From contig NZ_CP047146.1 in NCBI RefSeq assembly GCF_009834125.1, positions 1,481,501-1,545,500 on the forward strand: a DNA stretch of 64,000 nt, given 5' to 3'. A model generated the notes under the pieces. That model had not been told where the DNA came from and made no database searches. It was given only the letters and a program-made list of their open reading frames with translations. Origin of the DNA: Streptomyces sp. GS7 (GTDB lineage: Bacteria > Actinomycetota > Actinomycetes > Streptomycetales > Streptomycetaceae). Of the stretch, positions 1 through 64,000 are shown one piece after another (position 1 is the first letter of the stretch; every line of letters begins with the position of its first letter). Position numbers and translations under genes: made by a program.

Positions 1-674
1 TGGTCGCCCTGATCATTCAGGTCAGCATCCTCGGCAGACTCCAACTGCCCGGCGCCGTACCGGATCTGCTGCTGCTGGTGGTCCTCGGGCTGGCCCTCGT
101 CTACGGCCACGTCGGCGGCTCGCTGATCGGCTTCGGCGCCGGACTGCTCGCCGACCTCGCCCCGCCGTCCGACCACGCCATCGGGCGCTACGCCCTGGTC
201 CTGTGCGTCATCGGCTACGCCGCGGGCCTGACCAAGCCGGACAGCGGGCAGCACCGCTCGGCGACCCTGCCGCTGATGGTCGTCCTCGGCGCCGCCCTCG
301 GCTCCACGCTGCTGTACGCGGGCGTCGGCTCGCTCGTCGGCGACACCGCGGCCCGGCACGTCGGCATCGTCGGGCTGCTGCTCAGCTCCACGCTCTACGA
401 CCTGCTGCTGGCCCCCTTCACCGTCCCGCTGGTGATGGCGCTGGCGCGCCGGACGGAGCACGATCCGCTGGCCACCGACGGCTCCGGCGGCTCCGCGATT
501 CCGGTGGCCCGCCGGAAGCCGGCGTACGGCTGGCTCAACACCGGCACCGGCCTCAAGGCCAGCCGCGGCGCCATGAAGGCGGTACGGACCGGCCGGGTGC
601 CCAAGCCGGCGCGGGGCGGCAAGTCGGGCCGCATGAAGGGCGTCAAGGGACTCAAGGGGGTCAAGAGGCTGTGA
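1..674 (+). CDS. mreD: Rod shape-determining protein MreD (5' end outside window)
   Basis: The reading frame is open from the first base, so the gene starts before the window. The visible ~224 residues are mostly hydrophobic helices (LLLLVVLGLALVYG, then about four more membrane segments), followed by a basic, Gly/Lys-rich cytoplasmic tail ending in KGVKGLKGVKRL. MreD is the integral membrane partner of MreB/MreC in the wall-elongation complex; in streptomycetes this complex works mainly in spore-wall synthesis. It is followed after 49 bp by PBP2 and then rodA, the standard mreBCD-pbp2-rodA order, which supports the call more than sequence similarity alone. The long basic tail is longer than in short MreD proteins and is probably a species feature. 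Confidence 0.88.
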   Translation, partial: VALIIQVSILGRLQLPGAVPDLLLLVVLGLALVYGHVGGSLIGFGAGLLADLAPPSDHAIGRYALVLCVIGYAAGLTKPDSGQHRSATLPLMVVLGAALGSTLLYAGVGSLVGDTAARHVGIVGLLLSSTLYDLLLAPFTVPLVMALARRTEHDPLATDGSGGSAIPVARRKPAYGWLNTGTGLKASRGAMKAVRTGRVPKPARGGKSGRMKGVKGLKGVKRL

Positions 675-723
675 GCGCCCACCCGTCACCCGACCACCAC
701 CCCGCATGGAGGCGCTGCGCGCC

Positions 724-2868
724 ATGAGCAATATTCCGGAAACCGGCCGGACCTCGCGGGTCACCATCCGGCTGGTCGCGATCCAGATCCTGGTCTTCTC
801 GCTGCTGGCCACGCTCGGCGGCCGGCTCTGGTACCTCCAGATCCGCAACGGCCAGGAGTACGCCGCCAAGGCCAGGTCCAACCACGTCCAGCAGGTCATC
901 GACCCGGCCACCCGCGGCTCCATCCTCGACGCCCGCGGGGTGGCGCTGGCCGACAACCAGACCCGGCTCGTGGTCTCCGCCAGCCGCACCGACCTGCTGA
1001 AGATGAAGGACGGCGGCAAGGCCGTGCTCACCCGGCTGGCCAAGGTCCTGAACCTGCCCGCGCAGGAGATCCGCGACAAGGTCCGGCTCTGCGACGCCAA
1101 GACCCCGCAGCCCTGCTGGAACGGCTCGCCCTACCAGCCGATCCCGATCACCGACGAGGCCACCACCCAGCAGGCCCTCCAGATCCGCGAGCGCTCCGAG
1201 GACTTCCCGGGCATCAGTGCCGAGCCCACCGCCGTACGCCGCTACGCCGCCCCCGGCGACGCCAACGCCGCCCAGGTTCTCGGCTATCTGTCGCCGGTCA
1301 CCGACGAGGAGATCACGAAGGCCAAGAACAGCCCCGCGCCGCTGCTGCGCTCCGACCAGATCGGCCGGTCCGGGCTGGAGCGGCAGTACGACGAGTACCT
1401 GCGCGGCAAGGCCGCCGTCACCCGTTACGAGGTCGACAACCTCGGCCGGGTCATCGGCCAGGCCAAGAGCGACAAGGGCCAGGCCGGTTCGAGCGTGGTC
1501 ACCAGCATCGACGCCCGCGTGCAGGCCATAGCGGAGAAGCAGCTCGACCAGGCGATGAAGGACGCCCGCCAGCAGGTGGACCGGAACACCGGCACCAACT
1601 ACAAGGCCGACTCCGGCGCCGTGGTCGTCATGGAGGCCAAGACCGGCCGGGTGGTGGCGATGGCCTCCAACCCCACCTACGACCCCAACGCCTGGGTCGG
1701 CGGCATCTCCGGCAAGGACTACGCCCACCTCACCGGCAAGGACTCCAACTACCCGCTGCTCAACCGCGCCATCCAGGGGCAGGCCGCCCCCGGCTCGATC
1801 TTCAAGGTCATCTCGACCTCCGCCGCGGTCAACGCCGGCTACCCCTTCGACGGCCACTACCCCTGCACCAGCTCGTACAGCATCGGCGGCCAGGTCTTCC
1901 GGAACTTCGAGGGCGAATCGCAGGGCGACATCAGCCTGGGCCGTGCGCTGGAGGTCTCCTGCGACACCGTCTTCTACCGGATCGGGCACGAGGAGTGGAA
2001 GAAGGACGGCGGCGACAAGCCCAAGGCGAACCCCAGCGACTGGTTCTACAAGACGGCCCACCAGTTCGGCCTCGGCAAGACCACCGGCATCGACCTCCCC
2101 AACGAGGTGAAGGGCCGGGTCCCCGACCGCCAGTGGAAGAACGCGTTCTGGAAGGCCAACAAGGACACCTGGTGCTCGCAGGGCAAGAGCGGTGACGACT
2201 ACGTCTCCAAGCTCGCCCGTGAGGGCTGCCTCGAAGGCATGAAGCTGCACGCCTACGACTCGATCAACTACGCCATCGGACAGGGCGACACCCTCGTCAC
2301 CCCGATCCAGATGGCGACCATCTACGGCGCGCTCAGCAACGGGGGCACGCTCTACAACCCGACCGTCGGCAAGGCGATCGTCAGCGCCGACGGCAAGCAC
2401 GTCCGGATGATCCAGCCCAAGGCGCACGGCCACCTGCCCGACACGCCCCAGACGCTCCAGCAGATCGGCGCCGCGCTCCAGGGCGTGACGATGCGCGGTA
2501 CCGCCGCCTGGCGTTTCCAGGGCTGGCCGCAGGACAAGATCCCGATGCACGCCAAGACCGGTACGGCCGAGGTCTACGGCAAGCAGACCACCTCGTGGTT
2601 CGCGACGTACACCAAGGACTACACGATCGTCATGACCATCTCCCAGGGTGGTACCGGCTCCGGCGCCTCCGGCCCGGCCGTACGCAAGATCTACGACGCG
2701 CTCTACGGCGTCAACGACAAGGGCGAGATCGACCCCAAGGCCGCCCTCCTCCCGAAGCCGGAGACCTCGCTGCCCAAGATCGAGAGCGACGGCACCATCG
2801 AGGCCCAGCCCATCAAGCCGCCGCCGGCCGACCCGTCCCCGTCGCCCTCCGGGAGTCCGCCGCAGTGA
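724..2868 (+). CDS. mrdA: Penicillin-binding protein 2 (peptidoglycan D,D-transpeptidase)
   Basis: A 714-residue class B PBP with one N-terminal membrane anchor (about residues 15-40), a dimerisation/pedestal region and a C-terminal transpeptidase. The catalytic SxxK is Ser358-Ile-Phe-Lys361 in PGSIFKVIS, and the KTG box is Lys611 in HAKTGTAE. It cross-links lateral or spore-wall peptidoglycan with RodA. I place the start at 724 rather than the in-frame ATG at 706 because a GGAGG at 708-712 overlaps the 706 ATG and lies 11 nt before the 724 ATG. The C-terminus is a Pro/Ser-rich tail (PPPADPSPSPSGSPPQ). Its stop overlaps the rodA GTG start, so the two are translationally coupled. Confidence 0.95.
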   Translation: MSNIPETGRTSRVTIRLVAIQILVFSLLATLGGRLWYLQIRNGQEYAAKARSNHVQQVIDPATRGSILDARGVALADNQTRLVVSASRTDLLKMKDGGKAVLTRLAKVLNLPAQEIRDKVRLCDAKTPQPCWNGSPYQPIPITDEATTQQALQIRERSEDFPGISAEPTAVRRYAAPGDANAAQVLGYLSPVTDEEITKAKNSPAPLLRSDQIGRSGLERQYDEYLRGKAAVTRYEVDNLGRVIGQAKSDKGQAGSSVVTSIDARVQAIAEKQLDQAMKDARQQVDRNTGTNYKADSGAVVVMEAKTGRVVAMASNPTYDPNAWVGGISGKDYAHLTGKDSNYPLLNRAIQGQAAPGSIFKVISTSAAVNAGYPFDGHYPCTSSYSIGGQVFRNFEGESQGDISLGRALEVSCDTVFYRIGHEEWKKDGGDKPKANPSDWFYKTAHQFGLGKTTGIDLPNEVKGRVPDRQWKNAFWKANKDTWCSQGKSGDDYVSKLAREGCLEGMKLHAYDSINYAIGQGDTLVTPIQMATIYGALSNGGTLYNPTVGKAIVSADGKHVRMIQPKAHGHLPDTPQTLQQIGAALQGVTMRGTAAWRFQGWPQDKIPMHAKTGTAEVYGKQTTSWFATYTKDYTIVMTISQGGTGSGASGPAVRKIYDALYGVNDKGEIDPKAALLPKPETSLPKIESDGTIEAQPIKPPPADPSPSPSGSPPQ

Positions 2869-4079
2869 GCACCCCGCTCTTCTCCCGGGCGTTCGCCGTC
2901 CGCCGCTACACCCCCGAGCCGGGCGTCTGGAGCAAGCTGACCGCCCACGACTCGGTGGTGCGCAGGCTGGACTGGATACTGCTGCTGTCCTGCCTCGGGC
3001 TGTCCTTCCTCGGCTCGCTGCTGGTCTTCTCCGCCACCCGCAACCGCACCGGGCTCACCAAGGGCGACGAGTACCTCTTCCTCCTGCACCACGTGCTGAA
3101 CACCGGTATCGGGCTGGCCCTGGCGGCCGGCACCGTCTGGCTGAGCCACCGCACCCTGCGCGGTGCCGTCCCGGTCCTCTTCGGCGTCTCGGTGCTGCTC
3201 GCGCTGCTGGTGCTGTCCCCGCTGGGCGCCACCATCAACGGCTCGCGCTCCTGGCTGGCGATCCCCGGCGGCTTCTCGCTCCAGCCCGCCGAGTTCACCA
3301 AGATCACCATCACGCTCGGCATGGCGATGGTGCTGGCCGCCCGGGTCGACGCCGGCGACCGCCCGCGCCCCGACCACCGCACCGTCGTCCAGGCCCTCGG
3401 CCTGGCCGCGATCCCGGTGGGCGTCATCCTGCTGATGCCCGACCTCGGTTCGGTGATGGTGCTGGGCGCCATCGTCCTGGGCGTGCTGGTCGCCTCCGGC
3501 TGCTCCAACCGCTGGATCCTCGGCCTGCTGGGCACCGGCGTCGTCGGCTGCCTCGCCATCTGGCAGCTCGGGCTGCTGGACGCGTACCAGATCGCCCGCT
3601 TCGCCGCGTTCGCCGACCCGAGCCTGGACCCGTCCGGCGTCGGCTACAACACCAACCAGGCGCGGATCGCGATCGGCGGCGGCGGGCTGACCGGCTCCGG
3701 CCTCTTCCACGGCAGCCAGACCACCGGCCAGTTCGTCCCCGAGCAGCAGACCGACTTCATCTTCACCGTCGCCGGCGAGGAACTGGGCTTCCTGGGCGCG
3801 GGGTTGATCATCCTCCTGCTGGGCGTGGTGCTCTGGCGCGCCTGCCGGATCGCCCGCGGGACCGGCGAGCTCTACGGCACGATCGTGGCCGCCGGCATCG
3901 TCGCGTGGTTCGCGTTCCAGTCCTTCGAGAACATCGGGATGACCCTCGGCATCATGCCCGTCACCGGTCTGCCGCTGCCGTTCGTCTCCTACGGAGGCAC
4001 CTCGATGTTCGCGGTCTGGATCGCCATCGGGCTGCTCCAGTCGATCCGCGTGCAGCGCCCGGTGTCCGCCGCGCGCTGA
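2865..4079 (+). CDS. rodA: RodA/FtsW/SpoVE family peptidoglycan glycosyltransferase
   Basis: A 404-residue SEDS polytopic membrane protein with about ten hydrophobic segments. The family signature GEELGFLGAGLIILL follows the QQTDFIFTV motif, and the late conserved loop reads TGLPLPFVSYGGTS. It polymerises glycan strands from lipid II, paired with the PBP2 encoded immediately upstream. The GTG start at 2865 overlaps the PBP2 stop (GTGA), which fixes the start; longer in-frame openings into PBP2 are unlikely. In S. coelicolor the equivalent gene of this cluster (sfr) functions in spore-wall synthesis; that role is inferred from gene order here. Confidence 0.95.
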   Translation: MSTPLFSRAFAVRRYTPEPGVWSKLTAHDSVVRRLDWILLLSCLGLSFLGSLLVFSATRNRTGLTKGDEYLFLLHHVLNTGIGLALAAGTVWLSHRTLRGAVPVLFGVSVLLALLVLSPLGATINGSRSWLAIPGGFSLQPAEFTKITITLGMAMVLAARVDAGDRPRPDHRTVVQALGLAAIPVGVILLMPDLGSVMVLGAIVLGVLVASGCSNRWILGLLGTGVVGCLAIWQLGLLDAYQIARFAAFADPSLDPSGVGYNTNQARIAIGGGGLTGSGLFHGSQTTGQFVPEQQTDFIFTVAGEELGFLGAGLIILLLGVVLWRACRIARGTGELYGTIVAAGIVAWFAFQSFENIGMTLGIMPVTGLPLPFVSYGGTSMFAVWIAIGLLQSIRVQRPVSAAR

Positions 4080-4093
4080 GCCCGTGGGCTCCG

Positions 4094-4135
4094 GGCCGGC
4101 CTGCGGCCGGGCCGGTACGGGGCCGCAGGCCGGCC
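4094..4135. terminator. Bidirectional hairpin between convergent rodA and the ATPase gene
   Basis: A perfect 15-bp inverted repeat (4094-4108 with 4121-4135) with a 12-nt loop lies between two converging genes. There is no U-tract, as is common for terminators in high-GC actinobacteria. Confidence 0.7.
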
Positions 4136-4137
4136 GC

Positions 4138-4632
4138 TCAGCGCGGGGTGTGCAGGGTGAACCACAGGGACGCCGAGCGGGGCGGCCCGGCGAACGGGGT
4201 CATGCCCCAGTCGTCGGCGAGCCGGCTGATCAGCAGCAGCCCGTGCGCCGGGTCGCGGTCGCCGGGCGGCACATGCGGTGCCCCGCGGGGCGGAACGTGC
4301 CGGAGGCCCTCGGGGGAGGGTGCGGGGAGGCGGACCGCCGCCGGCGGCTCGTCGTGCACGCTGATCCGCAGCCCGTGACCGGCCGTCAGCACCCGCAGCA
4401 GGATGTCCGCGGGCGCGGGGGTGCGCAGATGGGAGGTGGTGACCGCCTCCGACGTCAGCAGCACGGCGGTGTCCAGCAGGGGGGCGAGCGGGCCCCGGCG
4501 CAGCACCGTGCGGACGAAGTCCCGGGCGGCCTTCGGGGCGGTGGGGCTGCTCGGCGCGGTCAGCAGATGGGGGCGGGCGCCCGCCGAGACGCAGAGCGGG
4601 GGCCGGGCGACGGCTGCGGTATGGGGGTGCAC
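4138..4632 (-). CDS. Small ATP-binding protein of the anti-sigma/RsbW histidine-kinase-like family
   Basis: A 164-residue protein with features of the HATPase fold seen in the many short RsbW/SpoIIAB-like proteins of streptomycetes. It has an N-terminal helix with conserved ARDFVR, the AVLLTSEAVTTSH helix in the place of the N-box, a Pro-rich middle, and the C-terminal glycine region GLLLISRLADDWGM followed by a final beta strand (SLWFTL). The start is taken as GTG at 4632 because GGGAG lies 8 nt upstream; the ORF remains open upstream without a site. The normal N-box Asn is replaced by His/Ser, so kinase activity is uncertain. Partner sigma or anti-anti-sigma genes are not adjacent. Another member of the family begins at the right window edge. 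Confidence 0.72.
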   Translation of the reverse strand: MHPHTAAVARPPLCVSAGARPHLLTAPSSPTAPKAARDFVRTVLRRGPLAPLLDTAVLLTSEAVTTSHLRTPAPADILLRVLTAGHGLRISVHDEPPAAVRLPAPSPEGLRHVPPRGAPHVPPGDRDPAHGLLLISRLADDWGMTPFAGPPRSASLWFTLHTPR

Positions 4633-4787
4633 GGTTTCTCCCGGTGTCGGTCGAACGCCGGTCGCCACGCTGCGTGGGCGACCTGTCACACACCGTAAGA
4701 CACCGTGTGCCGGCAGTGCTACCCGCCCACCGGAGCGCGCGACCCCGCCGCGGTGCCGGGTGGGTGGTCGGGCGGGTGGTGGCTGAC

Positions 4788-4793
4788 TAGATT
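4788..4793 (+). promoter_or_regulatory. Probable -10 box of a leaderless transcript
   Basis: TAGATT lies exactly 6 nt before the ATG at 4800, and there is no Shine-Dalgarno sequence. The spacing places transcription start at or next to the start codon. Confidence 0.5.
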
Positions 4794-4799
4794 CGATGC

Positions 4800-6389
4800 A
4801 TGGCGGACACCGTGCGGGAGATCGAGCGGAAGTACGAGGCCGCAAGCGCCACCGACGACATCCGGCTCCCCGACCTGACCGGGATCGGCCGGGTCGCGAC
4901 CGTGGTGGAACAGGGCGCCGAAGACCTCGACGCCCTCTACTACGACACCGGCGACCAGCGCCTCGCCGCGGACGGCATCACCCTGCGGCGGCGCACCGGC
5001 GGTGCCGACGCGGGCTGGCACCTCAAGCTCCCGGTCGCGCTCGCGGGCGCCGCCGGCTGTGTGCGCGACGAGATCCGGGCGCCGCTGTCCGGCGCCCCGC
5101 CCGCCGAGCTGGCCGCGCTGGTCCGCTCGCGGGTGCGCGGCGCCGAGCTGGTCCCCGTCGTACGGCTGCGCACCCGGCGTACCGTCCGGGTGCTCCGGGA
5201 CGCCGCGGGCGCGCCGCTCGCCGAGGTCGCGGTGGACGAGGTGCGGGCGCGGCGGCTGCACCCGGAGGGGCTGGGCCGGGCCGGCAAGGCCCGCTGGCGC
5301 GAGGTCGAGGTGGAACTGGCGCCGGAGCGCGGGGACTTGGCCCTGCTGGACGAGGCCGGTCGGCTGCTGGCCGCCGCGGGGCTGCGCCCGGCGCCGGCGC
5401 GCTCGAAGCTGGCGAGGGCGCTGGCGCAGACCGCGCCGGACGGGGCGGCAGGGGTGGCGGAGGCGGCGGGGGAGAAGCCGCCGCGGCCGGCCGGGAGGGG
5501 CCGTCGCACCGCCGGAGACGTCGTCCTGGACTATGTCCGCGAGCAGGTCCGGGCGATCGTCGCACTGGACCCCGCCGTCCGCCGCGACCTGCCCGACGCC
5601 GTCCACCAGATGCGGGTCGCCACCCGTCGGCTGCGCAGCGCCTTCCGCTCCTACGCCGCGGTGCTCGACCGGGCCGCAACCGACCCGATCGGCGCCGAAC
5701 TCCGCTGGCTGGCCGTCGAGTTGGGGGTGGGACGGGACCAGGAGGTGCTGGCCGAACGGCTGGCGGGCGCGCTGGCCGAGGTGCCCCGGACGCTGCGGCT
5801 GGGCCCGGTCACCGCCCGGCTGCGCATCTGGTCGGGGCGCCGCCGTACGGGAGCGCGCGGCCGGCTGCTCGCCGCGCTCGACGGGCCGCGCTATCTCGCC
5901 CTGCTGGAGGCCCTGCACGCCCTGCTCGCCGATCCGCCGCTGCGCGCCCCCGCCGCCCGGCCCGCCCCCGGGATCGTCGCCGACGCCGTGCTGAAGGACT
6001 ACCGGCGGCTGGCCGGCCGCGTCGAGACGGCCCTCGGCACCCCCGCCGGACCGGCCCGCGACGAGGCGCTGCACAGCGCCCGCAAGGCCGCCAAGCGGAT
6101 CCGGTACGCCGCGGAGGCGGCCCAGCCGGCGCTGGGCCGCCCGGCGCGGACGTTCACCCGGCGGGCCAAGCAGGTCCAGCAGCTGCTCGGCGACCACCAG
6201 GACAGCGTGGTCGCCCGCGCGGCCCTGCGCGAACTGGCCACCCAGGCCCGCGGGGCCGGTGAGAGCGGTTTCACCTTCGGCCTGCTCTACGGCCGGGAGG
6301 AGGCCCGCGCCGCCGACCGCGAACGGGAACTGCCGGGGTTGTGGGCGAAGGTCTCCCGTCCGAAGTACCGGGACGCCCTGCGGCGGTGA
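4800..6389 (+). CDS. CYTH and CHAD domain-containing protein
   Basis: A 529-residue protein with two domains. The N-terminal CYTH (triphosphate tunnel metalloenzyme) domain, about residues 1-200, carries the signature EIERKYE near its start and alternating charged beta strands (EVEVELAPE). After a Pro/Arg-rich linker near residue 225, the CHAD domain (about 235-520) follows. CHAD is helical, with repeated basic and His residues (VHQMRVATRRLRSAFRSY and ALHSARKAAKRIRYAAEAA) that bind polyphosphate. CYTH-CHAD fusions are linked to inorganic polyphosphate or triphosphate metabolism. The substrate cannot be decided from sequence. The gene stands alone, divergent from the ATPase gene. Confidence 0.88.
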   Translation: MADTVREIERKYEAASATDDIRLPDLTGIGRVATVVEQGAEDLDALYYDTGDQRLAADGITLRRRTGGADAGWHLKLPVALAGAAGCVRDEIRAPLSGAPPAELAALVRSRVRGAELVPVVRLRTRRTVRVLRDAAGAPLAEVAVDEVRARRLHPEGLGRAGKARWREVEVELAPERGDLALLDEAGRLLAAAGLRPAPARSKLARALAQTAPDGAAGVAEAAGEKPPRPAGRGRRTAGDVVLDYVREQVRAIVALDPAVRRDLPDAVHQMRVATRRLRSAFRSYAAVLDRAATDPIGAELRWLAVELGVGRDQEVLAERLAGALAEVPRTLRLGPVTARLRIWSGRRRTGARGRLLAALDGPRYLALLEALHALLADPPLRAPAARPAPGIVADAVLKDYRRLAGRVETALGTPAGPARDEALHSARKAAKRIRYAAEAAQPALGRPARTFTRRAKQVQQLLGDHQDSVVARAALRELATQARGAGESGFTFGLLYGREEARAADRERELPGLWAKVSRPKYRDALRR

Positions 6390-6497
6390 CCGCACGGGCG
6401 CCCGGCCGCCGCGGTGCGGGGCGCTCGCCGTGCCGAGGGGTGACTCCGAGCGGGTTACGCTTGTGAGTCGCCCCTTGTCAGCCCATGAAGGTTCGAG

Positions 6498-8438
6498 ATG
6501 TCCGAGTCGGTTTTCCCGCAGCTCGAAGCTCTGCTGCCCCATGTGCAGAAGCCGATCCAGTACGTCGGCGGAGAGCTGAATTCCACCGTTAAGCCCTGGG
6601 ACAGCTGCGACGTCCGCTGGGCGCTCATGTACCCCGACGCCTACGAGGTCGGGCTGCCCAACCAGGGCGTCATGATCCTCTACGAGGTCCTCAACGAGCG
6701 GCAGGGCGTCCTCGCCGAGCGCACGTACAGCGTGTGGCCGGACCTCGAAGAGCTGATGCGCGAGCACGAGGTGCCGCAGTTCACCGTCGACAGCCACCGC
6801 CCGGTCGGTGCCTTCGACGTCTTCGGCCTGAGCTTCTCCACCGAACTCGGCTACACCAACATGCTCACCGCCCTGGACCTGGCCGGTATCCCGCTGGAGT
6901 CCAAGGACCGCACCGAGGACCACCCGCTGGTGCTGGCCGGCGGACACGCCGCCTTCAACCCGGAGCCGATCGCGGACTTCCTGGACTGCGCGGTGGTCGG
7001 CGACGGCGAGCAGGCGGTGCTGGAGATCACCGAGATCATCCGCGCCTGGAAGAACGAGGGCCGGCCGGGCGGGCGCGACGAGCTGCTCCTCCGCCTCGCC
7101 AGGACCGGCAGCGTCTACGTCCCCAAGTTCTACGACGTCGAGTACCTCGCCGACGGCCGCATCTCGCGCGTCGTGCCGAACCGCTCCGGCGTCCCGTGGC
7201 GGGTCTCCAAGCACACCGTCATGGACCTCGACGAGTGGCCCTACCCCAAGCAGCCGCTCGTCCCCCTGGCCGAGACCGTCCACGAGCGGATGTCGGTCGA
7301 GATCTTCCGTGGCTGCACCCGCGGCTGCCGTTTCTGCCAGGCCGGCATGATCACGCGTCCCGTACGGGAGCGAAGCATCACCGGCATCGGCGAGATGGTG
7401 GACAAGGGCCTGAAGGCCACGGGATTCGAGGAGGTCGGCCTGCTGTCGCTGTCCTCCGCGGACCACACCGAGATCGGCGACATCGCGAAGGGCCTCGCCG
7501 ACCGGTACGAGGAAGACAAGATCGGCCTGTCGCTCCCCTCCACCCGGGTCGACGCCTTCAACATCGACCTCGCCAACGAGCTGACCCGCAACGGCCGCCG
7601 CTCCGGGCTGACCTTCGCCCCCGAGGGCGGCAGCGAGCGGATCCGCAAGGTCATCAACAAGATGGTCTCCGAAGAGGACCTGATCAGGACCGTCTCGACC
7701 GCCTACGGCAACGGCTGGCGGCAGGTCAAGCTCTACTTCATGTGCGGTCTGCCGACCGAGACCGACGAGGACGTCCTCCAGATCGCGGACATGGCGACCA
7801 AGGTCATCGCCAAGGGCCGCGAGGTCTCCCGGTCCAACGACATCCGCTGCACGGTCTCCATCGGCGGGTTCGTGCCCAAGCCGCACACCCCCTTCCAGTG
7901 GGCCCCGCAGCTCTCCGCCGAGGAGACCGACGCCCGCCTGGAGAAGCTCCGCGACAAGATCCGCGGCGACAAGAAGTACGGCCGCTCCATCGGCTTCCGC
8001 TACCACGACGGCAAGCCCGGCATCGTCGAGGGCCTGCTCTCCCGCGGCGACCGCCGCATCGGCGCGGTCATCCGCGCCGTCTACGAGGACGGCGGCCGGT
8101 TCGACGGCTGGCGCGAGCACTTCTCGTACGACCGCTGGATGCAGGCCGCCGAGAAGACCCTCCCGGACTTCGGGGTGGACGTCGCCTGGTACACCACCCG
8201 CGAGCGCACCTACGAGGAGGTCCTCCCCTGGGACCACCTCGACTCCGGCCTGGACAAGGACTGGCTCTGGGAGGACTGGCAGGACGCCCTCGACGAGACC
8301 GAGGTCGAGGACTGCCGCTGGACCCCGTGCTTCGACTGCGGCGTCTGTCCTCAGATGGACACCCAGATCCAGATCGGCCCGACGGGCAAGAAGCTGCTCC
8401 CGCTGAGCGTGAAGCAGTCTGCGAACAGCGGCCAGTGA
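6498..8438 (+). CDS. B12-binding radical SAM protein (TIGR03960 type), 3' end apparently replaced
   Basis: A 646-residue protein with an N-terminal cobalamin-binding-like region, a radical SAM core with the cluster motif Cys273-x3-Cys277-x2-Cys280 (RGCTRGCRFCQAG), and a C-terminal Cys-rich end (CFDCGVC). The biochemical role of this family is unproven. It normally sits directly before a TIGR03936/DUF2344 gene, but here that partner is 9.3 kb away at 17715, separated by the insertion. The last residues after the conserved KKLLP (LSVKQSANSGQ) differ from the tail encoded at 16400-16423 (PTVVT), so the native tail has probably been exchanged for one carried by the inserted element. The reading frame is restored by this exchange. 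Confidence 0.9.
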   Translation: MSESVFPQLEALLPHVQKPIQYVGGELNSTVKPWDSCDVRWALMYPDAYEVGLPNQGVMILYEVLNERQGVLAERTYSVWPDLEELMREHEVPQFTVDSHRPVGAFDVFGLSFSTELGYTNMLTALDLAGIPLESKDRTEDHPLVLAGGHAAFNPEPIADFLDCAVVGDGEQAVLEITEIIRAWKNEGRPGGRDELLLRLARTGSVYVPKFYDVEYLADGRISRVVPNRSGVPWRVSKHTVMDLDEWPYPKQPLVPLAETVHERMSVEIFRGCTRGCRFCQAGMITRPVRERSITGIGEMVDKGLKATGFEEVGLLSLSSADHTEIGDIAKGLADRYEEDKIGLSLPSTRVDAFNIDLANELTRNGRRSGLTFAPEGGSERIRKVINKMVSEEDLIRTVSTAYGNGWRQVKLYFMCGLPTETDEDVLQIADMATKVIAKGREVSRSNDIRCTVSIGGFVPKPHTPFQWAPQLSAEETDARLEKLRDKIRGDKKYGRSIGFRYHDGKPGIVEGLLSRGDRRIGAVIRAVYEDGGRFDGWREHFSYDRWMQAAEKTLPDFGVDVAWYTTRERTYEEVLPWDHLDSGLDKDWLWEDWQDALDETEVEDCRWTPCFDCGVCPQMDTQIQIGPTGKKLLPLSVKQSANSGQ

Positions 8439-8664
8439 TGTGAGCGACGCCTTACGGCGGATCGCCGACGCTGTGACTGACGTCACGGAGCCCTGAGATG
8501 GCTGACGTGCTGAGCGCGCTCGGCGTCGGCGTCTCGGAGCGTCGGCGGTCCGTCGCATCGGCAGAGATGCCCGGAACGCCTCTGCCGACGCAGGGAGGCC
8601 CCTCGAACGTCCACTCCGAGGTTGAGTGGGTGTGAGGGGCCTTCGGGCGTATTGCGCGGCCTGG
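8344..8664 (+). repeat. Left junction repeat of the insertion (copy A)
   Basis: This stretch covers the last ~95 bp of the radical SAM gene plus ~225 bp of downstream noncoding DNA. It recurs at 12286-12597 with only scattered changes, a 6-bp in-frame insertion and a 16-bp deletion. The first 52 bp (8352-8403) also recur at 16355-16406 with one mismatch. I read it as the attL-like junction. Outside the coding part it contains TGACGTCA at 8478-8485 and two conserved hairpins. Confidence 0.8.
8555..8642 (+). terminator. Two consecutive hairpins in the element left arm
   Basis: Hairpin 1 pairs 8555-8566 with 8580-8591 (12 bp, one G-T). Hairpin 2 pairs 8596-8604 with 8634-8642 (AGGCCCCTC/GAGGGGCCT), with an inner CCACTC/GAGTGG stem. 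The same structures occur at 12487-12574, where the apical loop changed but the stems are intact. They may terminate the radical SAM transcript or serve recombination. Confidence 0.6.
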
Positions 8665-8894
8665 TTGTCCGATGGTCGCCGGAGTGCCCGCGCCCGAGTG
8701 CTGCACGCGCCCTGTCTAGGCCATTCGTTCGAATCGGGTCGAGAAGGCCAGCGTGACCGAACGCGACTCAGTGGGCTGACTGCCGTGTCGGCGCGGCGCC
8801 TGTCACCCCCGGGCAGGGGGCCGAGGCGCCGCGGGCCGCAGTCGACGACGGTCAAACCGCCGCCTTGCACCCACCGTCTCGGTGCTGGGCCGGG

Positions 8895-10019
8895 TCAAGC
8901 GCCAAGCGCGTCGTCGGCTCTGCGCGGCTCTGCGCGCGGCTGCTGGTTGAGCTTGTGGCGCGCGATGGAGGATCGTCGGTAGACCTCCTTGCGGGCCCGC
9001 ATGATGTTCCCCAGGGGCGCGTGCTCGGCGGTGACCCGCCAGGGCGTGAAGGACAGCGCGTCCATCTTCTCCAGGTTTTCCGGGCCGGAGATGTCCTGCT
9101 GTGGCAGCCGCAGCTTGGCCACGGTGACGGACGGCGAGAGCTGTTCCGGCCACTCCACGGTGGTGTCCTCCACCGGCATGCGTTCCAGGTCGGTGCAGAG
9201 TTGTACCTGGATGTCGAAGGCGTAGGGCCGTTCCTGCAACTCGGCTTGCAGGGCGGGTCGGAAGACCTCCGCCGTCGAGGTCGGGTCGATGGTGCGCCGG
9301 ACCACCGCGGCGGCGGAGGACGGGTCGGGGGTGATCCGCACCTTGGCGATGTAGTCCCCGTGCCGGACCGCGCCCATCGTCCAGTAGCTCGACAGCAGCA
9401 GGTGTGCCGGAGGGGTCTTCGACAGGCGCAGGAAGGCCAGGAACTCGTCCCACGCCCAGTTGTCCTGGTCCAGCGTTCCCTTCCCGGTCACGAACTCGGT
9501 GAAGAAACGACGCGCGCCGGGTCGGCCCTTGGAGAAGTAGGCCGGCGCGTTCAGGAACAATTCCTGGATGAACAGGTAGTGCTCGACCGTGTTGCAGAAG
9601 AAGATCGGTCCGTTGATGTTGGCGTAGTCGAATGTGCCCGTGTCCGGTTCGTCTTCCAGCAGGGTCGGGCCGGGGATGTCGAACATCTTCAGCGCCAGTC
9701 CGGTGGCGGCGCCCAGTCGCGCGTCGGCTCCGGCGTGAGGCGAGCCGTTGGAGAAGCGGATGAGCGCATCATGGGTTCCCGGAGTCGCGTAGATGCCTTG
9801 GGCGTACTCGGGGGGAAGCCCGTCCAGGATCTCCACTTCCCCTCGGACCAGCCCGTAGCCTTTGGCGTGGGCGTCGCGGAGGGCCCGTCCAGTGCCGCCG
9901 GCCTTGACCGACTCGGCGATGTAGCTCTCCGTTTTTTCGATCACCGTCTGCACGTTGCGGTCGAAGTCCGGGTCGTCGTCTTCGACCTCAGGCGTGTAGC
10001 GGACGAACTGTGCTGCCAT
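8895..10019 (-). CDS. Catalase-family heme protein (short, y4iL-like)
   Basis: A 374-residue protein with the minimal catalase fold. The distal side shows RDAHAKGYGLVRGEVEI (candidate distal His), followed by ALIRFSNGSPHAGAD, and the proximal R-x-x-x-Y heme-tyrosine motif is RKEVY near the C-terminus. It is much shorter than classical monofunctional catalases (~480+ residues) and resembles the catalase-like group that includes allene-oxide-synthase and peroxide-using enzymes, so the reaction (catalase, peroxidase or lipid hydroperoxide chemistry) is open. It is the last gene of a minus-strand trio, 54 bp after the DyP peroxidase gene, pointing to peroxide or hydroperoxide handling. Confidence 0.82.
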   Translation of the reverse strand: MAAQFVRYTPEVEDDDPDFDRNVQTVIEKTESYIAESVKAGGTGRALRDAHAKGYGLVRGEVEILDGLPPEYAQGIYATPGTHDALIRFSNGSPHAGADARLGAATGLALKMFDIPGPTLLEDEPDTGTFDYANINGPIFFCNTVEHYLFIQELFLNAPAYFSKGRPGARRFFTEFVTGKGTLDQDNWAWDEFLAFLRLSKTPPAHLLLSSYWTMGAVRHGDYIAKVRITPDPSSAAAVVRRTIDPTSTAEVFRPALQAELQERPYAFDIQVQLCTDLERMPVEDTTVEWPEQLSPSVTVAKLRLPQQDISGPENLEKMDALSFTPWRVTAEHAPLGNIMRARKEVYRRSSIARHKLNQQPRAEPRRADDALGA

Positions 10020-10073
10020 GGCTTCGACCTCTCCTCGAAGAGCGTGATCGGACCTCAGGGGTGGGAATCGCCG

Positions 10074-11426
10074 TCAGTCCTCCAGTGCGGCGAGCCAGCG
10101 CAGGGCACGCAGCCCCGGCAGGAAGCAGTACTCGCCGCCGCGGGTGACCACGAAGCCGGGCAGGTTCTGCAGGCGCCGTCGGACCGGCTTCTCCGGGATG
10201 GTGACGCTGCCGGTTCCGCCGTGATGTCCGGCCACCGGGTCCTTCTCGCCTGGGTAGCCGATGAAGTTGCCGTCGTTGACCCATTCGGCCTTGATGAACT
10301 CAAACTGTCGTTCCAGGTGGGCCCCGATGAATACTCCGACCAAGCCGCGGTCGGCGCCGTCGTCCTCCAGTACGCCCTCGGGCAGCGGCGGGCCGTAGGT
10401 GGTGCCGCGGCGGATGAGCCGGTGCATCCGTGCGTCGCCGATGATGGTGGCATCACGGGGGTTGGTGCGCCGGATGTGCGCACCAGCGGGGCACCGGTAC
10501 CCTCGGTCGTCGTTCTCCCGGTACAGGAAGTTGTTGACGCGGTGCGGATCGGCCGCCAGCTCCGGATCATCGCGCTCCGGTGCCAGCGTCAGCGGTGCTC
10601 CGCTCGGCCAGCGCCCGACCATCTTCGCCGCCAGGAGCGCCTCCTCCTCGGCGCTGGAACTGTTCGCGCGCAGGTACCGGCGCCAGGCCGCCACGTCGGT
10701 GTGAATCTTGCGAACGGCCACGTAGGTCCCGTTGCGCCCCAGCACATCGGGGCTGGGGATGGGCGGCAGGCTGCCGGTTTCGTCGGGGTAGCCGAGGATG
10801 AACTCGCCGGCCTTGATGGGGGCTTCCTGGGGGTTGGAGCCGGGTAGCCCGACTCCCTCGATGTTCGGATGGCTGATGCCGTCACGGAAGCCGAAGGTGG
10901 TACGCCCGGTCGGGAGCTGGCGGACCTCCTGCTGCCAGATCACCTGGACGTCGGGAGTGTCCTCGTAGGCGACACGGGCCCGCTCCAGCTCCTTGTCCAG
11001 CTGTCCCGCGTCGGAGGAGAGGGCACTCAACGCGATGTGGACATCGCCGGTTCCGAACGGCGCCTCCCAGCGGGCCGGCGCGCACTCGCCCACGTCGCCG
11101 ATCAGCTCCGCCCGAGCGGCCATGCCCTCACGAAACGCCCGCGGAAAACTGTCCAGCGACTCCTGGGGCACCCCCAGGGCCCTCAGCCCCTGAAAGGTGA
11201 ACGCCACAGCGACCCAGGCATCCTGTCTCCGGTCCGCGCTCGGCAGACCACCCGAGGTCACCGGGAGCAGCCGCCGCAGCAGGGCGCGCCCGGCATGGCG
11301 GTCATCGACGCGCAGGAAGACGAACTTTCCCTCGTACGGGACGGGCCTCGGACGCAGGGCCCCACTTTGGACGTCGTCGATCTCGACGCTCACGCCGGCC
11401 GCGCTACTGGTGTCCGCTGCGTTCAT
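10074..11426 (-). CDS. Dye-decolorizing (DyP-type) heme peroxidase
   Basis: A 450-residue DyP peroxidase. The hallmark GxxDG motif is at residues 179-183 (FGFRDGISHP; Asp as distal acid) and the proximal heme ligand is His317 in AGAHIRRTNPRD. No Tat or Sec signal peptide is visible, so it is probably cytoplasmic or encapsulated. The start at 11426 is preferred over the upstream in-frame codon at 11486 because a GGAGG lies 11 nt before it. It sits between a gene of unknown function and a catalase-like gene in one minus-strand unit, and is part of the inserted element. Confidence 0.9.
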   Translation of the reverse strand: MNAADTSSAAGVSVEIDDVQSGALRPRPVPYEGKFVFLRVDDRHAGRALLRRLLPVTSGGLPSADRRQDAWVAVAFTFQGLRALGVPQESLDSFPRAFREGMAARAELIGDVGECAPARWEAPFGTGDVHIALSALSSDAGQLDKELERARVAYEDTPDVQVIWQQEVRQLPTGRTTFGFRDGISHPNIEGVGLPGSNPQEAPIKAGEFILGYPDETGSLPPIPSPDVLGRNGTYVAVRKIHTDVAAWRRYLRANSSSAEEEALLAAKMVGRWPSGAPLTLAPERDDPELAADPHRVNNFLYRENDDRGYRCPAGAHIRRTNPRDATIIGDARMHRLIRRGTTYGPPLPEGVLEDDGADRGLVGVFIGAHLERQFEFIKAEWVNDGNFIGYPGEKDPVAGHHGGTGSVTIPEKPVRRRLQNLPGFVVTRGGEYCFLPGLRALRWLAALED

Positions 11427-11543
11427 GGTTGCTTGTGCCTCCACATCGGTCTCTGCCTGGACAGCCCTGCTATGGCCGACTCGCACCGGCTGGCGTGGTC
11501 CACCGATGGTGGGTGGGCTCCGAGGGTCGGCTGTGTCCGGGTT

Positions 11544-12134
11544 CTAGGCCGAGGCTTCCTCCAGCAGCTTCTGGAAGGCAGGAGTGGCCACCAACTCCGC
11601 GTTGGCCGGGTTGTCCAGCGCCGCCCGGAACTGGGGGGTGTCCAGCACCTCCTGGAACGCGTCGTCCACGCGGTGGTCCTTGTAGATCTGCTGAACGGTC
11701 AGGTCGGGGTAGGCGCTGACGAAGACTCCTGCGGGCTCCTGGTGGGCGACGAACCAGTCCTTCACCCCTGGATCGGCGATGCCGGGGAATCCTTCGCTGT
11801 GCGAGAAGACCTTGTCGAAGCGGGCCCCGACCACCGTCTGGGCGAAGTCGTCGATGTAGGTGTCCCAGGAGCCGTCGAAAACGCTGGCGAACATGAACCG
11901 GGTGTCGTTGTCGAAGATCACGTGCCGTGCGTCATGCAGGGTGCCGATCTGGCGCACCGCCGCATGGACCCTCTCGTCATCCGCCGCGTCGGCGAGCGTG
12001 GCGAGGTCCTTACGCAGCGCATCCGCATGGCCCGGCTTGATCTTGGTAAAGACGGTGAACTCGCTGCAGACTCCATCCGACCTGCCCGGGCGCTCGGGGT
12101 GAGGCGATCGGGTTGCACCTGTCGTCGCGGTCAT
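11544..12134 (-). CDS. Unknown protein, first gene of the peroxidase cluster
   Basis: A 196-residue soluble protein with no family name that I recognise with certainty. Short alternating strand/helix segments (FTVFTKIKPGHADALRKDL, HDARHVIFDNDTRFMFASVF) suggest a ferredoxin-like or dimeric alpha-beta barrel fold, which is also the fold of DyP domains. The C-terminal third is helical and acidic. The start at 12134 has GGGAGAG 8 nt upstream. It leads the trio (117 bp before DyP), so it may assist or pair with the peroxidase, but this is only from context. His residues (HDARHV, FSHSEGF) could be metal or heme ligands; this is unproven. Confidence 0.6.
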   Translation of the reverse strand: MTATTGATRSPHPERPGRSDGVCSEFTVFTKIKPGHADALRKDLATLADAADDERVHAAVRQIGTLHDARHVIFDNDTRFMFASVFDGSWDTYIDDFAQTVVGARFDKVFSHSEGFPGIADPGVKDWFVAHQEPAGVFVSAYPDLTVQQIYKDHRVDDAFQEVLDTPQFRAALDNPANAELVATPAFQKLLEEASA

Positions 12135-12285
12135 CGTGGATCTCTCCCAACCACGGATCGGTGCGAGGGCCACCAAGCACCCGAGCATGAGGCGCCATCG
12201 CCCTCACATATCAATCCTCACTGCGGATACATTGCCGCGCATCCCAAGCCTTCTAGTTCGGAGAGGGCCCGTTTGGGGACCTCGA

Positions 12286-12597
12286 TCTGCCCTCAGATGG
12301 ACACCCAGATCCAGATCGCCCCGACGGGCAAGAAGCTGCTCCCGCTGAGCGTGAAGCAGCCTGCGAACAGCGCAAACGGCCAGTGACGTGAGCGACGCCT
12401 TACGGCGGATCGCCGACGCTGTGACTGACGTCACGGAGCCCTGAGATGGCTGACGTGCTGAGCGCGCTCGGCGTCGGCGGTCCGTCGCATCGGCAGAGAT
12501 GCCCGGAACGCCTCTGCCGACGCAGGGAGGCCCCTCGAACGTCCACTCAGAGGTGGAGTGGGTGTGAGGGGCCTTTCGGGCTGTCTCGCGGCCTCTA
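12286..12597 (+). repeat. Middle junction repeat (copy B)
   Basis: A second copy of the radical SAM 3' end and the noncoding left arm, offset 3942 bp from copy A. Its coding frame still reads CPQMDTQIQIAPTGKKLLP to a stop at 12384-12386, with no gene in front. It marks the boundary between the two cargo segments. In the wider gap 12135-12698 there are also the promoter region of the peroxidase unit and an AT-richer ~50 bp right arm (12240-12285). Confidence 0.8.
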
Positions 12598-12698
12598 GGG
12601 TCTGTCCGTCGGGTCGTGAGGTGCACTCGTTGCACCGGACGGGCGGAGCGATCACCGGTGCTGTCTTCGGTGGTGGCGAGCCGTGATGTGATGGCGCC

Positions 12699-13091
12699 GT
12701 GAGTCGCGCTGCAGAAGAGACCAACCGCCGCATGCTCCGGGCGCGGGATGTGATGGACCGTGTCTACGCGCAGCCGCTGGACGTGCCGGCCCTGGCCCGG
12801 ATCGCGCACGTGTCACAGGCGCACTTCTCCCGCACCTTCCGGGCCACGTTCGGCGAGACGCCGCATCGCTACCTGCAGCGCCGCCGTGTCGAGCGGGCCA
12901 TGTTCCTGCTGCGGGAGACTGACCGCAGTGTGACGGACATCTGCTTCGAGGTCGGCTTCGGCAGCCCGGGAACCTTCAGCCGCACGTTCCGCGACATCGT
13001 CGGGCGGTCGCCGAGGACGTACCGCAAGGAAGCGGTGGCCACGGGCGTGCCGACGTGCTTCACGATGGCGTGGACGCGACCGAGCGGCTGA
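12699..13091 (+). CDS. AraC-type transcriptional regulator, DNA-binding domain only
   Basis: A 130-residue protein consisting almost entirely of the AraC/XylS tandem helix-turn-helix domain. The first HTH is around LARIAHVSQAHFSRTFRATFG and the second has the family signature VTDICFEVGFGSPGTFSRTFRDIVGRSPRTYR. No sensing domain is present, unlike most AraC members (~300 residues), so it may respond by abundance or by binding a partner. It starts at GTG 12699. The next gene, 81 bp downstream, is a VOC-fold protein, a frequent pairing in actinobacteria that suggests it controls or is co-expressed with that gene. Confidence 0.88.
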   Translation: MSRAAEETNRRMLRARDVMDRVYAQPLDVPALARIAHVSQAHFSRTFRATFGETPHRYLQRRRVERAMFLLRETDRSVTDICFEVGFGSPGTFSRTFRDIVGRSPRTYRKEAVATGVPTCFTMAWTRPSG

Positions 13092-13172
13092 TCTTCCGTC
13101 CTGCTCGTGCCGCCCGTCGACAGAGCAGTTCTGGATAAGTTTTCGTCCCGCCGGCTCAGTAGCGTGATGCAC

Positions 13173-13583
13173 ATGTTCAACGCCATCACGCACTCGCAGA
13201 TATACGTCCTGGACCAGGACGAGGCCCTCGACTTCTACGTCGGCAAGCTCGGCCTGGAGGTCGCCGCCGACGTCGACTTGGGCTTCATGCGCTGGCTGGC
13301 CGTCAGCGTTCCCGGTCATCCCGAGCGCCAGATCCTGCTGGAGAAGCCGGGCGTTCCGGCGATGTCCGAGGAGACGGCGGAGCAGGTCCGGGAGCTGGTG
13401 ACCAAGGGTGCGATGGGTGGGTGGCTCATCTTCACCACGGACGACTGCCGCAAGACGTACGAGACGCTGCTGGGCCGAGGCGTGGAGTTCACCGAGGAAC
13501 CCACGGACCGCCCGTACGGTAGCGACTGCGGACTTCGCGACCCCTTTGGGAACCGGATCCGCTTCACCCAGCCAAGGGCCTAG
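13173..13583 (+). CDS. VOC superfamily (glyoxalase/bleomycin-resistance type) protein
   Basis: A ~136-residue protein with two beta-alpha-beta-beta-beta repeats typical of the vicinal oxygen chelate fold (THSQIYVLDQDEALDFYVGKLGLEV and the terminal DPFGNRIRFTQ). Substrate unknown; members include glyoxalase I, dioxygenases and antibiotic-binding proteins. Two ATGs are close: 13167 and 13173. I prefer 13173 because TAGCGT at 13160-13165 would be a -10 box 7 nt before it, giving a leaderless message, and no ribosome site is seen. It follows the AraC gene. Confidence 0.8.
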   Translation: MFNAITHSQIYVLDQDEALDFYVGKLGLEVAADVDLGFMRWLAVSVPGHPERQILLEKPGVPAMSEETAEQVRELVTKGAMGGWLIFTTDDCRKTYETLLGRGVEFTEEPTDRPYGSDCGLRDPFGNRIRFTQPRA

Positions 13584-13763
13584 ATGGTCGATTCCAAGGG
13601 GTTTGGTGGTCGTAGGCGGTCAGTGCGCGCATGACCGGCTGACCGCGCATGAACCTGGCTCCACTCATCAGGCCCCCTTGAAATCGATCATCTGGGGGCT
13701 GTCCGGCGGGTCACCCCGCAGCCATAGCCGGATCGTGGCGAGGGTGACCGTGCTGGGCCGAAC

Positions 13764-14198
13764 TCACACGGTGGGCCTGCTGCTGGTGCAGCAGGCGTCG
13801 CCTTCCAGGGCGGGGGCCTTGCCCATCTCGTCGGCGTCGGCTTTGACGACGTAGACCTCCCAGGGCTCCTCGCCTGGGCCGCGGACCCAGACCTTGTCCT
13901 GGACGGCATAGCAGCAGGGGGTGCCGTTCTCCTCGAAGGTCGCAAGTCCCGCTTCCTTGAGGCGGTCGGTGGCCGCGGTGACCAGGTCGGTGGAATCGAC
14001 CTCGACGCCGAGGTGGTCCAGCCGGGTCTCCTGGCCGGGCTCACCTTCGATCAGGACAAGTTTCAGCGGCGGCTCGGCGATGGCGAAGTTGGCGTAACCG
14101 GGGCGGCGCTTGGCCGGCTCGACACCGAACAGCGTGGAGTAGAACTCCACCGACGCATCGAGGTCGGGGACGTTGAGCGCGAGCTGAACGCGGGGCAT
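13764..14198 (-). CDS. arsI: ArsI/CadI-family protein, probable C-As lyase
   Basis: A 144-residue VOC-fold protein close to the actinobacterial CadI/ArsI group. The arsenic-binding vicinal pair is Cys95-Cys96 in GTPCCYAVQDKVWV; likely Fe ligands are Gln5, His62 (LDHLG) and Glu114 (PWEVY). ArsI splits methyl- or aryl-arsenic bonds of trivalent organoarsenicals. An extra CC pair at residues 136-137 near the C-terminus could also bind As(III). The start at 14198 has GAGGAGA 5 nt upstream. It is transcribed divergently from arsR, so a shared 79-bp control region probably puts both under ArsR. A cadmium-linked role (CadI) is the alternative. Confidence 0.82.
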   Translation of the reverse strand: MPRVQLALNVPDLDASVEFYSTLFGVEPAKRRPGYANFAIAEPPLKLVLIEGEPGQETRLDHLGVEVDSTDLVTAATDRLKEAGLATFEENGTPCCYAVQDKVWVRGPGEEPWEVYVVKADADEMGKAPALEGDACCTSSRPTV

Positions 14199-14277
14199 GA
14201 CACTCTCCTCATCGCAGTGCATTGATGACTGTCGATGCAACCTTGCGCCTTGAATCGAAGTTGGTCAACATAGAGGT
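14199..14277. promoter_or_regulatory. arsI/arsR divergent control region
   Basis: A 79-bp region between divergent genes. It contains the interrupted dyad TTGA-N11-TCAA (14250-14268), a plausible ArsR operator, just upstream of arsR. The exact operator cannot be proven from sequence. Confidence 0.45.
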
Positions 14278-14679
14278 ATGTCGAATCAAGAGCGTGAGGT
14301 GCTCGGCCAGTCCCAGGAATGCTGTCCGGGGCTGCTGACCGCGCCGTTGGACGAGGGCCAGGCCACAGAGCTGGCGAAGGTCTTCAAGGCCCTGGGGGAT
14401 CCGGTGCGGCTGCGGCTGCTGTCGATGATCGCCTCCCGGGCCGGTGGTGAGGTGTGCGTGTGCGATCTGACGCCGGCGTTCGATCTGTCGCAGCCGACGA
14501 TCTCCCACCACCTCAAGCTGCTGCGACAGGCCGGGCTGATCGACTGCGAACGCCGCGGGACGTGGGTCTATTACTGGCTGCTGCCGGAGATGACCGACCG
14601 CCTCGCCGGGATACTGACCCGCCCCGCAGGCCAGCCCCTTCCCCGGACCGACCGGACGCCCGCGGGAGCCGCCTCGTGA
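14278..14679 (+). CDS. arsR: ArsR/SmtB-family arsenic-responsive repressor
   Basis: A 133-residue winged-helix repressor. The recognition helix is in LSQPTISHHLKLLRQAGL (about residues 70-87). Cysteines are at 15-16 (ECC) and at 60 and 62 (EVCVCDL). The N-terminal Cys15-Cys16 pair plus a later Cys resembles the As(III) site described for Corynebacterium ArsR rather than the E. coli CxC-only site. It should derepress the downstream efflux and reductase genes and divergent arsI when As(III) binds. Its stop overlaps the GTG of the next gene. Confidence 0.93.
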   Translation: MSNQEREVLGQSQECCPGLLTAPLDEGQATELAKVFKALGDPVRLRLLSMIASRAGGEVCVCDLTPAFDLSQPTISHHLKLLRQAGLIDCERRGTWVYYWLLPEMTDRLAGILTRPAGQPLPRTDRTPAGAAS

Positions 14680-15794
14680 CCGCGACGGACACCACCACGG
14701 CGGCGGGGACGGTCGCGGCCCGGCTCTCGTTCCTGGACCGCTTCCTGGCCGTGTGGATCCTGCTGGCCATGGCCGCCGGCCTCGGCCTGGGCCGCCTGGT
14801 TCCGGGGCTGGGGGACGCGCTGGCGAAGGTGACGGTCACCGGCGTCTCGCTGCCGATCGCGCTCGGGCTGCTGGTGATGATGTATCCGGTCCTGGCCAAG
14901 GTCCGCTATGACCGCCTGGACACCGTCGCCCGCGACCGCCGTCTGCTGATCCCCTCGCTGGTGATCAACTGGATCGTCGGCCCGGCCCTGATGTTCGCGC
15001 TCGCGTGGTTCCTCCTGCCCGACCTGCCGGAGTACCGGACCGGGTTGATCATCGTCGGGCTGGCCCGCTGCATCGCCATGGTCATCATCTGGAACGACCT
15101 GGCCTGCGGCGACCGCGAAGCCGCCGCCGTCCTGGTCGCCCTGAACTCCGTCTTCCAGGTCCTGGCGTTCAGCTTGCTCGGCTGGTTCTATCTCTCGGTC
15201 CTGCCCGGCTGGCTCGGCCTGGAACAGACCGGGCTGAGTGTCTCGGTGTGGGAGATCGCCCGCAGCGTGCTGATCTTCCTTGGCATCCCCCTGGCCGCCG
15301 GCTTCCTGACCCGCCGCTTGGGCGAGAAGGCCAAGGGCCGCACCTGGTACGAGACCAGGCTGATCCCGCGGATCGGCCCGTTCGCCCTGTGGGGCCTGCT
15401 GTTCACGATCGTTGTGCTCTTCGCTCTCCAGGGCGATGCCATCACCTCCCGGCCCCTGGACGTCGCGCGCATCGCGCTGCCGCTGCTGGCGTATTTCGCT
15501 GTCATGTGGGCCGGGTCAATGGCTCTGGGCAAGGCCGTTGGGCTGGACTATCCGCGGGCGACGACACTGGCGTTCACGGCGGCCGGCAACAACTTCGAAC
15601 TGGCCATCGCCGTTGCCATCGCGACGTTCGGCGCGACCTCCGGCCAGGCCCTGGCCGGGGTCGTCGGACCTCTCATCGAGGTCCCGGTCCTGATCGGCCT
15701 GGTCCATGTCGCCCTGGCCGCCCGCCGCCTCTTCCCCGACACACCCGCCCCGGCTACCGAGTCGGCCGGTCTCAAGGAGCCCGCCCGTGGCTGA
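14676..15794 (+). CDS. acr3: ACR3-family arsenite efflux permease
   Basis: A 372-residue polytopic membrane protein with ten predicted helices. ACR3 marks include the membrane Cys in GLARCIAMVIIWNDLACGD, which is essential in characterised ACR3 proteins, and the late motif TLAFTAAGNNFELAIAVAIATFG. It exports As(OH)3 using the proton gradient. The GTG start overlaps the arsR stop by 4 nt (GTGA), and its own end overlaps arsC by 8 nt, so the three form one translationally coupled operon. Confidence 0.93.
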   Translation: MTATDTTTAAGTVAARLSFLDRFLAVWILLAMAAGLGLGRLVPGLGDALAKVTVTGVSLPIALGLLVMMYPVLAKVRYDRLDTVARDRRLLIPSLVINWIVGPALMFALAWFLLPDLPEYRTGLIIVGLARCIAMVIIWNDLACGDREAAAVLVALNSVFQVLAFSLLGWFYLSVLPGWLGLEQTGLSVSVWEIARSVLIFLGIPLAAGFLTRRLGEKAKGRTWYETRLIPRIGPFALWGLLFTIVVLFALQGDAITSRPLDVARIALPLLAYFAVMWAGSMALGKAVGLDYPRATTLAFTAAGNNFELAIAVAIATFGATSGQALAGVVGPLIEVPVLIGLVHVALAARRLFPDTPAPATESAGLKEPARG

Positions 15795-16206
15795 GTCCCG
15801 CACGTCATCGGTGCTCTTCGTCTGCGTCCACAACGCTGGACGCTCCCAGATGGCCGCCGCCTTCCTCGCCCACCTCGCCGGCGACCAGGTGGAAGTCCGT
15901 TCGGCCGGCTCCGCCCCTGCCGGCGCGGTGAACCCGGCGGTGGTCGAGGCTATGGCCGAGGTCGGCATCGACCTGTCCGCCCAGACCCCGAAAGTACTGA
16001 CTGCCGAGGCCGTTCAGGCGTCCGACGTCGTGATCACCATGGGCTGCGGGGATGCCTGCCCGATCTTCCCCGGCAAGAAGTACCTGGACTGGAGGCTGGA
16101 CGACCCCGCCGGCCAAGGAGTGGACGCCGTCCGACCGATCCGCGACGAGATCGAACGGCGGATCCGCGCCCTGCTGGACGAGCTGCGGTCGTCGGCCCGA
16201 ACCTGA
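15787..16206 (+). CDS. arsC: Arsenate reductase, low-molecular-weight phosphatase type
   Basis: A 139-residue protein with the LMW-PTPase P-loop CX5R at Cys13-Arg19 (CVHNAGRSQMAAAF), a second cysteine pair in TMGCGDACPIFPGKKY and the general-acid Asp region LDDPAGQ. It reduces arsenate to arsenite for export by ACR3. The pattern of several cysteines fits thioredoxin- or mycothiol-linked recycling; which one cannot be decided. GTG at 15787 has AAGGAG 8 nt upstream and overlaps the end of acr3. Confidence 0.92.
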   Translation: MAESRTSSVLFVCVHNAGRSQMAAAFLAHLAGDQVEVRSAGSAPAGAVNPAVVEAMAEVGIDLSAQTPKVLTAEAVQASDVVITMGCGDACPIFPGKKYLDWRLDDPAGQGVDAVRPIRDEIERRIRALLDELRSSART

Positions 16207-16354
16207 CAGGTCCGGGCGAGACCGGGCGAAGGCACGGACGTCGGCTCCGACCGCCCCCGCGGAACTCTTGGTCTCCAGCCTCCAGCGGGGCGACACGGTG
16301 CTGAGGGGCAGGGGCAGGGGCTACCGGGCGCGCTTACGGAGCGCTGTTCGTCCG

Positions 16355-16423
16355 CAGATGGACACCCGGATCCAGATCGGCCCGACGGGCAAGAAGCTGC
16401 TCCCGCCGACCGTCGTCACGTAG
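16355..16423 (+). pseudogene. Displaced original 3' end of the radical SAM gene (copy C)
   Basis: It encodes PQMDTRIQIGPTGKKLLPPTVVT and then a stop. 51 of the first 52 bases match 8352-8403. After that it diverges from copies A and B and runs into a GC-rich hairpin. The position on the core-genome side suggests it is the native gene end pushed away by the insertion, equivalent to an attR site. It has no start codon and is not expressed as a gene. Confidence 0.72.
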
Positions 16424-16438
16424 CGCCCCCGCACCCTG

Positions 16439-16470
16439 GGCCCGGCCTCCGCCTCGCGCGGGGCCGGGCC
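16439..16470 (+). terminator. Probable original terminator of the radical SAM gene
   Basis: A perfect 9-bp GC-rich inverted repeat (16439-16447 with 16462-16470), 15 bp after the stop of the displaced gene end. Its position supports copy C being the ancestral end. Confidence 0.55.
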
Positions 16471-16536
16471 GCCGCGTTTCCCGGTGCCCCCGCTTACGCA
16501 GCTCGGCACCACCTCAGCGGAGTTGCTCCCACCGCG

Positions 16537-16809
16537 TCAGGGGCATCCCTTGTCCGCCCACATCAGGGAAACCTTGCGCCACTCCGGCGTGTTCGCCGGG
16601 TGGTGGTCCAGCCAGTTCTTGAGCGTGGAGCATTCGTACGCCGGAACGGCGTGGTGCGCGGTGACGGCCGTGATCGTCTTCGGGGCGGTCGACGCGCTCG
16701 CGGGCTGCGACATCGCGCCGGCCGACGTCAGGAGCAGCGGGGTGGCGACGGCGGTGAGCACAGCCCGGCGCCGGAGGCTCGAACGCCCGGCGCCGGCGGA
16801 AATCGACAT
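16537..16809 (-). CDS. Small secreted protein of unknown function
   Basis: A 90-residue precursor with a clear Sec signal: basic N-terminus (RSSLRRRAVL), hydrophobic core (TAVATPLLLTSAGA) and an Ala-rich cleavage zone near ASAST. The mature part is ~48 residues and has two cysteines (YECSTLK and ADKGCP-end), probably one disulfide. GGAGG lies 7 nt before the ATG. I do not recognise a family. It faces the displaced radical SAM end and is the first intact gene after the insertion. Confidence 0.75.
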   Translation of the reverse strand: MSISAGAGRSSLRRRAVLTAVATPLLLTSAGAMSQPASASTAPKTITAVTAHHAVPAYECSTLKNWLDHHPANTPEWRKVSLMWADKGCP

Positions 16810-16971
16810 GACGTGCCTCCTAGCAGGAAGACTGCTCCCCAGCGTTCAACCAGGGGCCCGCGGCCGATAGGGCCGAACGGTCCAGCACCCGGACAGGAGT
16901 CCCGTTGCGGTGCGGTCACGGCCCGCAGGCCCCGCCTCCCGGGCTTCCGGGTGCCCCGCACAATGAGGCGC

Positions 16972-17520
16972 ATGACGCCGCAGTTGATCACCCCCACCAT
17001 CCGCGTCCATGCCTCCTTCCTCGCCGCCATGGACGAGTTCCGCGCCGAGGGCGTGGACCGCTCCCGCCACTCCGGGCTGGGCCGCGAGCTGCGGACCTGG
17101 CGCACCCGCTGGCCGTCCGCCGAGGGGTTCGCCGCGTACGTCGCGCTGGTCGGAGCCACCTCCCCGGACGAGCGGGCCGACGGCACGGTCCCGATGACCA
17201 CCCTGTGGTGGGCGGACGGCGACACCTTCCTGGGCCGGCTCACCATCCGGCACCGGCTGACCGCGTCCCTGCACGAGTACGGCGGCCACATCGGCTACGC
17301 GGTACGCCCCACCGGCCGCCGCCGGGGCCACGCCACCGCGATGCTGCGCGCCGCGCTGCCGTACGCCCACCGCGCGTTGGGCATCGATCCGGTGCTGCTC
17401 ACCTGCGACGACACCAACGCCGCCTCACGCCGGGTGATCGAGGAGTGCGGCGGGGTCTTCGAGGACCGCCGGGCGGAGAAGCTGCGCTTCTGGATCCACG
17501 GCGGGGGAGAGCGCGGCTGA
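16972..17520 (+). CDS. GNAT-family N-acetyltransferase
   Basis: A 182-residue protein. The acetyl-CoA loop is in HIGYAVRPTGRRRGHATAMLRAALPYAHRALG, followed by the Asn-rich strand LLTCDDTNAASRRVIEECGGVFEDR typical of RimJ/RimL-like acetyltransferases. Substrate unknown. ATGs exist at 16963 and 16972; CACAAT at 16959-16964 lies 7 nt before the second, which favours 16972 with a leaderless message. It stands alone between the secreted protein and the radical-SAM-associated gene. Confidence 0.85.
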   Translation: MTPQLITPTIRVHASFLAAMDEFRAEGVDRSRHSGLGRELRTWRTRWPSAEGFAAYVALVGATSPDERADGTVPMTTLWWADGDTFLGRLTIRHRLTASLHEYGGHIGYAVRPTGRRRGHATAMLRAALPYAHRALGIDPVLLTCDDTNAASRRVIEECGGVFEDRRAEKLRFWIHGGGERG

Positions 17521-17714
17521 CCGGGGCGGCGCACTCGTCCGATGGATTTTGCCGGGCCGGGGACGCGGGCGGGCCGAGGTCCGGCCGCCCCGGCGGGAAC
17601 TGGGCGGCGTCCGGGCACGTACTCTAGGTAAAGACGTCCGGGCGCCCTCGCCCACGCGGGGGCGGTCCGGACCGGGCGACGCCAGCCGCGCCCCTACACC
17701 AAGGAGAAGTAACA

Positions 17715-18560
17715 CTGGGCAAGCGACAGCCCGAAGGCCCGCCGCCCGCACCGGCGGTGCAGCGCATCCGACTGCGCTACACCAAGCGCGGCCGCCTCCG
17801 GTTCACCAGCCACCGCGACTTCCAGCGCGCTTTCGAGCGGGCGTTGCGCCGCGCCGAGGTCCCCATGGCCTATTCGGCGGGCTTCACCCCGCACCCCAAG
17901 GTGTCGTACGCCAACGCCGCCCCGACGGGCACCGGCAGCGAGGCCGAGTATCTGGAGATCCAGCTCACCGCGCGCCGTGACCCGGAGGAGCTGCGCGAGC
18001 TGCTCGACGAGTCCCTGCCGGGCGGCCTCGACGTGATCGACGCCGTGGAGGCGCACACCAGCGGCCTCGCCGACCGGCTGCAGGCGTCGGTGTGGGAGAT
18101 CCGGCTCGACGGCGTCGCCGCCGAGGAGGCCGGGCGCGCCGTCGAGGCGTTCCTCGCCGCCGAGGAAGTACAGGTCGAGCGCCGCACCAAAAACGGCATG
18201 CGGTCCTTCGACGCGCGGGGCGCGGTGGCGCGCCTGGAGGCAGCGGCTGCCGAGGGCGATAGGCCCGACGGCAATGCCTGTGCGATACTGCGGCTGGTTG
18301 TTCGGCATCTGACACCTGCCGTTCGACCCGACGACGTCCTGTCCGGCCTCCGAGCTACGGCCGACCTGGCGCCGCCGGTCCCCGCAGCGGTGACCAGGCT
18401 GGCGCAGGGGCTGCTCGATGAGGAGACCGGCGCGGTGACCGACCCGCTAGCGCCCGACCGCGACGCTGCCATGGCCGCCTCATCCACGGCCGCCGGGCTG
18501 AGTGCCGCGACGGCGCCGAGTGGGGCCTCCCCGGCGATTTCCGGGGAAGGTACTGCGTAG
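17715..18560 (+). CDS. TIGR03936-type (DUF2344) radical-SAM-associated protein, likely CTG start
   Basis: A 281-residue protein, core region RIRLRYTKRGRLRFTSHRDFQRAFERAL. The family usually follows or is fused to the B12-binding radical SAM protein, here encoded at 6498; the inserted elements now separate them. The best ribosome site AAGGAGAA (17701-17708) is 6 nt before CTG at 17715, whereas the first ATG/GTG in frame (GTG 17757) has none, so CTG is the probable start and adds GKRQPEGPPPAPA. The C-terminus is Ala-rich and disordered. Function is unproven; it may present or modify tRNA or protein substrates for the radical SAM partner. Confidence 0.82.
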   Translation: MGKRQPEGPPPAPAVQRIRLRYTKRGRLRFTSHRDFQRAFERALRRAEVPMAYSAGFTPHPKVSYANAAPTGTGSEAEYLEIQLTARRDPEELRELLDESLPGGLDVIDAVEAHTSGLADRLQASVWEIRLDGVAAEEAGRAVEAFLAAEEVQVERRTKNGMRSFDARGAVARLEAAAAEGDRPDGNACAILRLVVRHLTPAVRPDDVLSGLRATADLAPPVPAAVTRLAQGLLDEETGAVTDPLAPDRDAAMAASSTAAGLSAATAPSGASPAISGEGTA

Positions 18561-18779
18561 GACGCGCGTCGTCGCGTCGCCGATCAGCCAGGGAGCCACC
18601 CCGGTCCGGCAGACGCACTGACCAGGAGACTTTCGCCGGTACCCGGCCAACGGGCCCGGCGAGCGAGACGACAGCTCCCGTGCGGCGCCCGCGCCCCGGA
18701 CAGCGGAACCGCGCTCATCACGCGGACCGCGGCCGGAATCAGGCGCGGCGCCCGGGAGCGTGACGGGAGAACCGCCCGC

Positions 18780-21700
18780 ATGCTCGAATCTATTGAGCCC
18801 AACGCATCCACGCCGTCCGCGGACCGTGGTGCCGACGACAATCACTCGCCCAGCGACACGCTGCCGCCGCGCCGCCGGCGCCGCGCGGCCTCCCGGCCGG
18901 CCGGCCCGCCGGCCGCCGCCGACGCCGGGGCCACGGTCGTGAGCGCCGAGGCGCCCGCGCCGCAGCCCGCCGCCGAGGAGCCGGCCGCCGCCGCGGTCAC
19001 CACCGGCGACGAGGCCAAGCCGGCCCGTACCCGCCGCCGCGCCACCCGCAAGGCGACCGCGCCGGCCGGGCCCCCGCAGCCCGAGGCCGCCGAGCCCGTC
19101 GAGACGCCCGCGGCCGCCGCCGAGGAAGCGCCGGCCGCAGCCGCCGAAGAGGAGCCGCGTCCGGCGCGTACCCGCCGCCGGGCGACCCGCAAGGTGAGCG
19201 CCCCGGTCGCGGCGCCGGAGCCTGCTGCCGTGGAGGCGGAAGAGGAAGAGGAGGCGGCTGAGGCCGCTGCGGTTGCCGAGGAGGCGCCGGCCGCTGCCGC
19301 CGCCGCGGAGGAGGGCACGCGTCCGGCGCGTAGCCGTCGCCGGGCCACCCGCAAGGCCACCGCTCCGGCCGGGGCGCCGCAGGCCGCCGCCGAGGAGAGC
19401 GCCGCCCCCGCCGCCGAGGAGGCTGAGGGGACGCCGGCCGCCGAGGCCGAGGCCCCGCGCCGCCGGGCGCGCCGCCGTGGTGAGCGCACCCCGGAGCCGG
19501 CCGCCGCCGAGGCGTCCGCGCCGCGTGCCGCGGAGGAGCCCGCGCAGGAGGCGCCGGCCCGTGGCCGTCGCCGGGCGCAGAAGCCGCCGACGGCGGTCTT
19601 CCAGGCGCCGGTGTTCACCGAGCCGATGTTCCAGACCCCGGAGAGCGCGGCTGCCGCGCACGCCGCCGCGGCCCGTCAGGACGAGGAGGCCGTGCAGGAG
19701 GAGGCGGCCGAGGCGCCCGCGCCGCGCCGGCGCCGCCGCCGTGGTGCTGCCGAGGCCGAGCCGGTGGCCGCCGCGCCCGTCGCGGAGCCGGTCGCCGAGG
19801 AGGCTGCCGAGGCCGCCGAGGCGGAGGAGGAGCACGCCGAGGCCGGGTACGGCGAGGAGGGCGAGCGTCCCTCGCGCCGTCGCCGCCGGGGTGGCCGCCG
19901 CCGTCGCCGCGGTGAGGCCGCCGAGGGTGCCGAGGAGCATGCCGCGGAGGGCGAGGAGCGTCCGGCCGCCGAGGCGGAGGAGGCCGAGGAGGCCGAGGAA
20001 GCCGAGGAAGCCGAGGAGCGGGCCGCCGAGGCCGGCGAGCCCGGCGGCAGCACGAGCAGCAGCCGTCGTCGCCGTCGTCGCCGTCGCCGCAGCGGTGAGC
20101 CCGCCGAGGTCGAGACCGCGCACGCCGACGACCCGGAGCGTACGGTCGTCAAGGTCCGCGAGCCCCGCAAGAAGGACGAGGGCACCGGCGCGGACGAGGT
20201 GCAGTCGATCAAGGGGTCGACGCGCCTGGAGGCCAAGAAGCAGCGCCGCCGCGAGGGGCGCGAGCAGGGCCGCCGCCGGGTGCCGATCATCACCGAGGCG
20301 GAGTTCCTGGCGCGCCGGGAGGCCGTCGAGCGGGTGATGGTGGTCCGCCAGAGCGGCGAGCGCACCCAGATCGGCGTCCTTGAGGACAACGTGCTCGTGG
20401 AGCACTTCGTCAACAAGGAGCAGGCGACCTCGTACGTCGGCAACGTCTACCTGGGCAAGGTGCAGAACGTCCTGCCCTCCATGGAGGCCGCCTTCGTCGA
20501 CATCGGCAAGGGCCGCAACGCCGTGCTGTACGCGGGCGAGGTCAACTTCGAGGCGCTGGGCATGGCCAACGGGCCGCGCCGCATCGAGACCGCGCTGAAG
20601 TCCGGCCAGTCCGTCCTCGTCCAGGTCACCAAGGACCCGATCGGCCACAAGGGCGCCCGGCTGACCAGCCAGGTGTCGCTGCCCGGCCGCTACCTGGTCT
20701 ACGTGCCCGAGGGCTCGATGACCGGTATCAGCCGCAAGCTCCCGGACACCGAGCGGGCCCGGCTGAAGCAGATCCTCAAGAAGATCGTCCCCGAGGACGC
20801 GGGCGTCATCGTGCGTACCGCCGCGGAGGGCGCGAGCGAGGACGAGCTGCGCCGGGACGTGGAGCGGCTGCAGGCGCAGTGGGAGGAGATCCAGAAGAAG
20901 GCGAAGGCGTCCTCGACCAGCTCGCCGAGCCTGCTCTACGGCGAGCCGGACATGACCGTCCGGGTCGTCCGCGACATCTTCAACGAGGACTTCTCCAAGG
21001 TCATCGTCAGCGGTGACGACGCCTGGGAGACCATCCACGGCTATGTCTCGCACGTCGCGCCCGACCTCGTCGACCGGCTCCAGAAGTGGACGTCGGAGGT
21101 CGACGTCTTCGCGACGTACCGGATCGACGAGCAGCTGATGAAGGCGCTGGACCGCAAGGTCTGGCTGCCCAGCGGCGGTTCGCTGGTGATCGACAAGACC
21201 GAGGCGATGGTCGTGGTCGACGTCAACACCGGGAAGTTCACCGGCCAGGGCGGCAACCTCGAAGAGACCGTCACCCGGAACAACCTGGAGGCGGCCGAGG
21301 AGATCGTGCGCCAGCTGCGGCTGCGCGACCTCGGCGGCATCGTCGTCATCGACTTCATCGACATGGTCCTGGAGTCCAACCGGGACCTGGTGCTGCGGCG
21401 GCTGCTGGAGTGCCTGGGCCGGGACCGCACCAAGCACCAGGTGGCCGAGGTCACCTCGCTCGGCCTGGTCCAGATGACCCGCAAGCGGGTCGGCCAGGGG
21501 CTGCTGGAGTCGTTCTCCGAGCAGTGCGTGCACTGCAACGGCCGGGGCGTCATCGTCCACATGGACCAGCCGACCGCTGCCGGCGGTGGCGGCAAGCGCA
21601 AGAAGAAGGGCAAGGCCGGCGCCAACGGCGCGCAGCCGGAGCAGGCGCTCGAGGCCGAGGCGGCCGCGGAGGAGGCGGCGCCGGAGCTGGAGCCCGTGGC

Positions 21701-22358
21701 GGTGACGGAGGCCGAGCTGCAGCCCTCGGTGGACGGCACGGACGAGTGGTACGGCAGCCCGGCCGAGGCCGAGGCCGCCGCTGCCGGGCGGGGCCGTGGC
21801 CGCCGCCGGGCGAGCCGCAAGGTGTCCGCTCCGGCGGGTGCGCCCAAGGCCGCGGAGGAGGCCGCCGCCATCGTGCTGCCGGCCGAGCCGGCGGCCCCGG
21901 CCGCCGCGCCGGAGCCCGCTGCGGAGCCGGTAGCCGAGGCGCCGGCGGCGGAGCCCGCTCCGGTCCGGCCGCGCCGCCGGGCGACCCGCAAGGTGACCGC
22001 CCCGGCGGGTGCGCCGGAGGCGGTCGGTGAGCCGGCGGGCACGATCGTGATCACCGCTCCGGTGGCCGAGCCGGTCGCCGAGGCACCGGCCGAGGTCCAG
22101 GAGCAGCCCGCCGAGGCGGCGCCCGCGGCCAAGAAGACCGCGAAGAAGGCGGCGGCGAAGAAGACCACCGCCAAGAAGGCCGCGGCGAAGAAGACCACGG
22201 CCAAGAAGGCGGCGGCGAAGAAGACCACCACCGCCAAGAAGACCGCGGCCAAGAAGACCACCGCGAAGAAGACCACCGCCAAGAAGGCGGCGGCGAAGAA
22301 GACGGCGGCGGCCGAGCAGTCCTCGGCCGGGTCGGTGTCGGCTTCCGCGGAGGACTGA
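18780..22358 (+). CDS. rne: RNase E/G family endoribonuclease with long disordered ends
   Basis: A 1192-residue protein. Residues ~1-480 are an Ala/Glu/Arg-rich disordered region with repeated RTRRRATRK-like basic blocks. The S1 RNA-binding domain is near residue 550 (GNVYLGKVQNVLPSMEAAFVDIGKG). The catalytic DNase I-like domain has Mg-binding Asp814 (VVDVNTGKF) and Asp858 (VVIDFIDM). The Zn-link is Cys916-x2-Cys919 (QCVHCNGRG). The C-terminus (about 970-1192) is again disordered and ends in a histone-H1-like run of AAKKTT/TAKKAA units. It matches the streptomycete RNase ES layout, where the catalytic core is central. Role: initiation of mRNA decay and stable-RNA processing. Confidence 0.95.
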   Translation: MLESIEPNASTPSADRGADDNHSPSDTLPPRRRRRAASRPAGPPAAADAGATVVSAEAPAPQPAAEEPAAAAVTTGDEAKPARTRRRATRKATAPAGPPQPEAAEPVETPAAAAEEAPAAAAEEEPRPARTRRRATRKVSAPVAAPEPAAVEAEEEEEAAEAAAVAEEAPAAAAAAEEGTRPARSRRRATRKATAPAGAPQAAAEESAAPAAEEAEGTPAAEAEAPRRRARRRGERTPEPAAAEASAPRAAEEPAQEAPARGRRRAQKPPTAVFQAPVFTEPMFQTPESAAAAHAAAARQDEEAVQEEAAEAPAPRRRRRRGAAEAEPVAAAPVAEPVAEEAAEAAEAEEEHAEAGYGEEGERPSRRRRRGGRRRRRGEAAEGAEEHAAEGEERPAAEAEEAEEAEEAEEAEERAAEAGEPGGSTSSSRRRRRRRRRSGEPAEVETAHADDPERTVVKVREPRKKDEGTGADEVQSIKGSTRLEAKKQRRREGREQGRRRVPIITEAEFLARREAVERVMVVRQSGERTQIGVLEDNVLVEHFVNKEQATSYVGNVYLGKVQNVLPSMEAAFVDIGKGRNAVLYAGEVNFEALGMANGPRRIETALKSGQSVLVQVTKDPIGHKGARLTSQVSLPGRYLVYVPEGSMTGISRKLPDTERARLKQILKKIVPEDAGVIVRTAAEGASEDELRRDVERLQAQWEEIQKKAKASSTSSPSLLYGEPDMTVRVVRDIFNEDFSKVIVSGDDAWETIHGYVSHVAPDLVDRLQKWTSEVDVFATYRIDEQLMKALDRKVWLPSGGSLVIDKTEAMVVVDVNTGKFTGQGGNLEETVTRNNLEAAEEIVRQLRLRDLGGIVVIDFIDMVLESNRDLVLRRLLECLGRDRTKHQVAEVTSLGLVQMTRKRVGQGLLESFSEQCVHCNGRGVIVHMDQPTAAGGGGKRKKKGKAGANGAQPEQALEAEAAAEEAAPELEPVAVTEAELQPSVDGTDEWYGSPAEAEAAAAGRGRGRRRASRKVSAPAGAPKAAEEAAAIVLPAEPAAPAAAPEPAAEPVAEAPAAEPAPVRPRRRATRKVTAPAGAPEAVGEPAGTIVITAPVAEPVAEAPAEVQEQPAEAAPAAKKTAKKAAAKKTTAKKAAAKKTTAKKAAAKKTTTAKKTAAKKTTAKKTTAKKAAAKKTAAAEQSSAGSVSASAED

Positions 22359-22371
22359 GCAGTACCCGGTA

Positions 22372-22397
22372 CCCCGGGCCGTCACGGCGGCCCGGGG
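22372..22397 (+). terminator. Terminator after RNase E/G
   Basis: A perfect 10-bp repeat (22372-22381 with 22388-22397), 6-nt loop. The remaining stretch to rplU (22398-22588) holds TTGACC-type promoter sequence near 22431 and a small hairpin CTCGGC-TCC-GCCGAG at 22477-22491 in the L21 leader; a regulatory role of that hairpin is only a guess. Confidence 0.65.
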
Positions 22398-22588
22398 CCG
22401 GTTTGACCCTCTGGTCGAGGCCCCGTAACCTTGACCGTCGGTGTCTGTGTGGCACCACCCCCCTGAGCAACTACCTCTCGGCTCCGCCGAGGGAGGCCGC
22501 TCGTCCACTCGGATTTCACGGGCCGTATCCCGAGCCCGTGTGAGCGGCTGGCATCAGAGGATCCGAACCTAGCGAAAGAGAGTTCCGC

Positions 22589-22909
22589 GTGTACGCGATC
22601 GTGCGCACCGGCGGGCGCCAGCAGAAGGTTGCTGTTGGCGACGTCATCGAGGTTGACCGCATTTCCACCAGCAAGGTCGGCGACGCCGTCGAGCTCTCCA
22701 CGCTGCTGGTCGTCGACGGTGACGCGGTCACCAGCGACCCGTGGGTCCTGGCCGGCGTGAAGGTCCAGGCCGAGGTCGTGGACCACCACAAGGGCGACAA
22801 GATCCGGATCCAGAAGTACAAGAACAAGACCGGCTACAAGAAGCGGATCGGCCACCGCCAGCTCCACACGGCGCTGAAGATCACCGGCATCGACGCTCCG
22901 GCGAAGTAA
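22589..22909 (+). CDS. rplU: 50S ribosomal protein L21
   Basis: A 106-residue protein with the L21 signature: [24 protein letters not shown] start and [14 protein letters not shown] end. It begins with GTG at 22589, with GAAAGAG upstream. It binds 23S rRNA near domain V. L21 and L27 form the usual rplU-rpmA-obg block, with 14 bp to rpmA. Confidence 0.98.
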
Positions 22910-22923
22910 GGGACTGAGGAGAC

Positions 22924-23181
22924 ATGGCACACAAGAAGGGCGCATCGTCCACTCGGAACGGTCGCGACTCCAATGCTCAGCGGCTCGGCGTGAAGCGCTT
23001 CGGCGGTCAGGCCGTCCTCGCCGGTGAGATCCTGGTCCGCCAGCGTGGCACCCACTTCCACCCGGGCACGGGCGTCGGCCGCGGCGGCGACGACACCCTG
23101 TTCGCCCTGCAGCCCGGCGCGGTGCAGTTCGGCACCCACCGTGGCCGTAAGGTCGTGAACATCGTCCCGGTCGCCGAGTAA
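22924..23181 (+). CDS. rpmA: 50S ribosomal protein L27
   Basis: An 85-residue protein beginning [16 protein letters not shown]. As in most actinobacteria it lacks the cleavable N-terminal extension of Firmicutes L27, so no Prp protease is needed. The basic N-terminus reaches the peptidyl transferase centre. GGAG is 6-9 nt upstream. It is followed by a strong terminator before obg, so Obg may have its own promoter. Confidence 0.98.
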
Positions 23182-23208
23182 TTCCGGCCCGGACGTAGTA
23201 CAGCAGCA

Positions 23209-23265
23209 CGCCAAGGGCGGACCGCCTTTTCTCGCGGGAGCGGGAAGGCTGGTCCGCCCTTGGCG
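23209..23265 (+). terminator. Strong terminator after rpmA
   Basis: A perfect 15-bp repeat (23209-23223 with 23251-23265). The 27-nt loop itself can fold (GCCTT with AAGGC, then a GC stem), giving one long stem-loop. Confidence 0.82.
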
Positions 23266-23339
23266 CGTTACGAAGAAGACATCCCATCTGAATCACAGCA
23301 GTACGCAGACAATCCCGCTGATCTGGAGGCATCCCCACC

Positions 23340-24776
23340 ATGACCACCTTCGTGGACCGCGTCGAGCTGCATGTCGCCGCGGGTAACGGAGGCCACGGCT
23401 GCGCCTCCGTTCACCGGGAGAAGTTCAAGCCGCTCGGCGGCCCCGACGGCGGCAACGGCGGCCGCGGCGGCGATGTGATCCTGGTCGTCGACCAGGACGT
23501 CACCACCCTCCTCGACTACCACCACCACCCGCACCGCAAGGCCACCAACGGCCAGCCCGGCGCGGGCGACAACCGCGAGGGCAAGAACGGCAAGGACCTG
23601 GTCCTGCCGGTCCCGGACGGCACGGTCGTACTGGACGGGAACGGCGAGGTGCTGGCCGACCTGGTGGGCCAGGGCACCACCTTCGTCGCGGGCCAGGGCG
23701 GTCGCGGCGGCCTCGGCAACGCCGCGCTCGCCTCCGCCCGCCGCAAGGCCCCCGGCTTCGCGCTGCTCGGCGAGCCCGGCGAGGCGCGGGACATCGTCCT
23801 GGAGCTGAAGACCGTCGCCGACGTGGCGCTGGTCGGCTACCCCAGCGCCGGCAAGTCCTCGCTGATCTCGGTGCTCTCCGCGGCAAAACCGAAGATCGCG
23901 GACTACCCCTTCACCACGCTCGTGCCCAACCTCGGTGTGGTGACGGCCGGCGCCACGGTCTACACCATCGCCGACGTCCCGGGCCTGATCCCGGGCGCCA
24001 GCCAGGGCAAGGGGCTGGGCCTGGAGTTCCTGCGGCACGTCGAGCGCTGCGAGGTGCTGGTCCACGTCCTGGACACCGCCACCCTGGAGTCGGACCGCGA
24101 CCCGGTCTCCGACCTCGACGTCATCGAGGCGGAGCTGGCGCAGTACGGCGGCCTCGGCGACCGGCCGCGGGTGGTCGTCCTCAACAAGGTCGACATCCCC
24201 GACGGCAAGGACCTCGCCGACATGATCCGCCCGGACCTGGAGGCGCGCGGCTACCGCGTCTTCGAGGTCTCCGCGGTCGCCCACCAGGGCCTCAAGGAGC
24301 TGTCGTACGCCCTCGCCGACATCGTCGCCAAGGCGCGGGCCGCCAAGCCGGTGCAGGAGGCCACCCGCATCGTGATCCGCCCCAAGGCGGTCGACGACGC
24401 GGGCTTCACGGTCACGCAGGAGGACGAGGGATTCTTCCGGGTCCGCGGCGAGAAGCCCGAGCGCTGGGTCCGCCAGACCGACTTCAACAACGACGAGGCG
24501 GTCGGCTATCTGGCCGACCGGCTCAGCCGCCTCGGCGTGGAGGACGCGCTCCTCAAGGCGGGCGCCCGCGCCCTGGACGGGGTGGCGATCGGCCCCGAGG
24601 ACAACGCCGTGGTCTTCGACTGGGAACCGTCGATGTCGGCCGGTGCGGAGATGCTGGGCCGGCGCGGTGAGGACCACCGCTTCGAGGCGCCCCGGCCGGC
24701 CGCGCAGCGGCGCCGCGACCGCGACGCGGAGCGGGACGAGGCGCAGAGCGACTACGACGGCTTCAACCCCTTCTGA
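23340..24776 (+). CDS. obg: Obg-family ribosome-associated GTPase
   Basis: A 478-residue protein with three domains. The Obg glycine-rich fold (about 1-158) has GGxGG runs such as [15 protein letters not shown]. The G domain (159-340) has the P-loop [22 protein letters not shown] and NKVD. An OCT C-terminal domain (~355-440) has [20 protein letters not shown] charged tail follows, ending DYDGFNPF. Obg acts in 50S assembly and stress signalling; in streptomycetes it is linked to the onset of aerial growth. It carries GTG/ATG-independent evidence of start: ATG 23340 with GGAGG 12 nt upstream. Confidence 0.97.
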
Positions 24777-24789
24777 GGGCGGGAGTCGT

Positions 24790-24837
24790 ACGGGACAGGC
24801 CCCCGGGAGGAACGCTCCTCCCGGGGGCCTGTCCCGT
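24790..24837. terminator. Bidirectional terminator between obg and the TagF-like gene
   Basis: A perfect 22-bp inverted repeat with a 4-nt loop (24790-24811 with 24816-24837), 13 bp after the obg stop and 32 bp before the stop of the convergent gene. Confidence 0.88.
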
Positions 24838-24869
24838 AGCGTTCGTGGCCCTGAGCGGCCCGCTGCGGG

Positions 24870-26957
24870 TCAGACGGCGGCCGTCGCGTCCGGGGCGCCG
24901 CCCGCGCCCTGCCCGGCCGTTCCGGCGGCGTTCAGGCCCCGCTGCGAGCGCTGCACGGGGATGCCGGAGAGCCGGCTCTCCATCCGCACCCGGCGTTCGT
25001 CGGCCTTGGTGCACAGGTTCCGCACGGCCTTCTCGAAGCGGACCGCCGACGGCGGGTCGGACGGGCCGAGCAGGTGCTCCTTCAGCTCGGCGCGGGCCGC
25101 GGCCAGGGCGTCCCGCTCCGGATGGCGCACGGTGTCCAGGAGGCTGGCCACCCCCTCCGCGTCCGGCGTCAGGATGGTCGCCGCCCGCACCGTCGGGAAG
25201 TGCGCCCGGAAGTCGTCCTCGTCCATCCCCGAGGTGTTGGCGACCGCGTACGGCTTCTCGCTGGTCAGGTAGTCGGAGACGACGCTGGAGACATCGCTGA
25301 TCAGCACGTCCGCCCGGTTGAAGCAGGCGAAGATGCCGGGGCGGGCGGCGGTGACGACCAGGTGCTCCCACTCGGGGACGGAGTTCCAGTACGCGTCCTC
25401 CCAGGCGGCGACGGCGGCGTCCACGGCGGCGGCGCGGCCCTCCTCGGGGGTGCCCTGGAGCCGCATCCGCTCCAACTCGTCGGCGCTGGCGCGGAAGTCG
25501 GCGGTGGTCAGCCGGTCCAGCTCCGTGGTGCGGCGGGCCAGTTCGGCGGCGGCCTCGGGGCCGGGCAGCGCACCGCCGCGCCGGGCGTTGGCCTCCGCGA
25601 TCATCGCCTGGATACGGGAGTCGGCGGCGCCCGCGCGCGGGTCCACGGAGCCGGTCATCGGGTGCGGCTTGTACAGGAGCCGCACCTTGGGGTCGGCGAG
25701 CAGGGCGCGGACGATGTTCTCACCGGCCAGGATCACCGAGGTGTTGCCCGGGTTGCCGTCCCAGCCCTCCCAGGTCGGCGCGTACAGCACCGTGGTGAAC
25801 CGGCCGAGCGGGGCGCCCTCGTAGGGGCGGATCGGCGCCAGCTGGGGGCGGCCGACCTCGACGACGTCCTTGTCCTCGATGCCGATGTCGGCGAGCTGGT
25901 AGCGGTCCCGGGCCGCCGGGCCGGCCACCCACACCTCGTCGTACGCCTTCGCGTACGGGTTGCAGGAGGAGAGCTTGTCGCTCTCGCCGTGGTTGATGAA
26001 GGCGTGCTTGATGGAGGGGATCCGCAGGATCTGCGAGGTCTTGCCGGAATTCGCCGGGTGGAGCAGGACCTTGAGGGTGGAGCGCTCCAGGCGCATCAGG
26101 TGGGCGACCTTCGGGATGCAGACGATCGGGATGTCGGTGGCCTCGATCTTCTGCACCATGAAGCGCTCGCGGAGCACGATGACGGGGTTGCCGCCCAGTT
26201 CGGCGAGGGTGCCGAGCCACATGTTGGCCTGGTAGGCGGAGGTCGAGCCGCCGGAGAAGTACATGCCGACCGTCGGCCGGTAGGCCGCCAGCCAGCGGTC
26301 CAGCCAGGCCAGGGCCTGCTGTTCGTCGAGGGTCCGCTTCTTCGGCAGCAGCCAGGTGCTCAGGTAGAGGGTGCCGCCGGCGGACAGCAGCACCGCGACG
26401 GCGATGCCGAGGCCGCCCCAGTAGGCGTTGCCGGTGACCGCGGTGACCATCATGCCCGCCGTCGTCGGCACCGAGAAGCGCAGCAGCCGCCGGCCGGTCT
26501 GCCGGAAGAGCAGCCGCGGCGGGGCGTCGGTCAGCGCGAGCGCGCTCGCGTCGATGTTGCGGGTGACGAACGGCAGGGTGCGGGCCCTGCGGACCAGGAC
26601 CGCGACCGTCTGGCACACGAAGTGGGTGCCGTAGAAGAGCAGCAGCGTGATGGTGAGAGGTGCCTGCTCCTCCAGGGGGTTGATGCCGTCGATGTGCAGC
26701 AGGCCGACCAGTATCACCATGTCCCGCAGCAGTTGACGCACCGTCACGTCGAAGCGGATCCGGCCGAGTACGGAGAGCAGACCGGGCTGCTGGTGCTGGA
26801 GGACCAGGTCGAGGCCCAGGTTCACGACCGACGCGGCGATGAACAGCGGAATGACGGGCAGCAGCGCGCCGATGAGCTGGGCGATGAACGCGACCATCAT
26901 CGCGAAGAGCGCCGCGAGCTGCACGGCTCGTCTGGGGGCGATTCCGGCGGAAGGCAC
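24870..26957 (-). CDS. Membrane-anchored TagF-like glycerophosphotransferase
   Basis: A 695-residue protein. The first ~220 residues contain about five membrane helices. The soluble part is a CDP-glycerol glycerophosphotransferase-like domain, with KHAFINHGESDKLSSCNPYAKAYDEVWVAG, the KPHPMTG motif of the nucleotide site and the late DVLISDVSSVVSDYLTSEKP motif. Such enzymes polymerise poly(diol-phosphate)/teichoic acid-like wall polymers; S. coelicolor has several in this neighbourhood tied to the spore-wall complex. GTG start at 26957 with AGGAG 9 nt upstream. Exact acceptor and polymer are not readable. Confidence 0.82.
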   Translation of the reverse strand: MPSAGIAPRRAVQLAALFAMMVAFIAQLIGALLPVIPLFIAASVVNLGLDLVLQHQQPGLLSVLGRIRFDVTVRQLLRDMVILVGLLHIDGINPLEEQAPLTITLLLFYGTHFVCQTVAVLVRRARTLPFVTRNIDASALALTDAPPRLLFRQTGRRLLRFSVPTTAGMMVTAVTGNAYWGGLGIAVAVLLSAGGTLYLSTWLLPKKRTLDEQQALAWLDRWLAAYRPTVGMYFSGGSTSAYQANMWLGTLAELGGNPVIVLRERFMVQKIEATDIPIVCIPKVAHLMRLERSTLKVLLHPANSGKTSQILRIPSIKHAFINHGESDKLSSCNPYAKAYDEVWVAGPAARDRYQLADIGIEDKDVVEVGRPQLAPIRPYEGAPLGRFTTVLYAPTWEGWDGNPGNTSVILAGENIVRALLADPKVRLLYKPHPMTGSVDPRAGAADSRIQAMIAEANARRGGALPGPEAAAELARRTTELDRLTTADFRASADELERMRLQGTPEEGRAAAVDAAVAAWEDAYWNSVPEWEHLVVTAARPGIFACFNRADVLISDVSSVVSDYLTSEKPYAVANTSGMDEDDFRAHFPTVRAATILTPDAEGVASLLDTVRHPERDALAAARAELKEHLLGPSDPPSAVRFEKAVRNLCTKADERRVRMESRLSGIPVQRSQRGLNAAGTAGQGAGGAPDATAAV

Positions 26958-27313
26958 GGGAGAGGGCTCCTGGCGGCAAGAAAGGTCGGGGGGAGGCCGG
27001 GACGGTGTCCGGGTCCCGCGCTGCGACGCCGCAAGTGCGACGAAACGGGACCGATGGACACCCGACCGTATGACCTTGTTGGCCTTGGTGACAATCTGCT
27101 GTGGCTCTCTTCATCGCGAAAGCGAACCAATCGAACGCAACCTTTTGGCCTCTCGTACCGTCTTAACAAAAATTCGGTCAGAGGGGTGGGAGGCGGGCCT
27201 CCGGTGTCCGCCGGGACGTCCGCCAGGCGATATGCCGAAGCGTCCGAAGGGGCCGCTGCCGTAGATTTGCCGCTGTACGGAATTCGTACGGCAGGATCGG
27301 CGAGCACAGGGGT
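26958..27313. promoter_or_regulatory. Divergent intergenic region, TagF-like gene and proB
   Basis: 356 bp without a gene. It is visibly richer in A/T than its surroundings (AACAAAAATTCGGTCAGAG near 27167), as expected for two outward promoters. I cannot assign specific boxes with confidence. Confidence 0.4.
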
Positions 27314-28438
27314 ATGCAGGTGGCAGGGGCAAGGCAGGACGTCGCGGACGCCCGCAGGATCGTGGTGAAGGTCGGCTCCTCCTCGCTGACCACCGCCGCC
27401 GGGGGACTGGACGCCGACCGCGTCGACGCGCTGGTGGACGTGCTGGCCAAGCACCAGGACAAGGAGATCGTGCTGGTCTCCTCCGGGGCCATCGCGGCCG
27501 GCCTCGCCCCCCTGGGCCTGGAGCGGCGCCCGCGGGACCTGGCCCGGCAGCAGGCCGCCGCCAGCGTCGGCCAGGGCCTGCTGGTCGCCCGCTACACCGC
27601 CTCCTTCGCGCGCTACGGCCGCCGGGTCGGCCAGGTGCTGCTCACGTCCGACGACACCGCCCGCCGGGCCCATTACCGCAACGCGTACCGCACCCTCGAC
27701 CAGCTGCTGGCCATGGGGGCGGTGCCGATCGTCAACGAGAACGACACCGTCGCCACCGACGAGATCCGGTTCGGCGACAATGACCGGCTGGCCGCCCTGG
27801 TCGCCCATCTCGTCCGCGCCGACCTGCTGATCCTGCTGTCCGACGTGGACGGCCTCTACGACGGTGACCCGTCCACCCCGGGCACGTCCCGGATAGCGGT
27901 GGTCAGCGGTCCCAAGGACCTGGAGGGCATCTCCATCGGGAGCGTGGGCAAGGCGGGGGTCGGGACCGGCGGCATGGTCACCAAGGTCGAGGCGGCCCGG
28001 ATCGCCGCGGCGGCCGGCATCCCCGTCGTGCTGACCTCCGCCGTGCACGCCGGGGACGCGCTGGCCGGCGGCACCACCGGCACCCACTTCCTGCGCACCG
28101 GCCGCCGCTCCGCCGACCGGCTGCTGTGGCTGGCGCACGCCTCCGCGCCGCGCGGCGCACTAGTACTGGACGACGGGGCGGTGCGGGCCGTCGTCGAGCG
28201 GCGCTCCTCGCTGCTGCCGGCCGGAATCGCCTCCGTCGAGGGGGAGTTCTCCGCCGGCGACCCGGTCGAGCTGCGGGCCACCGACGGCCGTGCGGTCGCC
28301 CGCGGGGTCGTCAACTTCGACGCCCGGGAAATCCCTCGATTGATTGGCCGTTCGACCCGGGATCTGGCCCGCGAACTCGGACCGGCGTATGAGCGCGAGG
28401 TCGTGCACCGCGACGACCTGGTGCTCCTGCACCACTGA
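27314..28438 (+). CDS. proB: Glutamate 5-kinase
   Basis: A 374-residue enzyme, first step of proline synthesis (ATP + glutamate to glutamyl-5-phosphate). The amino-acid kinase domain starts RRIVVKVGSSSLT and contains NENDTVATDEIRFGDNDRLAALVA and the catalytic GTGGMVTKVEAARIA. A PUA domain occupies the last ~75 residues (FSAGDPVELRATDGRAVARGVVNF). Feedback inhibition by proline is usual for this family. ATG 27314 follows AGGGG; a GTG 6 nt later is possible. proA lies 0.84 kb downstream with one gene between. Confidence 0.96.
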   Translation: MQVAGARQDVADARRIVVKVGSSSLTTAAGGLDADRVDALVDVLAKHQDKEIVLVSSGAIAAGLAPLGLERRPRDLARQQAAASVGQGLLVARYTASFARYGRRVGQVLLTSDDTARRAHYRNAYRTLDQLLAMGAVPIVNENDTVATDEIRFGDNDRLAALVAHLVRADLLILLSDVDGLYDGDPSTPGTSRIAVVSGPKDLEGISIGSVGKAGVGTGGMVTKVEAARIAAAAGIPVVLTSAVHAGDALAGGTTGTHFLRTGRRSADRLLWLAHASAPRGALVLDDGAVRAVVERRSSLLPAGIASVEGEFSAGDPVELRATDGRAVARGVVNFDAREIPRLIGRSTRDLARELGPAYEREVVHRDDLVLLHH

Positions 28439-28649
28439 GGCGGCCCGTCCGGGACCGGCCCGCACCGGCCTTTCCAAGGGCACCTTCGGCAAAACGCCCC
28501 CGCGACGGGCCGCGGACTGGTCAACTTTGTTGCGGGGCGCCGTAGGGGAGCGGCGCCCGCAGCGCGCGAGCGCAGACGCCGAAGAACGACCGCACCAGTC
28601 GGCTCCGCACCCCCGGGGGCGGAGCGATTCGCATCACAGGAGGCCGCCG

Positions 28650-29147
28650 GTGAGACGAGGGCGCCCAGGGGCACCGCCCCGAGGGACGGCGGAGCGCACC
28701 CTGACCAGCGTCGGGACCGGCGGCGAAGCCGCCCGGCCGGCGGACGACCGGTGTGTGGAGCGGGACGGGACCGCGCAGCCGGCACCGGACAGCGAGCGCC
28801 GCGAGGCGTCCCGGCTGTGGCACATCACCCTCAGCGTCTCGGGCGCGGAGGCTCCGCTGAAGGAGGTCCGGCGGTCGCTGGAGCAACTCGCCCACGACCA
28901 TCCCTTCCTGCTGACCAGCCGCTACGCCAACGACCACGCGGAGATCCGCTACTGGGAGGAGGCCCGGGACCTGCACGACGCCGCCGCGGTCGCCCTGCGG
29001 TTGTGGGGCGAGCACCGCTCGACGGCCAAGCTGCCGCCGTGGGAGATCGTCGGCCTGGAGGTCATCGACCGGGAGACCTACCACCAGCGCGTCGCCGAGG
29101 GCTACGGCCCGCCGCCGGCGTCACCGGTCGGGGTCCATCCCTACTAG
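28650..29147 (+). CDS. Conserved hypothetical protein between proB and proA
   Basis: A 165-residue protein. The N-terminal ~55 residues are charged and likely disordered. The rest is a compact alpha/beta domain starting RLWHITLSVSGAEAPLKEV and ending at WEIVGLEVIDRETYHQRV. The pattern of a beta strand, a helix and repeated strands resembles a small ferredoxin-like fold. The start is fixed by an excellent AGGAGG (28638-28643) 6 nt before GTG 28650, although the frame is open upstream. I do not know a function; position within the proline genes suggests co-expression only. Confidence 0.75.
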   Translation: MRRGRPGAPPRGTAERTLTSVGTGGEAARPADDRCVERDGTAQPAPDSERREASRLWHITLSVSGAEAPLKEVRRSLEQLAHDHPFLLTSRYANDHAEIRYWEEARDLHDAAAVALRLWGEHRSTAKLPPWEIVGLEVIDRETYHQRVAEGYGPPPASPVGVHPY

Positions 29148-29261
29148 GGCCTGCCCGACGGGTCATGCCCGGGTCCGCGGGGTTTTCCCCAGCCCCGTTC
29201 CACCGGTGATACCGGTGTCCCGCTCTGTGGAATGCGGCGTGGCCGTGGCCCGCGGCGGCGC

Positions 29262-29267
29262 TAGGCT
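29262..29267 (+). promoter_or_regulatory. Probable -10 box of leaderless proA
   Basis: TAGGCT is 6 nt before the proA ATG and no Shine-Dalgarno is present. Confidence 0.5.
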
Positions 29268-29273
29268 GCGGCC

Positions 29274-30542
29274 ATGACCAGCAGTGCATCGCAGTCCTCG
29301 CCCGTCCTCGACACCGCCCGCCGCGCCAAGGAAGCCGCCGCCGTCCTGGCGCCGCTGCCGCGCACGGCCCGTGACGGGGCGCTGCTCGCCATCGCCGACG
29401 CGCTGGTGGCGCACACCGACGCGATCGTGGCCGCCAACGCCCAGGACGTCGAGAAGGCCAGGGCCGCCGGCACCTCAAGCTCGATCGTGGACCGGCTCAC
29501 CCTCACCGCCGAGCGGATCGCGGCCATCGCCGACGACGTCCGCAAGGTCGTGGCGCTGCCCGACCCGGTGGGTGAGGTGGTGCGCGGCTCGACCCTGCCC
29601 AACGGCCTCGACCTGCGCCAGGTCCGGGTCCCGCTCGGTGTGATCGGGATCATCTACGAGGCCCGGCCCAACGTGACGGTGGACGCCGCCGCGCTCTGCC
29701 TGAAGTCCGGCAACGCCGTACTGCTCCGCGGTTCGTCCTCCGCCTACGCCTCCAACAGCGCGCTGGTGGACGTGCTGCGCGGCGCCGTGGAGAGCGCCGG
29801 GCTGCCGGCCGACGCGGTGCAGCTGGTGCCCGGGGAGAGCCGGGACTCGGTGCGCGAGCTGATGCGCGCCCGCGGCCTGGTCGACGTGCTGATCCCGCGC
29901 GGCGGCGCCGCCCTGATCCGCACGGTCGTCGAGGAGTCCACCGTCCCGGTCATCGAGACCGGCACCGGTAACTGCCACGTGTACGTCGACGAGGCCGCCG
30001 ACCTCGACATGGCGATCGACATCCTCGTCAACTCCAAGGCGCAGCGTCCCAGCGTCTGCAACGCCGCCGAGACGGTGCTGGTGCACGCCGGGATCGCCGA
30101 GAAGTTCCTGCCGCGCGCCCTGGAGGCGCTGACCCAGGCCGGTGTCGTGGTGCACGGCGACGCGGCCTGGCAGCAGGCCGGCCCCGGCCTGGTCGCCCCG
30201 GCCACCGACGAGGACTGGGCGACGGAGTACCTCTCGTACGACATCGCGGCGGCCGTGGTGCCGGACCTGGACGCGGCGGTGGCGCACATCCGGCGCTGGA
30301 CCTCGGGCCACACCGAGGCCATCGTCACGGGCTCGCAGGCGGCCGCTCGCCGATTCACCCAGTTGGTGGATTCCACGACCGTCGCGGTCAACGCCTCGAC
30401 CCGCTTCACCGACGGCGGCCAGTTCGGCTTCGGCGCCGAGATCGGCATCTCCACCCAGAAGCTGCACGCCCGTGGCCCCATGGGTCTTCCGGAGCTGACG
30501 TCCACCAAGTACATCGTCACGGGCGACGGCCACACCCGCTGA
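29274..30542 (+). CDS. proA: Glutamate-5-semialdehyde dehydrogenase (gamma-glutamyl phosphate reductase)
   Basis: A 422-residue aldehyde-dehydrogenase-fold enzyme using NADPH to make glutamate-5-semialdehyde. Visible marks are [38 protein letters not shown] split over the cofactor fold, the catalytic Cys in [11 protein letters not shown] and the end region [22 protein letters not shown]. Length is normal. A -10 box TAGGCT 6 nt upstream suggests a leaderless transcript independent of proB. Confidence 0.97.
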
Positions 30543-30628
30543 ACCGCCCCGCGGACGGCCCCGTTCCGCGCGCTGTTCGGTCGCTCCGGTCTCTGCCCAA
30601 ACGGTCCGGCCGGGGCTACCCTGGACGG

Positions 30629-31249
30629 GTGCCGGACGACGTGGGGGGCACGCCGTTCCCGGACGGCGAGGAGCCCGACGAGCACCACCACGGGAGCCAC
30701 GGAAAAGCGGACGAGGACTTCGCTTCCGTGGTCTTTGACGAGGAATTCGTACGGGCCGCGACGATCCACGAACCCTCGGCGGTCGAGCGGATGCTGGCCG
30801 CGGCCGAGGCGCGCGCGGAGGCCGAGGCGGCGGCCCGCCCGGGGCCCGGGTTCGGGCCGGACGGCGACGACTTCGACCACCCGGCGCCCGGCGGCCACCG
30901 GGCCTACGACGACGGATATCCGTCCGACGGCCCGTACGGCCCCTACGGCGGGTCCCTGCGCCCGTACCGCGGGAGCGCTCGCTGGCACCGCCCCATGGCC
31001 TGGGTGCTCGCCGTGGTGATGGGCATCGGGCTGGTGGCGCTGGCCTTCAGCGCCGTCTACCGCGGGGTCGCCGGCCGCCCCCAGAACCCGGCGACGCCGG
31101 CCCGCACCAGCGGCGTGGACGCACCGGCCACCGGCACCCCTCCCACCGGCGGCGCGAACACCGTGCACACGCCCCGCCCCGGCCTGCCACCGCCCGCATC
31201 CGCGGTGCCGCAGCGCCCGTCGTCCTCCGCCGTGCCCCGGCCGCAATGA
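30629..31249 (+). CDS. Single-pass membrane protein with SVVFDE motif (first of a pair)
   Basis: A 206-residue protein: acidic, disordered cytoplasmic N-terminus, one membrane helix near residues 128-148 (PMAWVLAVVMGIGLVALAFSAVY) and a Pro/Thr-rich outside tail. Residues 31-51 (FASVVFDEEFVRAATIHEPS) closely match the N-terminus of the next gene product. No family function known. GTG 30629 is 6 nt after TACCCT (30617-30622), and no ribosome site exists, so it is probably leaderless. It may act in the cell envelope; this is inference from topology. Confidence 0.72.
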   Translation: MPDDVGGTPFPDGEEPDEHHHGSHGKADEDFASVVFDEEFVRAATIHEPSAVERMLAAAEARAEAEAAARPGPGFGPDGDDFDHPAPGGHRAYDDGYPSDGPYGPYGGSLRPYRGSARWHRPMAWVLAVVMGIGLVALAFSAVYRGVAGRPQNPATPARTSGVDAPATGTPPTGGANTVHTPRPGLPPPASAVPQRPSSSAVPRPQ

Positions 31250-31308
31250 CGTGAAGTTGTGGCGGCTCCCGGCGTTTACCTTCGCCTCGGCAGACCTACC
31301 CTTGTTGT

Positions 31309-32436
31309 ATGAGCGGGCCTGGTGACCCTCCCGAAGGGACGCCCGACGGCGCCCCGGGAGGCGGTGACGACGAGTACCGATCCGTTGTCTTCGACGAGTC
31401 GTTCGTGCGCGCTGCACGCCTGCAGGAATTCTCCGCCGACGAGCGGCTCGGCGAGCACCATTCACCGGCCGTACGGACCCGCCACGCATGGTTGCGGCTG
31501 GGCGGCTCCCGCCAGGCGGTCCTTTTGGTGCTGCTGATCGTGCTGGCCTTCGGCACCGCCGTCTACATGGGCATACGCCACCCGTACAAGGCCCCGGAGC
31601 CGGTCCGGGCGCAGCCGCTGCGGTCCGCGGTGGTGCCGCTGGCGCCGCCCGGGACCGTACCGGGCGCGACCCCCGCCGACCTCTTCGCGCACAGCCCGGC
31701 GGCGGACTTCCGGATCGGCGCGGCGGGCGTCAACCTCCCCGACGTCGAGCGCAGCGCGCACTTCTCGGACGGCCAGATCGTCACCGCGCTGACCATCGCC
31801 AAGGACTACATCGTCCGCTCGTCGGTGGACCCGGCCACCCTCACCGGCGAGTCCGTACGCCCGGTGCGGCTGCTGCTGGACACCGGCCAACTCGACCAGT
31901 TCGACCGGAGCATGGCGCGCCCCGACGACAACGGCCGCTATGCGGCGACCGGCTGGCTGGTCCGCTTCGATCCGAAGCAGACCGAGCTCGCCGACCGCAA
32001 CGTCCGGGTCAACGGCACGCTGACCGCGGCGGAGTTGAGCCAGGACGCGCTGGACGTCACCGCCGACTACACCTTCGTCTACGCCGTACGGCCGGTCGCC
32101 GGCGCTCCGCAGGACGCCGCCGCGGGGCAGCGGACCGGCACGCCGACGCCGGGCGCCGCCTCGCTGTTCACCGTCCGGCGCGAGATGCACTTCCGGCTCA
32201 GCCGCGACGACCTCAACGACCACCGCCTGGAAGTGCTCCAGAGCAGCCTCCAGGCAGGGCCGCTGTCCTGCTCGTCCAACCCGGCCGACGTGCTGCGTCC
32301 GCTGCTCGCGGGGCAGCACGCCGGCACCGACCGTCCCGCCGGCACCGACCCCTTCGCCACCGGCCGGCCCAACGCCTCCGTCTGCGGCGAGCTTTCGGCT
32401 ACTTCCCAGCCGAACCCGAGCCATCCGATCCGTTAG
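31309..32436 (+). CDS. Single-pass membrane protein with SVVFDE motif (second of a pair)
   Basis: A 375-residue protein. The short cytoplasmic N-terminus has YRSVVFDESFVRAARLQEFS (about 24-43), shared with the preceding gene, then one membrane helix (QAVLLVLLIVLAFGTAVYMG, residues ~68-88) and a ~285-residue extracytoplasmic domain with mixed strands and a Cys near CSSNPADVLRP. Function unknown. TACCCT (31297-31302) 6 nt before ATG suggests leaderless transcription, the same promoter form as its neighbour. Its last 38 bp overlap the 3' end of the convergent M48 protease gene. Confidence 0.75.
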   Translation: MSGPGDPPEGTPDGAPGGGDDEYRSVVFDESFVRAARLQEFSADERLGEHHSPAVRTRHAWLRLGGSRQAVLLVLLIVLAFGTAVYMGIRHPYKAPEPVRAQPLRSAVVPLAPPGTVPGATPADLFAHSPAADFRIGAAGVNLPDVERSAHFSDGQIVTALTIAKDYIVRSSVDPATLTGESVRPVRLLLDTGQLDQFDRSMARPDDNGRYAATGWLVRFDPKQTELADRNVRVNGTLTAAELSQDALDVTADYTFVYAVRPVAGAPQDAAAGQRTGTPTPGAASLFTVRREMHFRLSRDDLNDHRLEVLQSSLQAGPLSCSSNPADVLRPLLAGQHAGTDRPAGTDPFATGRPNASVCGELSATSQPNPSHPIR

Positions 32437-33484
32437 CCCCACCGGAGCCCTCGGAGCGCGAGCCGAAGACCGTGTCGCGCAGCTTGCCGCCCAGGTCGCC
32501 CGCACCGCCCGCGATGTCGCGGACCAGGCCCATCAGCGGGTCCTTGCTGTTGCGCACCGACTCGGCGTAGTGCGAGGCGGAGTCCTTGAACGAGTCGGAG
32601 ACCGACGCGTCCTTGTCCTCGTCGCGGCGCGGGTAGTGGCCGTCCATGATGCGCTGGTAGTCGCGGCTCTCCGCCCACTTCTTCAGCTCGGCCGCCCGCA
32701 CGGTGGTGAACGGGTGGCTGCGCGGGAGGAGGTTGAGGATCTTCAGCACGGAGTCCCGCAGATCGCCGCCGGCCTCGTACTCCTCGGCCTGCTTGAGGAA
32801 CGCGTCCACGTTCATCTCGTGCAGGTGGTTGCCGCCGGCCAGCTTCATCAGGCCGCGCATCGACGCCTGCAGGTCCTGGCCCACCAACAGGCCGGCGCGG
32901 TCCGCGGACAGCTCCGACTTGCGGAACCACTCGCGCAGCGCCGTCACGATCGCCATGACCGCGACATTGCCCAGCGGGATCCACGCGACCTTCATCGCCA
33001 GGTTCGTCAGGAACAGCAGGATGGTGCGGTACACCGCGTGCCCGGAGAGGGCGTGGCCCACCTCGTGGCCGATGACCGCCCGCATCTCCTCCTCGTCGAG
33101 GAGCTCGACGAGGCCGGTCGAGACCACGATGATCGGCTCGTCCAGGCCGATGCACATGGCGTTGGGCTGCGGGTCCTGGTTGACGTACATCGGCGGGACC
33201 TTCTCCAGGTCCAGGATGTGGCAGGCGTCCCGCAGCATGTCGTTGAGGTGGGCGAACTGCTGCTCGCCGACCCGGACCGAGTCCGACAGGAAGAGCAGCC
33301 GCAGGCTGCGCTCCGGCAACAAGCCGCTGAGCGTCTTGAAGACGGTGTCGAACCCGCTCAGCTTGCGCAGCGCGACCAGCGCCGAGCGGTCCGCCGGGTG
33401 CTCGTAGGACCGCGACGAGATACCGGGGAACCGCCTGCGGTCCCGGCTCGGTACGTTGGCGCTGCCGTCTGGGCTCTCCGTCAT
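32399..33484 (-). CDS. M48-family metalloprotease (HtpX-like, cytosolic-membrane)
   Basis: A 361-residue protein. The zinc motif is His140-Glu-Val-Gly-His144 (AVIGHEVGHALSGH), with the third ligand Glu further on in ELSADRAGLL. Two hydrophobic segments flank it (VYRTILLFLTNLAMKVAWIPLGNVAVMAIV). The N-terminus (SRSYEHPADRSALVALRKLSGFD) and Ser/Gly-rich C-terminus fit the actinobacterial M48 group. Likely membrane protein quality control. Substrates unknown. It overlaps tail-to-tail with the upstream gene by 38 bp, so the two messages can pair at their 3' ends. Confidence 0.9.
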   Translation of the reverse strand: MTESPDGSANVPSRDRRRFPGISSRSYEHPADRSALVALRKLSGFDTVFKTLSGLLPERSLRLLFLSDSVRVGEQQFAHLNDMLRDACHILDLEKVPPMYVNQDPQPNAMCIGLDEPIIVVSTGLVELLDEEEMRAVIGHEVGHALSGHAVYRTILLFLTNLAMKVAWIPLGNVAVMAIVTALREWFRKSELSADRAGLLVGQDLQASMRGLMKLAGGNHLHEMNVDAFLKQAEEYEAGGDLRDSVLKILNLLPRSHPFTTVRAAELKKWAESRDYQRIMDGHYPRRDEDKDASVSDSFKDSASHYAESVRNSKDPLMGLVRDIAGGAGDLGGKLRDTVFGSRSEGSGGANGSDGSGSAGK

Positions 33485-33615
33485 TGGGGCCTCCCCCTGT
33501 TCGACTGCGTGTGTTCAGCCTAGAGGACGCCACTGACAGCGGAATGGATGCTCGGGCGTACGCTGGCGAGCGCACCGAACGACCGACCAGGCCGCCACAA
33601 TAGGGAGCCACCGCC

Positions 33616-33768
33616 ATGCCGCATCCGACCCTGCTGCTCGCCGCCGCCGAGGAGACCTCCAGGGGAGGCGGCCCCGGCTGGCTCCTGCGTACCGTGATCA
33701 TCGTCGGCGTCGTGGGCGCCGCGCTGCTCGCGTGGTTCCTGCTGCGCGGCTACGGCAACCAGGACTGA
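33616..33768 (+). CDS. Small membrane protein, 50 residues
   Basis: Encoded protein of 50 residues: a short polar start (MPHPTLLLAAAEETSRGGG), one membrane helix (WLLRTVIIVGVVGAALLAWFLL) and a short RGYGNQD tail. GGGAG is 8 nt before the ATG. Codon use is typical. It is the first of two tiny membrane proteins in front of nadD; neither has a function I can name. Confidence 0.62.
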   Translation: MPHPTLLLAAAEETSRGGGPGWLLRTVIIVGVVGAALLAWFLLRGYGNQD

Positions 33769-33912
33769 GGACCGGCCACGGGCACCCCCGGGACCAGCGC
33801 CGACGCCGCCCGGGCGGCGTCGGGTGGAGTCGGCGTGAGCCCCCGGTGACGTGGCGCTTACGATGTGGCGGAAGCCTCTGTCCGAAACCCGCCCGGATTG
33901 GTCCTGCCAACG

Positions 33913-34074
33913 ATGAGTCTGCACTCCACCGCACAGTCCCTGGTCACCCTCGCCGAAGGCGGGATGAAGGGTGGCAACCACGACAGCCTCAACCCGTTCA
34001 TCACCGGCGGCGGCGCCCTTTTCATCCTGCTTCTCCTGCTCTGGATCACCACCCGTTTCAACCGCGACCACTGA
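33913..34074 (+). CDS. Small membrane protein, 53 residues
   Basis: 53 residues: an N-terminal amphipathic part ([20 protein letters not shown]), [16 protein letters not shown] and one membrane helix ([18 protein letters not shown]). The sequence pattern is one I associate with small proteins preceding nadD in streptomycetes. ATG 33913 is chosen over the in-frame upstream codon at 33865 because homologous-looking sequence begins at MSLHS. No Shine-Dalgarno is evident. Function unknown. Confidence 0.65.
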
Positions 34075-34126
34075 GCCCGAACACCCGGCCCCCGGCAACG
34101 CGTCTGGCCAAGTAGGGTCTGCACGC

Positions 34127-34738
34127 ATGGGAGAGCACACAGGACCCGTGAAGCGGCGACTCGGAGTGATGGGCGGCACGTTCGACCCGATCCATCACGG
34201 ACACCTGGTCGCCGCAAGCGAGGTGGCCAGCCAGTTCCACCTCGACGAGGTCATCTTTGTGCCCACGGGGCAGCCGTGGCAGAAGAGCCACAAGAAGGTG
34301 TCCCCGGCCGAGGACCGCTATCTGATGACGGTCATCGCGACCGCGTCGAACCCGCAGTTCTCCGTCAGCCGCATCGACATCGACCGCGGCGGCAAGACGT
34401 ACACGATAGACACGCTGCGTGATCTGCGCGCGGAACACCAGGACGCGGACCTGTTCTTCATCACCGGCGCCGACGCGCTCAGCCAGATCCTGACCTGGCA
34501 CGATGCCGCGGAGCTGGTCTCGCTCGCCCACTTCATCGGGGTGACCCGGCCCGGCCACGTCCTCGCGGACCCCGGGCTGCCCGAGGGAGCGGTGTCGCTC
34601 GTCGAGGTGCCCGCGCTGGCCATCTCCTCGACCGACTGCCGGGCGCGCGTCGCCCAGGGGGATCCGGTCTGGTACCTGGTACCGGACGGTGTGGTGCGCT
34701 ACATCGACAAGAAGCAGCTGTACCGCGACGATCGCTGA
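34127..34738 (+). CDS. nadD: Nicotinate-nucleotide adenylyltransferase
   Basis: A 203-residue enzyme that adenylates nicotinate mononucleotide (NAD synthesis). The nucleotidyltransferase motif is [17 protein letters not shown]; the ISSTDCR motif is near residue 165. ATG 34127 has TAGGGT 8 nt upstream (34113-34118), a likely leaderless start. A GTG seven codons later (34148) is an alternative. It heads a group with the LCP-like gene, rsfS and a phosphatase, the usual actinobacterial order. Confidence 0.95.
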
Positions 34739-34762
34739 CGGGGCTGACGGAAAGGGGTACCG

Positions 34763-36556
34763 GTGAGTGACCGACACGATCCGTACGGTCCGCAGGACCC
34801 GTATGCCCACGACCCGTATGCCCACGGGCAGGGTCGGGGACAGCAGAGCCACACCTACGACGCCTACGGCCGGCCGGTGCACCAGGAGGCACCGCAGCCG
34901 TCGTACGAGCAGCAGCACTACGACCCCTACGGGCAGCCGGCCCAGCAGACCGCGCCGCCGGTCCACGACGGCTACGACCCCTACGGCGCGCAGCCCGGCC
35001 AGGGCGGGCAGCCGTACCAGGCGCAGCCGGAGTACGGCTATGAGTACGGCGGCGGGCAGGTGCAGCAGCAGCCCGGCTACCCCCAGCAGTACGACCCGTA
35101 CGCGCAGCCGCAGCAGCAGCCGCACCGGCCCCACCAGGGCGAGTGGATCCCGCAGCAGGCGCCGCAGCCGGCCTACGAGCAGGTCCCCGAGCAGTTCTCC
35201 TACGGAGAGCAGCACGCCGGGGCGCCGCAGCGGAGCCCCGAGGCGCCGGCCGCGCCGGCCGGCACCGAGAAGGCCGAGCGCGCCGGAGCGGAGTCCGCGG
35301 CGCCCGACTACGGCACCGAGCAGTTCTCGTTCATCGAGGAGCCGGACGAGGACTCCGAGGACGTCATCGACTGGCTGAAGTTCACCGAGAGCCGCACCGA
35401 GCGGCGCGAGGAGGCCAAGCGGCGCGGGCGCAGCCGGATCGTCGCGCTGTCGGTCGTGCTGGCCCTCCTCGTGGCCGGCGGGGTCGGCTACCTGTGGTGG
35501 GCCGGCAAACTGCCGGGGCTCTCCGGCGCGGGCGGCGCCACCGACACGGCGGCCGGCGCGCAGAAGCGCGACGTCCTCGTCGTGAACCTGCGGGACATCA
35601 AGACCGGCAACAGCTCCACGGCCCTCCTCGTGGACAACGAGACCACCCACAAGGGCACCACCCTCCTGCTGCCCAACAACCTCATCGTCAGCAAGGACGA
35701 CGGCACCACCACGACGCTCGGCAAGTCCGTCAAGGACGACGGCACCGACCCGACACGGGAGTCCCTCAACACCCTCCTGGGCGCCGACCTCAAGGCCAGC
35801 TGGCGACTGGACACCCCCTATCTGGAGAACCTGGTCGAGACGGTCGGCGGCATCACCCTCGACACCGACACCGCCGTACCGGGCGCCAAGAAGGACGACT
35901 CCCCGCTGGTCAAGCAGGGCTCCGCCCAGACCCTCAACGGGCAGGCGGCCGTCGCCTACGCCACCTACCAGGGGCCCGGCGAGAGCGAGACCAAGCAGCT
36001 GGCGCGGTTCGGGCAGGTCATGCAGGCCACCCTCAAGAAGGTCTCCAGCGACGCGGACGGCGCCACCGCCACCGTGAAGACGCTCCTCCAGGTGCTCGAC
36101 CCGCCGCTCACCGAGGCCCAGCTGGGCAGCTCGCTGGCCCAGCGGGCGGAGCTGGCGAAGACCGGCGCCTACACCACCACGACGCTGCCCGTGCAGGCCG
36201 ACGGGACGCTCAGCCCGTCCGCGGCGGCCGGTGTCGTCAAGGACGTCCTGGGCGGCACGGTCAAGAAGACCGCCTCCGGCACGACCCCCCGGGTCGCGGT
36301 CCGCAACGCCTCCGGCGAGAAGGCCGCCACCGGCAAGGCGCAGGTCGCCCTCCTCAACGGCGGCTACACCTTCGTCGACGGCGGCAGCGACACCACGGCC
36401 GCCACCTCCCAGGTGACGTACGCGGACGCCGCACAGAAGGCGAAGGCCGCCGAGGTCGCCAAGACGCTGGGCCTCCCGGCCGGCGCGGTCACGCAGGGCA
36501 AGGTCGCCTCGAACGCGGACATCGGCGTCGTCCTGGGCCAGGACTACAAGGGCTGA
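34763..36556 (+). CDS. LCP (LytR-CpsA-Psr)-like membrane protein with LytR C-terminal domain
   Basis: A 597-residue protein. Residues ~1-170 are Gln/Tyr/Pro-rich (DPYGPQDPYAHDPYAH and similar) and disordered. One membrane helix is near 226-248 (IVALSVVLALLVAGGVGYLWW). The outside part has an LCP-like fold (DVLVVNLRD, GADLKASWRLDTPYLENLVETVGGITLDTD, LNGQAAVAYATYQG) and a terminal LytR_C domain (VAVRNASGEKAATGKAQVALLNGGYTFVDGG). LCP proteins attach glycopolymers to peptidoglycan. The usual YVRxR arginines are replaced by YATYQ here, so activity is doubtful. GTG 34763 has GAAAGGGG 5 nt upstream; it is 24 bp after nadD. Confidence 0.82.
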   Translation: MSDRHDPYGPQDPYAHDPYAHGQGRGQQSHTYDAYGRPVHQEAPQPSYEQQHYDPYGQPAQQTAPPVHDGYDPYGAQPGQGGQPYQAQPEYGYEYGGGQVQQQPGYPQQYDPYAQPQQQPHRPHQGEWIPQQAPQPAYEQVPEQFSYGEQHAGAPQRSPEAPAAPAGTEKAERAGAESAAPDYGTEQFSFIEEPDEDSEDVIDWLKFTESRTERREEAKRRGRSRIVALSVVLALLVAGGVGYLWWAGKLPGLSGAGGATDTAAGAQKRDVLVVNLRDIKTGNSSTALLVDNETTHKGTTLLLPNNLIVSKDDGTTTTLGKSVKDDGTDPTRESLNTLLGADLKASWRLDTPYLENLVETVGGITLDTDTAVPGAKKDDSPLVKQGSAQTLNGQAAVAYATYQGPGESETKQLARFGQVMQATLKKVSSDADGATATVKTLLQVLDPPLTEAQLGSSLAQRAELAKTGAYTTTTLPVQADGTLSPSAAAGVVKDVLGGTVKKTASGTTPRVAVRNASGEKAATGKAQVALLNGGYTFVDGGSDTTAATSQVTYADAAQKAKAAEVAKTLGLPAGAVTQGKVASNADIGVVLGQDYKG

Positions 36557-36578
36557 CCTGGTCGAACACCGGCACCGA

Positions 36579-36603
36579 CCGGCGGGCCCGAAAAGCCCGC
36601 CGG
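36579..36603 (+). terminator. Hairpin after the LCP-like gene
   Basis: A 9-bp perfect stem (36579-36587 with 36595-36603) with a CCGAAAA loop region; probably attenuates or ends transcription before rsfS. Confidence 0.6.
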
Positions 36604-36741
36604 GAGTGTCGGTGGTCCGTGAGACCCTTGAGGGGTACCTGACCGCTGATCCGACCGACCGGCGGGCCGCGGCGCGCCCCGGCTCCGCCGCGCGCCCAGT
36701 GCCCCGGCCGGAGAAGCACCCCCCGACCCGGAAAGCCGCTT

Positions 36742-37176
36742 GTGACCGCCACGGACCGCTCCATCGAGCTCATCAACGCCGCCGCTCTGGCAGCGGCCGA
36801 CAAGCTCGCGCACGACATCATCGCGTACGACGTCAGTGACGTCCTCTCGATCACCGACGCCTTCCTGCTGGCCTCCGCGCCCAGCGACCGCCAGGTCAAG
36901 GCGATCGTCGACGAGATCGAGGAACGACTCAACAAGGACCTCGGCGCCAAGCCGGTCCGCCGCGAGGGCGACCGGGAAGCGCGCTGGGTGCTGCTCGACT
37001 ACGTCGACATCGTCATCCACGTCCAGCACAGCGAGGAGCGGGTCTACTACGCGCTCGAACGCCTGTGGAAGGACTGCCCCGAACTCGACCTCCCCGAGGA
37101 GGCCAAGGCCACCCGTGGCAAGGCCGCCGCGCACGCCGAGGCCACCGCGGGCCACGAGGACGGAGATCTGCTCTGA
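36742..37176 (+). CDS. rsfS: Ribosome silencing factor RsfS
   Basis: A 144-residue protein that binds L14 and blocks subunit joining under starvation. The family core reads IIAYDVSDVLSITDAFLLASAPSDRQVKAIVDEIEE then WVLLDYVDIVIHVQHSEERVYYALERLW. The C-terminal ~30 residues are an actinobacterial charged tail. It starts at GTG 36742, 7 nt after GAAAG. Its stop codon overlaps the CTG start of the next gene (CTGA). Confidence 0.95.
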   Translation: MTATDRSIELINAAALAAADKLAHDIIAYDVSDVLSITDAFLLASAPSDRQVKAIVDEIEERLNKDLGAKPVRREGDREARWVLLDYVDIVIHVQHSEERVYYALERLWKDCPELDLPEEAKATRGKAAAHAEATAGHEDGDLL

Positions 37177-37826
37177 ACGGCACCAAGGGCGGCCGGGGCC
37201 GCCGCGTCGTCCTGTGGCGCCACGGCCAGACGGCCTGGAATCTGGAGCGCCGCTTCCAGGGCTCGACGGACATCGAGCTGACCGAGACCGGCCTCGCCCA
37301 GGCGCGGCGCTCGGCCCGGCTGCTCGCCGCCCTGAGGCCGGACGCCATCATCGCGTCCGATCTGCGCCGGGCGGCGGCGACCGCCGACGAGCTGGCCGCC
37401 CTGACCCGTCTCGACGTGACGCACGACCCGGCGCTGCGGGAGACCTACGCGGGCTCCTGGCAGGGCCTGACGCACGACGAGATCCTGGCGCAGTACGGCG
37501 AGCAGTACACCGCCTGGAAGCGCGGTGAGCCGGTGCGCCGCGGTGGCGGCGAACTGGAGACCGAGGTCGCCGACCGGGCCGCCCCGGTGGTGCTCAACCA
37601 CGCCGACAAGCTGCCCGACGAGGGCACCCTGGTCGTCGTCAGCCACGGCGGCACGATCCGCACCACCATCGGGCGGATGCTCGGACTGGACTCCCACTAC
37701 TGGGAGAGCCTGGGCGGCCTGTCGAACTGCTGCTGGTCCGTCCTCGGCGAAGGCGCCCGCGGCTGGCGGCTGCTGGAGCACAACGCCGGCACCCTCCCGG
37801 AGCCGGTGCTCGGCGACGACGCCTGA
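37173..37826 (+). CDS. Histidine phosphatase (phosphoglycerate mutase-like), likely CTG start
   Basis: A 217-residue protein with the RHG motif in VVLWRHGQTAWNLERRFQGS, phosphate-pocket Arg in ASDLRRAAATADELA, and catalytic His in VVVSHGGTIRT. These proteins include glucosyl-3-phosphoglycerate phosphatase and other sugar phosphatases, and the substrate is not decided. The only start near the conserved N-terminus is CTG 37173, overlapping the rsfS stop, with GGAG (37162-37165) 7 nt before it; the ORF is open upstream but within rsfS. Confidence 0.85.
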   Translation: MNGTKGGRGRRVVLWRHGQTAWNLERRFQGSTDIELTETGLAQARRSARLLAALRPDAIIASDLRRAAATADELAALTRLDVTHDPALRETYAGSWQGLTHDEILAQYGEQYTAWKRGEPVRRGGGELETEVADRAAPVVLNHADKLPDEGTLVVVSHGGTIRTTIGRMLGLDSHYWESLGGLSNCCWSVLGEGARGWRLLEHNAGTLPEPVLGDDA

Positions 37827-37938
37827 GCCCCCGGAGCGGGGGCGGCCCTCCGGATTTCACATCCGGGCAGGTCGCAGGCTAAAGTTCTTCTTGTTCGCGG
37901 CGCCGCCGGGGGAAACCCGGAGGGGCGGAACAAGACCC

Positions 37939-38011
37939 GGGGCTATAGCTCAGTTGGTAGAGCGCCTGCATGGCATGCAGGAGGTCAGGAGTTCAATTCT
38001 CCTTAGCTCCA
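37939..38011 (+). tRNA. tRNA-Ala (anticodon GGC)
   Basis: 73 nt, all arms fold. The acceptor stem has the G3-U70 pair that identifies tRNA-Ala. The anticodon loop is ATGGCAT between CCTGC and GCAGG, giving GGC. The T-arm has the TTCAATTC loop. CCA is not encoded. It is identical to the copy at 41338. Confidence 0.97.
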
Positions 38012-38018
38012 CAACCCG

Positions 38019-38052
38019 GAAGATCCCGTCTCCAGCAGGAGGCGGGATCTTC
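38019..38052 (+). terminator. Terminator of the first tRNA-Ala
   Basis: GAAGATCCCG pairs with CGGGATCTTC (38019-38028 with 38043-38052), and the inner bases also pair. It lies 8 nt after the tRNA. Confidence 0.8.
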
Positions 38053-38119
38053 GCGTTACGGCGCCCGGCTCGGCTGCGCGCTTCGGGCCGCGGGCCCGGG
38101 AGTTGGCGCGCACCGCCGG

Positions 38120-38479
38120 TCAGCGCAGCGACGACGCGGCCCAGCTGCCCTCCCCCTGCCCCTCCCACTTCCGCTCCAGCTCCGCCACGACCTCGGAGGT
38201 GGGCCGCCGATGCGCCGGGCAGCCGAGGACCGGGTCATGGACCGTGCGCAGCACCGCCGTCAGCCTGCGGCTCTCCTCGTCGGCCGGGGTGTAGACCACG
38301 ATCCGGGTCTCGGGGACCGCGCCCACCACCAGCGACGTCGATACCAGCCGCACCTCGCCGACCGAGGCGTGCCGGATCACCTTCATGCGGCGGGCGTGCG
38401 GCGCGACATCCCCGCCCGCCCACAGGCGCGCGAACTCCTCACTGGTCCCTGAAGCCGGGCGATCAGCGGGCACCCTCAC
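38120..38479 (-). pseudogene. C-terminal remnant of an XRE-family regulator (MmyB-like domain)
   Basis: Encodes up to 119 residues with the end of the MmyB-like sensor domain: SGTSEEFARLWAGGDV, then RHASVGEVRLVSTSLVV and TRIVVYTPADEESRRLTAVL. Full regulators of this type are ~270-290 residues with an N-terminal Xre HTH; the HTH and first half are missing. No ribosome site precedes the remaining ATG (38479), and homology begins about 10 codons inside it. It faces away from the MFS remnant, as in an intact divergent pair whose middle was deleted. Confidence 0.72.
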
Positions 38480-38518
38480 CTCAGGGACGCCGCCGGCACC
38501 CCGTCAACTCCACCTGCC

Positions 38519-38779
38519 ATGAAAGGCGATGGCACTGACAACGCCGCCGCGTTGGCGTCCGTGCGCCGGGAGGACGCGGCGGATGCGAGCGGGCTGGTGG
38601 TGACCGTCAACCAGGTCGGACTGCTGCTGGGAACGTCGCTTTTCGGGACGGCCTTCCTGAATCGGCTGGCGGCTGAGGGGGCGGCCGGCGCGGCGCGGGC
38701 TCTGTGGGGGAGCGTTCTCGCGCTGGCCGGCGCGGCGGTGTGCGGCTGGGCCGCCGGGGTGGCGGGACGGCGGTCCTGA
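38519..38779 (+). pseudogene. C-terminal remnant of an MFS drug exporter
   Basis: Encodes 86 residues. From about 38567 they match the last two helices of a 14-helix DHA2 exporter: REDAADASGLVVTVNQVGLLLGTSLFGTAFLN then ALWGSVLALAGAAVCGWAAGVAG. The first ~400 residues expected are absent, and there is no ribosome site or promoter of its own. The frame is open but nonfunctional as a transporter. It lies 40-90 bp from the regulator remnant, pointing to one deletion that removed both 5' ends. Confidence 0.75.
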
Positions 38780-38836
38780 CCCGGTGGGCGGTCCGTGGCA
38801 GAATCGGACGGCGCCGCCAGAGGAGGAGAGATCGCG

Positions 38837-39082
38837 ATGCCCACGAGCATCCTTGAGGAGGTCAACGACCTCCTCGACGTGGCCGAGGCGCAGGGTTATG
38901 ACTGGCTGCCGGAATACGTGCTCCGCTTCACCTGCCCTGTCGACGGTCCGGCTTCCGCGTGCGGTGGTGAGGGTTCCGCTCTCCAGTGCCCCGCGTGCGG
39001 TTCCTCCCACGTCGCCCAGGTGCTGGGCGACAACGGGGGGATTTCCTTCGTCTGTACGGCCTGCGGCCACAGTTGGAGCTGA
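38837..39082 (+). CDS. Small zinc-ribbon protein (first of a pair)
   Basis: 81 residues: a helical start (MPTSILEEVNDLLDVAEAQG), then a four-Cys zinc ribbon, CPACGSSHVAQ and CTACGHSWS (CxxC-x16-CxxC). Two further Cys occur at FTCPVD and SACGG. AGGAGG (38821-38826) is 10 nt before ATG 38837. Possible roles include nucleic-acid or protein binding. Its neighbour, 3 bp later, also has zinc-binding cysteines; the two form an operon. Confidence 0.72.
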   Translation: MPTSILEEVNDLLDVAEAQGYDWLPEYVLRFTCPVDGPASACGGEGSALQCPACGSSHVAQVLGDNGGISFVCTACGHSWS

Positions 39083-39085
39083 TGG

Positions 39086-39319
39086 ATGGGCGCCCACAGC
39101 AGGAAATGCGACTGGTGCGGCAGCGGTACGCCGATCGTCCGGGACATGGAACCGGTCAACGCCGACTACCAGTACTGGTGCGAGGAATGCGCCCGCGCCC
39201 TGGTCATAAAGGGCGACCCCATCGAGACCTACCGGGAACTCGAGGGGGAGCCGATCTACGGCCGGCTGCTGGACGAGCACTGCACGCTGAAACGGTTCTA
39301 TTCGTTCGCCACGGCGTGA
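39086..39319 (+). CDS. Small zinc-binding protein (second of a pair)
   Basis: 77 residues with CxxC at KCDWCGSG and CxxC at YWCEECARALVIKG, likely one zinc site, and a conserved-looking end (LDEHCTLKRFYSFATA). No function known. It starts 3 bp after the previous stop, without its own strong ribosome site, so it is probably translationally coupled. Confidence 0.68.
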   Translation: MGAHSRKCDWCGSGTPIVRDMEPVNADYQYWCEECARALVIKGDPIETYRELEGEPIYGRLLDEHCTLKRFYSFATA

Positions 39320-39725
39320 GTTACGGCGTGAGTTGGGGCCCGTCGGCCGGGCCGCGTACTCCCGCCACGCGGTCGTTTCCGGGCGGTGCCGGTCAGCGGT
39401 GAACACTTTCGATCGTCTTCGGTGAGTCGGAACTCCCGCGGAGCGGCTGCGCGTTCCCGCAGTACGAGCCGCCGCCGGAATCGGCCGCGGCGGCACGGTA
39501 TAGCGTGACGGGGGCGGATATGACGGACAGGGAAGAACGCGCATCGTGCCGGTGTACGGCGCGCTGTGGGCCCGGTTGTCCGGGGCGCGCGGGCCGGGCC
39601 GCCTGTAGCGCCCGTGGTGTCGTCGAGGTCCAGGGGATCGTCACGGCCCAAGGGGGCGTCAAAGCCCGTGGGGTCGGCGCGGGCCGGAGTGAGCGACGGT
39701 CAACTGCGGGGCGGGCGCGGCGGCT
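39320..39725. other. Intergenic region without a recognisable gene
   Basis: About 400 bp. Only shadow-type open frames are present. There is no strong hairpin. It separates the zinc-ribbon pair from the convergent mannosyltransferase gene. A promoter for an unlisted small RNA cannot be excluded. Confidence 0.4.
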
Positions 39726-41123
39726 TCAGATATCGCCGGCGACCGCGGCCTGACGGGGGCCGGTGCCGGTGCCGTCGCCGCCACTGTCCGCGCCGGTGTC
39801 GCCGGGACCGCCGGCACCGCCGCGGGCGTCGCGCCGGGTGAGCCGCCGCAGTCGGACCGCGGCAAGTGCCAGCAGCGTCAGCCCGGCGAGCGGGTAGACG
39901 GCGGAGAGCAGCATCTGGCCGCCGTTCTGGTGCAGTTCCGCGTGCTGGTGCCAGCGGTGCGGTACCCACCACAGCGCGAACGAGCAGAACATCAGCCCCA
40001 TCACGGCGGTCACCGCCCACCAGCGGCGCGCGGCGGCGCCGGTGTTCTCCAGGGCCTCGGAGCCGAGCAGGATCAGCATCGGGACGCCCCACACCCAGTG
40101 GTGGGACCAGGAGATCGGGCTGACCAGCAGGGCGGTCGCGGCGCAGGCGAGGGTCGCCCAGGAGCGCTGGCCGCGCAGCAGCGACCCGGCGGCCAGGGCC
40201 AGCCCGGCTGCCGCGGTCAGGGCGGCCAGGGCCAACCAGGCGGTGCCCGGGGTGTCGGTGTGCAGCAGCCGGGCCAGGGCGCCGCGCAGCGACTGGTTCG
40301 CGGTGATCTCCACCTCACCGACCCGGTCGGCGGCGAACACGATCTGCGTCCAGAAGCGGTGCGAGTCGCGCGGTAGCGCGATCGCGGAGAGGAGGACGGT
40401 GGCGCAGAACGTCCCGGTGGCGACCGCGGCCTGCCGCAGCCAGGGGTTCCAGGCGGCGCGCCGGTCCGCGCCGGAGCGGAGCATCCGGCCGGCGCGGACC
40501 GCACCGGCCAGGGCGAGGAAGACGACGAAGAGCGCCGGGGTCAGCTTGATGCCGGCCGCGATCCCGATGCCTATGCCCGCCCAGCGGTTGCCGTCCCGGC
40601 GCGTCAGGTCCCACAGCACCATGACGGCGAGCAGCAGGTTGATCTGGCCGTAGCGCAGCGTCGTCCAGACCGGCTCGCACCACACCAGCAGCGCGGAGAG
40701 CGCCAGCGTGGCCGCGGGCCGGGGCAGCCGCCGGGGCCGTCCGACCAGGCGCAGGGAGAGGTGGACGACGGCGACGAGCAGGACGAGGTTGCCGGCGGTG
40801 GCGAGGGTGCGCATCGTCCCGACGCCGAAGAAGGTCAGAGGTATGAACAGCAGCGCGGCGAAGGGCGGATAGGTGTTGGGCAGATGCGCGGAGGTGGCCA
40901 CCATGTCGTAGAGGTCCTCGCCGTTGCGGGCGGTCCAGCCCTCGGCGCGGTAGACCATGAGGTCGATCATCGACACATGCGCCAGGCGCTGGACGACCCA
41001 GAAGGCGGCGAAGGAGACCAGGCAGGCCAGTGCCGCCACGAGGGTCGGGTGGCGGCGGACGGCGCCCACGAGGGGGCGCGGACCGCGGGGGTCGGTGGGC
41101 GCTTCCAGCTCCGGCGCGGTCAC
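39726..41123 (-). CDS. GT87-family polyprenyl-phosphate-dependent mannosyltransferase
   Basis: A 465-residue integral membrane protein with about ten helices. The GT-C type first outside loop holds the acidic motif VSMIDLMVYRAEG, followed by NTYPPFAALLFIP, then RYGQINLLLAVMVLWDL and SPISWSHHWVW, all hallmarks of the GT87 (PimE-like) group. It uses polyprenyl-phosphomannose to mannosylate lipids or glycans of the envelope; the acceptor is not evident. GTG 41123 has GGGAG 10 nt upstream. A Gly/Asp-rich disordered tail follows the last helix. It is convergent with the zinc-ribbon pair and divergent from the second tRNA. Confidence 0.86.
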   Translation of the reverse strand: MTAPELEAPTDPRGPRPLVGAVRRHPTLVAALACLVSFAAFWVVQRLAHVSMIDLMVYRAEGWTARNGEDLYDMVATSAHLPNTYPPFAALLFIPLTFFGVGTMRTLATAGNLVLLVAVVHLSLRLVGRPRRLPRPAATLALSALLVWCEPVWTTLRYGQINLLLAVMVLWDLTRRDGNRWAGIGIGIAAGIKLTPALFVVFLALAGAVRAGRMLRSGADRRAAWNPWLRQAAVATGTFCATVLLSAIALPRDSHRFWTQIVFAADRVGEVEITANQSLRGALARLLHTDTPGTAWLALAALTAAAGLALAAGSLLRGQRSWATLACAATALLVSPISWSHHWVWGVPMLILLGSEALENTGAAARRWWAVTAVMGLMFCSFALWWVPHRWHQHAELHQNGGQMLLSAVYPLAGLTLLALAAVRLRRLTRRDARGGAGGPGDTGADSGGDGTGTGPRQAAVAGDI

Positions 41124-41337
41124 GGCGTACGGGCTCCCTGGACGAATCGGGCACGGCTCGCCGACAGTACCTCGGGTCCCGCCGGAGGGCCCTCGGGGGC
41201 GCTGCGGCCCGAAGGGCCTCGTCCAGGGGCGGTGGTCGGGTGACGGGCGGGCGATTTGGCAGAAGGCGGGGAGGTCCGTGTAATGTAGGCGATGCCGCAG
41301 CGGGGAGCCGGAAGGAAACCGCAGCGGAACAAGGCCT

Positions 41338-41410
41338 GGGGCTATAGCTCAGTTGGTAGAGCGCCTGCATGGCATGCAGGAGGTCAGGAGTTCAATTCTC
41401 CTTAGCTCCA
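41338..41410 (+). tRNA. tRNA-Ala (anticodon GGC), second copy
   Basis: Identical over all 73 nt to the copy at 37939. The ~20 bases upstream (CGGAACAAG with CC..GGGG) are also alike, so the duplication includes part of the leader. CCA is not encoded. Confidence 0.97.
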
Positions 41411-41417
41411 CAGAAGA

Positions 41418-41452
41418 CAGAGCGGGTCGTCCGATGCGGACGGCCCGCTCTG
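41418..41452 (+). terminator. Terminator of the second tRNA-Ala
   Basis: A 16-bp stem (41418-41433 with 41437-41452) with one G-T pair and a 3-nt loop. The rest of the gap to 41760 holds no gene; it is AT-richer around 41560-41640 and probably contains the S53 protease promoter. Confidence 0.82.
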
Positions 41453-41760
41453 CTGCGTGTTGCCCGGGGACGGCGTCCAGGGCGGGGACGTTTCTCCAAG
41501 GTTGCGCTGATATCCGGTCATCGAGGCGTCCGCCAGGGCGAGTTGGGCGTCCCCTCAGACGTCATTCCTACCCGGACATTGCCGTTCCTTGGTCTCTTCT
41601 TGGTGATCGCATATCCCTGACATGAACCGTTCACCGAAAGAGTGGCGAATCGCGTGACCGTCACATCCAACGCATTCACCGCTCGTGAGGTGCCGCGCAT
41701 CGGCGCACCGGCGCAGCGCGTCACCACGCAGCGCACCGCATCGCCACAGCAGGGGGTTAC

Positions 41761-43716
41761 ATGAGAGCAAGCCGTACCAGATCGCCGCGCGCCCGTGCCG
41801 GTCTGGCCTGGGCAGCGGCGCTGCCGCTGGTCGCCGGAACGCTGGCGCTGGGCGCGCCGGCCGCCGACGCCGCAGGCCACGACGGGGGTCGGCACGCACT
41901 GCAGGGCACCAAGCCGCAGTGGGCCACCGACCAGGCCGACCAGGGTGCCGCCGCCGACTCCACGGGCGTCACCGCCCGGGTCTACCTGGCCGGCCGCGAC
42001 GCCAAGGGCCTCGCGGAGTACGCCAAGGCCGTGTCGGACCCGCACTCCGCCGCGTACGGGAAGTACCTGAGCCCCGCCCAGGTGCGTGCCCGCTACGGTG
42101 CGACGAAGGACCAGATAGCCAGGGTGACCGCCTGGCTGAAAAAGTCCGGCCTGACGGTCACCGGAACCACCAACCGCTTTGTCACGGTCAAGGGCGACGC
42201 GGCTGCCGCCCAGCGGGCCTTCGCGACCGACCTGCACAACTACCGCAAGAACGGCCACACTTACCACGCGCCGTCGGCCACCGCCTCCGCTCCCGGCTCG
42301 GTGTCCGACGCGGTCCTGACGGTCACCGGCCTGGACAACGCGCCGCGGTTCGCCCAGCACCACTCCGCCCAGCTGCCGCCGCCCTCCCCGGTCTTCCGCA
42401 ACGCCGGGCCGTTCTCCTCGTACTACGGCTCCCGGACGAACACCGGCCTGCCGTCGGCCTTCGGGGGCAAGGCGCCGTACGCGATCAAGGGCTACACCGG
42501 CAAGCAGCTGCGCGCCGCCTACGGCGCGAAGAACTGGACCGGTAAGGGCGTCACCGTCGCGATCACCGACGCGTACGCCTCGCCGACCATCGCCAAGGAC
42601 GCGGACACCTACGCGCACCGCAACGGCGACCCCCGCTACCGCAAGGGCCAGCTGTCGCAGGTGCTGCCCAAGGACTACACGCACATCGCGGACTGCGGTG
42701 CGGCCGGCTGGTACGGCGAGGAGACCCTCGACGTCGAGGCCGTCCACGCGGTCGCCCCGGCCTCCGACATCGTCTACGTGGGCTCCGCCTCCTGCCAGGA
42801 CGACGACCTGCTCGACTCGCTCGGCAAGGTCGTCGACGGCCACCTCGCCGACATCGTCTCCAACTCCTGGGGCGACGTCGAGGCGAACGAGACCCCGGAC
42901 GTGGCCGCCGCCTACGACCAGCTCTTCCAGCAGGGCGCGGTGCAGGGCATCGGCTTCTACTTCTCCTCCGGTGACGACGGCGACGAGGTCGCCAAGACCG
43001 GCTCCAAGCAGGTGGGCACCCCGGCGAACTCCGCATGGGTGACCGCGGTCGGCGGCACCTCCCTGGCCATCGGCAAGGGCAACACGTACCAGTGGGAGAC
43101 CGGCTGGGGCACCCAGAAGTCGGTGCTCTCCAAGGACGGCGACTGGACCGACTTCCCCGGCACCTTCAACGGCGGCGCGGGCGGCGGCACCAGCAAGAGC
43201 GTCCCGCAGCCCTTCTACCAGCGCGGTGTCGTCCCGGACGGGCTGGCGAAGGCCAACGGTGGCAGTGCGATGCGGACCGTTCCGGACATCTCGGCCGTGG
43301 CGGACCCCAACACCGGCTTCCTGGTCGGCCAGACCCAGACCCTGCCCAACGGCAAGCTCGGCTATGACGAGTACCGCATCGGCGGCACCTCCCTGGCGGC
43401 GCCGGTGATCGCGGGTGTCCAGGCACTGGCGACGCAGGCCCGGCACGGCGTCGCCATCGGCTTCGCCAACCCCGCCATCTACCAGCGCTACGGCACCGCC
43501 GCGTACCACGACGTCACCGACCACCCCCTGGGTGCCGGCCGTGGCCTGGCGGTCGTCCGTGTCGACTATGTCAACGGGGCGGACGCCGCCAAGGGCACCA
43601 CGACGTCGCTGCGCACCCTGGGGCAGGACAGCTCCCTGCACGCGACCGTCGGATACGACAACGTCACCGGCGTGGGCTCGCCGGGCGCCGGATATGTGAG
43701 TTCCTACCGCCCCTGA
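41761..43716 (+). CDS. Secreted S53 (sedolisin/kumamolisin-type) serine-carboxyl protease
   Basis: A 651-residue preproprotein. A signal peptide (RARAGLAWAAALPLVAGTLALGAPAADAAG) is followed by an activation propeptide (~50-200) and the catalytic domain. Catalytic residues: Glu320 and Asp324 (GEETLDVEAVH), Asp405 in the oxyanion site (SSGDDGDE) and Ser544 in the GGTSLAAP box. S53 enzymes are active at acidic pH and extracellular. Two Cys (DCGAAG, SASCQDD) could bridge. AGGGGG is 5-6 nt before the ATG. It has its own terminator region and no operon partner. Confidence 0.95.
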   Translation: MRASRTRSPRARAGLAWAAALPLVAGTLALGAPAADAAGHDGGRHALQGTKPQWATDQADQGAAADSTGVTARVYLAGRDAKGLAEYAKAVSDPHSAAYGKYLSPAQVRARYGATKDQIARVTAWLKKSGLTVTGTTNRFVTVKGDAAAAQRAFATDLHNYRKNGHTYHAPSATASAPGSVSDAVLTVTGLDNAPRFAQHHSAQLPPPSPVFRNAGPFSSYYGSRTNTGLPSAFGGKAPYAIKGYTGKQLRAAYGAKNWTGKGVTVAITDAYASPTIAKDADTYAHRNGDPRYRKGQLSQVLPKDYTHIADCGAAGWYGEETLDVEAVHAVAPASDIVYVGSASCQDDDLLDSLGKVVDGHLADIVSNSWGDVEANETPDVAAAYDQLFQQGAVQGIGFYFSSGDDGDEVAKTGSKQVGTPANSAWVTAVGGTSLAIGKGNTYQWETGWGTQKSVLSKDGDWTDFPGTFNGGAGGGTSKSVPQPFYQRGVVPDGLAKANGGSAMRTVPDISAVADPNTGFLVGQTQTLPNGKLGYDEYRIGGTSLAAPVIAGVQALATQARHGVAIGFANPAIYQRYGTAAYHDVTDHPLGAGRGLAVVRVDYVNGADAAKGTTTSLRTLGQDSSLHATVGYDNVTGVGSPGAGYVSSYRP

Positions 43717-43785
43717 TGCCAGGGGCCTGCACTACCGCTCCGCGTGATCCGTGACCTCCTGGGCACGGCGGTGGCGGAGCGTGGC

Positions 43786-43836
43786 GCAACGGGCGCGGGG
43801 CTCGCGCCGGGGAAACCCGGGCGCGGGCCCCGTTGC
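43786..43836 (+). terminator. Long imperfect hairpin after the S53 protease gene
   Basis: GCAACGGG...GCGGGGC pairs with GCCCCGTTGC; the apex is GGGG-AAA-CCCG. It separates the protease message from the leuS promoter at 43845. Confidence 0.68.
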
Positions 43837-43844
43837 CCCTGCGG

Positions 43845-43980
43845 TACCCTGGCGCCATGTGTGCCGTACGCCTTCTGCTTAGCGGGCCGCGCTGACTCAG
43901 TCCCGACCGGGCCATGTGCTGTGGCCGCCCGGATCGGCATCGGCGCGGCGTCCCCTCCTGTGTGAGGGGCGTTTTTGTTT
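43845..43980 (+). promoter_or_regulatory. leuS leader: promoter, leucine leader peptide and attenuator
   Basis: TACCCT (43845-43850) sits 6 nt before a 12-codon ORF with three successive Leu codons. Downstream, GGCCA (43910-43914) pairs with TGGCC (43920-43924) in a small stem, and an intrinsic terminator (43949-43971, six-base loop) ends in TTTTTGTTT. Bases 43886-43892 (next to the leader ORF stop) can pair with 43943-43949 at the base of the terminator, a candidate antiterminator. The design is ribosome-mediated attenuation: stalling at Leu codons when charged tRNA-Leu is low would favour leuS transcription. Confidence 0.75.
43857..43895 (+). CDS. Leucine leader peptide of leuS
   Basis: 12 codons: MCAVRLLLSGPR. 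The three Leu codons are CTT, CTG and CTT; CTT is rare in high-GC actinobacteria, which strengthens the stall signal. The start codon is at the predicted transcription start, so the peptide is leaderless. It is too short for family comparison. Confidence 0.7.
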   Translation: MCAVRLLLSGPR

Positions 43981-44040
43981 CGGCAGGAACCGTGTCCGCA
44001 GCAGCCGCAGGCAGAGACGATCGATGGAGCTTTGAGGACG

Positions 44041-46935
<2,895 letters not shown>

Positions 46936-47351
46936 CGGGCGCCGGCGCACTGGGTGAGGAACTCGACGAGGAACTTGACCAGAAGCTGGTCGAGGGGCTG
47001 GACGAAGGAGCTGACGTAGCGGGCCGCCGGCCGGGCACCGGTGGGCGAGAGGTCGCCCAGGTGGCCGGCCGGGTGGCCCGCCGACGCCGACCGGTGGCCG
47101 GCCGGCGTGTGGCCGGTGTGCGGACAGCGGCCGTCCACGGCTCCGGTCCTCCGGGCCCCGCCCGGCGGCTGACCTGCGGGAACGCCGTCCGGGACGGCCT
47201 CGTCTCGGGGTGCGCCACCATCGATCTAGGGGCTTTCCCCTACGGGCAGGTTGGGGGTCCGTTCGGAACCCTCGACCTGCCCTGGGCGTTTACCGTGGAG
47301 GTACGGGCGCCGACGCGGAGTCGGCGCCGCCGACACCTCTGGGGAGCGTCC
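46936..47351. other. Intergenic region after leuS
   Basis: 416 bp. The start has short near-repeats (GAGGAACTCGACGAGGAACTTGACC), and the rest is GC-rich. I see no gene with a ribosome site on either strand. A TTTACC/GAGG element near 47290-47300 may be the promoter of the next gene. Confidence 0.4.
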
Positions 47352-48161
47352 ATGGAAGCCGCTGTCGCCGTCATCGGGTTGCTCTTCGTGCTGTTCGTGG
47401 CGGCCGGGGTGTTCCTCACGGTCAAGGCGGTGCAGGCGGCCAAGCGCGGGGTGGACCGCAAGGTCGCCCAGGCCCGCCGAACGGTCGAGGACACCACCCT
47501 GCGCGCCCGTCAGTTCACCCAGCCCGGTGCGGTCGGCGAGCTGGCACAACTGCGGCTGTCCCTGCGGACGTCCATGCGGTCCACCCAGGAAGTGCTGCGC
47601 ACCGGCTCCTCGGACGACGCCTCGCTCGGCGAGGCGGTCGGCCTCTTCGAGCGGCTCAGCGCCCACGGCCACGAACTGGACGACGAGCTGCGGCGACTGG
47701 AACGGGAGCCCGACAAGGCCACCATCGCGGCCCGGCTCCCCGAACTCCGGGAGCGCACGGAGCGGATCACCCACTCCGCGGAGTCGCTGCGCTGGGCCGC
47801 CTGTGACCGGGCCCGCAAGTTCGCCGACGACGACCTGTCGGCGCTGACCGACCAGATCGACGTGGAGGTGGGCGCACTACGGCACTGGACGGCGGACGCC
47901 CCGGAGAGTGGGCCCACGCGGACGGGATCGGGGGCCGGTTCCGGTGCGGGTTCCGGCTCGGGCTCTGACTCCGACTCCGGTTCCATACCCGGTGCGGCAG
48001 CGGGTCCGGGTGCCGGCGCGGCCGGTGGGGCCGGTGGGGCCTACTCGTGGGGGCCCTCGGGGGAGGAGGCTCCGGCGATCACCGCCCCGGATCCGCGTAC
48101 CCAGCGGTCGTATCCGTGGGAGAAGCCCCTGCGGGAGGAGACCCAGCGGGAGAAGACCTGA
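47352..48161 (+). CDS. Membrane-anchored coiled-coil protein of unknown function
   Basis: A 269-residue protein: N-terminal membrane helix (VIGLLFVLFVAAGVFLTVKAV), then a basic, helical ~160-residue part with coiled-coil character (RKVAQARRTVEDTTLRARQF; LDDELRRLEREPDKATIAARLPELRERTERI), then a Gly/Ser-rich disordered tail. No catalytic motif. Such proteins are common beside leuS in streptomycetes but unnamed. The start ATG 47352 is the first in the conserved region; the ORF is open for ~1.5 kb upstream only as a leuS shadow. Confidence 0.72.
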   Translation: MEAAVAVIGLLFVLFVAAGVFLTVKAVQAAKRGVDRKVAQARRTVEDTTLRARQFTQPGAVGELAQLRLSLRTSMRSTQEVLRTGSSDDASLGEAVGLFERLSAHGHELDDELRRLEREPDKATIAARLPELRERTERITHSAESLRWAACDRARKFADDDLSALTDQIDVEVGALRHWTADAPESGPTRTGSGAGSGAGSGSGSDSDSGSIPGAAAGPGAGAAGGAGGAYSWGPSGEEAPAITAPDPRTQRSYPWEKPLREETQREKT

Positions 48162-48312
48162 CGCGCGGAGGGACGGCGGGACACGGGCCGCCTGGCGTTG
48201 TGAGCTTCGCGGCGTCCGGGCTCCCGGGTTCTCGTGATTCCGAGCCATGGAGGTGTCGGGGCTTTGAGGTTCCGAGGCTCTGCGGCTCTGAGCCTGTGTG
48301 CTTCTACGTAGC

Positions 48313-48368
48313 TGCGCTCTTGCGCTTCTGCGCTTCTGCGCTTCTGCGCTTCTGCGCTTCTGCGCATC
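48313..48368. repeat. Tandem 8-bp repeat, TGCGCTTC
   Basis: Five perfect units (48321-48360) with one degenerate unit on each side. It lies in the 516-bp gene-free gap 48162-48677, whose remaining sequence is pyrimidine-rich and low in complexity. Confidence 0.9.
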
Positions 48369-48677
48369 CGTGCGTCCGTGCTTCCGTGTTTCTGAGGCCC
48401 TCTGTGTCTCTGCGGCTTGAGGCTCTGGTGGGGCCGGGTGGGGTGGGGGTGGGTGGGCAGGGGGGAGGGGGAAGAAGAGCACCAAACGTTGAAAGCGGCG
48501 GTCCGGGGATCTCCGTCACCCCGGTCTCCTGCCGGTGGCTGTCGGCCCGACGGCCGGTGAGCCATGGGGTCTTGCCGGTGAGCTATGGGGTCTTGGCAGA
48601 GCCTTGGTGAAACCTGGAAGATCTTGGGGAGGGGCCCGGACTGTCGGGCGTTCGGATCCCCGGATAATCTCCCAGTC

Positions 48678-49523
48678 ATGTCCCGCCATGTCGCGATCGT
48701 CACCGATTCCACGGCCTACCTGCCGCGGACGGCTATCGAGCGCCACCGCATCACGGCCGTACCGCTGACCGTCGTCCTGGGGGACCAGGCCCTGGAGGAG
48801 GGCACCGAGATCTCCGCGAGATCCGTCGCCCAGGCGCTCCAGAAGCGCCGGCCCGTGACGACCTCGCGGCCGAGCCCCACGGTGTTCGCCGAAACCTACC
48901 GCGCGATCGCGGCGGAGGGGGCGGGCAGCATCGTTTCGCTCCATCTCTCCTCGGAGTTCTCCGGCACCTACGACGCGGCGGTGCTCGCGGCGAAGGATGC
49001 CCCCGTGCCGGTACGGGTCGTGGACACCGGAATGGTGGCGATGGCGCTCGGGTTCTGCGCCCTGGCCGCTGCGGAGGCGGTGGAGGGCGGCGGGGACGCG
49101 GACGACGCGGTGGCCGCGGCGGAGAAGCGCGCCGCGGGTACCTCCGCCTACTTCTACGTCGACACCCTCGACTATCTGCGGCGCGGCGGCCGGATCGGCG
49201 CGGCGCAGGCACTGCTCGGCTCGGCGCTCGCCGTGAAGCCGATCCTCCAACTCGCCGACGGACGGATCGAATTGCTGGAGAAGGTCCGTACGGCTTCCAA
49301 GGCCATCGCGCGGCTGGAGGAGATCGCCGCGGAGCGGGCGGGGGAGGGCCAGGTCGATATCGCCGTCCACCATCTCGCGGCGGCGGAGCGCGCGGACGCG
49401 CTGGCCCAGCGGCTGCGGGAGCGGGTGCCGGGGCTGAACGAACTCCATGTGAGCGAGGTCGGCGCGGTGATCGGCGCGCACACGGGCCCGGGGCTATTGG
49501 GGGCTGTGGTGTCACCGAGGTGA
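48678..49523 (+). CDS. DegV-family fatty-acid-binding protein
   Basis: A 281-residue protein. DegV signatures: IVTDSTAYLPRTAI at the start, TSRPSPTVFAETYR, SLHLSSEFSGTYDAA and the second-half DTLDYLRRGGRIGAAQALLG. DegV/FakB proteins carry acyl chains, in some bacteria for a fatty-acid kinase. No kinase gene is adjacent. TAATCT 7 nt before ATG 48678 suggests a leaderless message. It precedes comEA without overlap. Confidence 0.92.
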   Translation: MSRHVAIVTDSTAYLPRTAIERHRITAVPLTVVLGDQALEEGTEISARSVAQALQKRRPVTTSRPSPTVFAETYRAIAAEGAGSIVSLHLSSEFSGTYDAAVLAAKDAPVPVRVVDTGMVAMALGFCALAAAEAVEGGGDADDAVAAAEKRAAGTSAYFYVDTLDYLRRGGRIGAAQALLGSALAVKPILQLADGRIELLEKVRTASKAIARLEEIAAERAGEGQVDIAVHHLAAAERADALAQRLRERVPGLNELHVSEVGAVIGAHTGPGLLGAVVSPR

Positions 49524-49657
49524 GGGACGCGGCAGGTGCGTCCGGTGTGGGCCGCGCTTGCCCGTAAGGGTGACGGAGTTATCCACAACTCGATGGTTAT
49601 CCACGGTATTTGACGCAGATCGGCGAGATTCGCGCGCCGTGCTTACCGTCGAGAGCT

Positions 49658-51061
49658 ATGAGCACTTTCCGATCTGCGTCTTCGTCGGTCTCCCCGTCCG
49701 CCTCTCCATCCGCCTCCCCATCCGCCTCTTCATCCGTTTCTTCGTCAGTTCCGTCGCGGGCTTCCTTCCCTTCCGCGATCTCCTCCTCTGCCACTTCCTC
49801 TGTCCCCTCCTCCGGTCCTTCCGCTGTTCTTCCCTCTCCCGTTCCCTCCTTCTCGGTCGTTCCGTCCATGCGAGGGCGGCGGGAGCGGGAGCGACTGAGG
49901 GAATGGAAGCGGGAGCGCATGCGGGTGCGTGCCGCCGCGATCTTCGGCGCGGAGCCGGAGCCGGAGCCGGAGCCGGAAGCGGAGGCGCCGGCAGTCGCAG
50001 GAGCGGACGCGGATTCGGACGGCGGTAACGATGCGCCCGCAGACGCAGACGCAGACGCAGACGCCGGCGTTGACGTAGACGCGCGACCCAGTGCCGGTCC
50101 TCGTGCCGCCGCCAGCCCTCAGGCCCCTGCCGGTGCTCCCGGCGCGGCCGATACGCAGGGTGCCATCGGAACGTGGGGCGCTGCCGATGCGGATGCGCAC
50201 ACGGGGCGGGGCGGCGGGGTGGGGAGGCCGGCCGGCGATGGCGCCGGGGCGGATCCACCGCATGCCCATCGTGCGCCGCCGTCGCGTGAGCACGATCCGC
50301 CCGGCGTGCGGCGGCCGGGGCGGGTGTGGTCCGCCGTACGGGAACGGCTGCCGTTGTGGGTGCAGTTGAGGTGCGGCACGGACCCCAAGGCGCTTGCCGC
50401 GCTGGCCGTGGTGCTCGTGGTGGCGATGGGCTTCGCCGTTCAGCACTTCTGGGCCGCGCGACCCGAGCCGGTGGGCGCCCCGACCGCCGAGCGGGCCGCG
50501 CCCGCGGCGCCCGGCCCCGCTGGACGTTCGTCGTCCCGGCAGCCGTCGGCGGCGAACGGTGCGTCCGCTGCCTCCGTTACGGGCGGGCCGCCGGGTGCGG
50601 CCGGTCGGATGGTGGTCGTCGACGTCGTGGGGAAGGTGGGGCATCCGGGGATTCACCGGTTGCCGGCGGGGGCGCGGGTGATCGATGCGCTGGATGCCGC
50701 GGGCGGAGTGCTCCACGGCGCGAGCACCCACGGGTTGAACCGGGCTCGGCTGCTGACCGACGGCGAGCAGATCGTGGTCGGCGAGGAGGGCGGCGGCAAC
50801 GCCGGCGGTGGGGCCGGCGGTGTCGGTGGTGGTGTCTCTGGGGGCGGGCCGCAGGGCGGTGGTGCGGGCGGGCCGGTGAGTCTCGGTACGGCTACGGAGC
50901 AGCAGCTCGACGCCCTTCCCGGGGTGGGGCCCGCCCTCGCTCGCCGCATCATCGAATTCCGTACCCAGCACGGCGGGTTCACCTCCGTCGACCAGCTCCG
51001 TCAGGTGCCCGGTATCGGTGATCGGCGGCTTGCCGACCTGCGCCCTCTGGTGGAGCCATGA
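49658..51061 (+). CDS. comEA: ComEA-family DNA-binding protein with long Ser/Ala-rich N-terminus
   Basis: A 467-residue protein, much longer than ComEA of naturally transformable bacteria (~200). Residues 1-70 are Ser/Pro-rich, 85-230 are acidic/Ala-rich and disordered. One membrane helix is near 248-268 (ALAALAVVLVVAMGFAVQHFW). Outside are a SLBB domain (GRMVVVDVVGKVGHPGIHRLPAGARVIDALDAAGG) and two helix-hairpin-helix motifs (LDALPGVGPALARRIIEFR; LRQVPGIGDRRLADL). It binds incoming DNA for ComEC. TACCGT 8 nt before ATG 49658 fits a leaderless start. The stop overlaps the comEC ATG. Confidence 0.92.
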   Translation: MSTFRSASSSVSPSASPSASPSASSSVSSSVPSRASFPSAISSSATSSVPSSGPSAVLPSPVPSFSVVPSMRGRRERERLREWKRERMRVRAAAIFGAEPEPEPEPEAEAPAVAGADADSDGGNDAPADADADADAGVDVDARPSAGPRAAASPQAPAGAPGAADTQGAIGTWGAADADAHTGRGGGVGRPAGDGAGADPPHAHRAPPSREHDPPGVRRPGRVWSAVRERLPLWVQLRCGTDPKALAALAVVLVVAMGFAVQHFWAARPEPVGAPTAERAAPAAPGPAGRSSSRQPSAANGASAASVTGGPPGAAGRMVVVDVVGKVGHPGIHRLPAGARVIDALDAAGGVLHGASTHGLNRARLLTDGEQIVVGEEGGGNAGGGAGGVGGGVSGGGPQGGGAGGPVSLGTATEQQLDALPGVGPALARRIIEFRTQHGGFTSVDQLRQVPGIGDRRLADLRPLVEP

Positions 51062-54000
51062 CGATGACGACCAGCCGTGATCCGGCCGACCGCGTGGACG
51101 CCACTCCCGGCTCCGTGCCCGCCGATCGCGACCAGGCGGACGTGTCGGAGCGGCGGCAGCCCGGCCCGGCCGACCTCCGGCTGGTGGCACCGGCGCTGGC
51201 CGCCTGGGCGGCTGCCGCGATCGGCCTGGACGCGCCGGGCGGTGGCGTGGCCGTGGCCTGTGCGGTGGCGGTGGCGCTCGCGGCCTGCGCTCTGTGGAGG
51301 GCGAAGGCCAGGGAAGGCCCGTCCGCGGTGGGCGAGGACCGGACGGCGGACCGCTCGCGCCCGGCTCGCATCTGGTCCGCGGGGGCGCTCGTCGCCGTGG
51401 CGGCGGTGCTGCTGTGCGCGGCGGCGGGGGCGGCGTCCGGGGCGCTGCACGCGGCGGAGGCACGGAGCGGTCCGCTGCCGGTCTGGGCACAGCGGAACGC
51501 CCGGCTCACTGTGGAGCTGGAGCTGACCGGCGACCCACGGATGACCCGGCCCAAGGTGCGCGGGTCGCAACGCACGCCACCGTCACTGGTGTTCACCGCC
51601 GATGCCGTCCGTGTCATGGCACCGGACGGGTCGGTCACCGCCGTCCGCACCCCGGTGCTCGCCGTCGTCCAGCAGCACGATGCACGGAAAGGCTCGGGAC
51701 ACGGTGCCGGGGACGATTCAAGGGAAGGGGAGGGGGCAGGGCAGGGGCCGGGGGATGGCTCGGAGGAACGGGGTGCGGGTGGCCGGAAGTCCGCGGGCGG
51801 AGGCCCGGCCGGTGTGCCGGACGCGTCGGGGACGGGAGGCCGGGCCGAGGGATCCGGCGGGGCGTTGCCGGAGTGGCGTGGGCTGCTGCCGTCGACGCGT
51901 ATCCGGGTGGCGGCCCGTGCCGTACCGCCACTGTCGTCGGCCGAGCCGGTCGCCGCGGTGCTGCGGATCACCGCCTACGGGCCGCCGCGCACGGTCGGCC
52001 CGCCCTCCGCCCTGCAGCAACTGGCCGGGAAGCTGCGTGCCGGGCTCCGGGAAGCCACCGAGGGCCTGCGTCCGGATGCCAGGGCGCTGCTGCCCGGCCT
52101 CGTCGTAGGCGACACCTCCCGTGTGCCACAGGACCTCGACGATGCCTTTCGGGCCACCGATCTGACGCATCTGCTCGCCGTCTCCGGCAGCAATCTGACG
52201 ATCGTGCTCACTCTCCTGATCGGCCCACCACACCTGGCGGCCCGGGCCGAACGCCGCGGGCTGGCACGGCGGCTGGGACTTTCGCTGCGTGGTACCGCCC
52301 TCGTCGGCGGCGGGCTCGCCTTGATGTTCGTGGTCGTATGCCGCCCGGATCCGAGCGTGCTGCGGGCCGCCGCCTGCGGGCTGATCACGCTGCTGGCGAT
52401 CGGCACCGGCCGACGGCGTTCGCTGCTTCCCGCACTGGCCGCTGCCGTCCTGCTGCTGGTCCTCTATGACCCCCGGCTTGCCCGGAGTTACGGTTTTCTG
52501 CTCTCCGTCCTGGCCACCGGCGCGCTGCTGCTGCTCGCCCCGCCGTGGAGCGACGCCCTCCGGCGGCGCCGGGTGCCGCCCCGGCTCGCGGAGGTGATCG
52601 CCGCCGCGGCGGCCGCCCAGGTGGTCTGTTCCCCGGTGATCGCGGTCATCGCGGCGCGGGTGGGGCTGGTCGCGGTGCCCTGCAACCTGCTTGCCGAGCT
52701 GGCCGTGGCCCCCGCGACGATCCTCGGCTTCGCGGCCCTCGCCGCCGCTCCCGTCGCCCTCCCGCTCGCTCAGGGGCTGGCGTGGTGTGCGGGCTGGCCG
52801 GCCGGGTGGATCGCCTGGGTCGCGCGCACGGGAGCGGCGCTGCCGGGGGCGGAGTTCGCCTGGCCGGGCGGCTGGGCGGGCGGGCTGTCGCTCGCCGCCG
52901 CCTCCGTGGTGCTGCTGGCGGTCGGCCGCCGGGCACTGCGCCGGCCCTGGCTCTGCGTGCTGTGCGCGCTGGCCCTCGTTCTGGCGGTGTGCCGTCCCGC
53001 GCCGCTCACCCGCATCCTGACCGGCTGGCCGCCGCCGGGCTGGCGGATGGTGGCCTGCGACGTCGGGCAGGGCGACGGCCTGGTGCTGGCCGCCGGGGAC
53101 GGTACGGCACTCGTGGTGGACACCGGGCCCGACCCGCGCGCCATCGACCGCTGCCTGAGCGAACTCGGCGTCCGGCGCATCCCCCTCCTCGTCCTGACGC
53201 ACTTTCACGCCGACCATGTGGACGGGCTTCCAGGGGTGTTGCGCGGCCGTTCGGTCGGCGCGATCGAGACCACGTCGCTCCAGGAACCGTACGGCCAGGT
53301 CCGGTCCGTGCGTCGGGTGGCGGCGGACGCGCGGGTTCCGGTGACCGTCGCCGTACCGGGGGAGCGGCGCCGCCTGGGCACGCTGACCTGGGAAGTGCTC
53401 TGGCCACCCGCGCCGTTCGCCCCGCCGGTCCCGCCCCTGCCATTCCCGATGTCGCCGGTTCCCTCACCGCCCATGCCCCCACGGCCGGTGCCCCCACTGG
53501 TACCCGTGGCATCGCGCGTCACCGGCGCTGCACCCGGCACCGCTGGGCTCACCGGCCCCAACGACGCCAGCGTCACGCTGCTCGTCCGTACGGGGGGTCT
53601 GACCGTGTTGCTGCTCGGTGATCTCGAACCGGGCGCCCAGCAGGCCCTGTTGGCCGCTCATCCGGAGCTGTCCGCGGTCGACGTCCTCAAGGTGGCGCAC
53701 CACGGATCCGCCTATCAGGACCCCCAGTTGATACACCGCCTGGCGCCGCGGCTGGCGCTGATCTCCTGCGGTGCCGGAAATCCGTACGGGCATCCGGCGT
53801 CCCGCACGATCGCGGCGCTGCGTGGCCAGGGCGCACGGGTACTGCGCACCGACACCGACGGGGCCCTCGCGGTCCTGGGCACCCCGGCCAAGCTGTCCGC
53901 GGTGGTCAGCGGACGCCGTTCCCTTCGCCGGACGGGCTCCGCCAGACGTCGCCGCCGCCGGGACCACCGTCCAGGGGAGGAGCCGGCCGTCGACCCCGCC

Positions 54001-55065
54001 TCGGCGCCCGTTCCATCATGGAGAGGACGCAGATCCGATGGAGAGGACACACTTCTGATGCACGCCGACCCCATCGATCCCATCAACAGCATCGACCCCA
54101 TCAACCGCATCGACCCCATCCACCCTACGGATCCGACGGCCGTCACCGAGGCGCCTGACGGCAGGGGCGCGATAGGTGCGACCGGTGTGCCTGACGGCAG
54201 GGGTGCGATAGGTGCGACCGGTGTGCCTGACGACAGGAGTGCGACAGGCGTGGCCGGTGAGCCTGGGGCGCCCGGCACGACCGATGCGTCTCTCCGGTAT
54301 CTCCGGCGGATAGGTGCCGACCGGCCCGCCGTGCCGGATGCCGAAGCGCTGCGGAGGCTGCATCTGAGCCATCTGCGGGCCGTGCCGTTCGAGAACCTCT
54401 CGATCCATCTCGGTGAGGAGATCGTGCTCGCGGAGGGCCCGCTGCTGGAGAAGATCGTCGGGGCGCGGCGGGGCGGGTTCTGCTACGAACTCAACGGAGC
54501 CTTCGCGATACTGCTCCGGGCACTCGGCTACGAGGTCGCACTGCTGTCGGCGCGGGTGTTCGGACCCGACGGGATCGGGATTCCGTATGACCACCTGGCG
54601 TTGCGGGTGCGGACTCCGACCGGGCCGTGGCTCACGGATGTCGGTTTCGGCAGGCACAGCCACTATCCGCTGCGGCTGGACAGTCGGGAGGATCAGGCGG
54701 ATCCCGGGGGCGTTTTCCGTATCGAGGAGACCGACGAGGGGGATCTGGACGTTCTGCGGGACGGGGTTCCGCAGTACAGGGTCGAGCAACGCCCGCGGGC
54801 GCTCGCGGACTTCGAGGTCGGCTGCTGGTGGAACCGCACCTCGCCCCGGTCGCACTTCACCCAGTCGCTGGTCTGCTCGCGGCTGACCGAGACCGGCCGG
54901 GTCACGCTCTCCGGCCGTACGTTGCTGGTCACCGGGGCCGATGGTGCGCGCGAGGAACGTGAACTGGGCGCGGCCGAGGTGCTGTCCGCCTATCGCAGCC
55001 ACTTCGGCATCTCGCTGGACAGGGAGCCCGTCGTCACCACGTTCACCGGTATCGACCAGAAGTAG
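51058..55065 (+). CDS. comEC: ComEC/Rec2 DNA-uptake channel fused in frame to an arylamine N-acetyltransferase
   Basis: One open frame of 1335 residues. Residues 1-~960 are ComEC: OB-like N-terminus, competence membrane domain (GDTSRVPQDLDDAFRATDLTHLLAVSGSN near 350-375) and a metallo-beta-lactamase domain (DVGQGDG near 667; THFHADHVDG near 714). Residues ~1001-1335 are a complete arylamine N-acetyltransferase with its triad Cys1142 (GGFCYELNG), His1179 (PYDHLAL) and Asp1194 (LTDVGFG). Between them lies a repetitive DPI and GxGATGVPD linker. ATG 54058 (MHADPIDP) with GGAGAGG 11 nt upstream may start the acetyltransferase alone. ComEC normally ends near residue 960, so either a fusion or loss of a stop codon has occurred. 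Confidence 0.85.
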   Translation: MTMTTSRDPADRVDATPGSVPADRDQADVSERRQPGPADLRLVAPALAAWAAAAIGLDAPGGGVAVACAVAVALAACALWRAKAREGPSAVGEDRTADRSRPARIWSAGALVAVAAVLLCAAAGAASGALHAAEARSGPLPVWAQRNARLTVELELTGDPRMTRPKVRGSQRTPPSLVFTADAVRVMAPDGSVTAVRTPVLAVVQQHDARKGSGHGAGDDSREGEGAGQGPGDGSEERGAGGRKSAGGGPAGVPDASGTGGRAEGSGGALPEWRGLLPSTRIRVAARAVPPLSSAEPVAAVLRITAYGPPRTVGPPSALQQLAGKLRAGLREATEGLRPDARALLPGLVVGDTSRVPQDLDDAFRATDLTHLLAVSGSNLTIVLTLLIGPPHLAARAERRGLARRLGLSLRGTALVGGGLALMFVVVCRPDPSVLRAAACGLITLLAIGTGRRRSLLPALAAAVLLLVLYDPRLARSYGFLLSVLATGALLLLAPPWSDALRRRRVPPRLAEVIAAAAAAQVVCSPVIAVIAARVGLVAVPCNLLAELAVAPATILGFAALAAAPVALPLAQGLAWCAGWPAGWIAWVARTGAALPGAEFAWPGGWAGGLSLAAASVVLLAVGRRALRRPWLCVLCALALVLAVCRPAPLTRILTGWPPPGWRMVACDVGQGDGLVLAAGDGTALVVDTGPDPRAIDRCLSELGVRRIPLLVLTHFHADHVDGLPGVLRGRSVGAIETTSLQEPYGQVRSVRRVAADARVPVTVAVPGERRRLGTLTWEVLWPPAPFAPPVPPLPFPMSPVPSPPMPPRPVPPLVPVASRVTGAAPGTAGLTGPNDASVTLLVRTGGLTVLLLGDLEPGAQQALLAAHPELSAVDVLKVAHHGSAYQDPQLIHRLAPRLALISCGAGNPYGHPASRTIAALRGQGARVLRTDTDGALAVLGTPAKLSAVVSGRRSLRRTGSARRRRRRDHRPGEEPAVDPASAPVPSWRGRRSDGEDTLLMHADPIDPINSIDPINRIDPIHPTDPTAVTEAPDGRGAIGATGVPDGRGAIGATGVPDDRSATGVAGEPGAPGTTDASLRYLRRIGADRPAVPDAEALRRLHLSHLRAVPFENLSIHLGEEIVLAEGPLLEKIVGARRGGFCYELNGAFAILLRALGYEVALLSARVFGPDGIGIPYDHLALRVRTPTGPWLTDVGFGRHSHYPLRLDSREDQADPGGVFRIEETDEGDLDVLRDGVPQYRVEQRPRALADFEVGCWWNRTSPRSHFTQSLVCSRLTETGRVTLSGRTLLVTGADGAREERELGAAEVLSAYRSHFGISLDREPVVTTFTGIDQK
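54064..54252 (+). repeat. Minisatellite linker between ComEC and acetyltransferase parts
   Basis: First, repeated GACCCCATC-type units (54064-54125; encodes DPI repeats). Then a 36-bp unit starting at 54153, 54189 and 54225 (2.7 copies; encodes GRGAIGATGVPD). Both are in frame, so copy-number changes would keep the fusion open. Confidence 0.9.
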
Positions 55066-55203
55066 ATGCAGAGGCAGATGCAGAGGCAGATGCAGATGCA
55101 GGAGTAGAAGCAGCAGTGGTGGGGAGGGCGGAGGCCGGAGACCGGGAGCTAACCGAAGGGCGGGGTGGGGAGGGTGGGGAGGGGCTGGGGGCCGGGGGGG
55201 GGG
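55066..55203 (+). repeat. GCAGAT repeat and G-run cluster after the comEC fusion
   Basis: ATGCAGAGGCAG occurs twice, then ATGCAG twice (55066-55101). 55158-55203 holds eight runs of three or more G, the last of ten G, a potential G-quadruplex. There is no gene in 55066-55287. Confidence 0.75.
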
Positions 55204-55287
55204 AGGCCCCCGTCGGCGGCGGTGATCGGGGCAGGGAGCGATGCCCCCCCGGCGCTCGGTGACGGGTGCCCGGGCTGCCGCCGGTCG

Positions 55288-55542
55288 TCACTCCTCCTCG
55301 CGCCAGCCCTCGTACTCGGCGGCGAGGTCGTCCAGCCGGTCCGCGTCGTAGGCGGCCTCCGGGTCCTCGACGACCACCAGCCACTGCGCGTCCTCGGCGT
55401 CGTCCTCGCCGGCCAGCGCGTCCCGTACGAGCTGGGGTGCCTCGGCGACGCCGAAGCGTTCGGTCAGCGCCTCGGCGACCTCTTCCGCGGCGTCGCGGTC
55501 GGGGAGGACGAGGACGTGGCGCAGGTGATGTGTGTCGTTCAC
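55288..55542 (-). CDS. Small acidic protein of unknown function
   Basis: 84 residues, very acidic. A strand-helix pattern (HVLVLPDRDAAEEVAEALTERFG; WLVVVEDPEA) ends in EEE. It resembles small proteins with a ferredoxin-like fold seen beside holA in related genomes, but I know no function. It starts at GTG 55542; no strong ribosome site. Its stop lies on the far side of the G-run cluster. Confidence 0.6.
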   Translation of the reverse strand: MNDTHHLRHVLVLPDRDAAEEVAEALTERFGVAEAPQLVRDALAGEDDAEDAQWLVVVEDPEAAYDADRLDDLAAEYEGWREEE

Positions 55543-55712
55543 CGGACCATTGTCGGGGAGCGGTACGGCGTTCCGGGAAGCGGGCCGGAGCGCGGCCGGG
55601 CGGCTGTGCAGACGGGCCGCGGCGCAGACAGGCCGCGGCGCAAACGGGCTGCTGTGTGGGCGGGCTGTGGTGCGGGAGGCGATGTCAGTGGGGCGTGGGA
55701 TGCTGGGACGCG

Positions 55713-56699
55713 ATGGCCAGGAAGACAGCTAACGACGACCCCCTTGCCCCCGTCACGATCGCGGTGGGCCAGGAAGACCTGCTGCTCGAACGCGCGATGC
55801 AGCAGGTGGTGGCGGCTGCCCGGGCGGCCGACGCGGACACCGATGTGCGCGACCTCAGCTCGGATCAGCTCCAGCCCGGCACCCTCGCCGAGCTGACGAG
55901 CCCCTCGCTCTTCGCCGAGCGCAAGGTCGTGGTGGTGCGGAACTCCCAGGACCTGTCCGCGGACACCATCAAGGACGTCAAGGCGTATCTCGGCTCGCCC
56001 GCTGAGGAGATCACTCTGGTGCTGATGCATGCGGGCGCGGCCAAGGGCAAGGGCCTGCTGGACGCGGCCCGTAAGGCCGGGGCGCGTGAGGTGGCCTGCC
56101 CCAAGATGACCAAGCCAGCCGACCGGCTCGCGTTCGTCCGAGGTGAGTTCCGGGCTGCCGGGCGTTCGGCGACGCCGGAGGCGTGCCAGGCGCTGGTCGA
56201 CGCGATCGGCAGCGATCTGCGGGAGCTGGCGTCGGCGTGCTCGCAGCTGGCCGCCGACGTCGAGGGCACGATCGATGACGCGGTCGTGGCGCGCTACTAC
56301 ACGGGCCGGGCCGAGGCGTCGAGCTTCACGGTCGCCGACCGGGCGGTGGAAGGCCGGGCCGCCGAGGCGCTGGAGGCGCTGCGCTGGGCGATCGCGACCG
56401 GTGTCGCGCCGGTCATGATCACCAGCGCGCTGGCCCAGGGCGTCCGAGCCATCGGCAAGCTCGCCTCCGCACCGCGCGGCGCCCGCCCCGGTGACCTCGC
56501 CCGCGAGCTGGGGATGCCGCCGTGGAAGATCGACCGGGTACGGCAGCAGATGCGCGGCTGGTCGGCGGACGGTGTCGCGACGGCGCTGCGCGCGGTGGCC
56601 GCGGCCGACGCGGGGGTGAAGGGCGGCGGGGACGATCCCGAATACGCCCTGGAGAAGGCCGTGGTGGCGATCGCCCGGGCGGCTCGCTCCCGGCGCTAG
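55713..56699 (+). CDS. holA: DNA polymerase III subunit delta
   Basis: A 328-residue clamp-loader subunit. Start GQEDLLLERAMQQVV; middle ERKVVVVRNSQDLSADTIKDVKAYL (RecA-like AAA fold without Walker motifs); conserved helical end IATGVAPVMITSALAQGVRAIGKL and MPPWKIDRVRQQMRGWS. It opens the beta clamp. ATG 55713 is the start of the conserved N-terminus; the ORF runs open upstream in GC-rich DNA. Gene order (comEC, holA, rpsT, lepA) is conserved in actinobacteria. Confidence 0.93.
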   Translation: MARKTANDDPLAPVTIAVGQEDLLLERAMQQVVAAARAADADTDVRDLSSDQLQPGTLAELTSPSLFAERKVVVVRNSQDLSADTIKDVKAYLGSPAEEITLVLMHAGAAKGKGLLDAARKAGAREVACPKMTKPADRLAFVRGEFRAAGRSATPEACQALVDAIGSDLRELASACSQLAADVEGTIDDAVVARYYTGRAEASSFTVADRAVEGRAAEALEALRWAIATGVAPVMITSALAQGVRAIGKLASAPRGARPGDLARELGMPPWKIDRVRQQMRGWSADGVATALRAVAAADAGVKGGGDDPEYALEKAVVAIARAARSRR

Positions 56700-56859
56700 G
56701 GGAGGCGGGCGGCGGGGGAGAGCCGAAGGCGGCGCCCGACAGCGTTGCGGTGTGCGGGCGTGTAGGCGGGCGGGTCTGGCGTGCGGATGGGTCTGGCGCC
56801 GGATGTGGCGGTGGTCGCATGGTGCCGAGCCGACCGACCTCCCCGCAGGCTGCCACGAC

Positions 56860-56935
56860 AGGCCCCACCCACAGGCCCCACCCACAGGCCCAACTCATGG
56901 GCCCAACTCATGGGTCCCACCCACGGGTCCCGCAC
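56860..56935. repeat. Tandem 13-bp repeat
   Basis: Units start at 56860, 56873, 56886, 56899 and 56912, plus a partial one. Form: AGGCCCCACCCAC and the variant GGGCCCAACTCAT. It lies in the 386-bp gap between holA and the convergent membrane protein gene, where I see no gene. Confidence 0.9.
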
Positions 56936-57085
56936 GGTCACTTACGACGGGCCCATGCCGAGCCTCCCTCACAGGCCCCCAGCCGCTCGTGCCCCATGAC
57001 GGGCGACTCGGCTGCGGGCCCCAACCAGCGGCGCCCGCAGCCGGGTTGCCCCGGCCCGCGCGCTACCCGGCCTGCCCGCCGCCGC

Positions 57086-58108
57086 TCACCCCTTCAGCCG
57101 GCGCAGCGTGTCCTTGGCGCTGGCTTCGAGCATCGTGGTGATCTGGTCGGTGGTCGGCGGCTTGCTGGTGGCGGTGCTCGACGTATAGCTGGACCAGGTC
57201 GACTGGTAGGTAAGCCAGCCGTCGCGGACGGCGAGGATGACGTAGGCGCCGGTGTTGTTGGAGGTGTCGTCGCGGGTGACCAGATACGCCTCGTCGCCGA
57301 TGCCCGGTACGGACGCGACCTTGTAGTGGACCGACGTCTCCTGCTTCTCCCAGGAGCGGTAGTTGTCCGCGAATTCCGGGGCGGGGTCGGACTTCTTGTG
57401 CAGCGTGACGGCGTTGTAGAGCCAGGTCGAGGAGTAGCCGGTGCTTCCGGCGCCGTCCGGCGTCAGCGTGACGTTGCACCACATCGAGTCCATCGACGGC
57501 TGCTGGGTGCCGCTGTGCTGGGGGTTCTCCGTCGGCGATCCGGGCGAAGCCGAGCCGGTGGTCCCGCTGCTCGGCTTCGTCTGGAGGTGGGCGTTCTCGA
57601 AGGGGGTCATGGACGTGGCGGCGCAGAGGTCGCTCTTGTACGCGTAGCCCTTGAGGTCGGGGCTGGGCTTCGAGGAGAAGCCACCGGTGGCGAACAGCAC
57701 GGATGCCCCGATGGCGGTGGCGGCGACCGCGCCGCCGAGGGCCCACAGCCAGCCGGAGACGCCGCTGCCCGTGCCGCCGGCAACGCCGCCGAGCGGGGCC
57801 CCTCCTGGTATGCCGGGTACCCCCGCGGCGCTTGTGGGTGCGCCTGGCGCGGTGCCTATGAGTGCGCCGGGCACCCCGGATATGCCGGGAATTCCCGGTG
57901 CTCCGGGTGCTCCCGGTGTCCCGGCGGTGCCGATCGCCGGATAGCCGTAACTGCCGGGCGCCTGAGGCGGCGCCCCGGCCGGCGGGTTCTGCGGCGCGTA
58001 CGGATTCTGCTGGGCGGGCGGCGGGTTCTGCGGCGCGGGAGCCGGGCCGTAAGGACTCGGCTGCGGCGGGGCGTTGTAGGGATTGTTCTGGTCCCCCGTG
58101 TTGGACAT
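57086..58108 (-). CDS. Membrane protein with collagen-like G-x-x repeats
   Basis: A 340-residue protein. The first ~60 residues are Asn/Pro/Gln-rich (NPYNAPPQPSPYGPA), then seven or more Gly-x-x triplets (GTPGAPGAPGIPGISGVPG) as in collagen-like sequences, then one membrane helix (SGWLWALGGAVAATAIGASVLFATGG) and a ~190-residue outside domain with two Cys (SDLCAAT and MWCNVTL). No known family. TACGCT (AGCGTA at 58115-58120 on the plus strand) is 6 nt before the ATG, so it is probably leaderless. The outer domain resembles DUF-type proteins of the secreted lipoprotein class in fold only. Confidence 0.75.
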   Translation of the reverse strand: MSNTGDQNNPYNAPPQPSPYGPAPAPQNPPPAQQNPYAPQNPPAGAPPQAPGSYGYPAIGTAGTPGAPGAPGIPGISGVPGALIGTAPGAPTSAAGVPGIPGGAPLGGVAGGTGSGVSGWLWALGGAVAATAIGASVLFATGGFSSKPSPDLKGYAYKSDLCAATSMTPFENAHLQTKPSSGTTGSASPGSPTENPQHSGTQQPSMDSMWCNVTLTPDGAGSTGYSSTWLYNAVTLHKKSDPAPEFADNYRSWEKQETSVHYKVASVPGIGDEAYLVTRDDTSNNTGAYVILAVRDGWLTYQSTWSSYTSSTATSKPPTTDQITTMLEASAKDTLRRLKG

Positions 58109-58366
58109 GGCCGCAGCGTAGCGGGACATCGCCGACAGTCAACCCGCTTCGGAGGTATCCAGATATCGGGGATGGGAGCGAATATCCCGGACCATGTCGC
58201 CAGGCCCCTGACCCCCTGGCCCTCTAGCCTCTGAGGTCGTGTCGCCCGGCCCCTGGCGTTCGCGTCCCACCTCTGCCCGTCCCCCGCCGGACCTGCACGC
58301 TGTCCCAGGTCTGCCCGCCGCCCGACCTGCGCGCCGTCCCCCCCGCAGCCCCTGCGACCCGCACGC

Positions 58367-58402
58367 CATCCCGTCCCATCCCATCCCATCCCATCCCACC
58401 CC
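58367..58402. repeat. CCATC pentanucleotide repeat
   Basis: About seven CCATC/CCCAT units in a row, with one interruption near 58371. It lies in the 570-bp gap 58109-58677, which otherwise has the rpsT terminator and no gene. Confidence 0.85.
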
Positions 58403-58457
58403 GGCCCGCGGCACCAGCTCCACCTCACCGCGTCCCCCCGCCGCCTCACACGGCGAA

Positions 58458-58498
58458 AAGCCCCGCCCTCGCCCCGGAGAGGGGCGGAGACGGGGCTT
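58458..58498 (-). terminator. Terminator of rpsT
   Basis: An 18-base arm pair (58458-58475 with 58481-58498) with a few mismatches and a 5-nt loop. Read from the minus strand it ends in GGCTTTTC, a short U-run. Confidence 0.75.
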
Positions 58499-58677
58499 CC
58501 GTATCCAGCTTGTGTGGCTGCTTCGGCGATTCCGCCGAGCGAGCCGGGTGCGCCGCACCCGCGTGGCGAACGCAGGCCGCGTGCGGCGCGGTGGTGCACC
58601 GGTCAGGGAGCGGTGAGAGGGGCCGCTGAGTCCCTGGCGGCAGGGTGACCGCAGCTGGTGCGGTCAGGAAGAGAAGG

Positions 58678-58944
58678 TCAGCCCTTGAGGCCGGCGACCG
58701 TCTTGGCCAGCGCCGACTTCTTGTTGGCGGCGGCGTTCTTGTGGATGACGCCCTTGCTGACGGCCTTGTCGAGCTTCTTGGAAGCCTCGCGCACGGCGGT
58801 GGTGGCCTTCTCCAGGTCACCGGCCGCGACGGCCTCACGGGTACGACGGATCGAGGTCTTCAGAGCGGACTTGACAGCCTTGTTGCGCTGACGAGCCTTC
58901 TCGTTGGTCTTGATCCGCTTCATCTGGGACTTGATGTTCGCCAC
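58678..58944 (-). CDS. rpsT: 30S ribosomal protein S20
   Basis: 88 residues, Lys/Arg/Ala-rich and all-helical, beginning [20 protein letters not shown] and ending [15 protein letters not shown]. It binds the 5' domain of 16S rRNA. It is transcribed opposite to holA and lepA, the usual arrangement here. Confidence 0.98.
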
Positions 58945-59565
58945 GAAAGAGCCTTTTCAGGTTCGTTGGAGTTTCGATGTGCGCCGCGCACGAGAGAGGG
59001 CACGAAGCGCAGTGGACCAGGTTACCAGCAGGGTTTATGGCTCCCAAACCGGGCTGGGGACCGCCTCCGGACCGGGATCGCCTCCGGACCAGGGATCGAC
59101 TCCCGACCTTGGACCGACTCCCGACCTTGGACCGACTCCCGACCGGGGACCACCATCGCACGCGACCGCCCCCAACCGGCGACCGTTTCCTCACACGGCC
59201 CCGGTACCGCCCCGTACCAGCCCCGCCCGCCCCGGTACGGACCGCAGGCATCCCGGTACCGGCCACCGGCCACCGGCATCCCGGTACGGACCACAGGCGC
59301 CCCGGGCCGACCGCCCCAGCCAAGACCGCCCCGGCCAAGACCGCCCCGCCCCGCCCGTTGCCGACGCGCCCGCCCCGCCGCCGAAGCGTCCGCCCAACCC
59401 GCCGTCGACGCGTCCGGGTGGACCGGGCGGCCGCCCCGCGGACGCCCAAACCGCCCCACCCCCGTCGCTCATGGGACGATGGGGGAGACGTCGTCCGACA
59501 CGAGATGACACACCCCGTACGACGCACCCCTGTCCCGCCTACCGCGTTCACTGAATGGATCCTGC
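58945..59565. repeat. Repeat-rich gene-free region between rpsT and lepA
   Basis: 621 bp. It holds three 18-bp units GACTCCCGACCTTGGACC (59098, 59116, 59134), a preceding CCTCCGGACC doublet, ACCGGCC doublets near 59261 and GCCAAGACCGCCCC triplets near 59320. Open frames exist on both strands but look like products of repeats. The rpsT and lepA promoters must lie here. Confidence 0.75.
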
Positions 59566-61440
59566 GTGCCCGCGACCCCTACGAACGTGCCGGAGCCGAG
59601 CCGTACCGACCCGGCGCTCCTCCGTAACTTCTGCATCATCGCGCACATCGACCACGGCAAGTCGACGCTCGCCGACCGGATGCTCCAGCTCACCGGTGTC
59701 GTCGACCAGCGGCAGATGCGCGCGCAGTATCTGGACCGGATGGACATCGAGCGCGAGCGCGGCATCACGATCAAGTCCCAGGCGGTCCGGCTTCCCTGGG
59801 CGCCGTCCGAGGGCGAGGAGGGGAGTGGGACGACCCACATCCTCAACATGATCGACACCCCGGGCCACGTCGACTTCACCTACGAGGTGTCGCGCTCCCT
59901 CGCCGCGTGCGAGGGCTGCATCCTCCTCGTCGACGCCGCCCAGGGCATCGAGGCCCAGACCCTCGCCAACCTCTACCTGGCGATGGAGAACGACCTCACG
60001 ATCATCCCCGTCCTCAACAAGATCGACCTGCCGGCCGCGCAGCCCGAGAAGTTCGCCGCCGAGCTGGCGAACCTGGTCGGCTGCGAGCCCGAGGACGTGC
60101 TGAAGGTCTCCGCCAAGACCGGCGTCGGGGTGCCCGAGCTGCTGGACCGCGTGGTCCGCGACGTGCCGCCCCCGGTCGGCGTCAAGGACGCCCCCGCTCG
60201 CGCGATGATCTTCGACTCGGTCTACGACGCCTACCGCGGCGTCGTGACGTACGTGAAGGTCGTCGACGGCACGCTCGGCAGGCGCGAGCGGATCAAGATG
60301 ATGTCCACCGGCGCCGCGCACGAGCTGCTGGAGATCGGTACGAACTCGCCGGAGATGACGCCGGCGGACGGCCTGTCGGTCGGCGAGGTCGGGTACCTCA
60401 TCACCGGCGTGAAGGACGTCCGGCAGTCGAAGGTCGGCGACACCATCACCCAGCTCGCCAAGGGTGCCGAGGAGCCGCTGGGCGGCTACAAGGACCCCAA
60501 GCCGATGGTGTTCTCGGGGCTGTACCCGCTCGACGGCTCGGACTACCCGGAGCTGCGCGAAGCGCTGGACAAGCTCCAGCTCAACGACGCCGCGCTGGTC
60601 TACGAGCCGGAGACCTCGGCCGCCCTGGGCTTCGGTTTCCGCGTCGGCTTCCTGGGCCTGCTGCACCTGGAGGTCATCCGTGAGCGGCTGGAGCGCGAGT
60701 TCGGCCTCGACCTGATCGCCACCGCGCCCAACGTGGTCTACCGCGTGGACATGGAGGACGGCAGCGAGCACATCGTCACCAACCCGAGCGAGTTCCCGAC
60801 CGGCAAGATCGACAAGGTCCATGAGCCGGTCGTACGGGCCACGATCCTGGCGCCGAGCGAGTTCATCGGCGCGATCATGGAGCTGTGCCAGACCCGCCGC
60901 GGCACCCTGCTCGGCATGGACTACCTCTCCGAGGACCGGGTCGAGATCCGCTACACCCTCCCGCTCGCCGAGGTCGTCTTCGACTTCTTCGACCAGCTCA
61001 AGTCCAAGACCCGCGGCTACGCCTCGCTGGACTACGAGCCCACCGGCGAGCAGACCTCCGACCTGGTGAAGGTCGACATCCTGCTGCACGGCGACAAGGT
61101 CGACGCGTTCTCCGCGATCACGCACAAGGACAAGGCGTACGCGTACGGCGTGCGGCTGGTGGCCAAGTTGCGCGAGCTGATCCCGCGGCAGAACTTCGAG
61201 GTGCCGATCCAGGCCGCCATCGGCAGCCGGGTCATCGCCCGTGAGACGGTCCGCGCCATCCGCAAGGACGTCCTCGCCAAGTGCTACGGCGGTGACATCT
61301 CCCGTAAGCGGAAGCTGCTGGAGAAGCAGAAGGAAGGCAAGAAGCGGATGAAGATGGTCGGCAGCGTGGAGGTGCCGCAGGACGCCTTCATCGCGGTGCT
61401 GTCGTCGGACTCCGAGGGTGACGGCAAGGCGAAGAAGTAG
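59566..61440 (+). CDS. lepA: Elongation factor 4 (LepA), back-translocating GTPase
   Basis: A 624-residue GTPase. G1 [15 protein letters not shown]2/switch [17 protein letters not shown]3 DTPGHVDF, G4 NKIDL. EF-G-like domains II, III and V follow, then the LepA C-terminal domain with [26 protein letters not shown]. It acts on stalled ribosomes and initiation. GTG 59566 is the start. The end ([11 protein letters not shown]) is normal length. Confidence 0.97.
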
Positions 61441-61500
61441 GAAGAAGCAGGGCGAAGCAGGAAGAGGTAGGGGGAAGCAGCCGGCCGGTGGCCGGTGGTG

Positions 61501-61530
61501 GGGCGCCGGTTCCTTCGGGGGCCGGCGCCC
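61501..61530 (+). terminator. Terminator after lepA
   Basis: A 9-bp perfect repeat (61501-61509 with 61522-61530). The stretch 61441-61500 repeats GGGAAGCAG-type units; 61531-61725 holds the promoter zone of the next gene. Confidence 0.65.
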
Positions 61531-61725
61531 TGTGCTGTGCCGGGGCCGGTGCGGGCCGCCGCTCTCCGCCGGGTCATACGACTGTTACGTACACCTATCG
61601 CGGTGGTCACATCCTGAACCAGTCGACCGCAGCCCCTTACATGGCGGCGTCACGCGTTCTACTCTGATCACTGCTCAAAGGTTACTCGCGAGTCACCAGC
61701 AATGAAGCGGGCCCCGGAGGATGCC

Positions 61726-63609
<1,884 letters not shown>

Positions 63610-63624
63610 GACCCGGCGACGGCG

Positions 63625-63658
63625 GGTGCGGGGCGGGCCGGGCGGTCCGCCCCGCACC
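63625..63658 (+). terminator. Terminator after the acyl-CoA synthetase
   Basis: A 12-bp perfect repeat with a 10-nt loop. The 63659-63871 stretch after it shows no gene. Confidence 0.8.
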
Positions 63659-63871
63659 GCGGTGTCCGGGCGGACGGGCGGTGCGGGTGAAGTTGTCCAT
63701 ACAGGTTGATTCGGACGTATCTTCCCGTGTCGGTCAACTACCGTGCGGCGTCAGCCGAATTGACGGCGCTGACCACGTACTTCCGTAACTCACCGCTTAT
63801 GGGTGCGCTCGTTCTGTCACCCTGGCGGTGGCGCATCCGGCGCTGCAGGGGAGCTGCTCGGGAGTTGCTCA

Positions 63872-64000
63872 ATGAGGACGACAACTTCGTCTGAACGGAA
63901 CGACGTTGCGGGAGCCGCCACGCGGTCCCTGCGAGCCAGTCTGCCCGGCGACCCGCGGGCGGCGGCCGCCGCGCGGCAGTTCGTCCGGGGCGCGTTCGCC
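63872..64000 (+). CDS. Start of an ATP-binding (anti-sigma-like) protein, cut by window end
   Basis: 43 codons visible from ATG 63872, with GGGAG 7 nt upstream. The part SLRASLPGDPRAAAAARQFV resembles the N-terminus of short RsbW-like HATPase proteins of streptomycetes (polar start followed by an ARxFV helix). The catalytic domain lies beyond the window, so the call is tentative. Confidence 0.5.
   Translation, partial: MRTTTSSERNDVAGAATRSLRASLPGDPRAAAAARQFVRGAFA

Follow-up and report, generated by a model that had tools for sequence, protein, structure and literature searches.

The chromosome of Streptomyces sp. GS7 (a single contig of 9,067,183 bases) raises the question of how peroxidase and arsenic genes came to lie between a conserved gene and its partner, among repeats of the gene's own end. 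The stretch of DNA that was analysed, here called the window, has a length of 64,000 nucleotides. The genes on both sides of the interval are those named in a preliminary description of this DNA: (i) a TIGR03960 B12-binding radical SAM gene, SCO2606-like, whose 3' end contains attB (6498..8438, plus strand); and (ii) a TIGR03936 partner gene, which forms the conserved right flank (17757..18560, plus strand). Between them, a 52-bp core starts at 8352 (R1), 12294 (R2) and 16355 (R3), with spacings of 3942 and 4061 bp and a single mismatch in 52 bases between R1 and R3. Sequence comparison bore out these three cores, both spacings and the 51/52 identity of the outer copies, and the similarity is far above chance (BLAST E 2e-126 for R1/R2 and 1e-22 for R1/R3). 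The description of a 52-bp repeat was exact for the core, but it missed that R1 and R2 are alike over about 300 bp (8344-8662 versus 12286-12594), a stretch that takes in a small ORF and a hairpin.

R1 and R2 are copies of a module of about 300 bp which contains (i) the core; (ii) a tail (LSVKQSANSGQ in R1 and LSVKQPANSANGQ in R2); (iii) a broken small ORF, which begins GTGAGCGACGCC directly after the tail stop; and (iv) an inverted repeat or hairpin. All the parts are on the plus strand. R1 consists of the core (8352..8403), the tail with its stop (8404..8438) and the small ORF (8440..8637), whose 3' end overlaps the inverted repeat; in R2, the core (12294..12345) is followed by the second tail and broken ORF (12346..12567). 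R3 (16347-16423), by contrast, is the core only (16355..16423 up to its stop, plus strand) and ends KKLLPPTVVT, the last eight residues being LLPPTVVT. It is the displaced native end of the radical SAM gene, as had been proposed. The claim that this third copy has its own stop and terminator held for the stop (TAG at 16421-16423), but the GC-rich inverted repeat after it has, by eye, no T run, and the terminator scan listed neither this repeat nor the R1/R2 hairpins.

The cargo is as previously described, namely peroxide enzymes in one cassette and AraC/VOC plus arsenic genes in the other. Cargo 1, on the minus strand, comprises (i) a protein without Pfam or NCBIfam match (8895..10019), always beside the peroxidase in those examined loci that have both; (ii) a DyP-type peroxidase (10074..11486); and (iii) the third gene of the peroxidase operon, again without Pfam or NCBIfam match (11544..12188). 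Cargo 2a, on the plus strand, consists of an AraC-type regulator (12699..13091) and a glyoxalase/VOC protein (13107..13583). Cargo 2b begins with an ArsI/CadI VOC metalloenzyme on the minus strand (13764..14240), and continues on the plus strand with an ArsR-type regulator (14278..14679), an ACR3 arsenite efflux protein (14676..15794) and an arsenate reductase-like LMW phosphatase (ArsC) that scores below the NCBIfam cut-offs (15787..16206).

The site is not new: going by the sequence and by published passages, phage phiJoe and SCO2603-type mobile elements use it as their attB. According to the passages of Fogg et al. (2017, PMC5311408), the phiJoe attB is situated in an SCO2606-like radical SAM gene, at 74 bp from its end, and SCO2603 elements, which carry int and gp52 homologues at opposite ends and have a variable content, lie at this attB. 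A passage of PMC12924846 (citing Ko et al., 2020) gives the radical SAM gene as the site of phiJoe, phiOZJ and phiWTR. In consequence, since PMC5311408 places both phiJoe attB and the SCO2603 elements there, the earlier assertion that no described element family uses this site was wrong; the idea of the radical SAM 3' end as a recurrent site-specific insertion point is supported across relatives.

The position of the window cassettes in the radical SAM gene is that of the phiJoe attB. With SCO2603-type elements, as portrayed in those passages, they have in common the attB, the core, the position of the tail, a putative gp52-type excision factor (RDF) at one end and variable cargo; they differ from them in having no integrase, a broken RDF and a host-type right arm at R1, and in standing in tandem with near-identical modules. 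The phiJoe record (L079) annotates gp52, attP and int. This phage shares its attB with the window and its attP phage arm likewise encodes, by eye, an in-frame tail, but phiJoe is a whole phage and the window would hold 4-kb remnants.

As regards the tail, all 12 radical-SAM-proximal copies examined have an open frame through the core for 24-33 residues. The right arm of phiJoe attP is an in-frame tail too, whose stop overlaps the gp52 start (by eye). Judged from these reading frames, the element side of the site, that of phiJoe included, encodes an in-frame replacement tail. That the element supplies such a tail had been suggested before and is upheld in general; the addition that this happened each time by insertion fits R1 and R2 poorly, because their modules are 98% identical and share one frameshift. 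The alternative that LSVKQSANSGQ is the ancestral tail of empty sites found no match, as the window's tail occurs in 0 of 18 apparently empty loci (those with no RDF in view within about 1.5 kb downstream), whose tails are LTVV-type or K(N/Q)-rich native ones.

The small ORF appears to belong to the gp52-type RDF family, a connection made through the other members. Of nine family members, seven scored 55-75 against phiJoe gp52, above all 200 shuffles (shuffle maxima 36-52), while those of L009 and L068, the nearest kinds to the window, scored 36 and 38, within the shuffles. Two of the three members tested matched the PHROG of gp52 (L063, 1.7e-5; L071, 2.2e-4); L068 gave no PHROG match, and a phage search with the L009 ORF reached a best E of only 0.8. 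The family search ties RDF members to L068 at 1e-12 to 1e-13. At the other end from the integrase of SCO2603-type elements, R1 and R2 have a putative gp52-type family member with a one-base frameshift common to both copies; a further 16 bases are missing in R2. Before this ORF was recognised as an RDF, the hairpin had been considered as an integron-like attC, a reading then set aside.

The integrase of this site is found in relatives. A Resolvase-domain recombinase, 66-69% identical to the phiJoe integrase, adjoins the right-hand core in L062, L063 and L077. In the genus search, the start codon lies 24-77 bp from a radical-SAM-tail core in 28 of the 30 best-scoring integrase loci (the exceptions being L160 and L164), whose identity to the phiJoe integrase is 64-70%; integrases adjoining the core elsewhere, which the preliminary description had suggested looking for, do therefore exist. 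Forty-seven of the 392 genomes of the genus sample match the integrase at E 1e-100, 33 of them with at least 65% identity to the query. RDF-type ORFs occur in 58 of the 392 genomes; an integrase with 65% or more identity to the query accompanies them in 27 and is missing from the other 31. Among 16 fetched core loci, the integrase is present in three, reduced to an N-terminal stub of 60-79 residues at the right-hand core in one (L066), and absent in 12, including L075, whose integrase lies outside the fetched stretch. The Streptomyces sp. GS7 genome has no phiJoe-like integrase (best match, 29% identity), and the cassettes are therefore stranded. The search for integrase remnants in the window gave nothing better than E 0.76, and nothing in either cassette.

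Other possible movers and carriers were considered. Tyrosine integrases (PF00589) occur at 19 places in the genome but none in the window, and in 15 relatives none lies at core loci among the matches listed; on these grounds, a tyrosine integrase was rejected as the mover. The module had no match in phages or viral contigs, and a single partial one among plasmids, confined to the radical SAM gene end (26% of the query).

Taken together, the cassettes are very probably decayed, immobile remnants of phiJoe/SCO2603-type elements that accreted between the radical SAM gene and its partner. The identity of the site, the RDF and integrase families, the linkage of integrase and core in relatives and the absence of the integrase from this genome are read directly from sequence; the course of events is a reconstruction. 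An intact element would be bounded on the right by a large serine integrase and on the left by a gp52-like RDF, and its integration at attB, near the gene end, would exchange the last codons for an element-encoded in-frame tail. The window would then hold two stacked remnants which have lost the integrase and suffered a frameshift in the RDF, and which have kept attR (R3) and the cargo. As neither cassette retains an integrase remnant, we infer that they formerly carried one. Later, the element arm of attL would have been overwritten by host sequence, making R1 attB-like again, and R2 would have been copied within the species, for instance when core repeats from two strains that differed in cargo underwent unequal homologous recombination. 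Against decay of such elements stand (i) the missing element-type (P') arm at R1; (ii) the window-type RDF, not significantly gp52-like by itself; (iii) the missing integrase remnant; (iv) the post-hoc nature of the arm rule given below; and (v) the modules away from the gene in the same chromosome.

Comparable accretion has been described for AICEs (Choufa et al., 2022 type). The passages of PMC9513070 likewise describe one site with several elements lying between repeats, remnants that lack functional genes, and possible mobilization in cis; there, the sites are a tRNA gene and others, whereas here a protein gene and the serine-integrase family are involved. Of the genes that define an AICE (integrase, Rep and Tra), none is among the cargo families of the window, and they are present in L062 of a relative. 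This locus unites RepSA, an FtsK-like protein and a serine recombinase at the radical SAM site, in the manner of the AICEs with a serine recombinase in the passages of PMC3218068; the window, unlike these, has none of the three. L062:3354-19663 is an array of two modules; its right part, 14.7 kb long, is a pSAM2-like AICE (RepSA, FtsK-like, GntR) which also carries a phiJoe-type serine integrase and an APH-family protein. L075 has four or more cores in an array, and its cargo includes Mrr/TerD, N6-methylase and DUF4291 genes, possibly defence-related.

How the second module arose is a question of its own. R1 and R2 are 98% identical, with a divergence of 1.8% plus two indels, whereas identity in 22 pairs from other arrays ranges from 65.6 to 87.6%; four of these pairs involve approximate core positions (L074 9853 and L075 7670). 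The rare CTGCTCCCG codons, common to R1, R2 and R3, were seen in only 2 of 53 cores elsewhere. Moreover, in genome G191, with a radical SAM protein of 97% identity, a left module that is 92% identical and the same right flank enclose different cargo. By these comparisons, one of R1 and R2 was probably copied within the species, and it is unlikely that a fresh foreign element was the last to bring either module. The identity of R1 and R2, their common frameshift, the CTGCTCCCG codons and the cargo of G191 are better accommodated by unequal recombination between strains or by gene conversion.

A stricter version, in which R2 came from homologous recombination only, has a chance somewhat short of even. 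Here, one strain would have held cassette 1 and another cassette 2, and the R3 core of the former would have crossed over unequally with the R1 core of the latter. This version yields exactly the observed order, is in keeping with the small divergence and common frameshift of R1 and R2 and with the occurrence of the CTGCTCCCG codons in R3 as well, and agrees with a close relative, G191, in which wholly different cargo sits between the same left module and right flank. Nevertheless, the crossover would have had just about 60 bp of homology, no single-cassette strain was found, and gene conversion following site-specific insertion would look identical. Vertical descent of the left module was also considered; the G191 figures fit it (flanks 93.7%, module 91.5-92.1%), but it is unproven because an off-site module of G366 (L069), compared with the core left out, is as close (91.8-92.3%). 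Gene conversion was examined through the identity of the first and last arms within eight arrays, with mixed results and no clear within-genome excess.

The preliminary description had instead regarded the integrase-less cassettes as a separate mobile class, repeatedly inserted at the core by a recombinase acting in trans. Cassettes flanked by cores but devoid of an integrase are indeed common (12 of the 16 fetched core loci), L064 has a near-identical peroxidase cassette between two cores (90-93% for two of the three proteins), and the passages of PMC5311408 report that the phiJoe integrase uses S. coelicolor attL and attR at low frequency. But the own genome has no phiJoe-like integrase, the RDF is broken and R1 and R2 are 98% identical. 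In addition, the integrase at this place is intact, reduced to a stub or absent, depending on the relative, so that integrase decay is the simpler account, and action in trans is improbable.

The distribution of the cargo also bears on this point. As expected, strains differ in their cargo, and at the radical SAM site peroxidase or arsenic genes turn up repeatedly. The peroxidase operon, with near-full-length matches in 14 genomes of the genus sample besides the own one, was located at 62 loci in named genomes, five of them at the site (with the radical SAM gene in L088, L101 and L135, core plus RDF in L118, and the partner gene only in L093). A single core, and no right-hand one, was seen in each of L088, L101 and L135, and L101 has arsenic genes besides the operon. 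Furthermore, a different DyP lies beside cores together with arsenic genes in G255 and beside a core in G286, and ArsR/ArsC genes are at the site in G110 and G201. Elsewhere, the AraC/VOC (2a) and arsenic genes form separate chromosomal blocks, and no core is near the peroxidase, AraC/VOC or arsenic block in 12 of 14 fetched loci, the other two having been picked for a nearby RDF. Hence, the cargo consists of ordinary operons that recur here, and not of cassettes that take their cores along everywhere, which again argues against a trans-acting recombinase. A second DyP subfamily, 58-62% identical to that of the window, abuts a core in three genomes, at L064:14178-15431, L193:9708-11166 and L194:9756-11188.

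Finally, that the module is merely the native gene end of this clade, with cargo nearby by chance, is very hard to maintain: the module is at the gene also in G191, G311 and, decayed, G366, but the same tail-RDF module has a phiJoe-type integrase at its other end across the genus, apparently empty sites have no module, and cargo ends coincide with cores.

Returning to decayed phiJoe/SCO2603-type elements, the arms of the site suggest what may follow integrase loss. R3 fits attR. R1 has a host-type left arm and a host-type right arm (B', codon 7 CAG) in place of P', and is hence attB-like and not a textbook attL; in R2, the left arm is element-derived and the right arm host-type (codon 7 CAG). 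All 17 apparently empty sites that gave an arm (the partner gene being in view in five of these) have CAG as codon 7 of the right arm; CAA stands there in all 27 integrase-bearing occupied genomes, and also in the annotated attP of phiJoe. The 32 integrase-less occupied genomes are divided into 19 with CAG and 13 with CAA; Fisher's test gives 3.6e-7 (9e-7 with RDF-search genomes only), for a rule chosen after the arms had been seen, in related genomes and with integrase presence scored per genome. Four of the CAG arms (G108, G128, G183 and G297) are not host-like elsewhere in the arm, and two of the CAA arms (G033 and G255) are otherwise host-like. The counts omit L075, L205, L206, L223 and L231, which have no radical SAM gene in view (four genomes are represented otherwise), and G388, for the same reason; L058 yielded no arm, and it represents the right-hand site of G379 rather than an empty one. 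An earlier peptide rule (W at residue 5; 17/10 versus 5/27, p 3e-4) mixed two arm types and was replaced by codon 7. On the simplest reading of the codon-7 counts, host sequence replaces the element arm once the integrase has been lost and, to judge from R1, attL then seems to revert to attB.

A doubtful, though possible, extension is that the site works as a self-renewing landing pad: after integrase loss, the host would overwrite the gene end and turn attL into a reusable attB, and the modules would allow stacking and swapping without an integrase. If so, (i) an element tail, an RDF fossil and cargo would be left behind at each renewed attB; (ii) the locus would collect peroxidase and arsenic genes in the manner of an integron; and (iii) cassettes from different strains would be stacked or swapped by homologous recombination between the repeated modules. 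Since phiJoe-type integration vectors target this gene end, reversion of occupied sites to attB would bear on which strains accept them. The intact, stub, integrase-less and arm-reverted stages may also serve as a dated series for the domestication of integrated elements, and as a case of repeated arrival of peroxidase and arsenic genes at one site. The in-frame element tail, the codon-7 arm pattern and the near-identity of R1 and R2 go beyond the passages of PMC5311408; the open-access literature, to which the search was confined (subscription papers being outside it), gave no account of arm reversion or of these cassettes.

The chromosome of Streptomyces sp. GS7 contains further modules, at 4,602,622 (L008:8590) and 4,710,074 (L009, reverse strand). 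Cores and modules off the gene, which had been named in advance as an observation that would speak against site-specific integration, do therefore occur in this genome. Both consist of a tail-RDF module standing alone, at a distance from the radical SAM gene and with an element-type (P') arm; they may stem from secondary-site insertion or from rearrangement. A DyP-type peroxidase gene (L008:6499-7656) lies about 1 kb before the first of them. At 4,715,644 there is a hairpin without the rest of the module; this inverted repeat (L009:15645-15704), with neither core nor RDF, is by eye beside a transposase-like ORF remnant. Lastly, an orphan, core-like radical SAM tail, ETDIQIGSTGRKLLPPSIV followed by a stop, is found at 4,333,581 (L011:5582-5642), about 30 kb from three neighbouring tyrosine recombinases (4,363,145-4,366,968).
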